Shown here piece by piece: positions 1 through 48,929 of a stretch of 48,929 bases of DNA. The notes beneath the pieces were generated by a model. The model was not told the origin of the DNA, did not search any database, and saw only the letters and a list, made by a program, of their open reading frames with translations. Source of the DNA: Thermotogota bacterium. GTDB taxonomy: Bacteria > Thermotogota > Thermotogae > Thermotogales > Fervidobacteriaceae. Each line of letters begins with the position of its first letter. Positions within the stretch are counted from its first letter, which is position 1. Both the position numbers and the translations under genes were made by a program. Location: the NCBI GenBank assembly GCA_030550315.1, contig JAUQPP010000007.1, positions 1 to 48,929 on the forward strand, written 5' to 3'.

Positions 1-2
1 AA

Positions 3-563
3 AGGTTACTCACCACACGTACTTCTCTTCAACCGATATACGAACTATCCATACCAAATACGGATGCAAGACTTGGGATAGAAAAGTTGTTGTTTAGTAC
101 GGAGCAAAAGATAGACTTGGCGACAGTGACAAGTAAAGTGAACGCCTTGGCGTATGCGATAGAGGCGAGGGATATACAAGAGATGGTGGAAGTGATAAAT
201 AGTATCTATGCGAGGGTGAGCTGGAGGGCGAGGAAGCAGATAGAGAGGAGCGGGAAAGAAGATAGGTTAACTCATCTTGAGGTGTTTTATCAAAGCATAA
301 TGGTGAGTTTGTTTGAGTCTACGGGAGTGAATGTGGAGAGTGAGGAAGAGAGTGCAAAAGGAAGGGCGGATGTGGTGGTTAAGTACAACGGGGTGGTGTA
401 CGTAATTGAGCTGAAGGTAGACAGGAGTGCGCAAGAAGCGCTTGAGCAGATAAAGGCAAAGGGATATCATGAACCGTACAAGGGGAAAGAAGTGTATTTG
501 ATTGGAATGAACATTTCGAGTAAGACGGGAAAGATAGAGGAGTTTGTGTATGAAAAGATTTAG
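3..563 (+). CDS. C-terminal part of DUF1703-type AAA-ATPase / PD-(D/E)XK protein (5' cut by window)
   Basis: The frame is open to the first base of the window, so the ORF-track start (TTG 87) is only an internal codon and the gene begins upstream. The visible part matches the C-terminal nuclease-like domain (PDDEXK_9) of the large Thermotogales/Bacteroidetes family that carries an AAA-ATPase-like N-terminus (DUF1703). The nuclease-fold core is visible as GRADVVV followed by YVIELKV, the D...ExK arrangement of PD-(D/E)XK folds. The purine-rich, G-loaded coding strand is more extreme than in the neighbouring genes. The biological role of these proteins is not established; they occur in many copies and behave like accessory or selfish genes. 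Family assignment is fairly sure. Activity is unknown. Confidence 0.75.
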   Translation, partial: RLLTTRTSLQPIYELSIPNTDARLGIEKLLFSTEQKIDLATVTSKVNALAYAIEARDIQEMVEVINSIYARVSWRARKQIERSGKEDRLTHLEVFYQSIMVSLFESTGVNVESEEESAKGRADVVVKYNGVVYVIELKVDRSAQEALEQIKAKGYHEPYKGKEVYLIGMNISSKTGKIEEFVYEKI

Positions 564-1192
564 TTTTTAAACATTCGTGGGTTAGTAAAAGGAAAGAGGG
601 AGCGTATCTTCTTTTGCAACCGAGAAGACTTGGGAAGAATTTGGAGGTGAGTGTTTAACTGATAAGAGGCTGGGAGTGAACACAAAGGAATTTGCCCGGG
701 TAGGTAGGGGAAAAAGAGGTGTCATGAAGAAGCTACAAGACGAAATGAAATCAATTAGGCACTGACCGTTGAAGACAAAACACTTTTGTTTAAATCTTTC
801 AATTATACCAAAGTTTGCTTGTGGTACGTTTATTTTTTTCAAAACTTTAGTTAGGTGTTGTTAGGAAAACGTGCTAAATCGTGCTACTTTGCTGACGAAT
901 ATTTATCATATGGTCTTGTACACGCCGTACCTTGTTCTTTTCGGACTTAGCAAAAGATATCATTTTGTCCTTCACCGATATCCATGTCGTTGATGTTAAT
1001 CTATATCCTTACTTAGGAACCTTTCTTGAGTGGCAAGGATTATTTCTGAAAGATTCGGGAAAGCGGAAGTTTAGGCATCTAAATCACGAATTTCAATGTC
1101 TAGAAAGGTGAAACTCAATTATGTCGAGCCAAGCTTGGATGTTTAGTGTGCCTTTGCTTGTTATTCGGAGAAAGGTTGCAAGATAGTTATTT
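564..1192. other. Gene-free stretch of about 630 bp
   Basis: Apart from the possible Walker A remnant at 593-655, I see no convincing gene here. ORFs on both strands are short, lack a ribosome binding site and resemble no family. Local open frames (for example one ending near 765, and one of about 70 codons around 900-1110) could be debris of dead genes but are not recognisable. Confidence 0.5.
593..655 (+). pseudogene. Possible remnant of a DUF1703 AAA-ATPase Walker A region
   Basis: Just downstream of the truncated DUF1703-type gene, a short open stretch reads KEGAYLLLQPRRLGKNLEVSV and then a stop. It closely resembles the N-terminal Walker A block of the same family, usually written as FLxRPRRFGKSLxVST. 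The Ser of GKS is Asn here and no continuation is readable in any frame. I infer a decayed second copy of which only this block is recognisable. The match is short, so chance resemblance cannot be excluded. Confidence 0.4.
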
Positions 1193-1221
1193 TTGAGTTT
1201 AGAAAAAGTTCGTGATATCAT
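1193..1221 (+). promoter_or_regulatory. Promoter candidate for niaR
   Basis: TTGAGT and TATCAT are separated by 17 bp, with an extended -10 TG two bases before the -10 hexamer. The start of transcription would lie near 1228, about 45 nt upstream of the chosen niaR start codon. The prediction comes from sequence only. Confidence 0.5.
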
Positions 1222-1273
1222 AAGTACGACAGATATTAACACTTACTGTTGACACTGAATGGGGGCAGATTTC

Positions 1274-1768
1274 ATGGAGCGTCGTTATCAAATATTGGAA
1301 ATGCTCAAGAAGTCAAAGAGACCGATTAAGGGAAAGGAGCTGGCTGAATTTTTTGGTGTTACAAGACAAGTGATAGTGTCCGATATTGCGCAGCTGCGTG
1401 AGGAAGGATACAATGTTGTTTCCACGCGAGATGGTTACATGCTCGACACTGGTGAACATGTGCGAAGAATTGTTGCGGTAAAACATACCGCGGAGGAGAT
1501 TTACGAAGAACTAAGGACTATAGTCGAGAACGGTGGTAAGGTTATCGACGTTATTGTCGAGCACCCTATCTACGGTGAGATCATCGGAAGAATCGATGTG
1601 GAATCGATCGATGATGTTGAGAAATTTGTTTCGGCACTTGTTGCTTCCAATACAAAGCCACTCCTTGAAATCTCGGGCGGTGTGCATCTGCACACAATCG
1701 AAGCCCCGGATGAACAAACGATGGAAAGGATTCTTGAGGCGATAAAGAAGTACAGAATCAACAAGTGA
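1274..1768 (+). CDS. niaR: NiaR-type nicotinate-responsive transcriptional repressor
   Basis: This is a 164-residue regulator with an N-terminal winged helix-turn-helix (residues about 1-55, core FFGVTRQVIVSDIAQL) and a C-terminal 3H domain. The 3H domain is named for conserved histidines, seen here in VKHTAEE, VEHPIYGEI and GGVHLHTIEAPD. The C-terminal half reads very like T. maritima TM1602 (NiaR), a metal-containing repressor of niacin uptake and NAD salvage genes that uses nicotinic acid as co-repressor. I chose ATG 1274 over the ORF-track ATG 1259 because GGGGG at 1261-1265 is a well-placed ribosome binding site for 1274, whereas 1259 has none. It lies upstream of a binding-protein gene and a nicotinamidase gene on the same strand, which fits a local NAD-precursor regulon. 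Confidence 0.9.
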   Translation: MERRYQILEMLKKSKRPIKGKELAEFFGVTRQVIVSDIAQLREEGYNVVSTRDGYMLDTGEHVRRIVAVKHTAEEIYEELRTIVENGGKVIDVIVEHPIYGEIIGRIDVESIDDVEKFVSALVASNTKPLLEISGGVHLHTIEAPDEQTMERILEAIKKYRINK

Positions 1769-1861
1769 ACAACACTCGGAGGGTTCTTTCGCCTTTTCAT
1801 GGAATGTTAATTTTAGTGGGGGATCCACGTAAAAATCAAGCGAGGATAGGAGGGAAGGTTT

Positions 1862-2977
1862 GTGAAAAACTTCGGAAAGTTGGTCTTTGGATTAATGGTT
1901 GTGGTAGTGACTTTAAGTTCATCGCTTTTTGCGTTCAAGGCGATCATGGTTACCGACACAGGAGGTTTGGGTGATAAATCTTTTAACGACGGCACGTGGG
2001 CAGGAATCAAGAAGGCAGCTTCAGAACTGAAAATCGAAGCAAAAGTGATAGTTTCAAACGAACAGACAGACTACATTCCGAACCTTTCGAAAGCTGCCGA
2101 GGAGGTCATGAAGGAAAAAGACGGGGGTATTGTCTTTGCTGTGGGGTTCCTTCTAAAAGATGCACTCGAGAAAGTTGCTCGGCAATATCCGTCTGTTTAC
2201 TTTGGGGCGATAGATTTCACATTGGACCAGCCGTTGCCTAACGTTGTGGGGTTCCTTTTCAAAGAGCATGAAGGTACGTTCTTTGTAGGGTATGTTGCAG
2301 CTGCGATGACGTTAACGGGAAATGTCGGGTTCATCGGTGGAATGCGAATCCCCCCGGTTGAGCGCTACAGGATAGGATACGAAGCCGGTGTGAAGGCTTA
2401 TTCTCAGCTGAGGGGTAAAAAGGTTAAGGTAGTTGTTGGGTATACCAATGAATTTTCGGATCCTAAAAAGGGTAAAGAATTGGCACTTTCGCAGTATTCA
2501 CAAGGGGTGGATGTAATTCTTGCGGCGGCAGGTGCGTCAGGTTTGGGTATTTTTGAAGCTGCGAAGGAACGATCGGAAGCAGTTGCTGGTAAGGGATTTG
2601 AGAATATCAAGAAGGCTGCACTTGCCGGAAAAAGACTATTTTACGCTATAGGTGGAGATATGGATCAGGATTACATCGTTCCGGGTCTCATTTTAACAAG
2701 CGCACTCAAGAGAGTTGATGTTGCGAGTTATTTAGGAGTAAAGTGGGCTTATTCGGGTGAGTTCAAGGGTGGTACTGTTTTCCTTGGATTAAAAGAAGAC
2801 GCAGTTGGGTGGTCCGAGATGAAGTATACGAAAGACGTAGTTCTCTCTCGAGCTCCGTGGCTGCTTGATGATATGAACTACTTAAAAGAGTTGATAATAT
2901 CGGGAAAGATTGTGATTCCCGATAATGACAACGACTTGAAGATTTTTAACGTAAGCTCGGTAAAGTTGCCGAAATAG
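1862..2977 (+). CDS. BMP-family ABC transporter substrate-binding protein
   Basis: The 371-residue protein has a hydrophobic signal sequence (residues 1-24, ending SSSLFA) and then a BMP/PnrA-type periplasmic binding fold, with the family hallmarks DTGGLGDKSFND, the FAVGF block and VGFIGG. BMP proteins bind nucleosides and related ligands for ABC importers. There is no cysteine lipobox, so it should be released or held by other means rather than lipidated. The GTG start is supported by AGGAGGG at 1848-1854. No permease or ATPase gene is next to it, so it must work with a transporter encoded elsewhere. Its place between niaR and a nicotinamidase suggests a nicotinamide, nicotinate or nicotinamide-riboside ligand; this is inference only. 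Confidence 0.85.
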   Translation: MKNFGKLVFGLMVVVVTLSSSLFAFKAIMVTDTGGLGDKSFNDGTWAGIKKAASELKIEAKVIVSNEQTDYIPNLSKAAEEVMKEKDGGIVFAVGFLLKDALEKVARQYPSVYFGAIDFTLDQPLPNVVGFLFKEHEGTFFVGYVAAAMTLTGNVGFIGGMRIPPVERYRIGYEAGVKAYSQLRGKKVKVVVGYTNEFSDPKKGKELALSQYSQGVDVILAAAGASGLGIFEAAKERSEAVAGKGFENIKKAALAGKRLFYAIGGDMDQDYIVPGLILTSALKRVDVASYLGVKWAYSGEFKGGTVFLGLKEDAVGWSEMKYTKDVVLSRAPWLLDDMNYLKELIISGKIVIPDNDNDLKIFNVSSVKLPK

Positions 2978-3061
2978 TTTCGGAAAGTAGAGTTCTTGCA
3001 AGGCGTGGATCCCCCAGTTAATTTGCTTTATTTCTCCTTCCCTTAACAGGAGGTGATGTGT

Positions 3062-3589
3062 GTGAAGGCACTTATGATTATTGATCTTCAGAACGACTTT
3101 GCCAAACCGGGTGGAGCGTTGTATTTCAACGGCGCTGAACGCGTTATTGAACCTATTTTGGAGCTTGTGAAAAAATTCAAGGATGAAGGATTGCCAATAA
3201 TTTACACAAGAGATTACCACCAAGAAAACGACTACGAGTTCAAAATTTGGGGGACACACTGTGTTGGTGGTACGTACGGTAGCGAGATCGTTGACGAGCT
3301 CAAGGAAGCGTTGAATGGATACAAAAAGGTGTACGAAATCAAAAAGACGCGTTATTCAGCATTTTACGGAACGAACTTAGAAGAAGTTCTGAGAGAGCTT
3401 GGAGTTACCGAGGTACATGTGAGTGGATTGGTGACGCATATATGTGTGCTTTTCACGGTCGAGGAGCTCAGGAATCGGGGAATTGAAACAGTTGTGCACG
3501 TAAAGGCGGTGGACAGTTTTGATAAGTCGATGCACGAGTTTGCTCTTAAGGAGATGAAGGATGTTTTACTTGCAAAGCTTGAGGAGTGA
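3062..3589 (+). CDS. pncA: Nicotinamidase (isochorismatase-family cysteine hydrolase)
   Basis: The 175-residue cysteine hydrolase is predicted to deamidate nicotinamide to nicotinate in the NAD salvage pathway. The catalytic triad is visible: Asp8 in IIDLQNDF, Lys94/95 in EIKKTRYSAF and Cys128 in VTHICV. The metal site typical of true nicotinamidases is present as D51-x-H53 (RDYH) and H66 (WGTHC), which separates it from isochorismatases. The ORF track starts at GTG 3053, but the sequence AGGAGGTGAT at 3048-3057 is itself the Shine-Dalgarno, so the real start is GTG 3062. It follows the BMP gene by 84 bp and is closed by a strong terminator. Confidence 0.88.
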   Translation: MKALMIIDLQNDFAKPGGALYFNGAERVIEPILELVKKFKDEGLPIIYTRDYHQENDYEFKIWGTHCVGGTYGSEIVDELKEALNGYKKVYEIKKTRYSAFYGTNLEEVLRELGVTEVHVSGLVTHICVLFTVEELRNRGIETVVHVKAVDSFDKSMHEFALKEMKDVLLAKLEE

Positions 3590-3607
3590 ATTTTCAATTT
3601 TTCCGTT

Positions 3608-3632
3608 GGCCAGTTTGCGCTGGCCTTTTTTT
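3608..3632 (+). terminator. Rho-independent terminator after pncA
   Basis: GGCCAG and CTGGCC form a perfect 6-bp GC-rich stem around the loop TTTGCG, followed immediately by seven T residues. It ends the niaR-BMP-pncA unit. Confidence 0.9.
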
Positions 3633-3875
3633 CATTTCATTAATGTTCGTAAGGTTTAATCTTAGCTTAACTTGTGCGGTGGTCTAACGCGGTACAAACG
3701 TTATACAACATCTTTTGAATATACAACTTTTTCAAGCACTTTTTTCGCTTTCCATATCCCAGAGTTCGAAAGATGTTCGGTAGCAGTTTTTGGAGAGTGA
3801 AAGAAATGGCCAAAAAGGCTTGACCGCCAGGTTCCTGGAGATAGGTAGACTATATTCGGAGAGCGAAAAGAAAGG
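3633..3875. other. Upstream region of the dead helicase gene
   Basis: About 240 bp without a gene between the pncA terminator and the helicase pseudogene. It is AT-rich in its first half, with several TACAA-like boxes around 3690-3730. No clear -35/-10 pair stands out. A long leader would be normal for a cold- or RNA-structure-regulated DEAD-box helicase, but nothing specific is seen. Confidence 0.4.
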
Positions 3876-5109
3876 ATGAGTTTTGTGAGAGAAAGTTCAA
3901 ATATTGTTAGTTTTGAAGTTTTTGGTTTGAGTACGGAAATACTTGAAGCAATAAAGAAAAATGGATATGAAAAGCCTACAGAAATTCAAAGTTTGGTTAT
4001 TCAGCACGCATTTGAAGGTAACAAAGATATCATAGTTCAGGCGAAGATGGGTACTGGAAAAACCGCTGCGTTCGGTATTCCCATCTTGAAGAAACTCTTT
4101 ACGGCTGGGAAGCAATACGTTCGAAAAGCCAAAGCGTTGATACTCACACCAACAAGAAAATTGGCGTTGCAGATAGCAGATGAACTCAACTCACTCAAAG
4201 GTAGGAAGAACTTGAAAATCACGGCAATTTACACAAGCCAGTCTTATGAGAGACAATTTGATGATCTGAAAAAAGGTGTTGATATTGTAGTCGGACTCAA
4301 ATACTTGTGACTATCGATATTGCAAAGCGTGGTATCGATATCGACGGCCTTACACACGTGGTGAACTTTTCTGCTCTATGAGATCCGGAGCATCATGTGC
4401 ACCGTGTTGGGCGTACCAGTAGAGCGGGGGAGAAGGGTACAGTAATTACGTTTGTTTCGAAAGAAGAACATCTCCACTTTTTGAGCTTGAAAAGATTTTC
4501 CAAAGCACGGATCATTAGGGAGGAATTCCGCAGATAGAGGAGATTTACCGCAGGCATTTTGAGGCACTTATAGTCCAACTTAAGCATTCACCAAGAGTTG
4601 AGAGTGCCTTACTACTAACGTTTGCTGAACGGTTGATGGAAAAAATTTGGAGATATCGGTGCTGTGGAAATGTTATTGAACGAGGTGATGCGTAACAAGG
4701 TGGATAAGAACAAATACGATGAAATAAATAGCTTCGATTTTTTAAAGCAGGCTGATGAACGGGTCAGACTCTTCATGGCCCTGGGTAGTAGCGATAGTTT
4801 GGATGCGAAGAAACTAGTTGCTTTTATAGAAGAAAAGACGGGTGTAGAAGCTTCGAATGTGACGAATGTACGTGTTTTTGAAAGGTTTTCTTTTTTCGAC
4901 GTTGCAAGGTTCGAAGGTGAATTGAAAATCAAAGAATTGAAGAGATCAAAGGCAAAACCAAGAAAAAACTTGTTGATTTTGCAAAAGCGCCGGCGGAACG
5001 TTCTAGGGACTGTTCTGGTAGTGGCAAGGAATACATGCGTAAGGATTCTGAGAAGCCTGCTGTCGATGGTAATATAGATAATGTAGGCCAAAGCATGGAG
5101 GCATTATGA
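3876..5109 (+). pseudogene. Disrupted DEAD-box RNA helicase with C-terminal DbpA-type RNA-binding domain
   Basis: Frame 1 (ATG 3876) encodes the N-terminal RecA domain: the Q motif (KPTEIQ), motif I (AKMGTGKTAAF) and motif Ia (PTRKLALQ). It runs to VVG, where a GTPGR motif is expected, and then hits a stop at about 4308. Homology resumes at once in another frame with motif V (RGIDIDGLTHVVNF) and motif VI (HRVGRTSRAGEKG). The DEAD box, SAT motif and motif IV are therefore missing, which means an internal deletion of roughly 150 codons. Further stops or frameshifts occur at about 4380, 4527 and in an A-run near 4964. The 4664-5077 ORF carries a DbpA RNA-binding domain (ERVRLFMALGSSDSL ... FERFSFFDV), and the restored frame ends at TGA 5107-5109. 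Such helicases remodel rRNA during ribosome assembly. This copy cannot be active. Confidence 0.9.
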
Positions 5110-5149
5110 AGAAGTCAAAGGACAGGTGCAGGAGGGAACGCGTAAGGTA

Positions 5150-6193
5150 ATGACCGGAAATGATCGTACTAACGTTTCGAGTTTACTCGAGCCCTTGGTG
5201 TCGGTCATACTTCCGACCTATAATGAGGCTCAAACGGTGGAAAAGAGCCTCGTTAGTCTTTTGGATGGTGGTTATCGTAATATCGAAGTGTTGGTTGTGG
5301 ACGGCGGAAGTGTCGACGGTACACTCGATTTGGTTCGATCGATAGCGTCACGTTATCCGGGTAAGGTTTTAATCTTGCACAACGAAAAGAGATACACACC
5401 GCATGCGCTCAACATCGGAATAAGGAAAGCAAAAGGGAGCTATATAATGATCGCGAGCGCGCACGCAGTTTTCTCGAAAAACTACCTTGAAGCATGTGTA
5501 AAGGTGTTGGAAGAAGGAAAAGCGGATGTAACTGGAGGAGTCTTGGAAGTACGTGCAAGGAGCGAGAGCAAAAAGGCGAAGGCAATTGCTTCCGTTTTGT
5601 CACATCCTTTTGGTGTTGGTGGTGCACGCTACAGACTGGGTACTGAGACTGAGATGTACGTAGATACCGTAGCCTACGGTGTTTACAGGAAGGAGATCTT
5701 CGAACACGTGGGACTCTTTGATGAAAGGTTTATAAGAAATCAGGATTTAGAGTTCAACCTCAGGCTCAAAAGAGCAGGGTACCGCACGATGCTAGTCCCC
5801 CACACAAAAGCATACTATTTGGCACGGGATTCATACTCCGCATTGTGGAAGAACAACTTCGAGAACGGCAGATGGGTAACAAAAGGTGCAAAGTACACCA
5901 AAAATTCATTTTCATTCAGACATTTAGTGCCCCTTTTCTTCGTTCTTTATCTTACTATTTTCGGTGGATTCGCGCTCTTAACAACAAAAACCATATCTCA
6001 TCTTTTTCTTCTATCGCTTCCAGCTCTTCTGTACCTTTCTTTGGCTTTATACTTTGCCACGGTGCTTTCGCTTCAAAATCGTAAAATCACTCTTATACCG
6101 TACGTTCTCACTGCATTTGTCGTGCTGCACATTTCGTACGGTATTGGCTCGTTGTTTGGGTTGATGGAACATGCGGTTAGGATGGCATTTTAG
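5150..6193 (+). CDS. Family 2 glycosyltransferase with C-terminal membrane helices
   Basis: Residues about 20-240 form a GT-A catalytic domain with the GT2 hallmarks VSVILPTYNEA, VVDGGSVDGT and ADVTGGV. The acceptor-loop block NQDLEFNLRLKRAGYR resembles the ED motif of ExoA-like transferases. The last 100 residues hold about three hydrophobic segments (PLFFVLYLTIFGGFALL and following), so the enzyme should sit on the inner face of the membrane and make a surface polysaccharide or glycolipid. The start is uncertain: the ORF track begins at GTG 5126, inside the region preceding AGGAGGG (5130-5136). ATG 5150 is the first good codon after that site, although the spacing is long. It converges on the radical SAM gene, sharing four bases at the stop codons, so there is no room for a terminator. 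Confidence 0.85.
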   Translation: MTGNDRTNVSSLLEPLVSVILPTYNEAQTVEKSLVSLLDGGYRNIEVLVVDGGSVDGTLDLVRSIASRYPGKVLILHNEKRYTPHALNIGIRKAKGSYIMIASAHAVFSKNYLEACVKVLEEGKADVTGGVLEVRARSESKKAKAIASVLSHPFGVGGARYRLGTETEMYVDTVAYGVYRKEIFEHVGLFDERFIRNQDLEFNLRLKRAGYRTMLVPHTKAYYLARDSYSALWKNNFENGRWVTKGAKYTKNSFSFRHLVPLFFVLYLTIFGGFALLTTKTISHLFLLSLPALLYLSLALYFATVLSLQNRKITLIPYVLTAFVVLHISYGIGSLFGLMEHAVRMAF

Positions 6194-7134
6194 TTTTCAC
6201 GAACAAGGTCGTAACCTTCGCTTATTTTAAACTGACTTTTCAAGTGTCTCTGGATGTACTGACCGCAGTTGCTTCCTATTTTGTTTTCTTCGAGCTCTCC
6301 AACACTGATGATAACTTCAAAACCGGCATCTTTTAGTTCTTGAACAAAGCGCGCGTGCTTTACAAGTGAACCATCGCCAAGTACGTCCGATTTCAAACCG
6401 TTTTCCAAAGCCTTATAGGTAGGGTTGACCGGTGTTATTTTCACTAGAAATTTGTCCGGTGAGAAGTATTTTTTAATCACGCCCGCGTTCACTATATTTT
6501 CACTTGCAAGGGCGAAGTTGAGGGTAATTTTGCGGTCACCCTCTTTGACAAATTTTTCTCCATATCGGGCAATTTCTTCGAAGTTCCATTTCTTTACAGG
6601 AATTATCTCGTCGCGTTGTAATTCGTCGGTGCTGTGAATTGAAAATTGCATCTGAAACCTGCCTCTGTAGTGTTTTTCCTTTATTTCAAAGAGCCTTTCG
6701 AACCATTCGGTGCGCCCGAACGGTGCAACGGTGCTTATAGATGGAAGTAATCCTGGTGCATCGAGAACGGTGGGAAGTTCTTCAAGTACGTCAAGTACCG
6801 CATCGTTCAACGCAGGTTCGCCGACCCGTGCAAACTGGATTTTGAATTTCTCAACTGGGACATGGCGGTCGAAACGTTGGTTAACCAGAAAGAGTATTTG
6901 CTCCAATATTTCCTCCTTTGCTAATTTTCGTTTGTAATACCCTCCAGCGTCGCACATTTTACAGCCGACCGGGCATCCGTCCATTGTGGAGACGATGAGT
7001 ACCCATTTTTTTTTCCTTGGAACTGGGGGCTGGACAGACTCGACAAATTCAACGAGTGCCCCACGACTTGTTTTCCCAAGATAAACGTACGCAACTTGTT
7101 CCTTGCCATATTTTGCGATTACTTCCATTTTCAC
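6190..7134 (-). CDS. Radical SAM protein of the RlmN/Cfr-like group, lacking the resolving cysteine
   Basis: The 314-residue protein has the RlmN/Cfr-type CxxxCxxC cluster motif (GCPVGCKMC: C54, C58, C61) for a [4Fe-4S]/SAM centre. Its C-terminal NCGQ (C290) matches the cysteine that is methylated in RlmN and Cfr. The second RlmN cysteine (C118 in E. coli), seven residues before the cluster motif, is replaced here by Ile47. The N-terminal helix-hairpin domain of RlmN is reduced to about 40 residues. It is therefore probably not the housekeeping 23S rRNA A2503 methylase; substrate and chemistry are unknown. The GTG start overlaps the stop of the upstream flavoprotein gene (GTGA), with GGAGGT five bases upstream, so the two are translationally coupled. 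Confidence 0.8.
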   Translation of the reverse strand: MKMEVIAKYGKEQVAYVYLGKTSRGALVEFVESVQPPVPRKKKWVLIVSTMDGCPVGCKMCDAGGYYKRKLAKEEILEQILFLVNQRFDRHVPVEKFKIQFARVGEPALNDAVLDVLEELPTVLDAPGLLPSISTVAPFGRTEWFERLFEIKEKHYRGRFQMQFSIHSTDELQRDEIIPVKKWNFEEIARYGEKFVKEGDRKITLNFALASENIVNAGVIKKYFSPDKFLVKITPVNPTYKALENGLKSDVLGDGSLVKHARFVQELKDAGFEVIISVGELEENKIGSNCGQYIQRHLKSQFKISEGYDLVREN

Positions 7135-7973
7135 TCAGCACCTCCAAGTAATTCTATTATCATCATTGCGGCCTTTATGCCTTCACCTATTGCAATACTC
7201 ATTTGTCTGTAATGCACGTGCGCTGCATCACCTATGATGAGTACTTTGTCGAAGTTTTCCACGTTCATCTTTGGTAAATTCTCAACTCTGCCGATTGCGA
7301 TAAGTAGAGCGTCGAATTCTTGCTGTTCTCCTTGCGAAGTAACTATTACCAAACGCTCACCATGACTTCTAACTTCCCGGATGGGTGTTTTATGATGTAT
7401 TGGAATTTTTCTATTCCTTGCTTCTTCAACCAGCTTTAATAATGCACGAGGTCGCTCACCGCGGATAAAAATTTCCGGCTTAATGCCATTTTCAAAGGCC
7501 TTTAGCGCTCCATCGAAGGCGATATCCCCACCACCGTATACGGCTAAGTTCGATATTCCTCTAGGCAACTTTACGTACTCGTATGAAACTCGTTCCGAGA
7601 TTTCAAACTCTGGAATTCGCTTAGGTTTTGTCCCTGTGGCAATGACCAAGAAGTCGTAGGGGTATTCACCTTTGATACCAAATAATCTCCCATCCTCAAC
7701 TGAGAGTATCTCGTCCTTTACGATTTCAAGCCCGTTAATGTCAATCAGTCTTTTGAACTCCGCAACAATTTCCGCTCCGGATCTTGCAGGCATGAGGGGG
7801 ATGTTCTCCACCCTCCAAGCATTACGAATAAGCCCACCTATTTCCTCTTTTTCGAATATTCTAGCAGATATACCGTACCTCTTCAACATCAATGCACACG
7901 AAAGTCCAGCCGGCCCGCCACCAACGATGCAAATATGTTTTTGAGGTCTCAAAAAACGCTCACTCCCAAACAA
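7131..7973 (-). CDS. Thioredoxin-reductase-like FAD/NAD(P)H oxidoreductase without redox CxxC
   Basis: About 280 residues with an FAD Rossmann motif near the N-terminus (CIVGGGPAGLSCALML), an ATG block (LVIATGTKPKR), a second nucleotide-binding GxGxxG-like motif (AVYGGGDIAFDGA) and the C-terminal FAD-binding block IIGDAAH. The architecture is that of thioredoxin-reductase-like flavoproteins. No CxxC lies between the two halves, so it cannot pass electrons through a disulfide as thioredoxin reductase does. Coupling by a 4-bp overlap to the radical SAM gene suggests that it supplies electrons for that enzyme; this is inference. The start is either TTG 7973 or TTG 7952. The second has GGGAGTGAG upstream; the first has only a weak site. 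Confidence 0.8.
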   Translation of the reverse strand: MFGSERFLRPQKHICIVGGGPAGLSCALMLKRYGISARIFEKEEIGGLIRNAWRVENIPLMPARSGAEIVAEFKRLIDINGLEIVKDEILSVEDGRLFGIKGEYPYDFLVIATGTKPKRIPEFEISERVSYEYVKLPRGISNLAVYGGGDIAFDGALKAFENGIKPEIFIRGERPRALLKLVEEARNRKIPIHHKTPIREVRSHGERLVIVTSQGEQQEFDALLIAIGRVENLPKMNVENFDKVLIIGDAAHVHYRQMSIAIGEGIKAAMMIIELLGGAE

Positions 7974-8018
7974 TTTTTCTTCAAATCGCGACTATCGTGT
8001 TTTACCTTCCACACAGAA

Positions 8019-8024
8019 ATTATA
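8019..8024 (-). promoter_or_regulatory. Extended -10 promoter of the flavoprotein / radical SAM unit
   Basis: On the minus strand TGGTATAAT is a perfect extended -10. A poor -35 (TACCTT) lies 17 bp upstream. It points away from the MarR promoter and its upstream part overlaps that promoter's -35 region. Confidence 0.6.
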
Positions 8025-8036
8025 CCATGCAAGGCT

Positions 8037-8064
8037 TTGACAAGGTACTTTGTGGTGGTAAAAT
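8037..8064 (+). promoter_or_regulatory. Promoter of marR-ABC exporter operon
   Basis: Consensus TTGACA and TAAAAT are separated by 16 bp. Transcription should begin around 8071, inside the palindrome at 8065-8080. Confidence 0.75.
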
Positions 8065-8080
8065 AGTTATACGTATAATT
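8065..8080. promoter_or_regulatory. Palindromic operator candidate for the MarR-family regulator
   Basis: TTATACGTATAA (8067-8078) is a perfect 12-bp palindrome, extended by one more pair beyond a single mismatch. It lies exactly at the predicted transcription start and just before the GGAGGTGAT ribosome binding site. MarR proteins usually bind such 12-18 bp AT-rich palindromes and repress their own operons, so autorepression is likely. Confidence 0.55.
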
Positions 8081-8097
8081 ATTTTGGAGGTGATGTG

Positions 8098-8559
8098 ATG
8101 AATTGTTCCTTCTCTGAAGACAGTGTAATTTATCTACTATCAAAGCTCCAACGGAGGATATTTAAAAGATTGTACAGTGCGTTGGCCAAGTTACATGAAC
8201 TTCATCCTGGGCAGTTACCTATGTTATTTTTAATTGATAAGCATCCCGGCTTGAGTCAGAAAGACATTGCTAAGAAGCTCGGACTCGAACCTGGAACGGT
8301 GGCGGTAATGATAAAGAGATTTGAAAAGAAGGGTTTGATTGTTCGGAAGACCGATCAGCAGGATAGAAGGCTTCAGAGAGTGTATCTGTCGAATGAAGCA
8401 CAAGCGTTGCTCGAACATTCAAGAAAGTTCGTCCAAGAACTTGAAACGGAAATAAAGCGTATATTAACGGAAGATGAGGTCGAGAAATTCAAGCACATCG
8501 TTCAGAGGATACTGGACGGTTTAGTTCGAGAAGATGAAGGAGTGACTGAGGATGAGTAG
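8098..8559 (+). CDS. MarR-family transcriptional regulator
   Basis: The 153-residue winged-helix protein has the MarR signature: the recognition helix region LSQKDIAKKLGLEPGTVAVMIKRFEKKGLIVR, followed by the wing DQQDRRLQRVYLS. It is flanked by helices for dimerisation. The ORF track begins at GTG 8095, but GGAGGTGAT at 8086-8094 places the start at ATG 8098. It overlaps the first ABC exporter gene by 8 bp and therefore almost certainly controls the exporter in response to an exported compound. The divergent flavoprotein/radical SAM promoter lies within 60 bp and may share this control. Confidence 0.92.
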   Translation: MNCSFSEDSVIYLLSKLQRRIFKRLYSALAKLHELHPGQLPMLFLIDKHPGLSQKDIAKKLGLEPGTVAVMIKRFEKKGLIVRKTDQQDRRLQRVYLSNEAQALLEHSRKFVQELETEIKRILTEDEVEKFKHIVQRILDGLVREDEGVTEDE

Positions 8560-10306
8560 GTTTTTGTTTAGATACTTGTTACTCATTGTTGTGACCATCG
8601 GACTTGTTGCTTTTCAGTCGGTGATTAACCTCTACCTACCGGATTTGATGTCCGACATCGTCGACAAAGGTGTGGTCAGGGGCGATACAGCATACATTTG
8701 GCAAGTTGGCAGGAAGATGCTATTGTACTCATTCTTGGCCATCACCGCTTCGATTTTGGCAAGTTACACTTCATCGGTTGTGAGCATGGGTGTTGGACGA
8801 GACTTGAGGGAAGCGATGTTTTCAAAAATCATGTCTTTTTCTATGGAAGAGATTAATAAATTCAGCCCCTCTTCACTTTTGACGCGCACGACGAACGATG
8901 TAGTCCAAATCCAGCAAGCATTGGTGATGGTGCTGCGGATGGTGGTCATGGCACCGGTGATGGCAGTTGGGAGTATCATCATGGCTGTCCAAAAGGATGC
9001 GAAACTCACGGGCGTTTTGTTTATTTCCATTCCAGTAATGCTCGGAGGATTGGGTGTTATCGCAGGGTTTGCGATACCTTGGTTTAAGAGCTTGCAGCGA
9101 AAGATAGATAACCTCAACACGGTGGTCCGCGAGCGTATCACCGGTATCAGAGTCATAAGGGCCTTCAACAAAGAGGATAGGGAAATTGAAAGGTTTTCGT
9201 CGGTGAACACTGATCTTGTCAGAACCGCACTAAAGATAAATCGAATTGCCGCGTTTCTCTTTCCGTATATGATGATTGTGATGAACTATACCATGATATT
9301 CATTATCTGGTTTGGTGCCAAGCAGATCGATGCTGGTAAGTTACAGGTTGGTCAAATGATGGCGATAATGCAGTACGCAATGCAAACGATGTTTTCATTT
9401 ATCATGATATCGGTTATATTCATCTTCCTGCCTCGTGCATCGGTATCGGCCAGGAGGATTAAGGAGGTACTCTCTGTCGAGCCGAAGGTTAAGGAGGGTG
9501 AGCGTGCTACACCAACTTGGTATGAATCGGGACGTAAGGAGATGCTGGAGGCTGGATTGGTAGAGTTCGAGAATGTATCCTTCATTTATCCAGGTGCAGC
9601 TGAGCCAGTACTCAAAGATATTTCCTTCTGTGCGCAACCGGGAAAGGTGACCGCAATCATCGGTGCCACTGGCTCTGGTAAAACGACACTTTTGAATCTT
9701 ATTCCGCGTCTCTACGATGTTTCGAGTGGTTCGGTGAAGATAGACGGCGTTGATGTCAAAGAAATACCGTTTAGTGTTCTGCGAAGGAGTATAGGATACG
9801 CAACTCAGAGGGCATATGTTTTCTCCGGCACAATAAGGGAGAACATCAGATTTGGTAGGGAATGGGTTACCGACGAAATGGTTGAGCGAGCAGCCCAGAT
9901 AGCGCAAGTTATGGAATTTGCCGAAAAGTATCCAGAGAAATTGGACCATTACTTAGAACAAGCCGGTGTAAATCTCTCGGGTGGTCAAAAGCAGCGCATC
10001 TCCATAGCGCGTGCAGTTGCTGGCCAGCCGAAGATCTACCTTTTCGATGACACGTTCAGTGCACTTGACTTTAAAACAGATGCGAAGATACGTCTGCGCC
10101 TCTTTAATGAGATCAAGGACGCCACGGTGATTGTTGTTGCGCAGCGTGTGGCGACGATTATGCATGCGGACCAGATTATCGTGTTACACAACGGCAAAAT
10201 AGTAGGTATTGGTAAACATCGAGATTTATTGGAAAATTGTGAGATTTATCGTGATATCGTTATTTCACAACTTGACGTGGAAGAGTTTGAAGCTCAGGGT
10301 AGGTGA
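8552..10306 (+). CDS. Heterodimeric ABC exporter subunit with degenerate catalytic site (TM287-like)
   Basis: The 584-residue half-exporter has a six-helix membrane domain (residues about 1-310) and a C-terminal ATPase domain with Walker A GATGSGKTT (about 370), signature LSGGQKQR (about 475) and Walker B IYLFDDTFSALD. The residue after Walker B is Asp instead of the catalytic Glu, as in T. maritima TM287, so this subunit carries the degenerate half of the nucleotide sites. It should pair with the product of the next gene to export drugs, lipids or peptides. The ATG overlaps the end of marR, giving translational coupling. Confidence 0.93.
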   Translation: MSRFLFRYLLLIVVTIGLVAFQSVINLYLPDLMSDIVDKGVVRGDTAYIWQVGRKMLLYSFLAITASILASYTSSVVSMGVGRDLREAMFSKIMSFSMEEINKFSPSSLLTRTTNDVVQIQQALVMVLRMVVMAPVMAVGSIIMAVQKDAKLTGVLFISIPVMLGGLGVIAGFAIPWFKSLQRKIDNLNTVVRERITGIRVIRAFNKEDREIERFSSVNTDLVRTALKINRIAAFLFPYMMIVMNYTMIFIIWFGAKQIDAGKLQVGQMMAIMQYAMQTMFSFIMISVIFIFLPRASVSARRIKEVLSVEPKVKEGERATPTWYESGRKEMLEAGLVEFENVSFIYPGAAEPVLKDISFCAQPGKVTAIIGATGSGKTTLLNLIPRLYDVSSGSVKIDGVDVKEIPFSVLRRSIGYATQRAYVFSGTIRENIRFGREWVTDEMVERAAQIAQVMEFAEKYPEKLDHYLEQAGVNLSGGQKQRISIARAVAGQPKIYLFDDTFSALDFKTDAKIRLRLFNEIKDATVIVVAQRVATIMHADQIIVLHNGKIVGIGKHRDLLENCEIYRDIVISQLDVEEFEAQGR

Positions 10307-10312
10307 GGGAAC

Positions 10313-12202
10313 ATGGAAAGAAGGGAATCGTTGGATTCGAAAAGACCCATCCGAAGGGGGCCCATGGGACCTACTGGAGGTCCAGCGTTCGCCAGAGGTG
10401 GGGAGAAACCGCGAGATTTTAGAAAAGCAATAAGAATGCTCCTTAGGTTCTTGAGACCGTACATGCTTGCGATAGTACTTGCAGTGCTAGTCACTGTCGT
10501 TGCCACGATACTCACCATCCGTGCACCGAAGATAATGGGAGAGGCAACAACGGAAATATTCAGGGTTATCATGCTCAGAAAGACACCATTTGCTGGCTTT
10601 TTGAACACGAAGATGAATTTTGAAAAAATTCTTAGGGTGCTTTTAAACGTGTCAATACTTTACACCGTTGCTAGTTTACTCAACTTTGCTCAGGGGCTTA
10701 TTATGGCTGAGGTCTCTCAAAGGGTCGTCAAAAAGATGCGTGAGGATGTTAACGGGAAGTTGAAGAAACTACCGTTGAAGTTTTACGACTCACGCCCACA
10801 TGGTGATGTGATAAGTAGGGTGAGTAACGACATTGACCTGATAAGTAACACGCTTCAGCAAAGCTTAACGCAGTTCATCTCTGGTGTTGTGTCAATCATC
10901 GGTATCGTGTACATGATGTTCACCATTAGTCCCCGCCTGACGTTCTTAACACTTATCACGTTACCCCTTAGCGTGCTTGTTACTGTTCTGACAGCAAAAC
11001 ACTCGCAGAGATTTTTCTCAAAACAGCAAAGATACCTCGGTGACTTGACCGGTTTGGCTGAGGAAGTTTACAGTGGTCTTGTCGTTGTGAAAGTCTACGG
11101 TAAGGATAAGCAAGAGCTTGAAAAATTTAAACGTATCAACCGTGAGCTGTACAGTGCAAGTCACAAGGCGCAGTTTATCTCAGGAACGATTATGCCGTTG
11201 ATGAATTTCATAGGAAACGTGGGGTATATTATAGTTGCCGTTGGTGGCGGAATTCTAGTGACGAAAAAGATGATAACAATTGGGGATGTCCAGGCGTTTA
11301 TCCAATACTCAAGACAGTTCACACAACCCATCATTCAGATAGCGAACATTGTGAACATGATACAATCAACGCTTGCAGCTTCGGAACGCGTCTTTGAAAT
11401 TCTTGAAGAGGAAGAGGAAAAACCGGACCATGAAAATGCAATCGAACTTGAGTCGGTCCGTGGTGATGTGAGTTTTGAAAATGTCTGGTTTTCTTACGTT
11501 CCCGGTAAGACAGTAATTGATGGATTGTCTATAGATGTGAAGAGCGGTCAAAAGGTTGCAATTGTGGGACCTACGGGGGCAGGTAAAACAACGCTCGTGA
11601 ATCTGCTGATGAGGTTTTACGAAATACAGGGTGGAAGCATCAAGGTGGACGGAGTTGATATAAGGGACATTAAAAAATACAACTTGCGGCGTCACTTTGG
11701 GATGGTTCTCCAGGATACCTGGCTCTTTTCCGGTACGATAAGGGAGAACATTGCCTATGGAAAACCGGATGCAAGCTTTGACGAAATTGTGAACGCGGCA
11801 AAACTTGCTCAAGTTCACCATTTCATTATGGCGATGCCGGAGGGATACGATACGAAAATCAGCGACGATGCAACGAATATTTCGGCGGGAGAGAAGCAAC
11901 TCATCACTATTGCGCGTGCTTTTTTGGTCGATCCTGATATCCTCATACTTGACGAAGCAACCAGCAACGTTGACACACTTACAGAGCTCTACATCCAACG
12001 TGCACTCAAAGAACTTATGAAGGGGCGCACTGCGTTTGTCATTGCACACAGACTCTCAACAATCAAAGACGCGGATATTATTCTGGTGATGAACGAAGGA
12101 AAAATTATCGAAGTTGGTCGACATCGTGAGTTGATAGAAAAGAATGGCTTTTACGCGGAGATGTACAGGAGTCAGTTTTTAGGGGCTATCGTGGAGGCTT
12201 GA
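10313..12202 (+). CDS. Heterodimeric ABC exporter subunit with intact catalytic Glu (TM288-like)
   Basis: The 629-residue partner half-exporter begins with an unusual basic, Gly/Pro-rich leader of about 40 residues (RRGPMGPTGGPAFARGG), then a six-helix membrane domain. The ATPase domain has Walker A GPTGAGKTT (about 419), a divergent signature ISAGEKQL (about 523) and Walker B ILDEATSNVD with the catalytic Glu. A canonical Walker B next to an altered signature complements the first subunit, the standard asymmetric arrangement of TM287/288-type exporters. It starts 6 bp after the first gene. No terminator is visible before the udg promoter. Confidence 0.93.
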   Translation: MERRESLDSKRPIRRGPMGPTGGPAFARGGEKPRDFRKAIRMLLRFLRPYMLAIVLAVLVTVVATILTIRAPKIMGEATTEIFRVIMLRKTPFAGFLNTKMNFEKILRVLLNVSILYTVASLLNFAQGLIMAEVSQRVVKKMREDVNGKLKKLPLKFYDSRPHGDVISRVSNDIDLISNTLQQSLTQFISGVVSIIGIVYMMFTISPRLTFLTLITLPLSVLVTVLTAKHSQRFFSKQQRYLGDLTGLAEEVYSGLVVVKVYGKDKQELEKFKRINRELYSASHKAQFISGTIMPLMNFIGNVGYIIVAVGGGILVTKKMITIGDVQAFIQYSRQFTQPIIQIANIVNMIQSTLAASERVFEILEEEEEKPDHENAIELESVRGDVSFENVWFSYVPGKTVIDGLSIDVKSGQKVAIVGPTGAGKTTLVNLLMRFYEIQGGSIKVDGVDIRDIKKYNLRRHFGMVLQDTWLFSGTIRENIAYGKPDASFDEIVNAAKLAQVHHFIMAMPEGYDTKISDDATNISAGEKQLITIARAFLVDPDILILDEATSNVDTLTELYIQRALKELMKGRTAFVIAHRLSTIKDADIILVMNEGKIIEVGRHRELIEKNGFYAEMYRSQFLGAIVEA

Positions 12203-12233
12203 GAATTTTGGGTGCGAAAGGAACGTATTTTTC

Positions 12234-12279
12234 TTGCATCTGGGATAGTTTTTTGGTATAATAAAATTGTTAGACTAAC
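12234..12279 (+). promoter_or_regulatory. Promoter of udg-galE-rarA unit with a short palindrome
   Basis: TTGCAT and a perfect TATAAT (12257-12262) are spaced 17 bp. GTTAGACTAAC (12269-12279), a perfect interrupted palindrome, lies at the expected transcription start and could be an operator, perhaps for the DtxR-like regulator encoded two genes on. Confidence 0.75.
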
Positions 12280-12301
12280 TTTGTTAAAATGGGGGTAGCT
12301 G

Positions 12302-12928
12302 ATGAAGAAAGAAGAATTGATGCAAATTGTCGAAGAGCGAATAAGGAATTGTCAGGATTGCCCACTTGGGCTTCTAAGAACAAACGCTGTGCCGGGTGAG
12401 GGAAATTTGTACACACCAATAATGTTTGTTGGCGAAGGTCCCGGGGAAGAAGAAGACCTCCAAGGACGTCCGTTTGTTGGAAAGGCAGGACAGTTGCTCA
12501 CAAAAATCCTGGAATCCGTTAGCATAAGGCGTGAAGATGTGTACATAACGAACGTTGTGAAGTGTAGGCCTCCGAACAATCGAGTGCCCACTTCGCTTGA
12601 AATTCAGTCTTGTTCTCATTATCTGCTCGCCCAAATCGAGATAATTACCCCGCGAATGATAGTACCGCTTGGGGCAACGGCAGCATCATTCTTCTTGGGA
12701 ACGCAGGAATCGATAACGAAGATTAGGGGTACGGAGTTTCGATGGAAGGGTGATATCATCGTATTTCCCATGTTCCATCCAAGTTACTTGTTGAGGAATC
12801 CCTCAAAAGAGAAAGGGAGTCCAAAGGATTTGACGTGGCAGGATATCAAAAAGGTAAGAAGGTACTACGACGAGTTCTCAATTGGTAAGAAATACACGGA
12901 TAAGGAGGAAAAACAAGGTGAAGGTTAA
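12302..12928 (+). CDS. udg: Type-4 uracil-DNA glycosylase
   Basis: The 208-residue family 4 uracil-DNA glycosylase removes uracil arising from cytosine deamination, a key task in thermophiles. The four [4Fe-4S] ligands are in place: C17 and C20 (NCQDC), C88 (VVKCRPP) and C104 (IQSCSHY). Motif A is GEGPGEEEDLQGRPFVGKAG and the second active-site motif is HPSYLLR. It closely resembles T. maritima TM0511. The ATG is preceded by GGGGGT. It overlaps the regulator gene by 11 bp. Confidence 0.95.
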   Translation: MKKEELMQIVEERIRNCQDCPLGLLRTNAVPGEGNLYTPIMFVGEGPGEEEDLQGRPFVGKAGQLLTKILESVSIRREDVYITNVVKCRPPNNRVPTSLEIQSCSHYLLAQIEIITPRMIVPLGATAASFFLGTQESITKIRGTEFRWKGDIIVFPMFHPSYLLRNPSKEKGSPKDLTWQDIKKVRRYYDEFSIGKKYTDKEEKQGEG

Positions 12929-13502
12929 TAGGGAAAGCAAAGAAAACGTGGAAATCAAGGCGTCGACGGAAAATGTTGACAAAGTCTCCGAGAGAAACGA
13001 AAAGCACGAATCAAAACTTACGCCAACGGTAATGAGTTATATTTCTGCTATCTATAATCTTGTTGAAAAAGAAGGTGTTGCTCGCGTTTCGGATATTGCA
13101 AGGTCAAGAAGTGTTTCGTACGCGAGTGCAACGAATGCGGTCAAGAAACTTGTTGAGTTAGGGTTAGTCGAACACAGAAGGTATGGTTTTGTAAAACTCA
13201 CAAGTCGGGGACTTAGGATAGCCCAGATGTTGAGATCCGGGGAGGCACGGATAAAATACTTTTTCATGTACGTTGTGGGAATTCCTGAGAAGAAAGCACA
13301 GCAAATTGCGAGTTTAATGGTATACGATTTGGATGCGGACACTCGGCGTAAGTTGAGGAAGTTTTATTCGATAATGATTGACTTCACGAAGGATAAGGCG
13401 GAGGAGCTTGAGAAATTTATAAAAGAGCATCGTGCTTCACTTGAACTGCCAGAAGAGGTTTACAAACTCAAAGATAAGATTAAGGAGGACGATGTTGAAT
13501 GA
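12918..13502 (+). CDS. DtxR/MntR-like winged-helix regulator lacking metal ligands
   Basis: A hydrophilic N-terminal extension of about 35 residues is followed by a DtxR-type winged helix (YISAIYNLV, then VARVSDIARSRSVSYASATNAVKKL) and a short dimerisation domain. DtxR-family proteins normally have a C/E-x-x-E-H metal block after the FL...LG helix. Here that stretch reads AQQIASLMVYDLD, with Val-Tyr in place of Glu-His, so metal sensing is doubtful. I place the start at GTG 12918, nine bases after AAGGAGG, rather than the ORF-track GTG 12882. It lies between udg and galE, as TM0510 does in T. maritima. Targets are unknown. Confidence 0.75.
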   Translation: MKVNRESKENVEIKASTENVDKVSERNEKHESKLTPTVMSYISAIYNLVEKEGVARVSDIARSRSVSYASATNAVKKLVELGLVEHRRYGFVKLTSRGLRIAQMLRSGEARIKYFFMYVVGIPEKKAQQIASLMVYDLDADTRRKLRKFYSIMIDFTKDKAEELEKFIKEHRASLELPEEVYKLKDKIKEDDVE

Positions 13503-14434
13503 GCAAAGTACTTGTAACCGGAGGAGCGGGATTCATAGGTTCGCATGTTACGGATAAACTTGTAGAACTTGGGCACGAGGTTGTTGTCGTGGATAATCTC
13601 TCAACCGGTAAGAGAGAGAACGTAAATCCGAAGGTAAGATTTTACAAAATAGATATCTCTGATGGAGAAGCAATTTTCAAGCTCTTTGCGGAAGAGAAAT
13701 TTGAGTACGTTTTCCATTTAGCAGCTCAGGCAAGCGTTGCTGTTTCAGTTAAGGACCCGGTTAAGGATGCAATGTGGAATATTGTCGGCAGTTTGAATTT
13801 AATAAAGGCGTCTGTGGAAAGTGGCGTTAAGAAGTTCATCTTTTCCTCAACAGGTGGGGCCATATACGGTGAAGATGTGAAAATATTCCCAACGCCAGAA
13901 AGTGTGTTTCCGCAACCAATGTCACCGTATGGGATTGCAAAATTCACTGTGGAAAATTACCTTAGATTCTTTGGAAAGGAATTTGATTTGAATTACACCA
14001 TACTGAGGTATGGTAATGTTTACGGTCCGAGGCAAGACCCGTACGGTGAAGCTGGAGTCGTCGCCATCTTCACACAACGAATGCTCAAAGGAGAGGACTG
14101 TACCATATTTGGTGATGGCGAATATGTACGCGACTACATTTACGTTGAGGATGTGGTTGACGCAAACATCAAGGCTATGGAACGCGGTGATAAACAGGTT
14201 TTGAATATAGGTACCGCAACTGGAACTACCACAAACGAATTGTTCAAGATATTGAAGAAACTCACGGGCTACAAAAAAGAGCCCGTTTATGGTCCGCATA
14301 GGAAAGGAGATATTCGAAAAAGTGTTCTGTGTTACAATCGTGCATGGATAGAATTAAAATGGGAACCAAAATATTCTCTCGAGGAAGGACTGAGGAAAAC
14401 TGTTGAGTGGTTTAAGCGAAATCTTACGGCCTGA
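13499..14434 (+). CDS. galE: NAD-dependent sugar epimerase, UDP-glucose 4-epimerase type
   Basis: The 311-residue extended short-chain dehydrogenase has an N-terminal NAD motif GGAGFIGSH, a catalytic Ser/Tyr/Lys set (FSSTGGAIYG and YGIAK) and sugar-nucleotide-binding blocks (GNVYGPRQDP; GEYVRDYIYVEDV). It should interconvert UDP-glucose and UDP-galactose, or act on a related nucleotide sugar, for the galactose pathway or surface glycans. Substrate specificity among GalE, WbpP-like and other epimerases cannot be read from sequence alone. It overlaps the regulator gene by 4 bp (ATGA). Confidence 0.87.
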   Translation: MSKVLVTGGAGFIGSHVTDKLVELGHEVVVVDNLSTGKRENVNPKVRFYKIDISDGEAIFKLFAEEKFEYVFHLAAQASVAVSVKDPVKDAMWNIVGSLNLIKASVESGVKKFIFSSTGGAIYGEDVKIFPTPESVFPQPMSPYGIAKFTVENYLRFFGKEFDLNYTILRYGNVYGPRQDPYGEAGVVAIFTQRMLKGEDCTIFGDGEYVRDYIYVEDVVDANIKAMERGDKQVLNIGTATGTTTNELFKILKKLTGYKKEPVYGPHRKGDIRKSVLCYNRAWIELKWEPKYSLEEGLRKTVEWFKRNLTA

Positions 14435-15623
14435 AAGTTTTGAGAATTTTGTTGGGCAAGAGCATCTGTTCGGCGCAGGTGCTCTTCTACGTTTAGCAAT
14501 AGAGCAAGATAACCTATTTTCGGCCATCTTGTACGGACCTCCCGGATGTGGAAAGTCATCCGTTGCTAGAATAATAAAGAAATACACGAGTTACGAGGTT
14601 GTTCACCTGAATGGGGCATTTTTGAAAGTCGAAGAAGTTAAAAAGTGGGAAGAGTACGCTTACAGTTTTCGCGGGATAAAGAAAATACTGTTGTTCGTTG
14701 ATGAAATTCATCGCCTCAACAAAAAGCAGCAAGATGTCTTTCTCCCCGGTATTGAAACAGGAACGTACGTTCTTATTGGAACGACAACCGAGTCTCCGCA
14801 GCATACGATAAATCCAGCCCTACTTTCACGTTGCAGAGTCCTGCGGTTTAAGAAGCTCTCCAATGAAGAACTTCGTGCGGTAATATCTCGTGCCGTAGGT
14901 TACTTAAACGTGGAAATCGATGAGAACGTTCTTAAATACATTTTGGAAAACGCAAACGGTGATGCACGTTTTGCTCTCAGTACATACGAACTTCTTGCAA
15001 ATATTGCGAAGGTAAAAGGTAAACAAGTTATCGATGTTGAAATTCTTCAACTTTACGCTGGTGAAGAATATTTCAAGTACGCCGATTCAGAGCACTATAA
15101 CCTTGCTTCCGCGTTCATCAAGAGTGTCAGGGGCAGTGATCCTGACGCTGCACTTTACTATATGGCGAGGATGTTGAACGGTGGTGAAGATCCGAGGTTT
15201 ATTGCACGAAGGCTTGTAATTCTTGCAAGTGAGGACATCGGTCTTGCGGATCCTTTCGCGCTAGTATTGGCCGTTGCGACTATGCAAGCAGTTGAGATGG
15301 TGGGAATGCCGGAGTGTATCTTGAACTTGGCCGAATGTGTGATTTACCTCTCCCTGGCACCGAAAAGCAATTCGAGTTACCTTGCTATCAACAGAGCCAA
15401 GGATATAGCAAGAAAGACGATGACTTTACCGGTACCAAAGTATCTGCGTAACGTAGAAGATAGTACTTACAAATATCCTCACGACTACGGTGGATTTGTA
15501 AATCAGGACTACCTTCCCGAAGAACTCCGGACACAAAGGTTCTATTTACCCAAGGAAATTTCAAAAGAAAGGAAAATTGCGGAAATCTACAAGAAAATTT
15601 GGCCCGATAGAGTTGAAGGTTGA
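14403..15623 (+). CDS. rarA: RarA/MgsA-type AAA ATPase, replication-associated recombination protein
   Basis: The 406-residue clamp-loader-like ATPase has Walker A GPPGCGKSS (around residue 46), Walker B LLFVDEIHRLNK, sensor 1 (LIGTTTESP) and the arginine finger block ALLSRCRV. The C-terminal half has the tetramerisation domain (HYNLASAFIKSVRGSDPDAALYYMARML). RarA/Mgs1/WRNIP1 proteins act at stalled replication forks. The TTG start lies 32 bp inside galE in another frame, with a GAGGA site upstream. The N-terminus is short but begins in the conserved LRPESFENFVGQEHL, so little can be missing. It ends the udg operon. No terminator stem was found. Confidence 0.9.
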   Translation: MSGLSEILRPESFENFVGQEHLFGAGALLRLAIEQDNLFSAILYGPPGCGKSSVARIIKKYTSYEVVHLNGAFLKVEEVKKWEEYAYSFRGIKKILLFVDEIHRLNKKQQDVFLPGIETGTYVLIGTTTESPQHTINPALLSRCRVLRFKKLSNEELRAVISRAVGYLNVEIDENVLKYILENANGDARFALSTYELLANIAKVKGKQVIDVEILQLYAGEEYFKYADSEHYNLASAFIKSVRGSDPDAALYYMARMLNGGEDPRFIARRLVILASEDIGLADPFALVLAVATMQAVEMVGMPECILNLAECVIYLSLAPKSNSSYLAINRAKDIARKTMTLPVPKYLRNVEDSTYKYPHDYGGFVNQDYLPEELRTQRFYLPKEISKERKIAEIYKKIWPDRVEG

Positions 15624-16308
15624 GAATTATCAGCGTTATCGAAGCTGGGGTGCGTAGGTAGTAATTGTCTAAAGAAATTGCTTAGCCTAATCGACACGAG
15701 AGACAATTTGAAGAGACTCAACTCACGTGATGGAAATCACGTAAACCACCGTTGAAAAGTTAAATAAGGTTTGCACGTAAATAGCGTAGTTTACGAATCC
15801 TCCGGAAAAGATAACTTACAAGGCACTAAGAAGGAATTGTACTTGTTTGAGTGGTCAAGGCGTAACTTAGATGGGCCTCATCTTGACTATAGACGTGTTG
15901 ACCTAAGGAAAAGACTAGAGAAGGAGAGAAATTATTGTTTGTCGGGATTGCCGCAACAGTTGGTATAAGCGAAAGTGGCTGATTTTTGAGCTCTTCTTTT
16001 TCTGATTCAGCAATTTCAATTATTTAACTTAGAGCATACCATCAAATCATCGCGAACCAAGAAAACCCAAATGAGGTTTTGCAAAATACGCTGAAATAGA
16101 AATACCTCAAAAAATGGCAGTAGTTCACAAACAACGATGAGACTCGGAAAGGCGATATGATAGGTTAACTGGTGGTAATTACTCTCAGTTGTAGGTAAAA
16201 CAACGACATATACGGACAACAGTTGCACAGCGTGAAACTCTAGAAGCGTTTAAGTGTGGAAATCTTCAGATGCTTGGAATTTTATAAAGTTCAATTTTTA
16301 GAAAGGGA
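15624..16308. other. Gene-free stretch of about 690 bp
   Basis: No gene is recognised here. A small hairpin, ACGTGAT-GGAA-ATCACGT (15725-15742), has no T-tract and is not a terminator. An open frame at 15771-15968 encodes a basic, Arg-rich peptide without a convincing start or family. Several stops break the other frames. It may be the remains of a lost gene, since intergenic spaces elsewhere in the window are usually below 100 bp. Confidence 0.5.
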
Positions 16309-16323
16309 GTGGAGGTTACGAAG

Positions 16324-16878
16324 ATGATGGAATTAGTTCTTCAAAGCGTGATGATTATCTTCAAGAATTCAGATATCACTAAAGAGAACGTCGACGCCAT
16401 TGTGAACGCCGCAAATTCGTATTTAAAACACGGTGGAGGAGTTGCTGGAGCAATAGTTAAGGCTGGAGGATACGAAATTCAGCTTGAAAGTGATGAATAT
16501 GTTTCCAAACACGGACCGATTCCCCCTGGAGGGGTAGCTGTTACAAGTGCTGGAAGGTTGCCTGCTAAGTTCATAATTCATACTGTTGGTCCGGTAGGGA
16601 ATTCTGCGGATGGCGATGAAATTCTAAGAAATTGTTTTATCAACGTGTTCAATGCGGCCAAGAATCTATCAATAAAATCAATTGCCATTCCATTTATTGG
16701 AACGGGAATATTTGGCTATCCGGTTGAGCGATTTATTAAGGTTGTAAGTAACCTCCTTCCAGAGTACTTCAAAAATTACACGGGTCCACTCGAGACGGTT
16801 ATTTTTTGCGATATAGACCGCGAGAAGATTGAAAAACTCTACGAAGCGCTCAAAAAAGTTTTCATAAATCCGCTCTAA
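16324..16878 (+). CDS. Macro-domain ADP-ribose-binding protein
   Basis: The 184-residue protein is almost entirely a macro domain. It carries the family motifs GDIT-like NSDITKENVDAIVNAAN, the GGGVAGAI loop, the IHTVGP strand and the phosphate loop IPFIGTGIFGYP. Such proteins bind ADP-ribose and often remove ADP-ribose from proteins or hydrolyse O-acetyl-ADP-ribose (YmdB and MacroD groups). The ORF track starts at GTG 16309, but GGAGG at 16311-16315 points to ATG 16324 (or 16327). It stands alone after a long gap and converges on the SUMF1-like gene with three bases between stops. Confidence 0.9.
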   Translation: MMELVLQSVMIIFKNSDITKENVDAIVNAANSYLKHGGGVAGAIVKAGGYEIQLESDEYVSKHGPIPPGGVAVTSAGRLPAKFIIHTVGPVGNSADGDEILRNCFINVFNAAKNLSIKSIAIPFIGTGIFGYPVERFIKVVSNLLPEYFKNYTGPLETVIFCDIDREKIEKLYEALKKVFINPL

Positions 16879-16881
16879 ACT

Positions 16882-18864
16882 TCAAAAAGACCATTCGCCC
16901 AACTTTAACGTAAGGGTAACTCGGTTCCCAGCCCTGTCTATCGTTATTTTTATTGTATCCAGAATCCTCTTCGATGAGAGGATTTGGGAAAAATCGTCGA
17001 GGTTTTTGACCATTTTCCCATCAGCAGCGGTAATGACATCGCCGGCTTTTAGACCAGCTTTGTCGGCAGGTGAACCCTTTTCAACATACGCAACGAAAAG
17101 TCCATCTGACTTTAACTTGTATTCACGTTTGATGACATCGTTTACTGTGAACAGCGTAGCACCAATAGGTTTGTTTTTCAACGGCGTCTGAAATACTTCG
17201 TTCACCTTATCGGCTGGTATCACAACTCTGAACGTAAAGTCTTGTCTTTCGTCGTTGGGACTGATAGGTATCCTATCGGTGATGCGACCTGACAAGGCTC
17301 CAACACGACCAACGATGAGTGTTCCAGAAGTATTTACGGGGTTATCACTCGGTAGTTTTCTGTAAGCTTCTTTATCGTAGTAGTCTCGGCAAAATTCGAT
17401 GGGGAATCCGTACGCGTTCACAACACCATACGGTGAGACGTCGGTATTTTCAAACTCGTTGACGTTGTAATCTTGCCTTCCGTCATTATGGCCCCTAACT
17501 TCGGTGTTCCCCCAAGGATACCGTCTACCATCCTTTCCCCGAGCAGCTTTTTCCCATTGTGCTTCCGTGGGTAGCTGATAACCAGCCCAGTTGCAGAAAA
17601 GGTTGGCAGACCTCCAATTTACACCGGTTATAGGGAAATTGAGCGAACTCTTTTGCGCAGTGTAACTGACGTTAATCTTCTGACCAAGAAAATCCAGCGA
17701 CACGGATAATATGAATCTGCCATTTGAAACAGAAGTGCCAGCTGGTAATTGTGCAGCCCTCAGAAAGTCAAGATATTGTTTCACTGTGATGGGGTACTTT
17801 GATATGTAAAATCCCGAAACGTAAACTTCGCGGCTGGGTAATTCATCCTCTTCTACATTTTCCCACACCTTATCAGCTCCCATTTTGAACGTGCCTCCGG
17901 GCACGAAAACGAAAATAATCCCCGTTCGTGGATCGATGATTTCTTTGTCGTAAATTTTTATCGTTTGGACCGTCTTACCTTCCACGGTCAATGGTGTGGT
18001 TGTGCCAGTGGTTGCGATTCCATCTTTGTCGTATTCGAGTTGCTGGAGCAGGTTTAAAACCGAATCTGTTCGAAGTTCAGCGACTTTGTTTTTGTAGGTA
18101 GTGAAAGCGACTTGAGCAATTGGAATGATTTCAGTACCCCAAATTCCAGTGATTTGGTACATTTGGTTACCTAACGAGCTGACGTTACCGTAGAGTTTTT
18201 TTCCTGTCTTCGTAATCACAAGGTCGTAGCCACGCGCATGTTCCGAGGGGATGTAAACGTCTTCTATGGTGCTGCTTTGAAAGTAGAACTCATTCTTGTT
18301 TTGATCAGTAAGAACAAGATAACCTTCCACAATTCTCAAACTGGTACCGGAGTACATTTCCCCAGAAACAAGGTTGACAACGAATCGGTTGCCAACACTG
18401 ATTTCAATGTTGATAGGTCCTTGTCTTGAAAGTTGGTGGAGTGATTTTTCCATAAAACCCACGTATAGAACGTTCTTTAAATCTCTGACGATAACTTGAC
18501 CGAACCACGTTCTAAATCGGATTGTACCAGATCTCATTTCCAGGACATAACCGTCGATCTTTCGTCCACCAAGGTTGAGTTCAGAAGGGTTTTCCACGGA
18601 GGTTATATTTTCATCGAAGATTATGTGTGAAATATCATTTCTTGAAATGTACACTCTCCCAAGTGAGGAATCGACAGCTAGAAATTCGTCTTCAAAGGCT
18701 ATAGGATTGCCTTTGAGTGTCTGACCAGTTCGGTAGACTATCACAGCGGAAAAGGAGAGAGTGTTTATCAACGTTAACAAAACGAAAAACAGAGAGATAA
18801 TTCTAAGTCTCAGGCTGTTTGTTGTGGAACTAAGATCATTCCAATACGGGAAAGTGTAACTCAT
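16882..18864 (-). CDS. Secreted SUMF1-like / PDZ protein
   Basis: The 660-residue protein has an N-terminal signal or anchor segment (IISLFFVLLTLINTLSFSAV) and about 280 residues of beta-rich sequence with repeated short blocks of unknown family. A formylglycine-generating-enzyme-like (SUMF1/C-lectin) domain follows at residues about 325-550 (PGGTFKMGADK; NWRSANLFCNWAGYQLPTEAQWEKAARG; YPWGN), then a C-terminal PDZ domain (about 578-658: AYVEKGSPADKAGLKAGDVITAADG). The cysteine pair of true FGE near the domain end is absent (ISPNDERQDFTFRVV), so it should be a non-catalytic binding or scaffold domain. ATG 18864 has GGGGGGA upstream. Role unknown; it acts outside the cytoplasmic membrane. Confidence 0.8.
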   Translation of the reverse strand: MSYTFPYWNDLSSTTNSLRLRIISLFFVLLTLINTLSFSAVIVYRTGQTLKGNPIAFEDEFLAVDSSLGRVYISRNDISHIIFDENITSVENPSELNLGGRKIDGYVLEMRSGTIRFRTWFGQVIVRDLKNVLYVGFMEKSLHQLSRQGPINIEISVGNRFVVNLVSGEMYSGTSLRIVEGYLVLTDQNKNEFYFQSSTIEDVYIPSEHARGYDLVITKTGKKLYGNVSSLGNQMYQITGIWGTEIIPIAQVAFTTYKNKVAELRTDSVLNLLQQLEYDKDGIATTGTTTPLTVEGKTVQTIKIYDKEIIDPRTGIIFVFVPGGTFKMGADKVWENVEEDELPSREVYVSGFYISKYPITVKQYLDFLRAAQLPAGTSVSNGRFILSVSLDFLGQKINVSYTAQKSSLNFPITGVNWRSANLFCNWAGYQLPTEAQWEKAARGKDGRRYPWGNTEVRGHNDGRQDYNVNEFENTDVSPYGVVNAYGFPIEFCRDYYDKEAYRKLPSDNPVNTSGTLIVGRVGALSGRITDRIPISPNDERQDFTFRVVIPADKVNEVFQTPLKNKPIGATLFTVNDVIKREYKLKSDGLFVAYVEKGSPADKAGLKAGDVITAADGKMVKNLDDFSQILSSKRILDTIKITIDRAGNRVTLTLKLGEWSF

Positions 18865-18906
18865 GGCCAGTCCCCCCGGATAGAAGTCTTGAGATGTTTC
18901 AAAACA

Positions 18907-18912
18907 ATTATA
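18907..18912 (-). promoter_or_regulatory. Extended -10 promoter of the SUMF1-PDZ gene
   Basis: On the minus strand the sequence reads TGATATAAT, a perfect -10 with the extended TG. There is no clear -35. Confidence 0.55.
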
Positions 18913-18962
18913 TCACACTCACGACTTAAAATTGGTGCTTCACCGACCTTGCAATTTTGTGA

Positions 18963-18968
18963 TACAAT
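18963..18968 (+). promoter_or_regulatory. -10 box of the ftsQ-like / ftsA / ftsZ unit
   Basis: TGATACAAT is an extended -10 with a weak TTCACC about 18 bp upstream. It is divergent from the promoter of the SUMF1-PDZ gene 50 bp away and would drive the division-gene run. Confidence 0.45.
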
Positions 18969-19037
18969 ATGTTTAAGGTTCGCATTATTTGGTTAAAAAT
19001 CAATTTGACCTTGTCTTTAAGGGAGCAATTACCGGTT

Positions 19038-19538
19038 ATGAAGAGGTACAGATTGTTCCTCGCATTTTACTTATTTGTTCTGGTTTGGTTCGTTGTAAGT
19101 TCTACAAAAGCTATGACTCGCAGGGACCCAGTGCACAGTCCGTTAGGTAATCGGAACTTGATATCCAGAGAAAAGGAGTACTGGTTCTCTGTCAGCTTTG
19201 GTGGAAGGTTTTGGATGGTTAACAAAAACGCCCGCATTTTCGACTTGCATAGCCCTGAGGATTTTTCTTTTCCGGTAGTAGTAACAAACGCTAAGATTGA
19301 TCCTGAAAAAGGAATAATTGAAGGTGTGAAGTCTATTCTTCCAGAACGGATTCCCGATTTTATATACGAGATAAATTTCGAGGAAAAGTATTTAACCTTA
19401 GATAATTCGGCGATAATTAAACTCCTATCGTTAAACGAACTGCGGGAATGTATAAGGACTCTGGAAATTACTCATCAGTATTTGAACCCAAGAGTAATTT
19501 ATTTTTTTAGCAATGGAAGAATTTATAGGATTAGTTGA
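19038..19538 (+). CDS. Small membrane-anchored protein in the FtsQ/DivIB position
   Basis: The 166-residue protein has one N-terminal transmembrane helix (YRLFLAFYLFVLVWFVVSS) and an extracytoplasmic part. Part of it, FWMVNKNARIFDL, looks like the VDxxGxVF strand of FtsQ/DivIB beta domains, and an LP-containing block follows (SILPERIPDF). It directly precedes ftsA and ftsZ, where ftsQ lies in most bacteria. Direct similarity to FtsQ is weak and the POTRA domain is not obvious, so I give no symbol. The ORF-track start at 18969 overlaps the promoter; ATG 19038 gives a normal signal-anchor N-terminus. Confidence 0.55.
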   Translation: MKRYRLFLAFYLFVLVWFVVSSTKAMTRRDPVHSPLGNRNLISREKEYWFSVSFGGRFWMVNKNARIFDLHSPEDFSFPVVVTNAKIDPEKGIIEGVKSILPERIPDFIYEINFEEKYLTLDNSAIIKLLSLNELRECIRTLEITHQYLNPRVIYFFSNGRIYRIS

Positions 19539-19593
19539 AAGCTGGTCGAAAGCGTCAAATAATGGTTTGAATTTGGAATTAAGGGGTGATAAG

Positions 19594-20871
19594 ATGCCGA
19601 AAACCTACGAAATTATTTCTCTGGATATAGGAAATGATAGTATAAAAGGGGTTGTGGTGGATTTTTCTGAAGGTTCCGGGAATGTTTTGGCCTTTGCGAA
19701 CGCGAAGACCAGAGGAATTGAGAACGGTGAGATCAAAGATGTTGTTGCACTCAACGAATCAATGACGCAGTTAATCGAGGACTTGGAGAACCAGCTCCAG
19801 AGAGAACTTAAGGGTGAGTTACTTGTTTCCTCAAGCTGTGGGAATTTCACTCTAACCGAGCTTACCGAAGAAATAGTCCTAAGCGACAAGGAGCCGGTCT
19901 ATGTAACCGAAGAGCATGTAGTTCAGTTAACGGACAATTTGTTGGGACACCTCTTCCAAACAAACGAAAAAAACTCTCTGCACTTGTTTGTTAAAAAATA
20001 CGTTCTTGACGATCGAAGAATAGTGGTCAATCCCGTAGGAATGAAGGCGCGGAAGTTGACGGCCGTTTATTCTATTGTGATGGGCGACGAGAATTACAAG
20101 AATGTTGTGGAGTACGCAACGAAAGATATTATCGGCGAAGCTGAGTATTATATATCTTTCGTTTCAACTGCCGAAGCTGTACTTTCGAGCGTGGAGAAGG
20201 ACCGGGGAGTTATTCACGTGGACCTTGGCTATAATGCAACGCTGGTGACGCTGTATTATGCCAACACGCCGGTTGAATTTCACAAGGTAGACATGGCGAT
20301 GAAGCATGTTATAAAGGACATAGCGGTGGTTTTGAAGACTTCCGTACAGGAGGCTGAAAGATTGTTAAAAACGTACGGTGTTGCTGTTTTTATGGGAGTC
20401 GAGCCAACACCGATTGAGTACAAAGGACTTGATGGTAGAACCCTGATGAAGACAACAAAAGAGTTCCTGGCAAGGATCATCTATGCTCGCATGCGGGAGA
20501 TATTCATGAAAATAAAGAAGCTATACAAGGAATTGATTTTAAAGTATCCCGAGTTTACAGACGTCGGCGTGCCAGGAGGTTTCGTGCTCACTGGCGGTGG
20601 TGCGATGCTTCAAAGAGTTGAAACGCTTGCAACAGAAGTCTTTAAGTGTCCCGTTCGAACCGGAACGCTTTACGATACGGAATTCTTTAAGTGTGAAGGT
20701 TACGAACATGATGTATTTAGTCCGTTGTATGCACCAGTTTTTGGAAATATATTGGTCTACCAAAAGGAAAGGAATATTTATTCGCCAATGATAATGGAGA
20801 AACAAAGAAAGTCGTCCCCGAAATTCTTCAAGAAATTGTCTGAGACATTGGGTAAGATATTCGGTCAGTAA
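19594..20871 (+). CDS. ftsA: Cell division protein FtsA
   Basis: The 425-residue actin-like ATPase tethers FtsZ to the membrane and organises the divisome. The phosphate-1 motif is SLDIGNDSIKGVV, phosphate-2 is VIHVDLGYNATLV and the adenosine motif is FVLTGGGAML. The 1C domain lies at about 80-180. The C-terminus SSPKFFKKLSETLGKIFG is a typical amphipathic membrane-targeting helix. The ORF track begins at ATG 19513, inside the previous gene; ATG 19594, nine bases after AAGGGGTGAT, is the right start. ftsZ follows after 49 bp. Confidence 0.92.
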   Translation: MPKTYEIISLDIGNDSIKGVVVDFSEGSGNVLAFANAKTRGIENGEIKDVVALNESMTQLIEDLENQLQRELKGELLVSSSCGNFTLTELTEEIVLSDKEPVYVTEEHVVQLTDNLLGHLFQTNEKNSLHLFVKKYVLDDRRIVVNPVGMKARKLTAVYSIVMGDENYKNVVEYATKDIIGEAEYYISFVSTAEAVLSSVEKDRGVIHVDLGYNATLVTLYYANTPVEFHKVDMAMKHVIKDIAVVLKTSVQEAERLLKTYGVAVFMGVEPTPIEYKGLDGRTLMKTTKEFLARIIYARMREIFMKIKKLYKELILKYPEFTDVGVPGGFVLTGGGAMLQRVETLATEVFKCPVRTGTLYDTEFFKCEGYEHDVFSPLYAPVFGNILVYQKERNIYSPMIMEKQRKSSPKFFKKLSETLGKIFGQ

Positions 20872-20920
20872 GTAAAATGCAGAGGTTGTTGAGATTTCAC
20901 GACTAAGGGGAGGGACGGTA

Positions 20921-21985
20921 ATGCCGTTCACTATAGAGAGGGAACAAAAATCAAATATTCACGAGCGAACGCCTGGTGTGCCAGTTATCAAGGTGATAGG
21001 TGTTGGTGGGGCAGGTTGCAACGCTATAAACCGGATGGCGGAGGTTGGACTTCGCGGAGTAACCTTAATAGCTGTGAATACCGACGCCCAGGTACTCGAA
21101 GTGAGTAAAGCGGACATTACAGTACAAATTGGTGAGAAACTCACAAAAGGATTAGGAGCCGGGGGAAATCCGAAGATAGGTGAAGAGGCAGCCTTAGAGG
21201 ATAGGAAGAAATTGGAAGATATACTCCACGGTACGGATATGCTTTTCATCACGGCTGGTTTCGGTGGAGGGACTGGCACTGGCGCAGCTCCGGTAATCGC
21301 TGAAATTGCTAGGAACATGGGAATATTAACCGTTGCAATTGTGACGATGCCTTTCTTTTTTGAAGGTACACCGCGTTGGAACGTCGCGCTTGAGGGAATT
21401 AAGAAGATCTCGGGCAGAGTAGATACCCTGATAAAGATAAGCAACAATAAATTATTAGAGCAACTTTCCCCAACTACAACAATAGTCGACGCCTTTGCAA
21501 CTGCAGACGAGATACTTCACCAGGGTGTGAAGGGCATTTCGGATCTCATTATGAAACGTGGATACATCAACCTGGATTTTGCCGATGTGGAATCGGTTAT
21601 GAGAAACGCTGGTAACGCGATGCTTGGCATCGGTGTTGGTAAAGGCGAGAAGAGGGTATATGACGCGGCGAGGAAAGCTTTAGACAACAAGTTGTTGGAT
21701 TATCCAATTGAGAATGCAAGGTCAATCATTTTGAATATTTCGGCACCGCGCAACGCAACACTTCAGGAGATGCAAGAGGCTGCCATGATTGTAAAGCAGA
21801 CCTGTAGTGAGGATGCGGATATGAAATTTGGTATGGTTATCGATGACGAACTGGCAGAAGACGAGATGAGAGTAACTGTCATTGCTACAAAATTCGATGT
21901 TGAAGAAAAATTTGGTAAAACTGAGGATGATATTCCAGCAATCTACAAATTTGGTTTAGAATATAAAAGTAAGCTCGGTGAATAA
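20921..21985 (+). CDS. ftsZ: Cell division GTPase FtsZ
   Basis: The 354-residue tubulin homologue polymerises into the division ring. The N-terminal GTP-binding motif is VIGVGGAGCNAINRM, and the tubulin signature GGGTGTG is at about 116-122. The T7 loop NLDFADVESVM supplies catalytic Asp residues. The conserved tail DIPAIYKFGLE is the FtsA-binding peptide and matches the tail of T. maritima FtsZ as I recall it. The linker to the tail is very short. The start is ATG 20921 with GGGGAGGG upstream. Confidence 0.98.
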   Translation: MPFTIEREQKSNIHERTPGVPVIKVIGVGGAGCNAINRMAEVGLRGVTLIAVNTDAQVLEVSKADITVQIGEKLTKGLGAGGNPKIGEEAALEDRKKLEDILHGTDMLFITAGFGGGTGTGAAPVIAEIARNMGILTVAIVTMPFFFEGTPRWNVALEGIKKISGRVDTLIKISNNKLLEQLSPTTTIVDAFATADEILHQGVKGISDLIMKRGYINLDFADVESVMRNAGNAMLGIGVGKGEKRVYDAARKALDNKLLDYPIENARSIILNISAPRNATLQEMQEAAMIVKQTCSEDADMKFGMVIDDELAEDEMRVTVIATKFDVEEKFGKTEDDIPAIYKFGLEYKSKLGE

Positions 21986-22001
21986 AGTGAGGTGTTGGTA
22001 A

Positions 22002-23708
22002 ATGGATCAGGAAAAGAAAGTAAAACGGCTTGGTGATGTTCTAATTGACAAAGGTGTTATAACGCCTCTGGAACTTGAAAGGGCTCTTGAGTTACAGAAG
22101 GAGTTGAAAAAGCCTCTCGGAGAAGTACTCGTACAAATGGGGTATTGCACGTGGGACGATATTGTGAAAGCGCTCGCGGAACAGTTTAATGTTACTGCGT
22201 GCACTGGTGAGTTAAAATTGAACGAAGAATTTGCGAGAACGTTTCCAAAAGATCTGGTAAACGAATTGAAAGTTGTGCCGATTGACGAGCGTGATAACAG
22301 GATAATCCTTGGTATAGATAACGTGTACGAGATACCAGTTATACGAAGACGGGTGAAGTTTAGGCTTGGAAAAGATGTTGAGTTTTGCCTCATGCCACCG
22401 AGTCTTTTTGAAATAATGTACGACAGGGTACTCCACGGATTCATTGGGGAACCATTTACCGAAGCCTTCCAAGATGTTGTCTACCAGAGTGAGGTCCAAC
22501 AGGTTCTTGAAAAAGAGGAAGAAACTCAGATAGCGGAAGAAGAAACTCCCGTTGTCAAGCTTGTCTCAAACATCGTGGACCATGCAATCGAATTGGATGC
22601 AAGTGATATACACATTGAGCCGCAGAGAAAGAACGTGGTTGTAAGGTACAGAATAGACGGCGTTTTGAGAAGGATAACGGAATATCCACGAACGATGCAC
22701 TCTGCGGTAGTTTCCCGCATAAAAATTCTTTCTGGACTCGATATTGTTGAAAGGAGATTACCACAGGATGGTAAGTTCTTTATCAGAAAAGACGAAGAGC
22801 AGTACGATTTACGTGTTTCGACGATGCCGTCTGTAAATGGCGAAAAGGTTGTCATGAGGATTTTGAGAGTGTCTTCGTCGAAGAAGAGGCTTGAGGATTT
22901 GGGTTATTCCCCCTACAATTACGAGAGGATTCAACGGTTGATCGAGCACCCGTACGGTATTATCCTCGTTACTGGACCCACAGGGAGTGGTAAATCGACA
23001 ACACTTGTGGCGATAATTAATTCGCTAAACTCTGAAGATGTGAACATCGTTACGGCGGAAGATCCTGTTGAATACACGATAGAAGGTATTACCCAGTGTC
23101 AAGTAAACCCCGAAATCGGGCTTACTTTTGCAAAGTATTTAAGGGCGTTCCTCAGGCAGGACCCTGATATTATCATGGTTGGTGAGATCAGGGATACGGA
23201 AACTGCCCAGCTTGCTATCGAAGCGTCGCTCACTGGACACTTAGTTTTGTCAACCCTCCATACTAATACCGCTCCAGGTGCAATCGACAGGCTTGTCAAT
23301 ATGGGACTTGACCCATCGCTGATATCAGCATCGCTTATCGGTGTGATAGGTCAAAGGCTTGTGCGTAAAGTTTGTGAAAAATGTAAGGAACGAGAGGAAC
23401 TACCGGAAAGATTTGCTGAAAAGGTGCGCAAACTCTTCCCAGAAATGGAACCTTTCCAGTACGTGGGTAGGGGTTGCCAAGCATGTAACAACACCGGTTA
23501 CAAAGGACGTACAGCCGTAGCTGAGGTACTTGTTGTGAACGATGAGATTAGAAGAGCGATACAAAAAGGTTTATCCATGATAGAAATTGCGAAACTTGCG
23601 AAAGTGGGTGGAATGAAAACGATGTTCCAAGACGGACTATACAAAGTTCTCAACGGTGAGACAACGATCCAAGAAGTGCTTTCTATCGTTGGTGAAGAGG
23701 AGGAGTGA
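22002..23708 (+). CDS. GspE/PilB-type secretion or pilus assembly ATPase
   Basis: The 568-residue hexameric ATPase has an N-terminal MshEN/T2SSE-N domain (residues about 1-150, beginning RLGDVLIDKGVITPLELERAL). The catalytic half has Walker A GPTGSGKST (about 325), an Asp box (ITAEDPVEY), Walker B MVGEIRDTETA (about 393) and a His box. A four-cysteine zinc site (CEKC and CQAC, about 456 and 491) marks the GspE/PilB group and excludes PilT. It would power type IV pilus or type II-like assembly. It lies 16 bp after ftsZ. No other pilus gene is in the window. Confidence 0.93.
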   Translation: MDQEKKVKRLGDVLIDKGVITPLELERALELQKELKKPLGEVLVQMGYCTWDDIVKALAEQFNVTACTGELKLNEEFARTFPKDLVNELKVVPIDERDNRIILGIDNVYEIPVIRRRVKFRLGKDVEFCLMPPSLFEIMYDRVLHGFIGEPFTEAFQDVVYQSEVQQVLEKEEETQIAEEETPVVKLVSNIVDHAIELDASDIHIEPQRKNVVVRYRIDGVLRRITEYPRTMHSAVVSRIKILSGLDIVERRLPQDGKFFIRKDEEQYDLRVSTMPSVNGEKVVMRILRVSSSKKRLEDLGYSPYNYERIQRLIEHPYGIILVTGPTGSGKSTTLVAIINSLNSEDVNIVTAEDPVEYTIEGITQCQVNPEIGLTFAKYLRAFLRQDPDIIMVGEIRDTETAQLAIEASLTGHLVLSTLHTNTAPGAIDRLVNMGLDPSLISASLIGVIGQRLVRKVCEKCKEREELPERFAEKVRKLFPEMEPFQYVGRGCQACNNTGYKGRTAVAEVLVVNDEIRRAIQKGLSMIEIAKLAKVGGMKTMFQDGLYKVLNGETTIQEVLSIVGEEEE

Positions 23709-23717
23709 TTTTTACAA

Positions 23718-24878
23718 GTGGATCCGAGAAAATTTCGTGAGGAAAAGGAAGCGGAAATCAAAAGAACGTACGGTGAAATGAGAAAGAGGAGCTTTCGCTT
23801 CCTCTTTCTTAATATTATGCTGGTCCTCCTTGTTTTCACCTTCATGTTTTTCGTCCAACGAGTTTCTCCTCAAACCTATTCGAACATCGTCCAGAATTTG
23901 CAGCTTGTGGTAGAGTTGAACAAGGTCGAGTATCTTGCCCCGGATCAGGTCCTCGCAAAGGTATACATCGTGAACACTGGTAGAAGGGACAGAGATTTTA
24001 CATTGAGTGATTTTTATGTAAAACTCTATTCCGACAAGAAAACTGTTTTTGAGTTTTCATATCCCAGATCAATCAGTAGTACCGTGACAGGTCTTGGTAA
24101 AAGGCTTGTGTACGAACTTGGAAAGGATGTTACAATATCGAACCTTGAGGCTAACGAATACAAGATTTTTGTCTCATGCAAAGTCAACGGAAGATACTTG
24201 CAAACCGAGAGAGCTTTCAAGTATCAGGAGAGAATAGACTTTATGATACTCACGGAACCATACTACTTGGTTGGCGAAAGGGTTAATCCTTCTCTTTTGA
24301 TAGTTAACAGAACGAAAGATCAGCAAAAACTCCAAATTACTCGTATTGTTTGGAGCTTCTTGGGTGAGAAGTTTCAAGAGGATACCGAGCAAACATTTCT
24401 ACTGAATCCAGGTGGTTCGGCACTGGTTAGTTCAAAGGCAAGTTTTCATGTACAAACAAAGGGTGAACACGAGATTGAATGTGCTGTGTATTTAGCTGAT
24501 GGTACTTTGAAGGTGTTCAGGGCACTTGTGCCAGTTGCGTTAAAACACGAAAAAAAACTTAGTGATTTGGAGATGAACATTGAAGTAGATGATGTTATCG
24601 TCATTGACAGGCTTGCGCGTATCAGAGTAAACCTTGTAAATAAATCCAACCGGAACCGATTTTTGAAAATCGACAAAATCAATGTCAGTATAGTTGAGAT
24701 AGGTTACAACTTTGCCGTTACAAGCAGACGTATTTTTCTATCACCGTTTGGAAAGTCCACGCTCATCCAACCTGAAAGGCTGGAGTTTAACACCCCTGGA
24801 GTTTACGAGATGATAGTTACAGTTGAATCGGAAGGATCCAAAATTTCGAAAAAGTTGAGTGTGGCAGTTGGAAAGTAA
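23718..24878 (+). CDS. Membrane-anchored beta-rich protein of unknown function
   Basis: The 386-residue protein has a short basic cytoplasmic N-terminus and one transmembrane helix (residues about 28-46, FLFLNIMLVLLVFTFMFFV). A large outer part follows, rich in beta strands and resembling tandem Ig/CARDB-like domains (for example VLAKVYIVNTGRRDRDFTLSDFYV and RIRVNLVNKSNRNRFL). No catalytic motif is seen. GTG 23718 lies about 11 bases after GGAGGAG, which overlaps the end of the GspE/PilB gene, so the two are probably coupled. It may be an accessory part of the pilus/secretion or division machinery; function not known. Confidence 0.7.
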   Translation: MDPRKFREEKEAEIKRTYGEMRKRSFRFLFLNIMLVLLVFTFMFFVQRVSPQTYSNIVQNLQLVVELNKVEYLAPDQVLAKVYIVNTGRRDRDFTLSDFYVKLYSDKKTVFEFSYPRSISSTVTGLGKRLVYELGKDVTISNLEANEYKIFVSCKVNGRYLQTERAFKYQERIDFMILTEPYYLVGERVNPSLLIVNRTKDQQKLQITRIVWSFLGEKFQEDTEQTFLLNPGGSALVSSKASFHVQTKGEHEIECAVYLADGTLKVFRALVPVALKHEKKLSDLEMNIEVDDVIVIDRLARIRVNLVNKSNRNRFLKIDKINVSIVEIGYNFAVTSRRIFLSPFGKSTLIQPERLEFNTPGVYEMIVTVESEGSKISKKLSVAVGK

Positions 24879-24908
24879 AAAAGTGAAGGCATTGGAGAGG
24901 TGAAGCCG

Positions 24909-26111
24909 ATGTCAAAGACGGGACATCAGAAAATTGATTGGGTTTCAAAACACATGAAATTGCTAAACGCGATACAGAATGGGGATTACAATCTGGAAGG
25001 CTGGAAAATAGCCATGTCGATACATTTGGAAGCGAAGACAGCGTACCTAGCCATCACACTAAAAAGACTTGGTGCCCACGTTGTGGTCACCGGGTGCAAC
25101 CCTCTGTCAACTCAAGACGATGTAGCCCAGGCACTGGCTGACTACGGTATCGATGTTCACGCTCGACGAACTACTGATGAGAAGGAGTATTTTTCCTTTT
25201 TGCATAAAGTGCTGGATTCGAAGCCAGACTTAATTCTTGATGATGGTGGTGACCTAACAGTACTGGCGCATACGGAGCGACGCGAAGTGCTGAAGAACCT
25301 TAAGGGAGTTTCGGAGGAAACGACGACTGGTGTAAGAAGAATTAAGAATCTTGAAGAACGTGGGATACTTAACGTTCCCGTCATTGCCGTAAATAACGCG
25401 AAGATGAAGTATCTATTCGATAATCGATATGGCACAGGACAGTCGGTTATTGATTCAATAATGCGGAACACAAATCTCTTACTTGCTGGCAAGAAGGTAC
25501 TCGTTGCTGGTTACGGTTGGTGTGGTCGTGGTATTGCAATGAGGGCACGTGGTATGGGAGCACATGTGATGGTTTCGGAAGTTGATCCTGTTAAGGCTGT
25601 AGAGGCGGTGATGGATGGTTTCGAGGTTGGTAAAACCTCCGAACTTTGCAAGATTGCCGATTTTATTATCACAGCGACTGGCGTGAGGGATGTATTAAAA
25701 GAAGAAGATTTGCTGAATTTGAAAAATGGTGTGGTCCTTGCCAACGCGGGGCACTTTAATGTAGAAATACCTATGGAAGTGCTTGAAAGGTTGGCTGACG
25801 AAAAGTACGAAATTCGGCAAAATGTGACATGTTACAGAGTTAGGGGAAAGGACATTTATGTCATTGGGTTGGGACGTCTGGTAAATCTGGCCGCCGCCGA
25901 TGGGCATCCGGTAGAAATAATGGATATCTCTTTTGCGCTCCAAGTATTGGCACTTGTATTTTTGTCCAAGAACTACCTGAATTTAGAGAAGAAAGTTTAC
26001 GAATATCCTGCCGAACTTGATGAGCATGTTGCAAGACTGAAGTTGCGCTCGTTGGGAATATCTATCGATGAACTAACACCAGAGCAGGTGGAGTACTTGA
26101 AAAACTTTTAA
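24909..26111 (+). CDS. ahcY: Adenosylhomocysteinase
   Basis: The 400-residue enzyme splits S-adenosylhomocysteine into adenosine and homocysteine, closing the methylation cycle that metK (also in this window) feeds. Substrate-side motifs include HLEAKTAYLA, DDGGDLT and KYLFDNRYGTGQSVID. The NAD-binding Rossmann core is VAGYGWCGRGIAMRARGMGA (about 198-217), and the late motif is DGHPVEIMD. The C-terminus lacks the KPxxYRY tail of eukaryotic enzymes, as in other short thermophile forms. The ORF track uses GTG 24900; GGAGAGG at 24894-24900 fits ATG 24909 better. Confidence 0.95.
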   Translation: MSKTGHQKIDWVSKHMKLLNAIQNGDYNLEGWKIAMSIHLEAKTAYLAITLKRLGAHVVVTGCNPLSTQDDVAQALADYGIDVHARRTTDEKEYFSFLHKVLDSKPDLILDDGGDLTVLAHTERREVLKNLKGVSEETTTGVRRIKNLEERGILNVPVIAVNNAKMKYLFDNRYGTGQSVIDSIMRNTNLLLAGKKVLVAGYGWCGRGIAMRARGMGAHVMVSEVDPVKAVEAVMDGFEVGKTSELCKIADFIITATGVRDVLKEEDLLNLKNGVVLANAGHFNVEIPMEVLERLADEKYEIRQNVTCYRVRGKDIYVIGLGRLVNLAAADGHPVEIMDISFALQVLALVFLSKNYLNLEKKVYEYPAELDEHVARLKLRSLGISIDELTPEQVEYLKNF

Positions 26112-26131
26112 GGTGGGGGAACACTAGAATA

Positions 26132-27520
26132 ATGGTTTTGGTACTAAATAGAGATAAACAAAGCGAAGAAACTCAAGTTGCATTGCTTGACAACGGTAAG
26201 CTGGTAGAAATTTATCTGGGATACGAAGACAAAGAAGAGACCGCCGGAAGTATTTACGTGGGACGCGTGGAAAAGATTATACCTGCGTTAGATGCGGCAT
26301 TCGTGAAGATCGGGTCGGAAACAAACGCCTTTCTAAGGCTCAAAGATGTGAAGAAAGAGTATTTAGAATTCTTTGGGGTGGCGAAAATCTATGAGGGTCA
26401 AAAAATATTAGTTCAGGTCAAAAAGGAAAGTGTTGGAAATAAAGGCCCTCAAGTAACAACAAACATTGCACTCGTAGGACGTTACGTAATCGTTTTACCT
26501 CTCGCAAAAAGTGTTGGTGTTTCAAGGAAACTTGACGAACATGAACGCGAAAGATTGAGAACCTTGGCGAAAGTGCTGAGAGAGCAATTTGGAACTGGTG
26601 TCATATTGCGAACTGCAGCGGTTGATGTAAACGATGAAGTGCTGTTTGAGGAAATTAAAGAGTTGCAAGCCAAGTGGCAAGACATTGTGTCTATTTTCAA
26701 GCGTTCCAGAAAACCGAAGCTGCTTTTAAAAGAAGCTGACAGCGATGAATTCCTTATCAGGGAATTCCTGAGGCGTGAGGTTACGGAAGTTGTTACGAAC
26801 GTCCAAGAACATCGGGCCATCGTTAGAAAATTCGATAAAAACATTCCTGTGAGGGTTATCGAGGGAAATACTTTCGAAGAGTTTAGTATAGAGGACAAGC
26901 TCCTTGAGGTTTACAAACGTCGGATAACACTACCCTCCGGTGGAGAGATAGTAGTGGATAGGACAGAGGCTCTGACGGTTATCGACGTAAATTCAGGAAA
27001 GTGTGTAGCTACCAACGATCACGAGCAACTCTCGGAACTTATAAATGTAGAAGCTGCGATTGAAATTTGTAGAGTGTTAAGGCTGAGAAACATAGGTGGT
27101 ATCGTGTTGATCGATTTTATTGATATGAAAGATGAGACTACAAGGGAAAAAGTAATTGAGGTACTGAGAAAGGAGGTTTCAAAAGATCGAAACAGGGTAG
27201 AACTTTACGGGTTTACAAAACTAGGACTTTTTGAGATGGCACGAAAACGTACAAGTAAATCGCTTGATGAAAAGTTACTAGTGCCGTGCCCAGTTTGTGG
27301 TGGAACTGGTAAGGTTAAGAGTCCTCATGCGGTAATTCAGCGACTTCTGAAAGACCTTGAGAATAAACCCAGAAACGCGAAAGAATTGATATTGAAAGTG
27401 CATCCATATTTAAAGAGTCATCTCTCAAAAACGGAGTTGAAAGAGAAGCTCAAGGTAGATGTTCATGTCCATTATACCCATATTGATCCAGGTACGTACG
27501 AAATAACTTGGAAGATGTAG
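26132..27520 (+). CDS. rng: Ribonuclease G/E family endoribonuclease
   Basis: The 462-residue enzyme has an S1-like RNA-binding domain (about 38-120: GSIYVGRVEKIIPALDAAFVKIG), an RNase H-like and a DNase I-like catalytic region. Metal-binding Asp residues lie in VIDVNSG (about 286) and VLIDFIDM (about 328), and the zinc-link motif CPVCGGTG (386-393) joins dimers. There is no long C-terminal scaffold, so it is the RNase G-size form. It processes rRNA precursors and starts mRNA decay. It is the fourth gene after ftsZ, 20 bp after ahcY. Confidence 0.93.
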   Translation: MVLVLNRDKQSEETQVALLDNGKLVEIYLGYEDKEETAGSIYVGRVEKIIPALDAAFVKIGSETNAFLRLKDVKKEYLEFFGVAKIYEGQKILVQVKKESVGNKGPQVTTNIALVGRYVIVLPLAKSVGVSRKLDEHERERLRTLAKVLREQFGTGVILRTAAVDVNDEVLFEEIKELQAKWQDIVSIFKRSRKPKLLLKEADSDEFLIREFLRREVTEVVTNVQEHRAIVRKFDKNIPVRVIEGNTFEEFSIEDKLLEVYKRRITLPSGGEIVVDRTEALTVIDVNSGKCVATNDHEQLSELINVEAAIEICRVLRLRNIGGIVLIDFIDMKDETTREKVIEVLRKEVSKDRNRVELYGFTKLGLFEMARKRTSKSLDEKLLVPCPVCGGTGKVKSPHAVIQRLLKDLENKPRNAKELILKVHPYLKSHLSKTELKEKLKVDVHVHYTHIDPGTYEITWKM

Positions 27521-27542
27521 AAGTTCGGAGGTGTGATATGTA

Positions 27543-29222
27543 ATGAGTGAAATGCTCAAAATCTATGTTGATTCCGAAGAATACGAAATAAAGTTTGGAG
27601 AAACCTTGGAGGCGATCGCAAAGGAATACGAGAACAAAACGGGAAAAATCGTTCTTGGTGCACGAATGGAAAATACCATACTTGAGCTTTTCAGACCTAT
27701 AACGCGTTCGGGAGAAATTACATTCATCACGTTGGATACTCAAGACGGACAACGCATTTACCAGCGAGGTTTGTTTTTTATCCTGCACGCATCCGTTAGA
27801 CGTTTGTTCAAGAATTGCAACTTAAAGGTACTACACACCATTGGTCACGGTGTATATTGTGAGTTACGTGAGCAGGGAACAAATAGGATCGTTCAAGTGA
27901 GCGATGAAGATGTGCAGAGGCTGACCCAGGAAATGCTTCGCTGGGTTGAAGAGGATATAAAATTCAAAAAGTCCGAGCTTCCAAAGAGTCAAGCTATTGA
28001 GCTATTTGCATCTTGTGGGATGGAGGACAAGGTAAAACTACTCAGGTACAGAAAAAAGAAGACCGTAAAGATATACGAGGCTGATGGACATTTCGATTAT
28101 TTCTACGGATACATGCCCCCCAGCACGGGTTATGTGAAATGGTTCAAAATTGTGAAGTACGATAACGGTATGGTGGTATTGCTTCCTATAGTGCAAAATG
28201 GCCAGGTTATGGTACCGGAGTTCAAGCCACTTCCAAAACTTTCGGCCATATTCATCGAGTACTCGCGATGGCTTGAAATAATGGAAGTAGATAACGTAGG
28301 CGACTTGAACGAAATCATTGCCAAGGGTGAACGTGCTGTTTCGGATTTGATAATACTTGCCGAAGCCCTTCATGAAAAAAAGATTGCTATGATATCTGAG
28401 GAAATAAAAAACAGAAAGAGTGTTCGCCTAGTTCTAATTGCCGGACCGTCTTCGAGTGGGAAGACAACTTTTTCAAAAAGGTTGATGATACAACTGAAAG
28501 CTAGTGGTTTGAAACCGGTCACCATATCCTTGGACGATTACTTTGTCGATAGAGAAAAAACACCAAGGGATGAGCAGGGAAACTACGATTTTGAAGCACT
28601 CGAGGCCATAGACGTTGAACTTTTCAACAAAAATCTGATAGAGCTATTCAATGGAAAAGAGGTGGAAATCCCGAAGTTCGATTTTGTTACAGGTAAGAGG
28701 GTGAAGGGGCAAAGGTTAAGAATAGATAAAGACCAACTTATTATTGTTGAAGGTATCCATGGCTTGAACCCGAAACTAACCGAGATGGTTCCCGAGGAAC
28801 TAAAATTCAAGATTTATGTGAGTGCACTTGCCCAGTTGAACCTCGATAATGTAAATCGACTGCATACAACTGATGTCAGGTTGATCCGTAGAATGGTACG
28901 TGATAGCAAATTCCGTGGACACAGCGCATTGGCCACACTCAGAATGTGGCCAAGTGTCCGACGTGGGGAAGAACGGAACATCTTCCCATTTCAGGAGAAC
29001 GCTGACGCGATGTTCAACAGCGCGCTCATTTACGAACTCTCCGTGCTTAAAGTTTTTGCTGAGCCGTTGCTAACTGTTGTTCCAGATACTGAACCTGAAG
29101 CCACTGAAGCGAACAGATTGCTGAAGATTTTGGACTATTTCCTGCCAATAACGAATATCGAGGATATACCGAGGACATCGATAATCAGGGAATTCATAGG
29201 TAGAAGCGCGTTTAGGTATTGA
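27543..29222 (+). CDS. udk: TGS-domain uridine kinase-like nucleoside kinase
   Basis: The 559-residue protein combines an N-terminal TGS/ThrRS-editing-like region (residues about 1-250) with a C-terminal uridine kinase/phosphoribulokinase-type P-loop domain (about 280-490). The N-terminal HTIGHGVYCEL resembles the HxxxH block of threonyl-tRNA synthetase editing domains. The kinase has Walker A LIAGPSSSGKTTFSKRL, the Asp of SLDDYFVD and VEGIHGLNP. This architecture is a known but poorly characterised Thermotogales/Clostridia type, similar to TM0751. GGAGG lies 11 bases before ATG 27543; another ATG, immediately followed by a stop codon, sits between them. Confidence 0.87.
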   Translation: MSEMLKIYVDSEEYEIKFGETLEAIAKEYENKTGKIVLGARMENTILELFRPITRSGEITFITLDTQDGQRIYQRGLFFILHASVRRLFKNCNLKVLHTIGHGVYCELREQGTNRIVQVSDEDVQRLTQEMLRWVEEDIKFKKSELPKSQAIELFASCGMEDKVKLLRYRKKKTVKIYEADGHFDYFYGYMPPSTGYVKWFKIVKYDNGMVVLLPIVQNGQVMVPEFKPLPKLSAIFIEYSRWLEIMEVDNVGDLNEIIAKGERAVSDLIILAEALHEKKIAMISEEIKNRKSVRLVLIAGPSSSGKTTFSKRLMIQLKASGLKPVTISLDDYFVDREKTPRDEQGNYDFEALEAIDVELFNKNLIELFNGKEVEIPKFDFVTGKRVKGQRLRIDKDQLIIVEGIHGLNPKLTEMVPEELKFKIYVSALAQLNLDNVNRLHTTDVRLIRRMVRDSKFRGHSALATLRMWPSVRRGEERNIFPFQENADAMFNSALIYELSVLKVFAEPLLTVVPDTEPEATEANRLLKILDYFLPITNIEDIPRTSIIREFIGRSAFRY

Positions 29223-29265
29223 TACATCTCCACAAAGTGGAAGATTAACGAAAGGGGGGAAAGTA

Positions 29266-29790
29266 ATGGAACACCAAATTGGTTCCACAGAACGAAAATA
29301 TCTCTTGGCCGTGTATCTTACACTGAACCAAATGGGATGGACAAGACTTAAAAAGATTTCTGATTTTTTGAGAGTAAAGATGCCGTCAGCAAAACAGTTT
29401 CTCGAACGACTTTCAGAGCAGAAGTTGATTTACTACGAACCAAGAGGAAGTATCACTCTTACTGCTGAAGGTAAAAAGGTTGCAATAACCGAAAACACAA
29501 AACTCAACGCGGTTAAGATGTTCTTTTGCGAAATCTTGGGGTTGGATGAAAACGAGGCATCGGAGGCAGCGTGGAATGTGTACTTTAACTTGAACGATAA
29601 GATTGTTGAAAGGTTCATTTCGTTCGCAAGGTTCCTCGTTGAGAGTGGTAGCGATGAGATAGTTGGTAAATTCAGAGAATTTCTAAACCAGCCACGCAAA
29701 AGAATGACTCCGTGCCCTATTAAAAGCATACTCGACGAACTTGAGGAAAAAGAAGCGGCTACAGCGGAGGGATCGGAAAGTGGGTGTTGA
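29266..29790 (+). CDS. Second DtxR-like regulator without metal ligands
   Basis: The 174-residue protein has a DtxR/MntR layout: a winged helix at residues 8-70 (YLLAVYLTLNQMGWTRLKKISDFLRVKMPSAKQFLERL) and a short helical dimerisation domain (MFFCEILGLDENEASEAAWNVYFNL). The E-H metal pair expected in that last block is Val-Tyr, the same change as in the regulator at 12918-13502. It has a C-terminal extension with a lone PCPI motif. ATG 29266 follows AAAGGGGGGAAAG. It overlaps the next gene by 11 bp. Targets and effector are unknown. Confidence 0.75.
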   Translation: MEHQIGSTERKYLLAVYLTLNQMGWTRLKKISDFLRVKMPSAKQFLERLSEQKLIYYEPRGSITLTAEGKKVAITENTKLNAVKMFFCEILGLDENEASEAAWNVYFNLNDKIVERFISFARFLVESGSDEIVGKFREFLNQPRKRMTPCPIKSILDELEEKEAATAEGSESGC

Positions 29791-30034
29791 AAGGCCTGAA
29801 GTGCTGGAGTACGATATTCTTGTGAGAATTGATAAGGAAGACATACACATACTCAACTACCTTCTTGAGGCAGAGGACCATGTGATGAATATTCGGAGTC
29901 TCGAAGGCGAGTACCTTAGAGTCATTGCCCCAAAAGACATGGTTCTGGATGCAATTAGGTTACTTGAGAGTGCGAAAACAGTCGTTGATTTAGAACTCGT
30001 TGAACTTCGACCGAACGACGGTAACGCAGGATGA
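29780..30034 (+). CDS. Small DUF4911-like protein
   Basis: The 84-residue acidic protein (DILVRIDKEDIHILNYLLEAEDHVMNIRSLEGE) has a beta-alpha-beta pattern like the small DUF4911 family. No function is known. The ORF-track start (TTG 29741) lies upstream of GGAGGG (29766-29771), which places the start at GTG 29780. It overlaps the DtxR-like gene by 11 bp, so the two are translationally coupled. Confidence 0.7.
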   Translation: MGVERPEVLEYDILVRIDKEDIHILNYLLEAEDHVMNIRSLEGEYLRVIAPKDMVLDAIRLLESAKTVVDLELVELRPNDGNAG

Positions 30035-30074
30035 GTTTTCACAGCAAAAGCTCCGGGGGCTTGGGGGGAAAGTT

Positions 30075-30626
30075 ATGAGCACTTTTCCCGAAAAACTGGA
30101 AATTGACGGTTACATTATTAGACAAGCTCTTCCGGAGGACGCAGAAGGACTGTACAAAGCACGAATAGACGTTGCAAGTCATTGCGATACTGTCTTATCA
30201 ACACCTGATGAAATAAGCCTTGAAGGCGTACGCAGTTGGGTTGAAGATTGGTTAAAAAGGGATAGAAGATTGTTCCTTTTAGTAGAACGTGACGGAGAAA
30301 TTGTTGGGCAACTTTGGGTATGGTTTTACGATTCCAAAGAAAAGTTGAAACATGTTGCTGAGATTGGCTTGGAGATAGTCCCAAGTCACCAGGGAAAGGG
30401 CTTGGGAAAAAAGCTCTTTAAAATAGGTGTGGAATGGGCTGAGAAAAACGGAGCGGTGCGAATTCAAGCGGAAACGTTGGAGAGAAACACCCCTGTGATA
30501 AAGATTATGGAAGAATGTGGTTTTAGATTGGAAGGGAAGAGATATGCGCTTGTGAAGAACGGAAATAGGTATGAAAATGCGGTGTGCTACTATAAAATTG
30601 TAGGCAGCACTACGGAAAGGGAGTGA
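30075..30626 (+). CDS. GNAT-family N-acetyltransferase
   Basis: The 183-residue acetyltransferase has the acetyl-CoA pyrophosphate-binding motif A, IVPSHQGKGLGKKLF, preceded by the beta-4 strand AEIGLEI and followed by ETLERNTPVIKIMEECGF. Length and order fit RimJ/RimL-like or small-molecule acetyltransferases; the substrate is unknown. ATG 30075, with GGGGGGAAAG upstream, is preferred over the ORF-track ATG 30000, which lies inside the previous gene. Confidence 0.85.
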   Translation: MSTFPEKLEIDGYIIRQALPEDAEGLYKARIDVASHCDTVLSTPDEISLEGVRSWVEDWLKRDRRLFLLVERDGEIVGQLWVWFYDSKEKLKHVAEIGLEIVPSHQGKGLGKKLFKIGVEWAEKNGAVRIQAETLERNTPVIKIMEECGFRLEGKRYALVKNGNRYENAVCYYKIVGSTTERE

Positions 30627-30628
30627 AG

Positions 30629-31156
30629 ATGATGTCAATCACCACGAGAACTGGAGACAACGGTGAAACGAGCTTAGCAAACGGTGAACGAGTTTCGAAG
30701 GACCATCCAAGAGTAGAGGCCTACGGAACGGTTGATGAGCTCAATTCCTTCCTGGGATTATCGAAACATTACCTACCAGATTATGAACGTGAGGTCGTTG
30801 AGGAAATACAGAAAGCGCTATTCAGGTTGGCCTCAGAATTGGCAAAGGGAGAACAGTTCATACGACTGATTTCGGAGGACGAGGTGGAGGAGTTAACAAA
30901 AATTATCCATCAGTACGAGGAAAAGGTGGAACTCCATTCTTTTGCCGTGCCCGGTGAAACTCTGGCAAGTGCTTATTTGGATGTTTGCAGGACGATCGCA
31001 CGTCGTGCTGAAAGGCTCGTGGTACGGCTCTCAAAAGATGAGCAGATACGTCCAGAGGTGATAAAGTATCTCAACAGAGTGAGCGATCTTTTGTACATTA
31101 TGGCCCGATTCGTTGAAGGAAAACACATAAGACCAATAAAAACACGTGAGCTTTGA
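30629..31156 (+). CDS. PduO-type cob(I)alamin adenosyltransferase
   Basis: The 175-residue enzyme makes adenosylcobalamin from cob(I)alamin and ATP. The ATP-binding N-terminal motif TRTGDNGETSL (usually TRTGDxGxT) and the C-terminal RRAERLVVRL ... LNRVSDLLYIMAR block are diagnostic for the PduO type. Its presence implies that a B12-dependent enzyme is encoded elsewhere. The start is ATG 30629 or 30632; the ORF-track GTG 30623 is inside the AAGGGAG site. It is packed directly after the GNAT gene. Confidence 0.92.
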   Translation: MMSITTRTGDNGETSLANGERVSKDHPRVEAYGTVDELNSFLGLSKHYLPDYEREVVEEIQKALFRLASELAKGEQFIRLISEDEVEELTKIIHQYEEKVELHSFAVPGETLASAYLDVCRTIARRAERLVVRLSKDEQIRPEVIKYLNRVSDLLYIMARFVEGKHIRPIKTREL

Positions 31157-31184
31157 GAAGTAATGTTGGGTCGGGGTGAGTTAA

Positions 31185-32669
31185 ATGGTGGTTATTGATG
31201 GTGAGCATTTAACCGTCGAGGATGTCCACAGAGTATCAAGGTTGATGGAACCTGTTGAACTGTCTAAACTTGCTCGTTTTAAAATTAAAAAAGCGCGGCA
31301 AGTGCTGGAAAAACATATGGAGTCGGAACGGCCAATTTACGGTGTAAACACAGGTTTCGGTGCACTGGCAAACATTAAGATACCAAAAGACAAGCTAAGA
31401 GAATTACAAAAAAACATAATCCTTTCCCACGCCACAGGTGTGGGAAATTATTTATCTGAAGACCTCGTACGAGCGATGATACTCATAAGGGCAAACGCAC
31501 TTGCAAAAGGTTACAGTGGGGTTAGGGTCATCGTCGTAGAAAAGCTTCTTGAACTCCTCAATAAGCGGATTACTCCAGCCGTTCCAGAGAAAGGCTCGGT
31601 TGGTGCTAGTGGTGATTTAGCACCACTTTCACATATCGCTTCGGTGATTATAGGCGAAGGAAGGATTCTGAAAAACGGGCAGGTTGTTCATATAAAACAA
31701 ACGGATTTTGTTCCTATCCAGCTGGAAGAAAAGGAAGGACTCAGCCTTGTAAATGGCACCCAATTTATGAGTGCTCACCTCGCCCTCATCGTTAGAGACC
31801 TTGAAAAATTGGTGAAGATTGCCACGCTTGTTGCAGCCACATCGGTGGACGCACTTTTGGGTACACCTTCTGCATTCGATGAAAAGATTCAAAATGTTCG
31901 TCCGCATCCTGGACAGGTGAAGGTGGCATCGTGGTTGCGTGAATTTCTCAAAGGTAGTGAAATCAGAGAAAGCCACAAGAACTGCCCAAAGGTGCAGGAT
32001 GCCTATACCTTAAGGACGATTCCACAAGTCTACGGTGCTGTACTCGACACAATTGAGTGGTCTAAAAGCATTGTTGAACGGGAGATTAACTCGGCAACCG
32101 ATAATCCCTTGGTTTTTGAAGAAGGTATATTAAGCGGTGGTAACTTTCACGGTGAACCACTCGCACTGTGTGCGGATTATCTCTCCATAGCACTCACGTC
32201 GATGGGCAACATGATAGAACGCAGAATCGACAGGTTACTAAACCCAAAAGTAAACGAAGGACTCCCTCCGTTTCTTGCCGGGGGTGAGGAAGGACTAAAC
32301 AGTGGTTTTATGATCTGGCAGTACACCGCAGCGGCACTGTGCAATGAAAACAAAATTCTCTCACATCCAGCGAGTGCCGATAGCATTCCGACGTCAGCTT
32401 ATCAAGAAGATCACGTGAGCATGGGGGCAAACGCGGTGAGAAAACTCTACAAAATTTACGAAAATGTGGTATCATTGGTGACGATAGAGGCAATGGTCGC
32501 AAGTATTGCAATACGGTTTAGAAGACCGTTAAAGAGCTCTCCTATCATAGAAAAATTCGTTGCTGAAGTAGATTTAGAGCCATCTGAGGATCGTTACCTG
32601 GGTGACGATTACAAAAGAATCAGAAATCTCATCGTAGATAAAATTCTTCTTGGGGAGGGAGTTTCATGA
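31185..32669 (+). CDS. hutH: Histidine ammonia-lyase
   Basis: The 494-residue enzyme deaminates L-histidine to urocanate. The Ala-Ser-Gly triad (141-143, in [13 protein letters not shown]) forms the MIO prosthetic group. The catalytic Tyr loop is YGVNTGFG, and the histidine-type signatures SGGNFHGEP and [10 protein letters not shown]-like [11 protein letters not shown] argue against phenylalanine or tyrosine lyases. No hutU, hutI or hutG is adjacent. It overlaps the following chemoreceptor gene by 4 bp. ATG 31185 has GGGGTGAG upstream. It fits a peptide- and amino-acid-fermenting thermophile. Confidence 0.93.
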
Positions 32670-34654
32670 GCCTCAGGACAAAGTTAATCCTATCACTCGT
32701 TTTAGTTGGAGTTCTATCTTCCGTTGCGAGTATCTTCGTTGCCGTGCTTGTATCCAGCTCCACTGTACGCGATAGTGCTATGCAAGTGGAGTCACTCGTT
32801 CTCAGCACGCTTAAAAAAGACATAGAGGTGTACCTTGACGGAATTGTAAAATCTCTAGCCGATTATTCATTCAGCGGTGCCATTTCACCGTACATGATAA
32901 ACGTTAGTGATGAGCTCGGTATTGCACAACTCACATGGGGTGTGAGAAATGCGTACAGCGCTCTATCACAAAAAGGATACATGGAAGTTTATGTAGTGCT
33001 TCCTGATGGACGGGTCATTTCAAAGGAAGGTACCGTTCAGATTCAGCTTCCAAAGGAGAGCGTTGATATAATTTTAAAGAGACAGAAAAAAACAGACATT
33101 TTCTTGCCTTTTGAGTTCAACAACAAACCAACAATACTTGTTACCGCAGCTGTGTACGACTTTGGGGAGAACGTGATCGGAGTATTGGCAGGGATTTATC
33201 CTATCGAGGGCCTTCAAAAATTCGTTGAGAAGGAAAAAATTGGCAAATCTGGCTATATAGCGCTGGTTTATAACACACTTGTTGCTGCTCATCCAAAACA
33301 GGAGTACGTGGGAAAGTTGGACCTTGAAAAAGAGCCTGGAACAAAGCCGTTAGCAGATGAAATCAAATCTAAGAAAAAGGGAACTGTGACTTTCACGTTC
33401 CAAGGGAAAAAATTTGCAGCATTTGAGCGAGTAGGTAATTACAATCTTACCGCCATTGCGATTCTGCCATACGCAGAGATTCTGCGAGCTGCGAACAAAA
33501 TAATAATGTCTGGAATATTTTCCGGTATAATAATAGCACTCGCGGCCGCACTTGTGGCGATTTTGTTGACGAGCACGATAAGCGAGCGAATTAATCATGT
33601 CGTGGAGATAGCTCAAAAAGTGGCACAGAACGATTTAACTGCGACCATTGACGAAACAAAAATCGGAAAGGATGAAATTGCTCAACTTGGTTATGCGTTC
33701 AAACTGCTTATTGAAAGTTTTAGGAAAACCGTCGGTGAAGTTATGAAGCTTGGGGCACAAGTTTCTTCAGTTTCGTTCATGCTCGACGAGCTTGCACAAA
33801 ATTCTGCAGAAGCTGCGCAGCTGTCAAAAGAGACAGTTCAAAAAACGACACTCGAGGTTCAAGACATTGCAGCAGCTACAGAGGAAGCAAACAGTGGTAT
33901 GGAAGAAGTAGCGGCTGGAGCACAAAATATAGCTAAATACTCGGAAAGACTATCCCACAGTGCGGAGTTGATGAAGGAAAATGTGACTACCGTTTCGTCA
34001 AGAATGACAGAAGTTGAGAAATCGGTTGGTCAGATCAGGAACGGAATGGGTGAATCCCTTACTGCAATAGTGGAGCTGACCAAATTCTCAAATCAAATAG
34101 GAGAGATAGTTAACACGATCTCCAGCATTGCTGAGCAAACAAACCTTTTGGCACTAAATGCGGCAATTGAAGCTGCGCGGGCCGGCGAGGCTGGACGCGG
34201 GTTTGCAGTTGTGGCAGACGAGATCAGGAAACTGGCAGAGGAGAGTAGGCAAGCAACAAAGAAGATAGCTGAAATTCTCGGTAAAATCGGTGAACAAGCA
34301 AAACGTGTAGAAAAGGTTACCACCAGCGTCAGTCAAATGGTTGATAGTTATGTGGAGATTGTCAAACAAGCTGGAGATAGTTTGAGACTTCTTATAGACA
34401 AGATCGAAGAGGTTTCGAGAATGACTACGGACCTTGCGGCCACAGCGGAAGAACAAAGCGGTGCTACCCAAGAAGTTAGTGCGGCGATGGACAGGGTTAC
34501 AAAAAACATCCAGGCTGTTGAGCACGACATAGAAGAGATGGCAGAACAAATTGCAGCGCAAGCTGAACAAATACAGAACGCTCGGTCGTATGCGGATGAG
34601 CTTGCGCGTGCTGTGGGTGAATTGGATAGCTTTATCAAGAACTTCAAAATTTAA
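32666..34654 (+). CDS. Methyl-accepting chemotaxis protein (Cache-type)
   Basis: The 662-residue chemoreceptor has a first transmembrane helix at 7-29, an outer double-Cache-like sensor of about 240 residues (30-275), a second transmembrane helix ([20 protein letters not shown]), a HAMP domain (about 300-355) and a long coiled-coil signalling domain. The hairpin tip is conserved: [19 protein letters not shown] and [16 protein letters not shown] (about 490-525). There is no C-terminal CheR-docking pentapeptide. ATGA overlap with hutH couples their translation, which suggests a ligand linked to histidine use, but this is inference. Confidence 0.93.
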
Positions 34655-34681
34655 GTCCATAACACATGAATAGAGGTGTAA

Positions 34682-34716
34682 AATCAAAAGCCCCCGTCGT
34701 ACGGGGGCTTTTGATT
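34682..34716. terminator. Bidirectional rho-independent terminator
   Basis: AATCAAAAGCCCCCGT pairs perfectly over 16 bp with its complement around the three-base loop CGT. T-tracts follow on both strands: TTTTCTTTTTTT on plus, and TTTT following the stem on minus. It closes the ftsA-to-chemoreceptor run and the hfq-to-acidic-protein run that meet here. Confidence 0.95.
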
Positions 34717-34758
34717 TTCTTTTTTTATTCGGATTTCGTTTTATCAAATTTGCTAGTT

Positions 34759-35169
34759 TCAGTCTTCTTCGATTTCCTCGTCCATTTCGTCAAGAAGGTC
34801 TTCCAACGAGCCCTTTAACTGGACTTCTTCTTCCTCTTCAATACTTTCTATAGTTCTTTCCTGAATCTCCTCTTTGCTCTGGCCAAGCGGATGTTCCGGA
34901 TCGAGTTTTCCGGAAAACAGTTCAATCTTCGAACCGTTTTCGTAAATGTACTCTTTTGCGTTCACAGGAACCTTGAGCGCTTTAAGAACCTCGCGCATCA
35001 CGTCTTCATCAAGATCCTCGTTTTCTGGAAATTTGAGTTTGAGAGCTCCGTTCTCGTAACGCAACTCGCAATTTTTTGAGGTTAGGTACTCGATGAGTTG
35101 TGCGTTGCTCATCAAAAGATTTGCCCTTTGTTCGTTAACGCTAAGTTCCATCACATAGTAAAAGGACAT
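34759..35169 (-). CDS. Acidic conserved-type protein of unknown function
   Basis: The 136-residue protein is not recognised. Its middle (ENGALKLKFPENEDLDEDVMREVLKALKVPV) looks like a small alpha/beta domain. The C-terminal 40 residues are extremely acidic (for example IEEEEEVQLKG and DEMDEEIEED) and probably disordered. ATG 35169 has AAGGGGTG upstream. As the last gene of a run after rpsT, it may be linked to translation, but nothing in the sequence proves this. Confidence 0.65.
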   Translation of the reverse strand: MSFYYVMELSVNEQRANLLMSNAQLIEYLTSKNCELRYENGALKLKFPENEDLDEDVMREVLKALKVPVNAKEYIYENGSKIELFSGKLDPEHPLGQSKEEIQERTIESIEEEEEVQLKGSLEDLLDEMDEEIEED

Positions 35170-35192
35170 TGTTACACCCCTTTTGATAGGGT

Positions 35193-35489
35193 TTATTTGC
35201 TCGCCTCAGAACTTTGCAATTGAGCCAAATACGCTTTAACTTTTGCCGCTAATCTTGATTTTCGTCTGCTGGCTTGGTTTTTGTGGATCGCACCTCTTCG
35301 TGCTGCTTTATCTATGGCACTCTGTGCTTTGATAAAGAGCTGCTGAACTTCTTCGGCATTCTTTTTCTCAGCGATTGCTTTCAACACTGCTTTGATTTTG
35401 TTTTTCATGCTTGTCTTGTATGCTTTGTTTATAATTCTCCTCTTTTCCGAAACTCTAACACGTTTTGCCGCAGATTTCGTGTTTGGCAT
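35193..35489 (-). CDS. rpsT: Ribosomal protein S20
   Basis: The 98-residue, lysine- and arginine-rich primary binder of 16S rRNA shows the S20 pattern: an N-terminal [18 protein letters not shown] and the core [27 protein letters not shown]. Length is slightly above the usual 85-90 owing to a short C-terminal extension. A GGAGGG site precedes the ATG. It lies 44 bp downstream of metK in the same direction. Confidence 0.97.
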
Positions 35490-35533
35490 TCCTTTCCCTC
35501 CTTAAAATCTTTCCAAATGTATCTTTCTTCAGT

Positions 35534-36724
35534 TCAGAAGTTGAACGCTGCTTTCAGTTCGCGAACCATGTCGGTTTGTTCCCACGTGAAGTCGGGGTCG
35601 TTTCTACCAAAGTGACCGTACGCGGCTGTCTTCTTGTATATAGGCCTCAACAGATTGAGCTTCTTTATAATTGCACCAGGTCTGAAGTCGAACAATTCTG
35701 TTATAACCTTGAGGAGTTTTTCTTCATCAACTTTCGCAGTACCAAAGGTATTAATCATGATTGAAACGGGTTTTGCAACACCGATTGCGTACGCCACCTG
35801 AATCATGAATTTATCGGCCAAACCAGCTGCAACAACATTCTTTGCAACGTACCTTGCAAAGTAGTGAGCGGATCTGTCAACTTTTGTCGGATCTTTTCCA
35901 CTGAACGCTCCTCCACCGTGTGGAATCGCACCGCCGTACGTATCAACGATAATTTTTCTACCGGTGAGACCCGTATCGGCAGACGGACCACCAAGAACAA
36001 ACCTTCCAGTTGGGTTGACGAGTATTCTCATCTTGTCATCGCGCAAATGTTCAGGAATCACGGGGTCTATAACGTACTTAATGAGTGCTTCCTTAATCTC
36101 CGGAATGGTAACATCTGGCTCGTGCTGGGTAGAGATGAGCACTGTGTCTACCCGAATGGGTTTGTCGTTCTCGTCGTACTCAACGGTAACTTGCGTTTTC
36201 CCATCTGGTCTGAGGAATGGAACCGTTCCGTTCTTTCTGACCTCTGCGAGTTTCATCGCGAGTTTGTGCGCAAGCATTATTGGAAGTGGCATGAGCTCAG
36301 GTGTTTCGTTCGTTGCGTAACCGAACATCATTCCCTGGTCTCCAGCACCAACTTTTTCGATTTCGTCTTCCGCCTTTTCTCCCTCTTTGTACTCAGCTGC
36401 TTCATCGACACCAAGCGCAATATCCGGTGACTGGCTGTGAATGGATGAGAGTACCGCACACGTTTCTCCGTCAAAACCGTACTTTGCTCTGGTATAGCCA
36501 ATCTCAAGCACAGTCTTCCTCACGATGTCCTGAACATCGACGTAAGCTCTGGTTGTGACCTCTCCAGCAACAATAGCAACACCGGTTGTCAGTAGTGTTT
36601 CAACGGCAACACGCGCTTTTGGATCTTCTGAAATAATCGCGTCCAAGATGGCGTCGCTGATCTGGTCTGCCATCTTGTCTGGGTGACCTTCCGTTACGCT
36701 TTCACTGGTGAACAGCCGTCTCAT
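35534..36724 (-). CDS. metK: S-adenosylmethionine synthetase
   Basis: The 396-residue enzyme makes SAM from methionine and ATP. The diagnostic motifs are [23 protein letters not shown] at the N-terminus, [12 protein letters not shown] (ATP loop) and [19 protein letters not shown] (triphosphate loop). Three-domain length is normal. It overlaps the upstream CxxC protein by 4 bp (ATGA). No SAM riboswitch is seen upstream; the gene lies deep in the hfq transcription unit. Confidence 0.98.
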
Positions 36725-37053
36725 CTCTCTGCCTCCCTTTCGTAGGTTTCTTTTGAGATAAACTTTCCGCCGTCTATCTCGATGCTCACTGGCTTGTAGG
36801 AGCCAGTGAATTTTGCGCGAAGTTCGATCTTATTTGGACACTTGGAACCAACGTAGACCTTCTCTATGAGAAACGGAGTGGACCGATCGTCATAATTGAT
36901 TATGAAATCGTATCCGATTCTGAGATGGCTCCTGAAAACTTCTCCGCAACGGTTGCATCTTATGTAAACAACCAAAGCGTTCTTTTCTCTATAAAACGGG
37001 TTTCGCTCAAGTTCTGCTTCCGTTTTCTCGCGCCTTTTAAAAAGACCAAACAT
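36721..37053 (-). CDS. Small CxxC protein of unknown function
   Basis: The 110-residue protein has a CNRCGE motif at 33-36 and a lone later Cys (SKCPNK), so only a partial zinc ribbon is possible. The segment [26 protein letters not shown] alternates polar and non-polar residues like a beta sheet. The N-terminus [21 protein letters not shown] is basic and amphipathic. No family is recognised. It is coupled to metK by a 4-bp overlap. Confidence 0.65.
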
Positions 37054-37074
37054 GTTATCACCCGCTAGGTCGTG

Positions 37075-38073
37075 TCATCCCTTTTTCAAGGTGAACGTGA
37101 AAACCCCGCTGTTTCCAAAAATGTCTGAAATCTCTATTTTAACATCGTAAGCTGAGTTTTTAAACTCACCAACACGATTTACTCTCACAAAGGGTAAGTT
37201 TTCCTCAGAATAAAGCTTGTAAAATGCTCTGTAAACCAAGCTTGTCATTGTAGTTTTCTCGTGGTAAACAGCGTAAGGCTTCTCGTAGAGTTCTAGCGGT
37301 ATTTCATCAAGTATTATATGATACACCAACTCGTTGGAAAAGTACAGTTTTATTTCCTTAACTCCAAGTAAATTTTTCGCTAATTCTGTGTAAGCTTCCA
37401 CACTGATTTTCGGGTAGTCACCACTAAAAACGTACGATGCACCAGGTACGTACTGGTATTCTTTATCCGAAATTAAAATCGACTGTATCCCTATTCCCAT
37501 CTGGACAGGTTTTAGTTTCTTTAGGTCGATAAATTTGAGAGGATCGTACGCATATCTCTCATTCTTATCGCGTACTTCAAAATGTGCGTGTGGTTGTGTT
37601 GCTTCGCCGGTTTTACCCGAGTAACCTATAACCTCTCCACGTTGGAATTTCACATCGTCGGAAAGAAATTCCACTACGACGCGTTGTTTTCCAAATTCGG
37701 CCTTCAGCATATTAACAATAAAATCCGTCTTTTCGGCAAATCTTTGCAGATGGGCGTACAGTGTCCTGTATCCATTTTCATGTTGAAGTACAATTGTGTT
37801 TCCGTAAATTCCTCCTTCATCTATTTCAAGCCTGACCACATAGCCGTCCTCAGCAGCCCGTATTTCAACACCTTCTCGGAGAAAAGTGCTGAAATCCACT
37901 CCCATGTGAAAATGTGGAGAGTTGCCAGTTGACCGGAACTCCATAAATGTTGCCGTGACATAGGAATTACTTACAGGTGGTTCGAATTGACCAAAAGCGT
38001 GGCTAGCTGATACTATTATGAATAAAAGAAGAAACGTGGGAAAAAAATATCTAATCCAGACCTTTTGTTCCAT
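37075..38073 (-). CDS. M23-family (LytM-type) peptidase domain protein
   Basis: The roughly 330-residue exported protein has a signal sequence (VWIRYFFPTFLLLFIIVSASHAFG) and then an M23 domain in its first half. The zinc ligands are visible: H...D in HFHMGVDF and HxH in PHAHFEV, with the YGNTIVLQHENGYRTLYAHL block between. The second half is a beta-rich extension of unknown type. It may cut peptidoglycan or act as an activator. ATG 38073 is preferred, because ATG 38082 is only two bases from AGGAGG. The gene begins inside hflX. Confidence 0.85.
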   Translation of the reverse strand: MEQKVWIRYFFPTFLLLFIIVSASHAFGQFEPPVSNSYVTATFMEFRSTGNSPHFHMGVDFSTFLREGVEIRAAEDGYVVRLEIDEGGIYGNTIVLQHENGYRTLYAHLQRFAEKTDFIVNMLKAEFGKQRVVVEFLSDDVKFQRGEVIGYSGKTGEATQPHAHFEVRDKNERYAYDPLKFIDLKKLKPVQMGIGIQSILISDKEYQYVPGASYVFSGDYPKISVEAYTELAKNLLGVKEIKLYFSNELVYHIILDEIPLELYEKPYAVYHEKTTMTSLVYRAFYKLYSEENLPFVRVNRVGEFKNSAYDVKIEISDIFGNSGVFTFTLKKG

Positions 38074-39319
38074 TATCTTCATGCCCTCCTTCGAAATATT
38101 TTTTCATCTTCTTTAGAACACTTTCGGGACCGCAGATCTTAAATCTGAGTTTTTCGGAGTTCTCAAAGCTTTCAACAATCGGTGTGACTGTGATAAATTC
38201 ACGAAGCTTTTCGAGTTCGTGAACCATCGTTACGTCAACATTCACGACTATACACGGTTCGTTTGAAAGTACAAACTTTTCAACTGTTTCGAGAAATTCC
38301 GGAATACCTTGGCCAGTCTTTGCCGAAATAAAGTGTCCGCTGGGATGTTCCAATTTCAACATCTCTAGTCGTTCAAATGGAACTTCATCGATTTTATTGA
38401 ACACAACCATTTTCGGTTTTTCCGAGGCCCTTATCTCTTCCAAAACTCCGAATGTCGCCTTCAACTTGTCATTGTAAAATGGGTCACTTGCGTCAACCAA
38501 GACGACCAGAAGATCAGCAAAAAGGACCTCTTCAAGGGTAGACCTAAAAGCTTCTATTAGCGTATGCGGCAGCTTCCTTATAAATCCAACGGTATCGCTA
38601 AAAAGGAATATCCTGCCGCCAGGCATTTTCACTCGTCGTGTAGCGGGGTTGAGGGTTGAAAAGAGTTTGCTTGACACTAGAATACTTTCTTCTCTAGCTA
38701 GCCTGCTTAGTAACGTGCTTTTTCCTGCGTTAGTGTAGCCAACAATGGAAATTATCGGGTATCCACTCTCCAGACGTGCTTTTCGAATGTTTGCCCTGTT
38801 CAGAGTAAGTTTTTTCAGCTCACGCCTTAAATGTGAGATTCTGTCCTTAATCTTTCGCTTATCCAATTCCAAGATCTTTTCCCCAGGCCCACGTGTTCCC
38901 ACACCACCACCTGGATTGGATAGAAACAATCCTTTACCACGCAAACGAGGTAGTTCGTAGGCCAACCGTGCAAGTTCCACTTGGAGTTTTCCTTCGGCTG
39001 TTGTGGCATGGTTCGCGAATATTTCGAGAATAATCTGTGTTCTGTCCATAACTAAGCATTTCAGGTGCTCTTCTAAGTTGCGGTGCTGGACCGGTGTTAG
39101 TTCGTCATCAACGATTATTAGATTTACTTCCCCGTTTTTAACAGCCTCGGCGATTCTCTGCAGCTTTCCAGAGCCAACAAAAAATACAGGATCAGGACGA
39201 TCCCTTTTCTGGATCAACTTGTCGTAGACGTTTATTTCTAACGTTCTGCAGAGATCCTCAAGTTCTTGAAGCGAATCGGAGCAAGGGAAACCTTTCCCCG
39301 TTTCAACACAAATCAACAA
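38051..39319 (-). CDS. hflX: Ribosome-associated GTPase HflX
   Basis: The protein (422 residues from TTG 39319) has the HflX N-terminal domain (VIVDDELTPVQHRNLE; LRGKGLFLSNPGGGVGTRGPGE), a coiled linker and a GTPase domain. The GTPase motifs are G1 GYTNAGKSTLL, G3 DTVGFIRKLPH, G4 NKID and G5 SAKTGQG. It splits stalled 70S ribosomes under heat stress. The start is uncertain: TTG 39319 has only a weak GGAAAG site. The frame stays open eight more codons to an AUC (39343) that lies downstream of AGAGGTGAT. It follows hfq, as in the E. coli hfq-hflX operon. Confidence 0.92.
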   Translation of the reverse strand: MLICVETGKGFPCSDSLQELEDLCRTLEINVYDKLIQKRDRPDPVFFVGSGKLQRIAEAVKNGEVNLIIVDDELTPVQHRNLEEHLKCLVMDRTQIILEIFANHATTAEGKLQVELARLAYELPRLRGKGLFLSNPGGGVGTRGPGEKILELDKRKIKDRISHLRRELKKLTLNRANIRKARLESGYPIISIVGYTNAGKSTLLSRLAREESILVSSKLFSTLNPATRRVKMPGGRIFLFSDTVGFIRKLPHTLIEAFRSTLEEVLFADLLVVLVDASDPFYNDKLKATFGVLEEIRASEKPKMVVFNKIDEVPFERLEMLKLEHPSGHFISAKTGQGIPEFLETVEKFVLSNEPCIVVNVDVTMVHELEKLREFITVTPIVESFENSEKLRFKICGPESVLKKMKKYFEGGHEDNGTKGLD

Positions 39320-39382
39320 TGCTTTCTTTCCGGCCAGTTCGATGGTAGAACATCACCTCTAAATCGCGAATAAATTTAGTTT

Positions 39383-39661
39383 TCAGGCTTGTTGCTGTTC
39401 CTCTGTGCTTTCAGGTTTTACCTCACCTTGTTCTTCAGGCTTTGCAAGCATGATGTACTCTGATGGCAATATCGTGCTGATGGCGTGCTTGTAAATAAGC
39501 GTTTGTTGACGTCCACTTTCAAGGAGTATAGTGAAGTTGTCAAACGACCGGACGATCCCCTTCGTTTGAAAACCGTTTACAAGGTACACTTTCACTTCAA
39601 TCTTTCTGGTCCTCACGATGTTTAACAACCTGTCTTGAAGGTTAAACTTTTCTTTTGCCAT
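39383..39661 (-). CDS. hfq: RNA chaperone Hfq
   Basis: The 92-residue protein has the Sm1 motif (LQDRLLNIVRTRKIEVKVYLVNGFQTKGIVRSFDNFTILL) and the Hfq-specific Sm2 motif YKHAISTILP. It forms a hexameric ring that pairs small RNAs with mRNAs. The C-terminal tail is short and Glu/Gln-rich. The ATG follows GGGGGG. Gene order hfq-hflX matches many bacteria. Its own promoter lies 85-110 bp upstream. Confidence 0.97.
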   Translation of the reverse strand: MAKEKFNLQDRLLNIVRTRKIEVKVYLVNGFQTKGIVRSFDNFTILLESGRQQTLIYKHAISTILPSEYIMLAKPEEQGEVKPESTEEQQQA

Positions 39662-39746
39662 ACAAGTGGCCCCCCTGGTAAGTAAACTGGAAACGAAAAA
39701 AAGAAAGTCAATGCTTCCATCCTAAATCACAATTTTGCACGATGAG

Positions 39747-39774
39747 ATTATACCACAAAGTGGGCGCATTTCAA
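39747..39774 (-). promoter_or_regulatory. Promoter of hfq-hflX-metK-rpsT unit
   Basis: On the minus strand TTGAAA and TATAAT are spaced 16 bp, with an extended -10 (TGGTATAAT). The -10 region lies just past the stop of the upstream M32 peptidase gene, so hfq has its own promoter inside a long co-directional run. Confidence 0.75.
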
Positions 39775-39777
39775 TCG

Positions 39778-41250
39778 CTAAAGAGCGTGTTCGAACTTCG
39801 CCTTTATGTAGTTCTGAAAGTGAGCAATGTTAGGTGGTTCACCTGAAATCTTCTCCATTAGTACTTCAGGTTCGTATATCCTACCTTTGCTGTAAATCTT
39901 CTCATACAACCATGATTTGATTGCCTCGAACTTTCCTTCCTCAACGAGTTGGTCGAGAGGCAATTCTTTTGATAGGCTTGCCCTAATCTGAGCTGAATAC
40001 AAATTTCCAAGTGTATAGCTTGGAAAATAACCAAACGAACCACCGTACCAATGTGGGTCCTGCAGACAGCCAAGCCTGTCCGATGGAACCTTCAAACCGA
40101 GGTATTTTTCAAAGTATTCGTTCCATGCGAGGGGGATGTCTTTAACATCCAGTTCCCTGTTGATGAGTGCATGTTCGAGTTCGAACCTTAAAATTATGTG
40201 TAAGTTGTACGTTATCTCATCAGCCTCAGTACGAATGTAGGAGCGCTTCACAATGTTAACAGATCTCCAAAGCTGGTGCGCATCATACGAAGAAAACTCT
40301 GGGAATAGCTGGATAAAATTCTTGTGAATTCCTCTCCAAAATGCCAAGCTTCTACCAACGATGTTCTCCCAGAATCTTGATTGACTTTCGTCAAATCCAT
40401 ATGATGCACTCGAACCGATCGGTAATCCGTAGAATTCTTCTGGAATTGAAAGCGAATAAAGTGCGTGACCGAATTCGTGAATAGTTGAGAAAATGGAGTT
40501 TTTCAGATCGTCGCTTATGTAGCGCGTGGTTATTCGAACGTCGTTCAGACCTACAGGGGTTGTGAATGGGTGTTCCGAGACATCGAGTCTTCCCTTTGAG
40601 CGATCAAAACCAAGGTAATCCAATAGCCATTCGTTGAATTTCTTTTGTCTCTCTGCATCGATCTCAACTCCAGAAAGAACATCTTCCGCTGGACTAGCCT
40701 TTTCAATTTCGGCAAGTATGCTGAGAGTGAACTCACGAAGCTCTGAAAAGAGTCTTGAAATCTTCTGGGCAGTCATACCAGGCTCGAACTGGTCTATAAG
40801 TGCATCATAAGGGTCAATTTCGTAACCAAGTTTTTCGGCGATTTCTCTGCTGAGCTCAACAACTTTCTTAAAGTAAGGTTCTACCAACTTGAAGTTGTTA
40901 TTCGTTTTCGCAACTTGCCACGCTTGTTCGCAAAGGGTCGAGGCTTTTACATATTCTTCAAAAAGCTTTCTTGGAATCTTTCTGAACCTGTCAAACTCCC
41001 TCTTTCCGACACGGACAATTGCTTCTTCTACTTCATCTTGCGGATTTGCGCTTTCAAGAAGTGCACCGAGTTCATCCGAGGTTGAGAGTTCAAAAACGTA
41101 ACCAGAAATCTCAGCGAGTGTTTCCGCCCTGTACGGTCCACCAGATTTAGGTATGTATGTTTGCATGTCCCAATAGAGCAAGCTTACAGCGCTTGAAAAT
41201 TTTGCAATTCTCCTATAGTAGTTTTTAAGCATTTCCACACCAGCGTTCAT
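39778..41250 (-). CDS. M32-family carboxypeptidase
   Basis: The 490-residue metallopeptidase resembles Thermus aquaticus carboxypeptidase (Taq). The zinc motif HEFGH is around residue 258 (TIHEFGHALYSLSIPEE), followed by the M32 hallmark GLPIGSSASYGFDESQSRFWENIVGRS, which supplies the third ligand. It trims peptides from the C-terminus in the cytoplasm, in line with a peptide-fermenting life. The ORF track uses ATG 41271, but GAGGAGG lies between that codon and ATG 41250, eight bases upstream of the latter, so I use 41250. Confidence 0.93.
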   Translation of the reverse strand: MNAGVEMLKNYYRRIAKFSSAVSLLYWDMQTYIPKSGGPYRAETLAEISGYVFELSTSDELGALLESANPQDEVEEAIVRVGKREFDRFRKIPRKLFEEYVKASTLCEQAWQVAKTNNNFKLVEPYFKKVVELSREIAEKLGYEIDPYDALIDQFEPGMTAQKISRLFSELREFTLSILAEIEKASPAEDVLSGVEIDAERQKKFNEWLLDYLGFDRSKGRLDVSEHPFTTPVGLNDVRITTRYISDDLKNSIFSTIHEFGHALYSLSIPEEFYGLPIGSSASYGFDESQSRFWENIVGRSLAFWRGIHKNFIQLFPEFSSYDAHQLWRSVNIVKRSYIRTEADEITYNLHIILRFELEHALINRELDVKDIPLAWNEYFEKYLGLKVPSDRLGCLQDPHWYGGSFGYFPSYTLGNLYSAQIRASLSKELPLDQLVEEGKFEAIKSWLYEKIYSKGRIYEPEVLMEKISGEPPNIAHFQNYIKAKFEHAL

Positions 41251-41325
41251 ACCAGTTGCCTCCTCACGCATCGTAAACCAACTAAGCGTAAATCAACTAG
41301 ACGTCAATAAATTAACGCGGTTCTC

Positions 41326-42846
41326 TTATAAGCCGATTTCTTCGAAATTTGTGAGTCGGAACTGTAAAGCTTCTGCAAGGGCTTTAAGGTCAACGCATTC
41401 GGTGCCATTCAAATCTGCCACAGTTCTGGCGACTTTGATGACTTTATCTATTGCCCTGCCCGAAAGCTTATGTCTCAAAGCGTAGGATTTTAGGAGTTCT
41501 TCAGCTTCCGATGTCAGGGTTACATACTTTTCAAGCATCTTATGAGTTAAGTGAGCGTTCAGCTTGAATCTTTCGGAAACATACCGTCTTTTCTGTAGCT
41601 CCCGGGCTTTAATCACCCGTTCCCTTATTTGTGTACTACTTTCACCATAACTTCTGGCACGCATCTCCTCAAAACTAATCCTTGGTACGTGTATCTGGAT
41701 GTCAATTCTGTCGAGTATCGGACCAGAAATGTTCTTCCAATACCTCCTAATTTCCAAAGGTGAACACTTGCAAGGTATTTCTTTATCCCCATAATAACCG
41801 CACGGACACGGATTCATTGCGGCGATTAACTGAAATCTGGCTGGAAAGATATATGAACCTTTTGCACGGCTAACAGTTACTACTCCCTCTTCCAAAGGTT
41901 CGCGTAATGCTTCGAGAACGTCTCTACGGAATTCTGGAAGTTCATCGAGGAAAAGTACGCCATTGTGTGCTAAAGTTATCTCACCAGGTTTGACGTTACT
42001 TCCACCACCGATGATTGAGACTGCACTGGCTGAATGATGTGGATTTCTAAACGGGCGCTTTCGAACAAGGCAGTCATTCAATAATCCTACCGCACTGTAG
42101 ATTTTTGATGTTTCTATACTTTCTTGCTCATCCATCTCAGGAAGTATCGTAGGGAATCGTTTTGCAAACATAGTTTTTCCAGTTCCTGGCGGTCCTATCA
42201 TTAGTACGTTGTGCCCACCAGCGGCGGCAATTTCCAAAGCTCTTTTGGGCAATGTGTGGCCTTTTATGTCGCTAAAATCCAAATCTTGTTCTGATAAATG
42301 TTCACTTTCGCTGCTTTCTTGGTGTACGTTCGGTGGGGTGTAAGAACCTGTACGCAAAGAATGCACCGCCTCGCTTAACGTATGGAATGCTTTGAATCTT
42401 GCTTGCGTGGCAAGTGCTTCTTTTAAATTTTCTGCTGGGATTATGAATTCCTTTCCTTCATTAAAGAACTCCAAAAGTATAGGGAGTACACCGCGCACCT
42501 TGCGCACTGTACCGTCAAGTCCTAGTTCTCCTAGTACAACACTATCAAACTTCGGGATACTTTTCTGGGCTCCGAGTATGGCAAGTGCTATCGCAAGATC
42601 AAGAAACGTACCTTCCTTCTTCACATCACTCGGAGCGAGGTTAACAGTTATTAAGCCATCTGGCATTACAATTCCAGAATTTTTGAATGCGCTCAAGATA
42701 CGTTGTTTGCTTTCCTTTACTGCTGCATCGGGCAATCCAACGATATTGATGTCTCTGCGAACACTTCTTGAATTTATATCCACTTCAACAACAACGAGCA
42801 ATGGTTTTAAGCCAAGCAGCACAGCCGAGTTGAGTCGAAAGAACAT
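41326..42846 (-). CDS. comM: ComM/YifB-family Mg-chelatase-like AAA ATPase
   Basis: The 506-residue protein (the normal ComM length) has an N-terminal Lon-S5-like domain (VEVDINSRSVRRDINIVGLPDAAVKESKQRI), a central ATPase with Walker A MIGPPGTGKTMFAKR and Walker B VLFLDELPEF, and a C-terminal helical domain. Four cysteines (NPCPCGYYGDKEIPCKC) form the usual zinc site. ComM drives branch migration during natural transformation. The ORF-track start at 42930 adds 28 residues that overlap the Nudix gene; ATG 42846 with GGGGGATGGGG upstream is preferred. Confidence 0.93.
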   Translation of the reverse strand: MFFRLNSAVLLGLKPLLVVVEVDINSRSVRRDINIVGLPDAAVKESKQRILSAFKNSGIVMPDGLITVNLAPSDVKKEGTFLDLAIALAILGAQKSIPKFDSVVLGELGLDGTVRKVRGVLPILLEFFNEGKEFIIPAENLKEALATQARFKAFHTLSEAVHSLRTGSYTPPNVHQESSESEHLSEQDLDFSDIKGHTLPKRALEIAAAGGHNVLMIGPPGTGKTMFAKRFPTILPEMDEQESIETSKIYSAVGLLNDCLVRKRPFRNPHHSASAVSIIGGGSNVKPGEITLAHNGVLFLDELPEFRRDVLEALREPLEEGVVTVSRAKGSYIFPARFQLIAAMNPCPCGYYGDKEIPCKCSPLEIRRYWKNISGPILDRIDIQIHVPRISFEEMRARSYGESSTQIRERVIKARELQKRRYVSERFKLNAHLTHKMLEKYVTLTSEAEELLKSYALRHKLSGRAIDKVIKVARTVADLNGTECVDLKALAEALQFRLTNFEEIGL

Positions 42847-42883
42847 TTCCCCATCCCCCTGAAATCCAGAATTCCACCGTCGG

Positions 42884-43447
42884 TTAAGGTACACCTGATT
42901 GGAGTAACTTGTTTGCGGCTTCGTATGCAATTCGTGCAGTTAGTCCCCAAATTACATGTTCACCCCAGAAAAAGAAGAAAATGGTGTAGCTACCTTTTTT
43001 CCATGGATAATTCTGCCCTCCAGGAATGCAGTCAAAAGGAAAATCGTCCCTCGGTCGGAGAATTACTTCAACATGTCCAACACGATGTGGTTTTAAGAAC
43101 AACTCGGTTGGTACGAGGAACACGTCACGTACTTCCGTCGGGTTTAAAACCATTCTTGAATCCGAAAGTTGAAACATGTACGGATAAATGACGTAATTAA
43201 ACGGTGTAACAAGCGGGTCGAGTTCATAAAGAAAACGCGGGTTAGTTATACCAAGTTCTTCTTCCAATTCACGACAAGCGGTTGCATACGGTTCTTCACC
43301 AATTTCAACTTTACCACCCGGAAAAGAAATTTCCCCGGGTTGTTTTACAAAGGGAGACCTGACTTCGAAAACGAACTTATTATCGAGAATAGGGACGGCT
43401 ACGGCAAAGTATTCAAACTCTCCAATTAATTTTCCACTTCGCAGCAT
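42884..43447 (-). CDS. Nudix hydrolase, CoA pyrophosphatase-like
   Basis: The 187-residue protein has a complete Nudix box, GGKVEIGEEP followed by REL and EEELG in correct spacing. The preceding KQPGEISFPGG is the NuCoA/YeaB-type signature (LxxHxGxxxFPGG-like), which suggests coenzyme A or a related nucleotide diphosphate as substrate. The ORF-track GTG 43456 is inside the AAGGTG site; ATG 43447 fits better. It lies 25 bp downstream of the PQQ-propeller gene. Confidence 0.87.
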   Translation of the reverse strand: MLRSGKLIGEFEYFAVAVPILDNKFVFEVRSPFVKQPGEISFPGGKVEIGEEPYATACRELEEELGITNPRFLYELDPLVTPFNYVIYPYMFQLSDSRMVLNPTEVRDVFLVPTELFLKPHRVGHVEVILRPRDDFPFDCIPGGQNYPWKKGSYTIFFFFWGEHVIWGLTARIAYEAANKLLQSGVP

Positions 43448-43472
43448 TAGTTTCACCTTGCGAGGCTTAACT

Positions 43473-45377
43473 TTATTTCAGGGCCGCGTTCCAATTCATG
43501 GAATTACCAAAGATGCTATTCCACAAACCACTTGGATTATCGTTGACGTAATAGCAGGCAACATCTGAACCGAAGACAAAGAGATGACCATCGCTGAGAC
43601 TAAGGAACTTAGCCTTAGGGACAGTATCCGCGAAGACAGTTTTTTTCGAAGAACGATCAATGGCGTATATCTTTCCGGAAGCGGTGAGTATGTAAATATT
43701 TTTCCTACCCAAGACTGCGTCCAGAACCTCTTCCGGGAATGTGAGAAAGTTTGTCTTATCTCTTTGTATGAGCGTTTCTTTTTCCATGGGAATTATTCTG
43801 TAGATTGATCCGTACTCATCCACAAGATTGAATCCCAGAAAAGCAGCAGGATACGGAGATTCGGAAATGATTGGAAGATTCCGAATTTTTCCTGTGTAGT
43901 TGCTAACAGACTTTTCTCTCCATAGGTTTCCAAGTCCATCCACTACAAACACTTTGCCAGAGACGGAAATGGTTGGTGGAATTGACGGCAAGCTGGAAGT
44001 TTTGTAGGATGAGACGATCGTTGCGTTGGAAGTATTATCTTTTATCGTGTAAACTGTTCCATTGTCGGTTATTACGTACAAATAATAACCATCCCAAGCA
44101 GCTCCTTGAGAGATATCCCCATCGAGCTTGAGTTTCCACCTCACCTTCCCGTCATCGTCTAAAGCGTAAACTGTATCATCCCAGGAAACCACATAGATGT
44201 GCTTCCCGACCGTAACATGTCCGACTATTACGAAGTTTGTTTTAAAGTTCCACAGGATTCTCCCAGAGTTTATTGCGAATACGTTTCCTCTAAGAGTTCC
44301 TACATATGCCGTGTCTCCTTTCACAGCTGGTTTTCCGAATATTTCGTCGTTAAGTCTAACCTTCCAAACGAGTTCATACAATTTTGGTGTTCTAGGTGTT
44401 GGTAGCTTGTCGTCTGGTTTGACAACTTCTTGAGCCGGTTCTCTCGTGGTTATTGTGTCTTGTTGGGTTTGAGTTGTTACTTGAGGTGATTCCGTCGGTT
44501 TGTAAGGCGTACTTACTGTACTTGATGTGCTTCCCTGACCGATTTGAGGTTGTTGTGTCTGTCTTGATTGATCCGAACCGATTGATGTTGGCCCTTGAGC
44601 CAGGAATTCTATTTGAGCTGTGGCTGACAAAACGTAACGAACGGAGTAGTTCAGCGTACGTTGGGTAAGGTTAGGTCCCACAACGATGTTACCTGAGTAA
44701 AGGTTTGACCCATCGGATAAGAGTGGACCACGGTAAGGAAAAGTAACACTTAGTTTTGAACCGCCTTTGTAAATATGGATACGACTTCCATCGCTGAATG
44801 CATGGTAACCAGCGAAATAAGCATAGTCCTCGTAAGCAGGATAAAACCTTTCAAGTTTAATGAACTTTGGATTTGAGATGTTGAAAAGTTGAGTTTGTGT
44901 TGTGAAAACGGCAAGATAATCGGCACTGAGCTTTATCGACTCGGCAGGTGTGTAAATGGACCAAAGTACGCTGCCGTCCTGGTAACAAATCACTTGTCCA
45001 CCATCTGTCCCTATTACATAGTCGTTACGAACCACGATATTTTTCATAGTGGAAGGGACTGTGCTTAAAACAACAGCTTTTCCAGCTTGGATTTTATAAA
45101 CCCTGTTTCCAACAAGGACATGACTTGGTCCAACTTGAGTAGCTCCCTTGATATCTATTTTTACTCGGCCATCGACCGAAAAGATGCCATCCGGGGTGAT
45201 GTAATACAGCCCTGTACCGTCATATAACAGACCTCCGAAAATACCGGTCTTCAAGGTTTTGCCATCGATTGTAAGTATCGCATCATTGGTAAGGAGAAAA
45301 GTCCCAAAAGTAACAACAGAAAAGAGAAACAGAACTGCCAGAAGAAGAATTGTTAATCGACATGGATTATTCGACAC
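43473..45377 (-). CDS. Secreted PQQ-like beta-propeller protein
   Basis: The 634-residue exported protein has a signal sequence (ILLLAVLFLFSVVTFGTFLL) and many short repeats of the PQQ-propeller type, such as DTAYVGTLRGNVFAINSGRILWNF and KHIYVVSWDDTVYALDDDGKVRWKL. An N-terminal propeller-like half (about 30-270) is joined by a Ser/Thr/Gln/Pro linker (about 275-330) to a C-terminal half (about 335-620). It resembles BamB-type scaffold proteins. No PQQ-enzyme active site is seen. GTG 45377 has AGGAGA seven bases upstream. Confidence 0.8.
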   Translation of the reverse strand: MSNNPCRLTILLLAVLFLFSVVTFGTFLLTNDAILTIDGKTLKTGIFGGLLYDGTGLYYITPDGIFSVDGRVKIDIKGATQVGPSHVLVGNRVYKIQAGKAVVLSTVPSTMKNIVVRNDYVIGTDGGQVICYQDGSVLWSIYTPAESIKLSADYLAVFTTQTQLFNISNPKFIKLERFYPAYEDYAYFAGYHAFSDGSRIHIYKGGSKLSVTFPYRGPLLSDGSNLYSGNIVVGPNLTQRTLNYSVRYVLSATAQIEFLAQGPTSIGSDQSRQTQQPQIGQGSTSSTVSTPYKPTESPQVTTQTQQDTITTREPAQEVVKPDDKLPTPRTPKLYELVWKVRLNDEIFGKPAVKGDTAYVGTLRGNVFAINSGRILWNFKTNFVIVGHVTVGKHIYVVSWDDTVYALDDDGKVRWKLKLDGDISQGAAWDGYYLYVITDNGTVYTIKDNTSNATIVSSYKTSSLPSIPPTISVSGKVFVVDGLGNLWREKSVSNYTGKIRNLPIISESPYPAAFLGFNLVDEYGSIYRIIPMEKETLIQRDKTNFLTFPEEVLDAVLGRKNIYILTASGKIYAIDRSSKKTVFADTVPKAKFLSLSDGHLFVFGSDVACYYVNDNPSGLWNSIFGNSMNWNAALK

Positions 45378-45419
45378 GGCGGATTCTCCTTTCGAAAATC
45401 ATGGTGAAACAAGAGTTCT

Positions 45420-46610
45420 TCATAAATGAGAAATCTGCAGAACGAAAAACTTCAGATACATCGTTTCAAGTATATTGTAAACTTGGGGATGATCGAGGGG
45501 TTGTCCCCCTCTATGGAGTATTCTCATGATTACACGCGCGTCCGTTCCTGCATCAATTAATATGTTCTCGAACTCTTGCTGAGAAATGACTTGTGTGCAC
45601 GACGAAGTAGCCAGAATTCCATCGTTCCTGAGCAGCTTCATGCTTCTGTAGTTTATTTCTTTGTATCCCTTGTAAGCTGATTCCCTGTTGGCAGCACTTT
45701 TTGCAAAGGAGGGTGGATCGAGGACAATCAAATCGAACAATTTCGATTCACCATATAGTTTTTTTAGAAAGTCAAAGGCATTTGCTATGACAAAGTCACA
45801 GTTGGTGAAGTTATTTAGTTTGGCAATCTCGCGAGCAACCTCTATGGCACGTTCTGAATAGTCCACGAATGTTACGAATTTTGCACCACCTTTTAACAAA
45901 TGCATCCCAAAGTTTCCCGTGTAGGAAAAACAGTCAAGACAAACTCTTCCTTGGGCAAAATTTGACAGCATTCTGGCGTTTTCCCGTTGGTCAAGAAAGG
46001 CTCCCGTTTTTTGGCCTCTAAGGTCCGCAAGAAACTTTAGTCCGTTGACTTCGAACGGTATCAGCTCAGGTCCACTTCCAAAAATCCAGTGTTTTTCTTC
46101 CTTCAGACCTTCCTTTTGAACCGAGGATCCCTCCATGATCACGAATATACCAGTTGGGTTCAGTGTCTCAATCAGAACAGGAACGATACTTTCGAGTCGT
46201 TTATAAATACCTAACGTATTTACTTGGAGTACGAGATAACTTGAAAATTTATCAACAATCAGTCCTGGCACACCATCAGCCTCTCCAAAGAGGACTCTGA
46301 ATGCGTCTTCCTTAACAAAGTGATACCTATTTCTCAGGGCATCTACAATTTTCCGTTTCCAGAAGTCCGAATCTATTTCTTCTGGTCTTCTTGTTAGGAG
46401 TCTGATGGTGATCCTAGAGAGCCTGTTTATGTACCCCCGACCAATGAACTGTCCTGCGAAGGTGTATACGTCAACCAGGCTTCCATCTTCAGGATTGCCC
46501 TCAATTCGCTCGATTTCGTTATCGTAGACCCATGGATGGCCATTGAGAATTCTTCGCTTGATGTCTTTTTTTAGCACAACTCGCGGAAAACCATTTTTAG
46601 TCACGCTCAT
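45420..46610 (-). CDS. RlmI-like class I SAM-dependent RNA methyltransferase
   Basis: The 396-residue protein has an N-terminal PUA domain (about 8-75: VVLKKDIKRRILNGHPWVYDNEI), a central EEHEE-like region and a C-terminal Rossmann methyltransferase. Motif I is CLDCFSYTGNFGMHL, motif IV is LIVLDPPSFAKS and the late motif is TSSCTQVISQQEF. These fit the RlmI (23S rRNA m5C1962) family, which includes a likely catalytic Cys in the TSSC motif. The target base is inferred from family only. ATG 46610 lies nine bases after GAGGTGAG. Confidence 0.9.
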   Translation of the reverse strand: MSVTKNGFPRVVLKKDIKRRILNGHPWVYDNEIERIEGNPEDGSLVDVYTFAGQFIGRGYINRLSRITIRLLTRRPEEIDSDFWKRKIVDALRNRYHFVKEDAFRVLFGEADGVPGLIVDKFSSYLVLQVNTLGIYKRLESIVPVLIETLNPTGIFVIMEGSSVQKEGLKEEKHWIFGSGPELIPFEVNGLKFLADLRGQKTGAFLDQRENARMLSNFAQGRVCLDCFSYTGNFGMHLLKGGAKFVTFVDYSERAIEVAREIAKLNNFTNCDFVIANAFDFLKKLYGESKLFDLIVLDPPSFAKSAANRESAYKGYKEINYRSMKLLRNDGILATSSCTQVISQQEFENILIDAGTDARVIMRILHRGGQPLDHPQVYNILETMYLKFFVLQISHL

Positions 46611-46655
46611 AACAACATACTCACCTCGTATCTGCCTTTTTTCGCTATCGCCTCA

Positions 46656-46661
46656 ATTATA
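46656..46661 (-). promoter_or_regulatory. Extended -10 promoter of the RlmI-like gene run
   Basis: On the minus strand TGATATAAT is a perfect extended -10. Upstream, TGTCAC at 17 bp is a weak -35. Confidence 0.55.
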
Positions 46662-46863
46662 TCACAGGTACTTCTGTCGTGACACAAATGCTCCACATTT
46701 CACCGTTTATGTACCTCAGAGAAAAGTCTCAAATATGAATCCTTGGAGTTTAATCTCAAGTTTTCATGGCTGAGAAAGTAGTTAATAAAGTTTCCGGGGG
46801 TTCTGATTTTTATCTTCGTAAAACGAACGAATTTCCGATTTCTTTTTAAAGGGTACGCGGGGA

Positions 46864-46869
46864 TATAAT
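46864..46869 (+). promoter_or_regulatory. -10 box before the [2Fe-2S]/FAD oxidoreductase genes
   Basis: A perfect TATAAT lies about 60 bp upstream of ATG 46929. The -35 region (TCTTTT) is poor, so an activator may be needed. The rest of the 46611-46928 gap shows no gene. Confidence 0.4.
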
Positions 46870-46928
46870 TATTTTTCAGAGGGTGCAAGTTTCCCAACAA
46901 GCAGAGTTCAGATGAACCAGGGGGGATA

Positions 46929-47249
46929 ATGGTGAGACGTATCGGTCAGCACCCGATTTTGGATATTCCGGAGGTCCAGCAAGAGGAGTTAGTCAGTTTC
47001 TATTTTGAGGGAAAGAAGTTACAAGCTCGGAGGGGGGATACGATAGCAAGTGCGCTGATAGCGAACGGCATAGATATCTTTGGTTACACAGAACACGGCA
47101 AACCAAGAGGTTTTTTCTGTGCAATTGGAAAATGTTCATCTTGTCTCGTAGAGGTTGATGGTGTTGCAAACGTGAGAGCTTGCATCACACTTGTTAACGA
47201 GGGCATGCAAGTCAAACGACAGGTGGGAAGGGGGCGTCCTAGGTGGTGA
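46929..47249 (+). CDS. Small [2Fe-2S] ferredoxin-like subunit of a FAD dehydrogenase
   Basis: The 106-residue protein has a ferredoxin fold with the plant-type cluster motif C-x4-C-x2-C (FFCAIGKCSSCLVEV) and a fourth Cys in VRACIT. Such separate subunits, homologous to the N-terminus of sarcosine oxidase alpha, are found with HcnA-like and proline/hydroxyproline dehydrogenase complexes. ATG 46929 has GGGGGG upstream. It overlaps the FAD subunit gene by 7 bp, so the two polypeptides are made together. Confidence 0.88.
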   Translation: MVRRIGQHPILDIPEVQQEELVSFYFEGKKLQARRGDTIASALIANGIDIFGYTEHGKPRGFFCAIGKCSSCLVEVDGVANVRACITLVNEGMQVKRQVGRGRPRW

Positions 47250-48929
47250 ACTCCGGGCTTAAAAATCCGAAGGTTCTTGTTGTAGGTGCTGGACCTGCCG
47301 GTCTGTGCGGTGCTATCGCGGTTGCCGAAACGTGCAAAAATGGTGAGGATGTTTTGATCGTTGATGAAGGCATAGAACCGGGGGGACAGCTTCCAAAACA
47401 GACGCACAAATTCTTTGGACACGAAGGTTTCTACGCTTCAACACGTGGATACGAGATTGGGGAAAAGCTCGTGAAGAGAGCAAGGAATTTAGGAGTCAGG
47501 TTCATGCTTGAATCCACAGTTGTGGGGATATACGAAGACAGCGTAGTTGTTTACAATAGGACTGAAAATAAAACGTTGCAAATGCACCCGGAATACATAC
47601 TTTTGGCTACAGGTGCCTCGGAAAAGTTTCTCGCATTTAAAAACAACACATTACCAGGGATTTATGGTGCTGGGGCGGTTCAAACGTTAATGAATCAGTA
47701 CAAAGTTCTACCGGGACGTTCTTTTCTCATCGTCGGTGCGGGTAACATCGGACTCATAGTGGCCTACCAACTTCTGCAAGCTGGTGCACAGGTTAAAGCT
47801 GTCGTTGAAGCTTCCGACAGGGTCGGGGGTTACATCGTACATGCAAACAAGGTTAAAAGGATGGGTATTCCAATCTTGCTAAAGCACACAGTTGTCGAAG
47901 CGTTAGGGACTGAGAGAGTCGAAGGCGCAATTGTATCTCAAGTGGATGAAAATTTCGAACCAATTCATGGTACGGAACGAGAGATAGTGGTTGATGTCAT
48001 ATGTCTAGCAGTTGGACTCCAGCCTACAGTTGATTTGGCAAGCCAAGCTGGTGCAAAATTAACTTACATTCCGCAGCTCGGTGGATATGTTCCGGTACGT
48101 GACGAAGATATGCGCACAACAGTTCCAAACGTTTACGTAGCAGGAGATTTGGCGGGAATAGAAGAGGCAACTACCGCGATGATAGAGGGTTACATAGCCG
48201 GATACAACATTGCACAGCAACTCACCGGGGTTGACCTTTCAGAGAAGATTTCTAAAATGAAGCAAGAGCTAGTTGAATTCAGGCGTGGACCGTTCTCAGA
48301 TAAGGTCAGGCTTGGCCTGTCAAAGATGGGTTTGAACTTCCCAGCGGGTGGCTATCGCACGGAAGTCCAAAAAGACACAGGTCCGGTTGGTAAACTGAGG
48401 GCCGTAATCGAATGTCCTCAGGCTATTCCTTGCAATCCATGTGAAACTTCTTGTCCGAGTGGGGCTATATCAGTTGGTGGTAACATAAACGGCATACCTC
48501 ACATCGATTACAGTAAATGCACCGGTTGTGGCGTGTGTGTGATGAAATGTCCCGGACTTGCAATATTTATGGTTCAAGAAAAGAAAGATTATAGTGTTGT
48601 TGGTATACCTTACGAAATGCTTCCAATACCTGAAAAAGGTACCAAAGTACAGTTACTCAACCGAGATGGAGTTCACGTAGCCGATGGAGAAATTGAGAAT
48701 GTGGTGATTAACCGTAGAGAGAAAACGCATATTGTGTACCTAAGAGTTCCCAAAGGCTACGAAAATGAAGTACGCTATTTCAGAATTCCTAAAAAGGAGG
48801 ATGTCTATGTTTGCAGGTGTGAGGAAGTTACTGTGGAGGATGTCGAGGCCGTTATCGATTCTGGAATAACGGATTACGAAGAACTCAGAAGGATTCTTAG
48901 AATTGGTATGGGGCCTTGCGGGGGTCGAA
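47243..48929 (+). CDS. FAD-dependent oxidoreductase with ferredoxin and BFD-like domains (3' cut by window)
   Basis: The frame starts at GTG 47243 (or 47246), with GGGGG eight bases upstream, and stays open to the window end. It is missing from the ORF track because no stop is reached. Domains in order: an FAD Rossmann motif (VLVVGAGPAGLCGAIAV), a GGQLPKQTHKFFG block, a second nucleotide-binding site (LIVGAGNIGLIVAYQLLQAGA), the FAD-closing VAGDLAG, and a two-cluster ferredoxin (about 390-450; C-rich PCNPCETSCPSG and CTGCGVCVMKCP). A BFD-like [2Fe-2S] domain begins at about 523 (VCRCEEVTVEDVEAVI ... MGPCGG). It resembles sarcosine oxidase/HcnB-like alpha subunits. The substrate, probably an amino or imino acid or glycerol phosphate, would be set by a catalytic subunit encoded beyond the window. 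Confidence 0.85.
   Translation, partial: MVNSGLKNPKVLVVGAGPAGLCGAIAVAETCKNGEDVLIVDEGIEPGGQLPKQTHKFFGHEGFYASTRGYEIGEKLVKRARNLGVRFMLESTVVGIYEDSVVVYNRTENKTLQMHPEYILLATGASEKFLAFKNNTLPGIYGAGAVQTLMNQYKVLPGRSFLIVGAGNIGLIVAYQLLQAGAQVKAVVEASDRVGGYIVHANKVKRMGIPILLKHTVVEALGTERVEGAIVSQVDENFEPIHGTEREIVVDVICLAVGLQPTVDLASQAGAKLTYIPQLGGYVPVRDEDMRTTVPNVYVAGDLAGIEEATTAMIEGYIAGYNIAQQLTGVDLSEKISKMKQELVEFRRGPFSDKVRLGLSKMGLNFPAGGYRTEVQKDTGPVGKLRAVIECPQAIPCNPCETSCPSGAISVGGNINGIPHIDYSKCTGCGVCVMKCPGLAIFMVQEKKDYSVVGIPYEMLPIPEKGTKVQLLNRDGVHVADGEIENVVINRREKTHIVYLRVPKGYENEVRYFRIPKKEDVYVCRCEEVTVEDVEAVIDSGITDYEELRRILRIGMGPCGGR

Follow-up and report, generated by a model that had tools for sequence, protein, structure and literature searches.

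A radical SAM (rSAM) protein related to RlmN and Cfr, a thioredoxin reductase (TrxR)-like flavoprotein and an isochorismatase-fold cysteine hydrolase form a three-gene module that is kept or lost together in bacteria and archaea. The rSAM protein retains the carrier cysteine of RlmN and Cfr as its only cysteine beyond the cluster ligands, and its active site, as judged from conserved residues, has been rebuilt and has not decayed. With C118 of RlmN lost and the active site altered in this way, the enzyme probably catalyses an as yet undescribed reaction on a substrate that is not the RNA target of RlmN. No description of this three-gene set was found in the databases or literature searched.

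Two adjoining genes in a Thermotogota contig

The window, the whole 48,929-nucleotide stretch of Thermotogota DNA that was analysed, contains two genes of the module in one operon:

6190–7134, minus strand: rSAM protein of 314 residues, from an RlmN/Cfr-related family without a name of its own
7131–7973, minus strand: TrxR-like FAD/NAD(P)H oxidoreductase of 280 residues without a redox CxxC, the upstream gene of the same operon

The rSAM protein contains the [4Fe-4S] cluster ligands C54, C58 and C61 in a CxxxCxxC motif, together with a methyl-carrier-type cysteine, C290, in the sequence SNCGQ. A sequence-only reading of this DNA had pointed to these motifs and to an isoleucine at the C118 position, and alignment with 30 RlmN/Cfr sequences confirmed that Ile47 occupies the C118 column. 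The same reading gave the rSAM and flavoprotein genes a 4-bp overlap, which requires the rSAM gene to start at GTG 7134. The near-invariant start of the family aligns instead with the ATG at 7128 (Met3 of the window protein), and on the sequences ATG is the more likely start, in which case the rSAM gene would begin just past the flavoprotein stop.

The flavoprotein had been described as a TrxR-like FAD protein without CxxC, and this description also held: the motif is absent from the window protein, and no conserved cysteine is present among 86 homologues. The open reading frame ends at 7973, not 8024. The protein has a two-domain fold, FAD- and NAD(P)-binding, and its model (pLDDT 95.6) matches TrxR structures in the PDB with TM scores of up to 0.82. 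This fold is shared with thioredoxin reductases and TrxR-like ferredoxin-NADP reductases, but the family stands apart from ordinary thioredoxin reductases as a separate, high-scoring class, and within Thermotogae it is restricted to genomes with the module.

The rSAM family is distinct from RlmN and Cfr

Homologues of the rSAM protein (45–87% identity) were found in Thermotogae genomes and at 77 loci of GTDB genomes, spanning Thermotogota, Chloroflexota, Zixibacteria, Cloacimonadota, Bacteroidota, Ignavibacteria, Elusimicrobia, Acidobacteriota, Spirochaetes, Planctomycetes, Melainabacteria, Methanomicrobia and Thermoplasmata. The gene is rare in Bacteroidota (7/397 genomes). Among 97 sequences exactly four cysteines are invariant, namely the three ligands of the cluster and C290, which aligns with the methyl-carrier C355 of RlmN and is present in 97/97 homologues. 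The C118 column is occupied by Ile, Thr or Leu in 37/37 family sequences, compared to Cys in 30/30 RlmN/Cfr sequences (C105 in Cfr), and no compensating conserved cysteine was found beyond the four in the 97 homologues. Since it holds across the family, the combination of C54, C58, C61 and C290 with Ile47 in the window protein is not due to chance.

In the phylogenetic tree the family forms one clade with a support of 100, separated from all sampled RlmN/Cfr sequences by more than 6 changes per site. The window protein scores 55.6 bits against the RlmN model TIGR00048 (cut-off 290) and 45–48 bits against the Cfr models (cut-offs 530–550), and has no match to the LipS model. The sequence-only reading had taken the protein not to be RlmN and had raised the question of a separate rlmN; the tree and the lack of a compensating cysteine bear out the former, and a complete RlmN, with equivalents of both C118 and C355, is indeed encoded separately in the same assembly. 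RlmN and Cfr are the nearest solved structures to the predicted structure of the window protein (pLDDT 94.2). However, only 51–53 residues precede the first cluster cysteine in the family, compared to 114–124 in RlmN/Cfr, and by this comparison the N-terminal RNA-recognition domain is missing. The median pI is 7.5 for the family and 9.1 for RlmN.

Conserved residues of the rSAM active site

Besides the fold and the CxxxCxxC motif, the family shares with RlmN/Cfr E105, GEP, N312, S233 and the carrier cysteine in its CGQ context; the motif around C290 is I-G-S-N-C-G-Q, with Q kept in 34/37 sequences. Other conserved positions differ. M176 of RlmN, to which stabilisation of the C355 radical is ascribed (PMC9692996), gives way to Ala102 in 37/37 family sequences. 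N307 and R344 of RlmN, which are universally conserved, contact ribose/phosphate and are equivalent to N288 and R327 of Cfr, are replaced by Lys232 and Gly279 in 37/37; the Cfr residues hold A2503 (PMC13001441). G177 is replaced by Arg103 and S211 by A137, each invariant or nearly so, and the position of Cfr Ser153 is taken by Gln100.

Barrel positions K96, K98, Q100, R103, Q161, Q163, K232 and T234 are invariant in the family. Strand alternation in the predicted structure suggests that K96, K98, Q100, Q161, Q163, K232 and T234 point into the barrel. From these invariant polar and charged positions we infer that the enzyme probably acts on a small polar metabolite carrying negative charge.

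A cysteine hydrolase is the third member of the module

Clustering of neighbouring genes yielded only one other gene with wide conservation, which encodes an isochorismatase-fold cysteine hydrolase and is present at 59 loci. Across phyla the three genes usually share an operon. The usual operon order is hydrolase, flavoprotein, rSAM, with the hydrolase gene directly upstream of the flavoprotein gene, and short gaps or overlaps separate 70/88 flavoprotein–rSAM pairs and 50/58 hydrolase–flavoprotein pairs. In the window genome the hydrolase gene is on a different contig:

5146–5766 of locus L117 (contig C30 of the window genome, G000): module hydrolase

The triad Asp35, Lys113 and Cys146 is invariant in 44 sequences, and among solved structures EntB-type isochorismatases and cysteine hydrolases are the closest relatives. 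The module hydrolase shares its fold and triad residues with EntB, RutB and biuret hydrolase, but scores under every NCBIfam cut-off and has invariant residues of its own, Trp88-Trp89. The window itself carries an isochorismatase-family gene (3053–3589, plus strand), which is nicotinamidase/biuret-hydrolase-like and widespread in Thermotogae with or without the module; being a different paralogue that also occurs in module-less genomes, it was rejected as the third partner. A possible lead to the module hydrolase is an earlier link between an isochorismatase-like gene and an uncharacterised selenium trait based on SelD (PMC9312934).

Co-occurrence of the three genes

Profile scores in Thermotogae are bimodal, with intact rSAM copies at 452 bits or above, hydrolases at ≥195 versus ≤122 bits and flavoproteins at ≥248 versus ≤195 bits. 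The rSAM gene is present in 44 of 104 Thermotogae genomes, all 44 of which contain both the flavoprotein and the hydrolase. In the 60 genomes without it, the flavoprotein is absent (0/60) and the hydrolase occurs once (1/60, G057). Fisher's test of the co-occurrence gives p < 1e-28 (with shared ancestry left uncorrected), and it is this joint presence and absence that identifies the three genes as a module. In a 145-genome sample of the class containing Melainabacteria, one genome has the rSAM gene, and only that genome has the hydrolase.

A Thermotoga-type genome (G021) with a decayed rSAM gene, of which only fragments are left (C82:3819–4599, L123), has neither partner. In another genome (G028:C1; L125, L126), counted among the 44, the rSAM gene has been broken into two pieces, which lie 76 kb from each other and both adjoin a copy of the same 429-aa open reading frame, probably a mobile element. 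The two genomes are examples of natural loss.

The flavoprotein gene adjoins the rSAM gene in nearly every homologue whose contig reaches far enough, in keeping with the proposal of the sequence-only reading that the two are coupled. Its two-gene system with different chemistry was thus supported as regards flavoprotein coupling and non-RlmN chemistry, but the system has three genes, not two. The hydrolase was found elsewhere in the genome in 19/22 genomes chosen for lacking a nearby copy. In Fervidobacterium-like genomes the hydrolase gene has moved away; the window genome and other Thermotogae keep it unlinked, and in the window lineage the flavoprotein gene stays with rSAM. In Melainabacteria-type genomes hydrolase and flavoprotein genes are together, away from rSAM. 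What the co-occurrence establishes is that the three genes share a process; it does not establish electron transfer.

Two Bacteroidota genomes (G541, L212:6630–9280; G577, L213:4791–7459) encode a divergent rSAM family member with all four cysteines. Here the rSAM gene directly follows a gene for an AMP-forming acyl-CoA ligase and is adjoined by 4-hydroxyphenylpyruvate dioxygenase (HPPD)- and homogentisate dioxygenase (HGD)-type genes; the hydrolase is absent genome-wide, and the flavoprotein is absent from the rSAM locus. The rSAM protein has been re-partnered in these two lineages, where it perhaps acts on a related carboxylate substrate.

Other neighbouring genes and rejected roles

MarR and ABC exporter genes lie next to the pair in no genus but that of the window, and the suggestion that this unit links the system to a toxic compound was therefore abandoned. 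A LipS2-type lipoyl synthase gene lies directly upstream of the module hydrolase gene in several Thermosipho-type genomes (L137, L138, L140–L144, L032). This adjacency is incidental, since LipS2 is also found in module-less genomes, and a role in lipoate synthesis was rejected because LipS2 is near-universal in Thermotogae independently of the module. In six Thermotoga-type loci (L018, L019, L022, L121, L153, L156) a metallo-beta-lactamase-fold gene separates the flavoprotein and rSAM genes and the hydrolase gene has a flagellin-like gene upstream of it, and in Chloroflexota (L048, L049, L053, L059) a dihydropteroate-synthase-like (DHPS-like) gene is immediately upstream of the hydrolase gene. 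The flagellin-like, metallo-beta-lactamase, DHPS-like and MscL neighbours were discarded as partners, each being confined to single lineages.

A peptide substrate was rejected as no conserved small open reading frame occurs near the module, and a role in defence as there was no credible PADLOC match. No riboswitch or other Rfam regulatory element was found near the module in 28 loci, the single match being a tRNA. The 16S cytidine modification N330 of T. maritima was rejected as the product because its reported range takes in archaea as well as many bacteria (PMC2584109), which does not fit a rare and patchy module.

Proposed function and alternatives

In RlmN and Cfr, the second cysteine takes the adduct proton, upon which the C–S bond breaks and a thiyl radical is left; the reducing source is unsettled (PMC9692996), and the cluster has been favoured for this role (PMC13001441). 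RlmN without C118 is frozen as a covalent adduct (PMC9692996, PMC13001441), consistent with the claim of the sequence-only reading that loss of C118 should block A2503 methylation. Where the carrier cysteine alone is kept, the proton might be found otherwise, the adduct might be broken reductively, or the cysteine might act as a hydrogen-atom donor.

We hypothesize, with slightly better than even confidence, that the module consists of a hydrolase and an NAD(P)H flavoprotein that feeds an rSAM enzyme, and that the rSAM enzyme acts on a small polar metabolite by means of its only carrier cysteine. The flavoprotein would transfer electrons from NAD(P)H to the rSAM cluster, directly or via ferredoxin or flavodoxin, and may also reduce the thiyl radical that catalysis leaves on the cysteine. 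The rSAM enzyme would make a 5'-dA radical and employ C290, which most likely carries an S-methyl group and attacks the substrate as a CH2 radical, while the job of C118 would fall to a base other than cysteine or to an extra electron. The hydrolase would cleave an amide, urea or vinyl-ether bond, present in either the precursor or the product, and act before or after the rSAM enzyme; the implied presence of such a bond favours a small-molecule pathway. A more specific version, in which the module carries out one-cysteine class A radical methylation of a small metabolite, with the flavoprotein as NAD(P)H-dependent donor and the hydrolase completing a short pathway common to bacteria and archaea, is offered tentatively.

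A dedicated NAD(P)H flavoprotein without a disulfide of its own is a plausible electron source for both cluster and thiyl, by analogy to LipT, an FAD/NAD(P)H protein whose gene travels with those of LipS1 and LipS2 and which is their proposed electron donor (PMC10332631). LipS1/LipS2 belong to another rSAM family, and LipS2 is encoded elsewhere in the window genome. Alternatively, the flavoprotein could reduce or oxidise a metabolite intermediate and not serve the rSAM enzyme at all, a possibility to which we give less than an even chance. Its association with the hydrolase in Melainabacteria-type genomes is what would be expected of consecutive metabolic steps, and the rSAM–ligase loci have no flavoprotein nearby; however, the flavoprotein stays with rSAM in the window lineage while the hydrolase moves away, and the precedent of the similar LipT favours a donor.

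Spore photoproduct lyase and rSAM epimerases use a cysteine as thiol hydrogen-atom donor. If C290 were to act likewise, the rSAM enzyme would abstract a hydrogen from the substrate, C290 would quench the product radical, and the flavoprotein would re-reduce the cluster and the thiyl. A resolving cysteine would then be unneeded, as one cysteine beyond the cluster suffices for such enzymes, and both the joint loss of C118 and M176 and the dedicated reductase would be accounted for. We nevertheless regard this as rather unlikely, as retention of the CGQ context, E105, GEP and N312 hints that an S-methylation step has been retained.

The module is very probably not an RNA methylase system. Modification of a different base in rRNA or tRNA, with the other two enzymes as accessories in a multi-step process, would fit the closest relatives of the rSAM enzyme, which act on RNA, and the conservation of E105 and N312. 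It is made improbable by the missing N-terminal domain, with 53 residues ahead of the cluster compared to 117–124, a pI below that of RlmN of the same class, the changes at the ribose/phosphate contacts N307 and R344, the patchy distribution of the module, which is absent from close relatives, and a hydrolase partner unusual for base modification. It is scarcely credible that the protein is a degenerate RlmN paralogue which binds or traps RNA but does not turn over, as the adduct frozen by C118 loss in RlmN might suggest (PMC9692996, PMC13001441), since the many residues invariant across bacteria and archaea, the intact cluster motif and the strict co-occurrence with two enzymes show that the enzyme is active and under constraint.

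RlmN and Cfr are the defining enzymes of class A radical methylation, for which the two-cysteine mechanism is well established and the final electron source unsettled. A widespread sister family with the carrier cysteine only and a reductase of its own would be a natural test of the role of the second cysteine. The module would also define an uncharacterised three-enzyme pathway, found mostly in uncultured phyla but also in the tractable Thermotoga.
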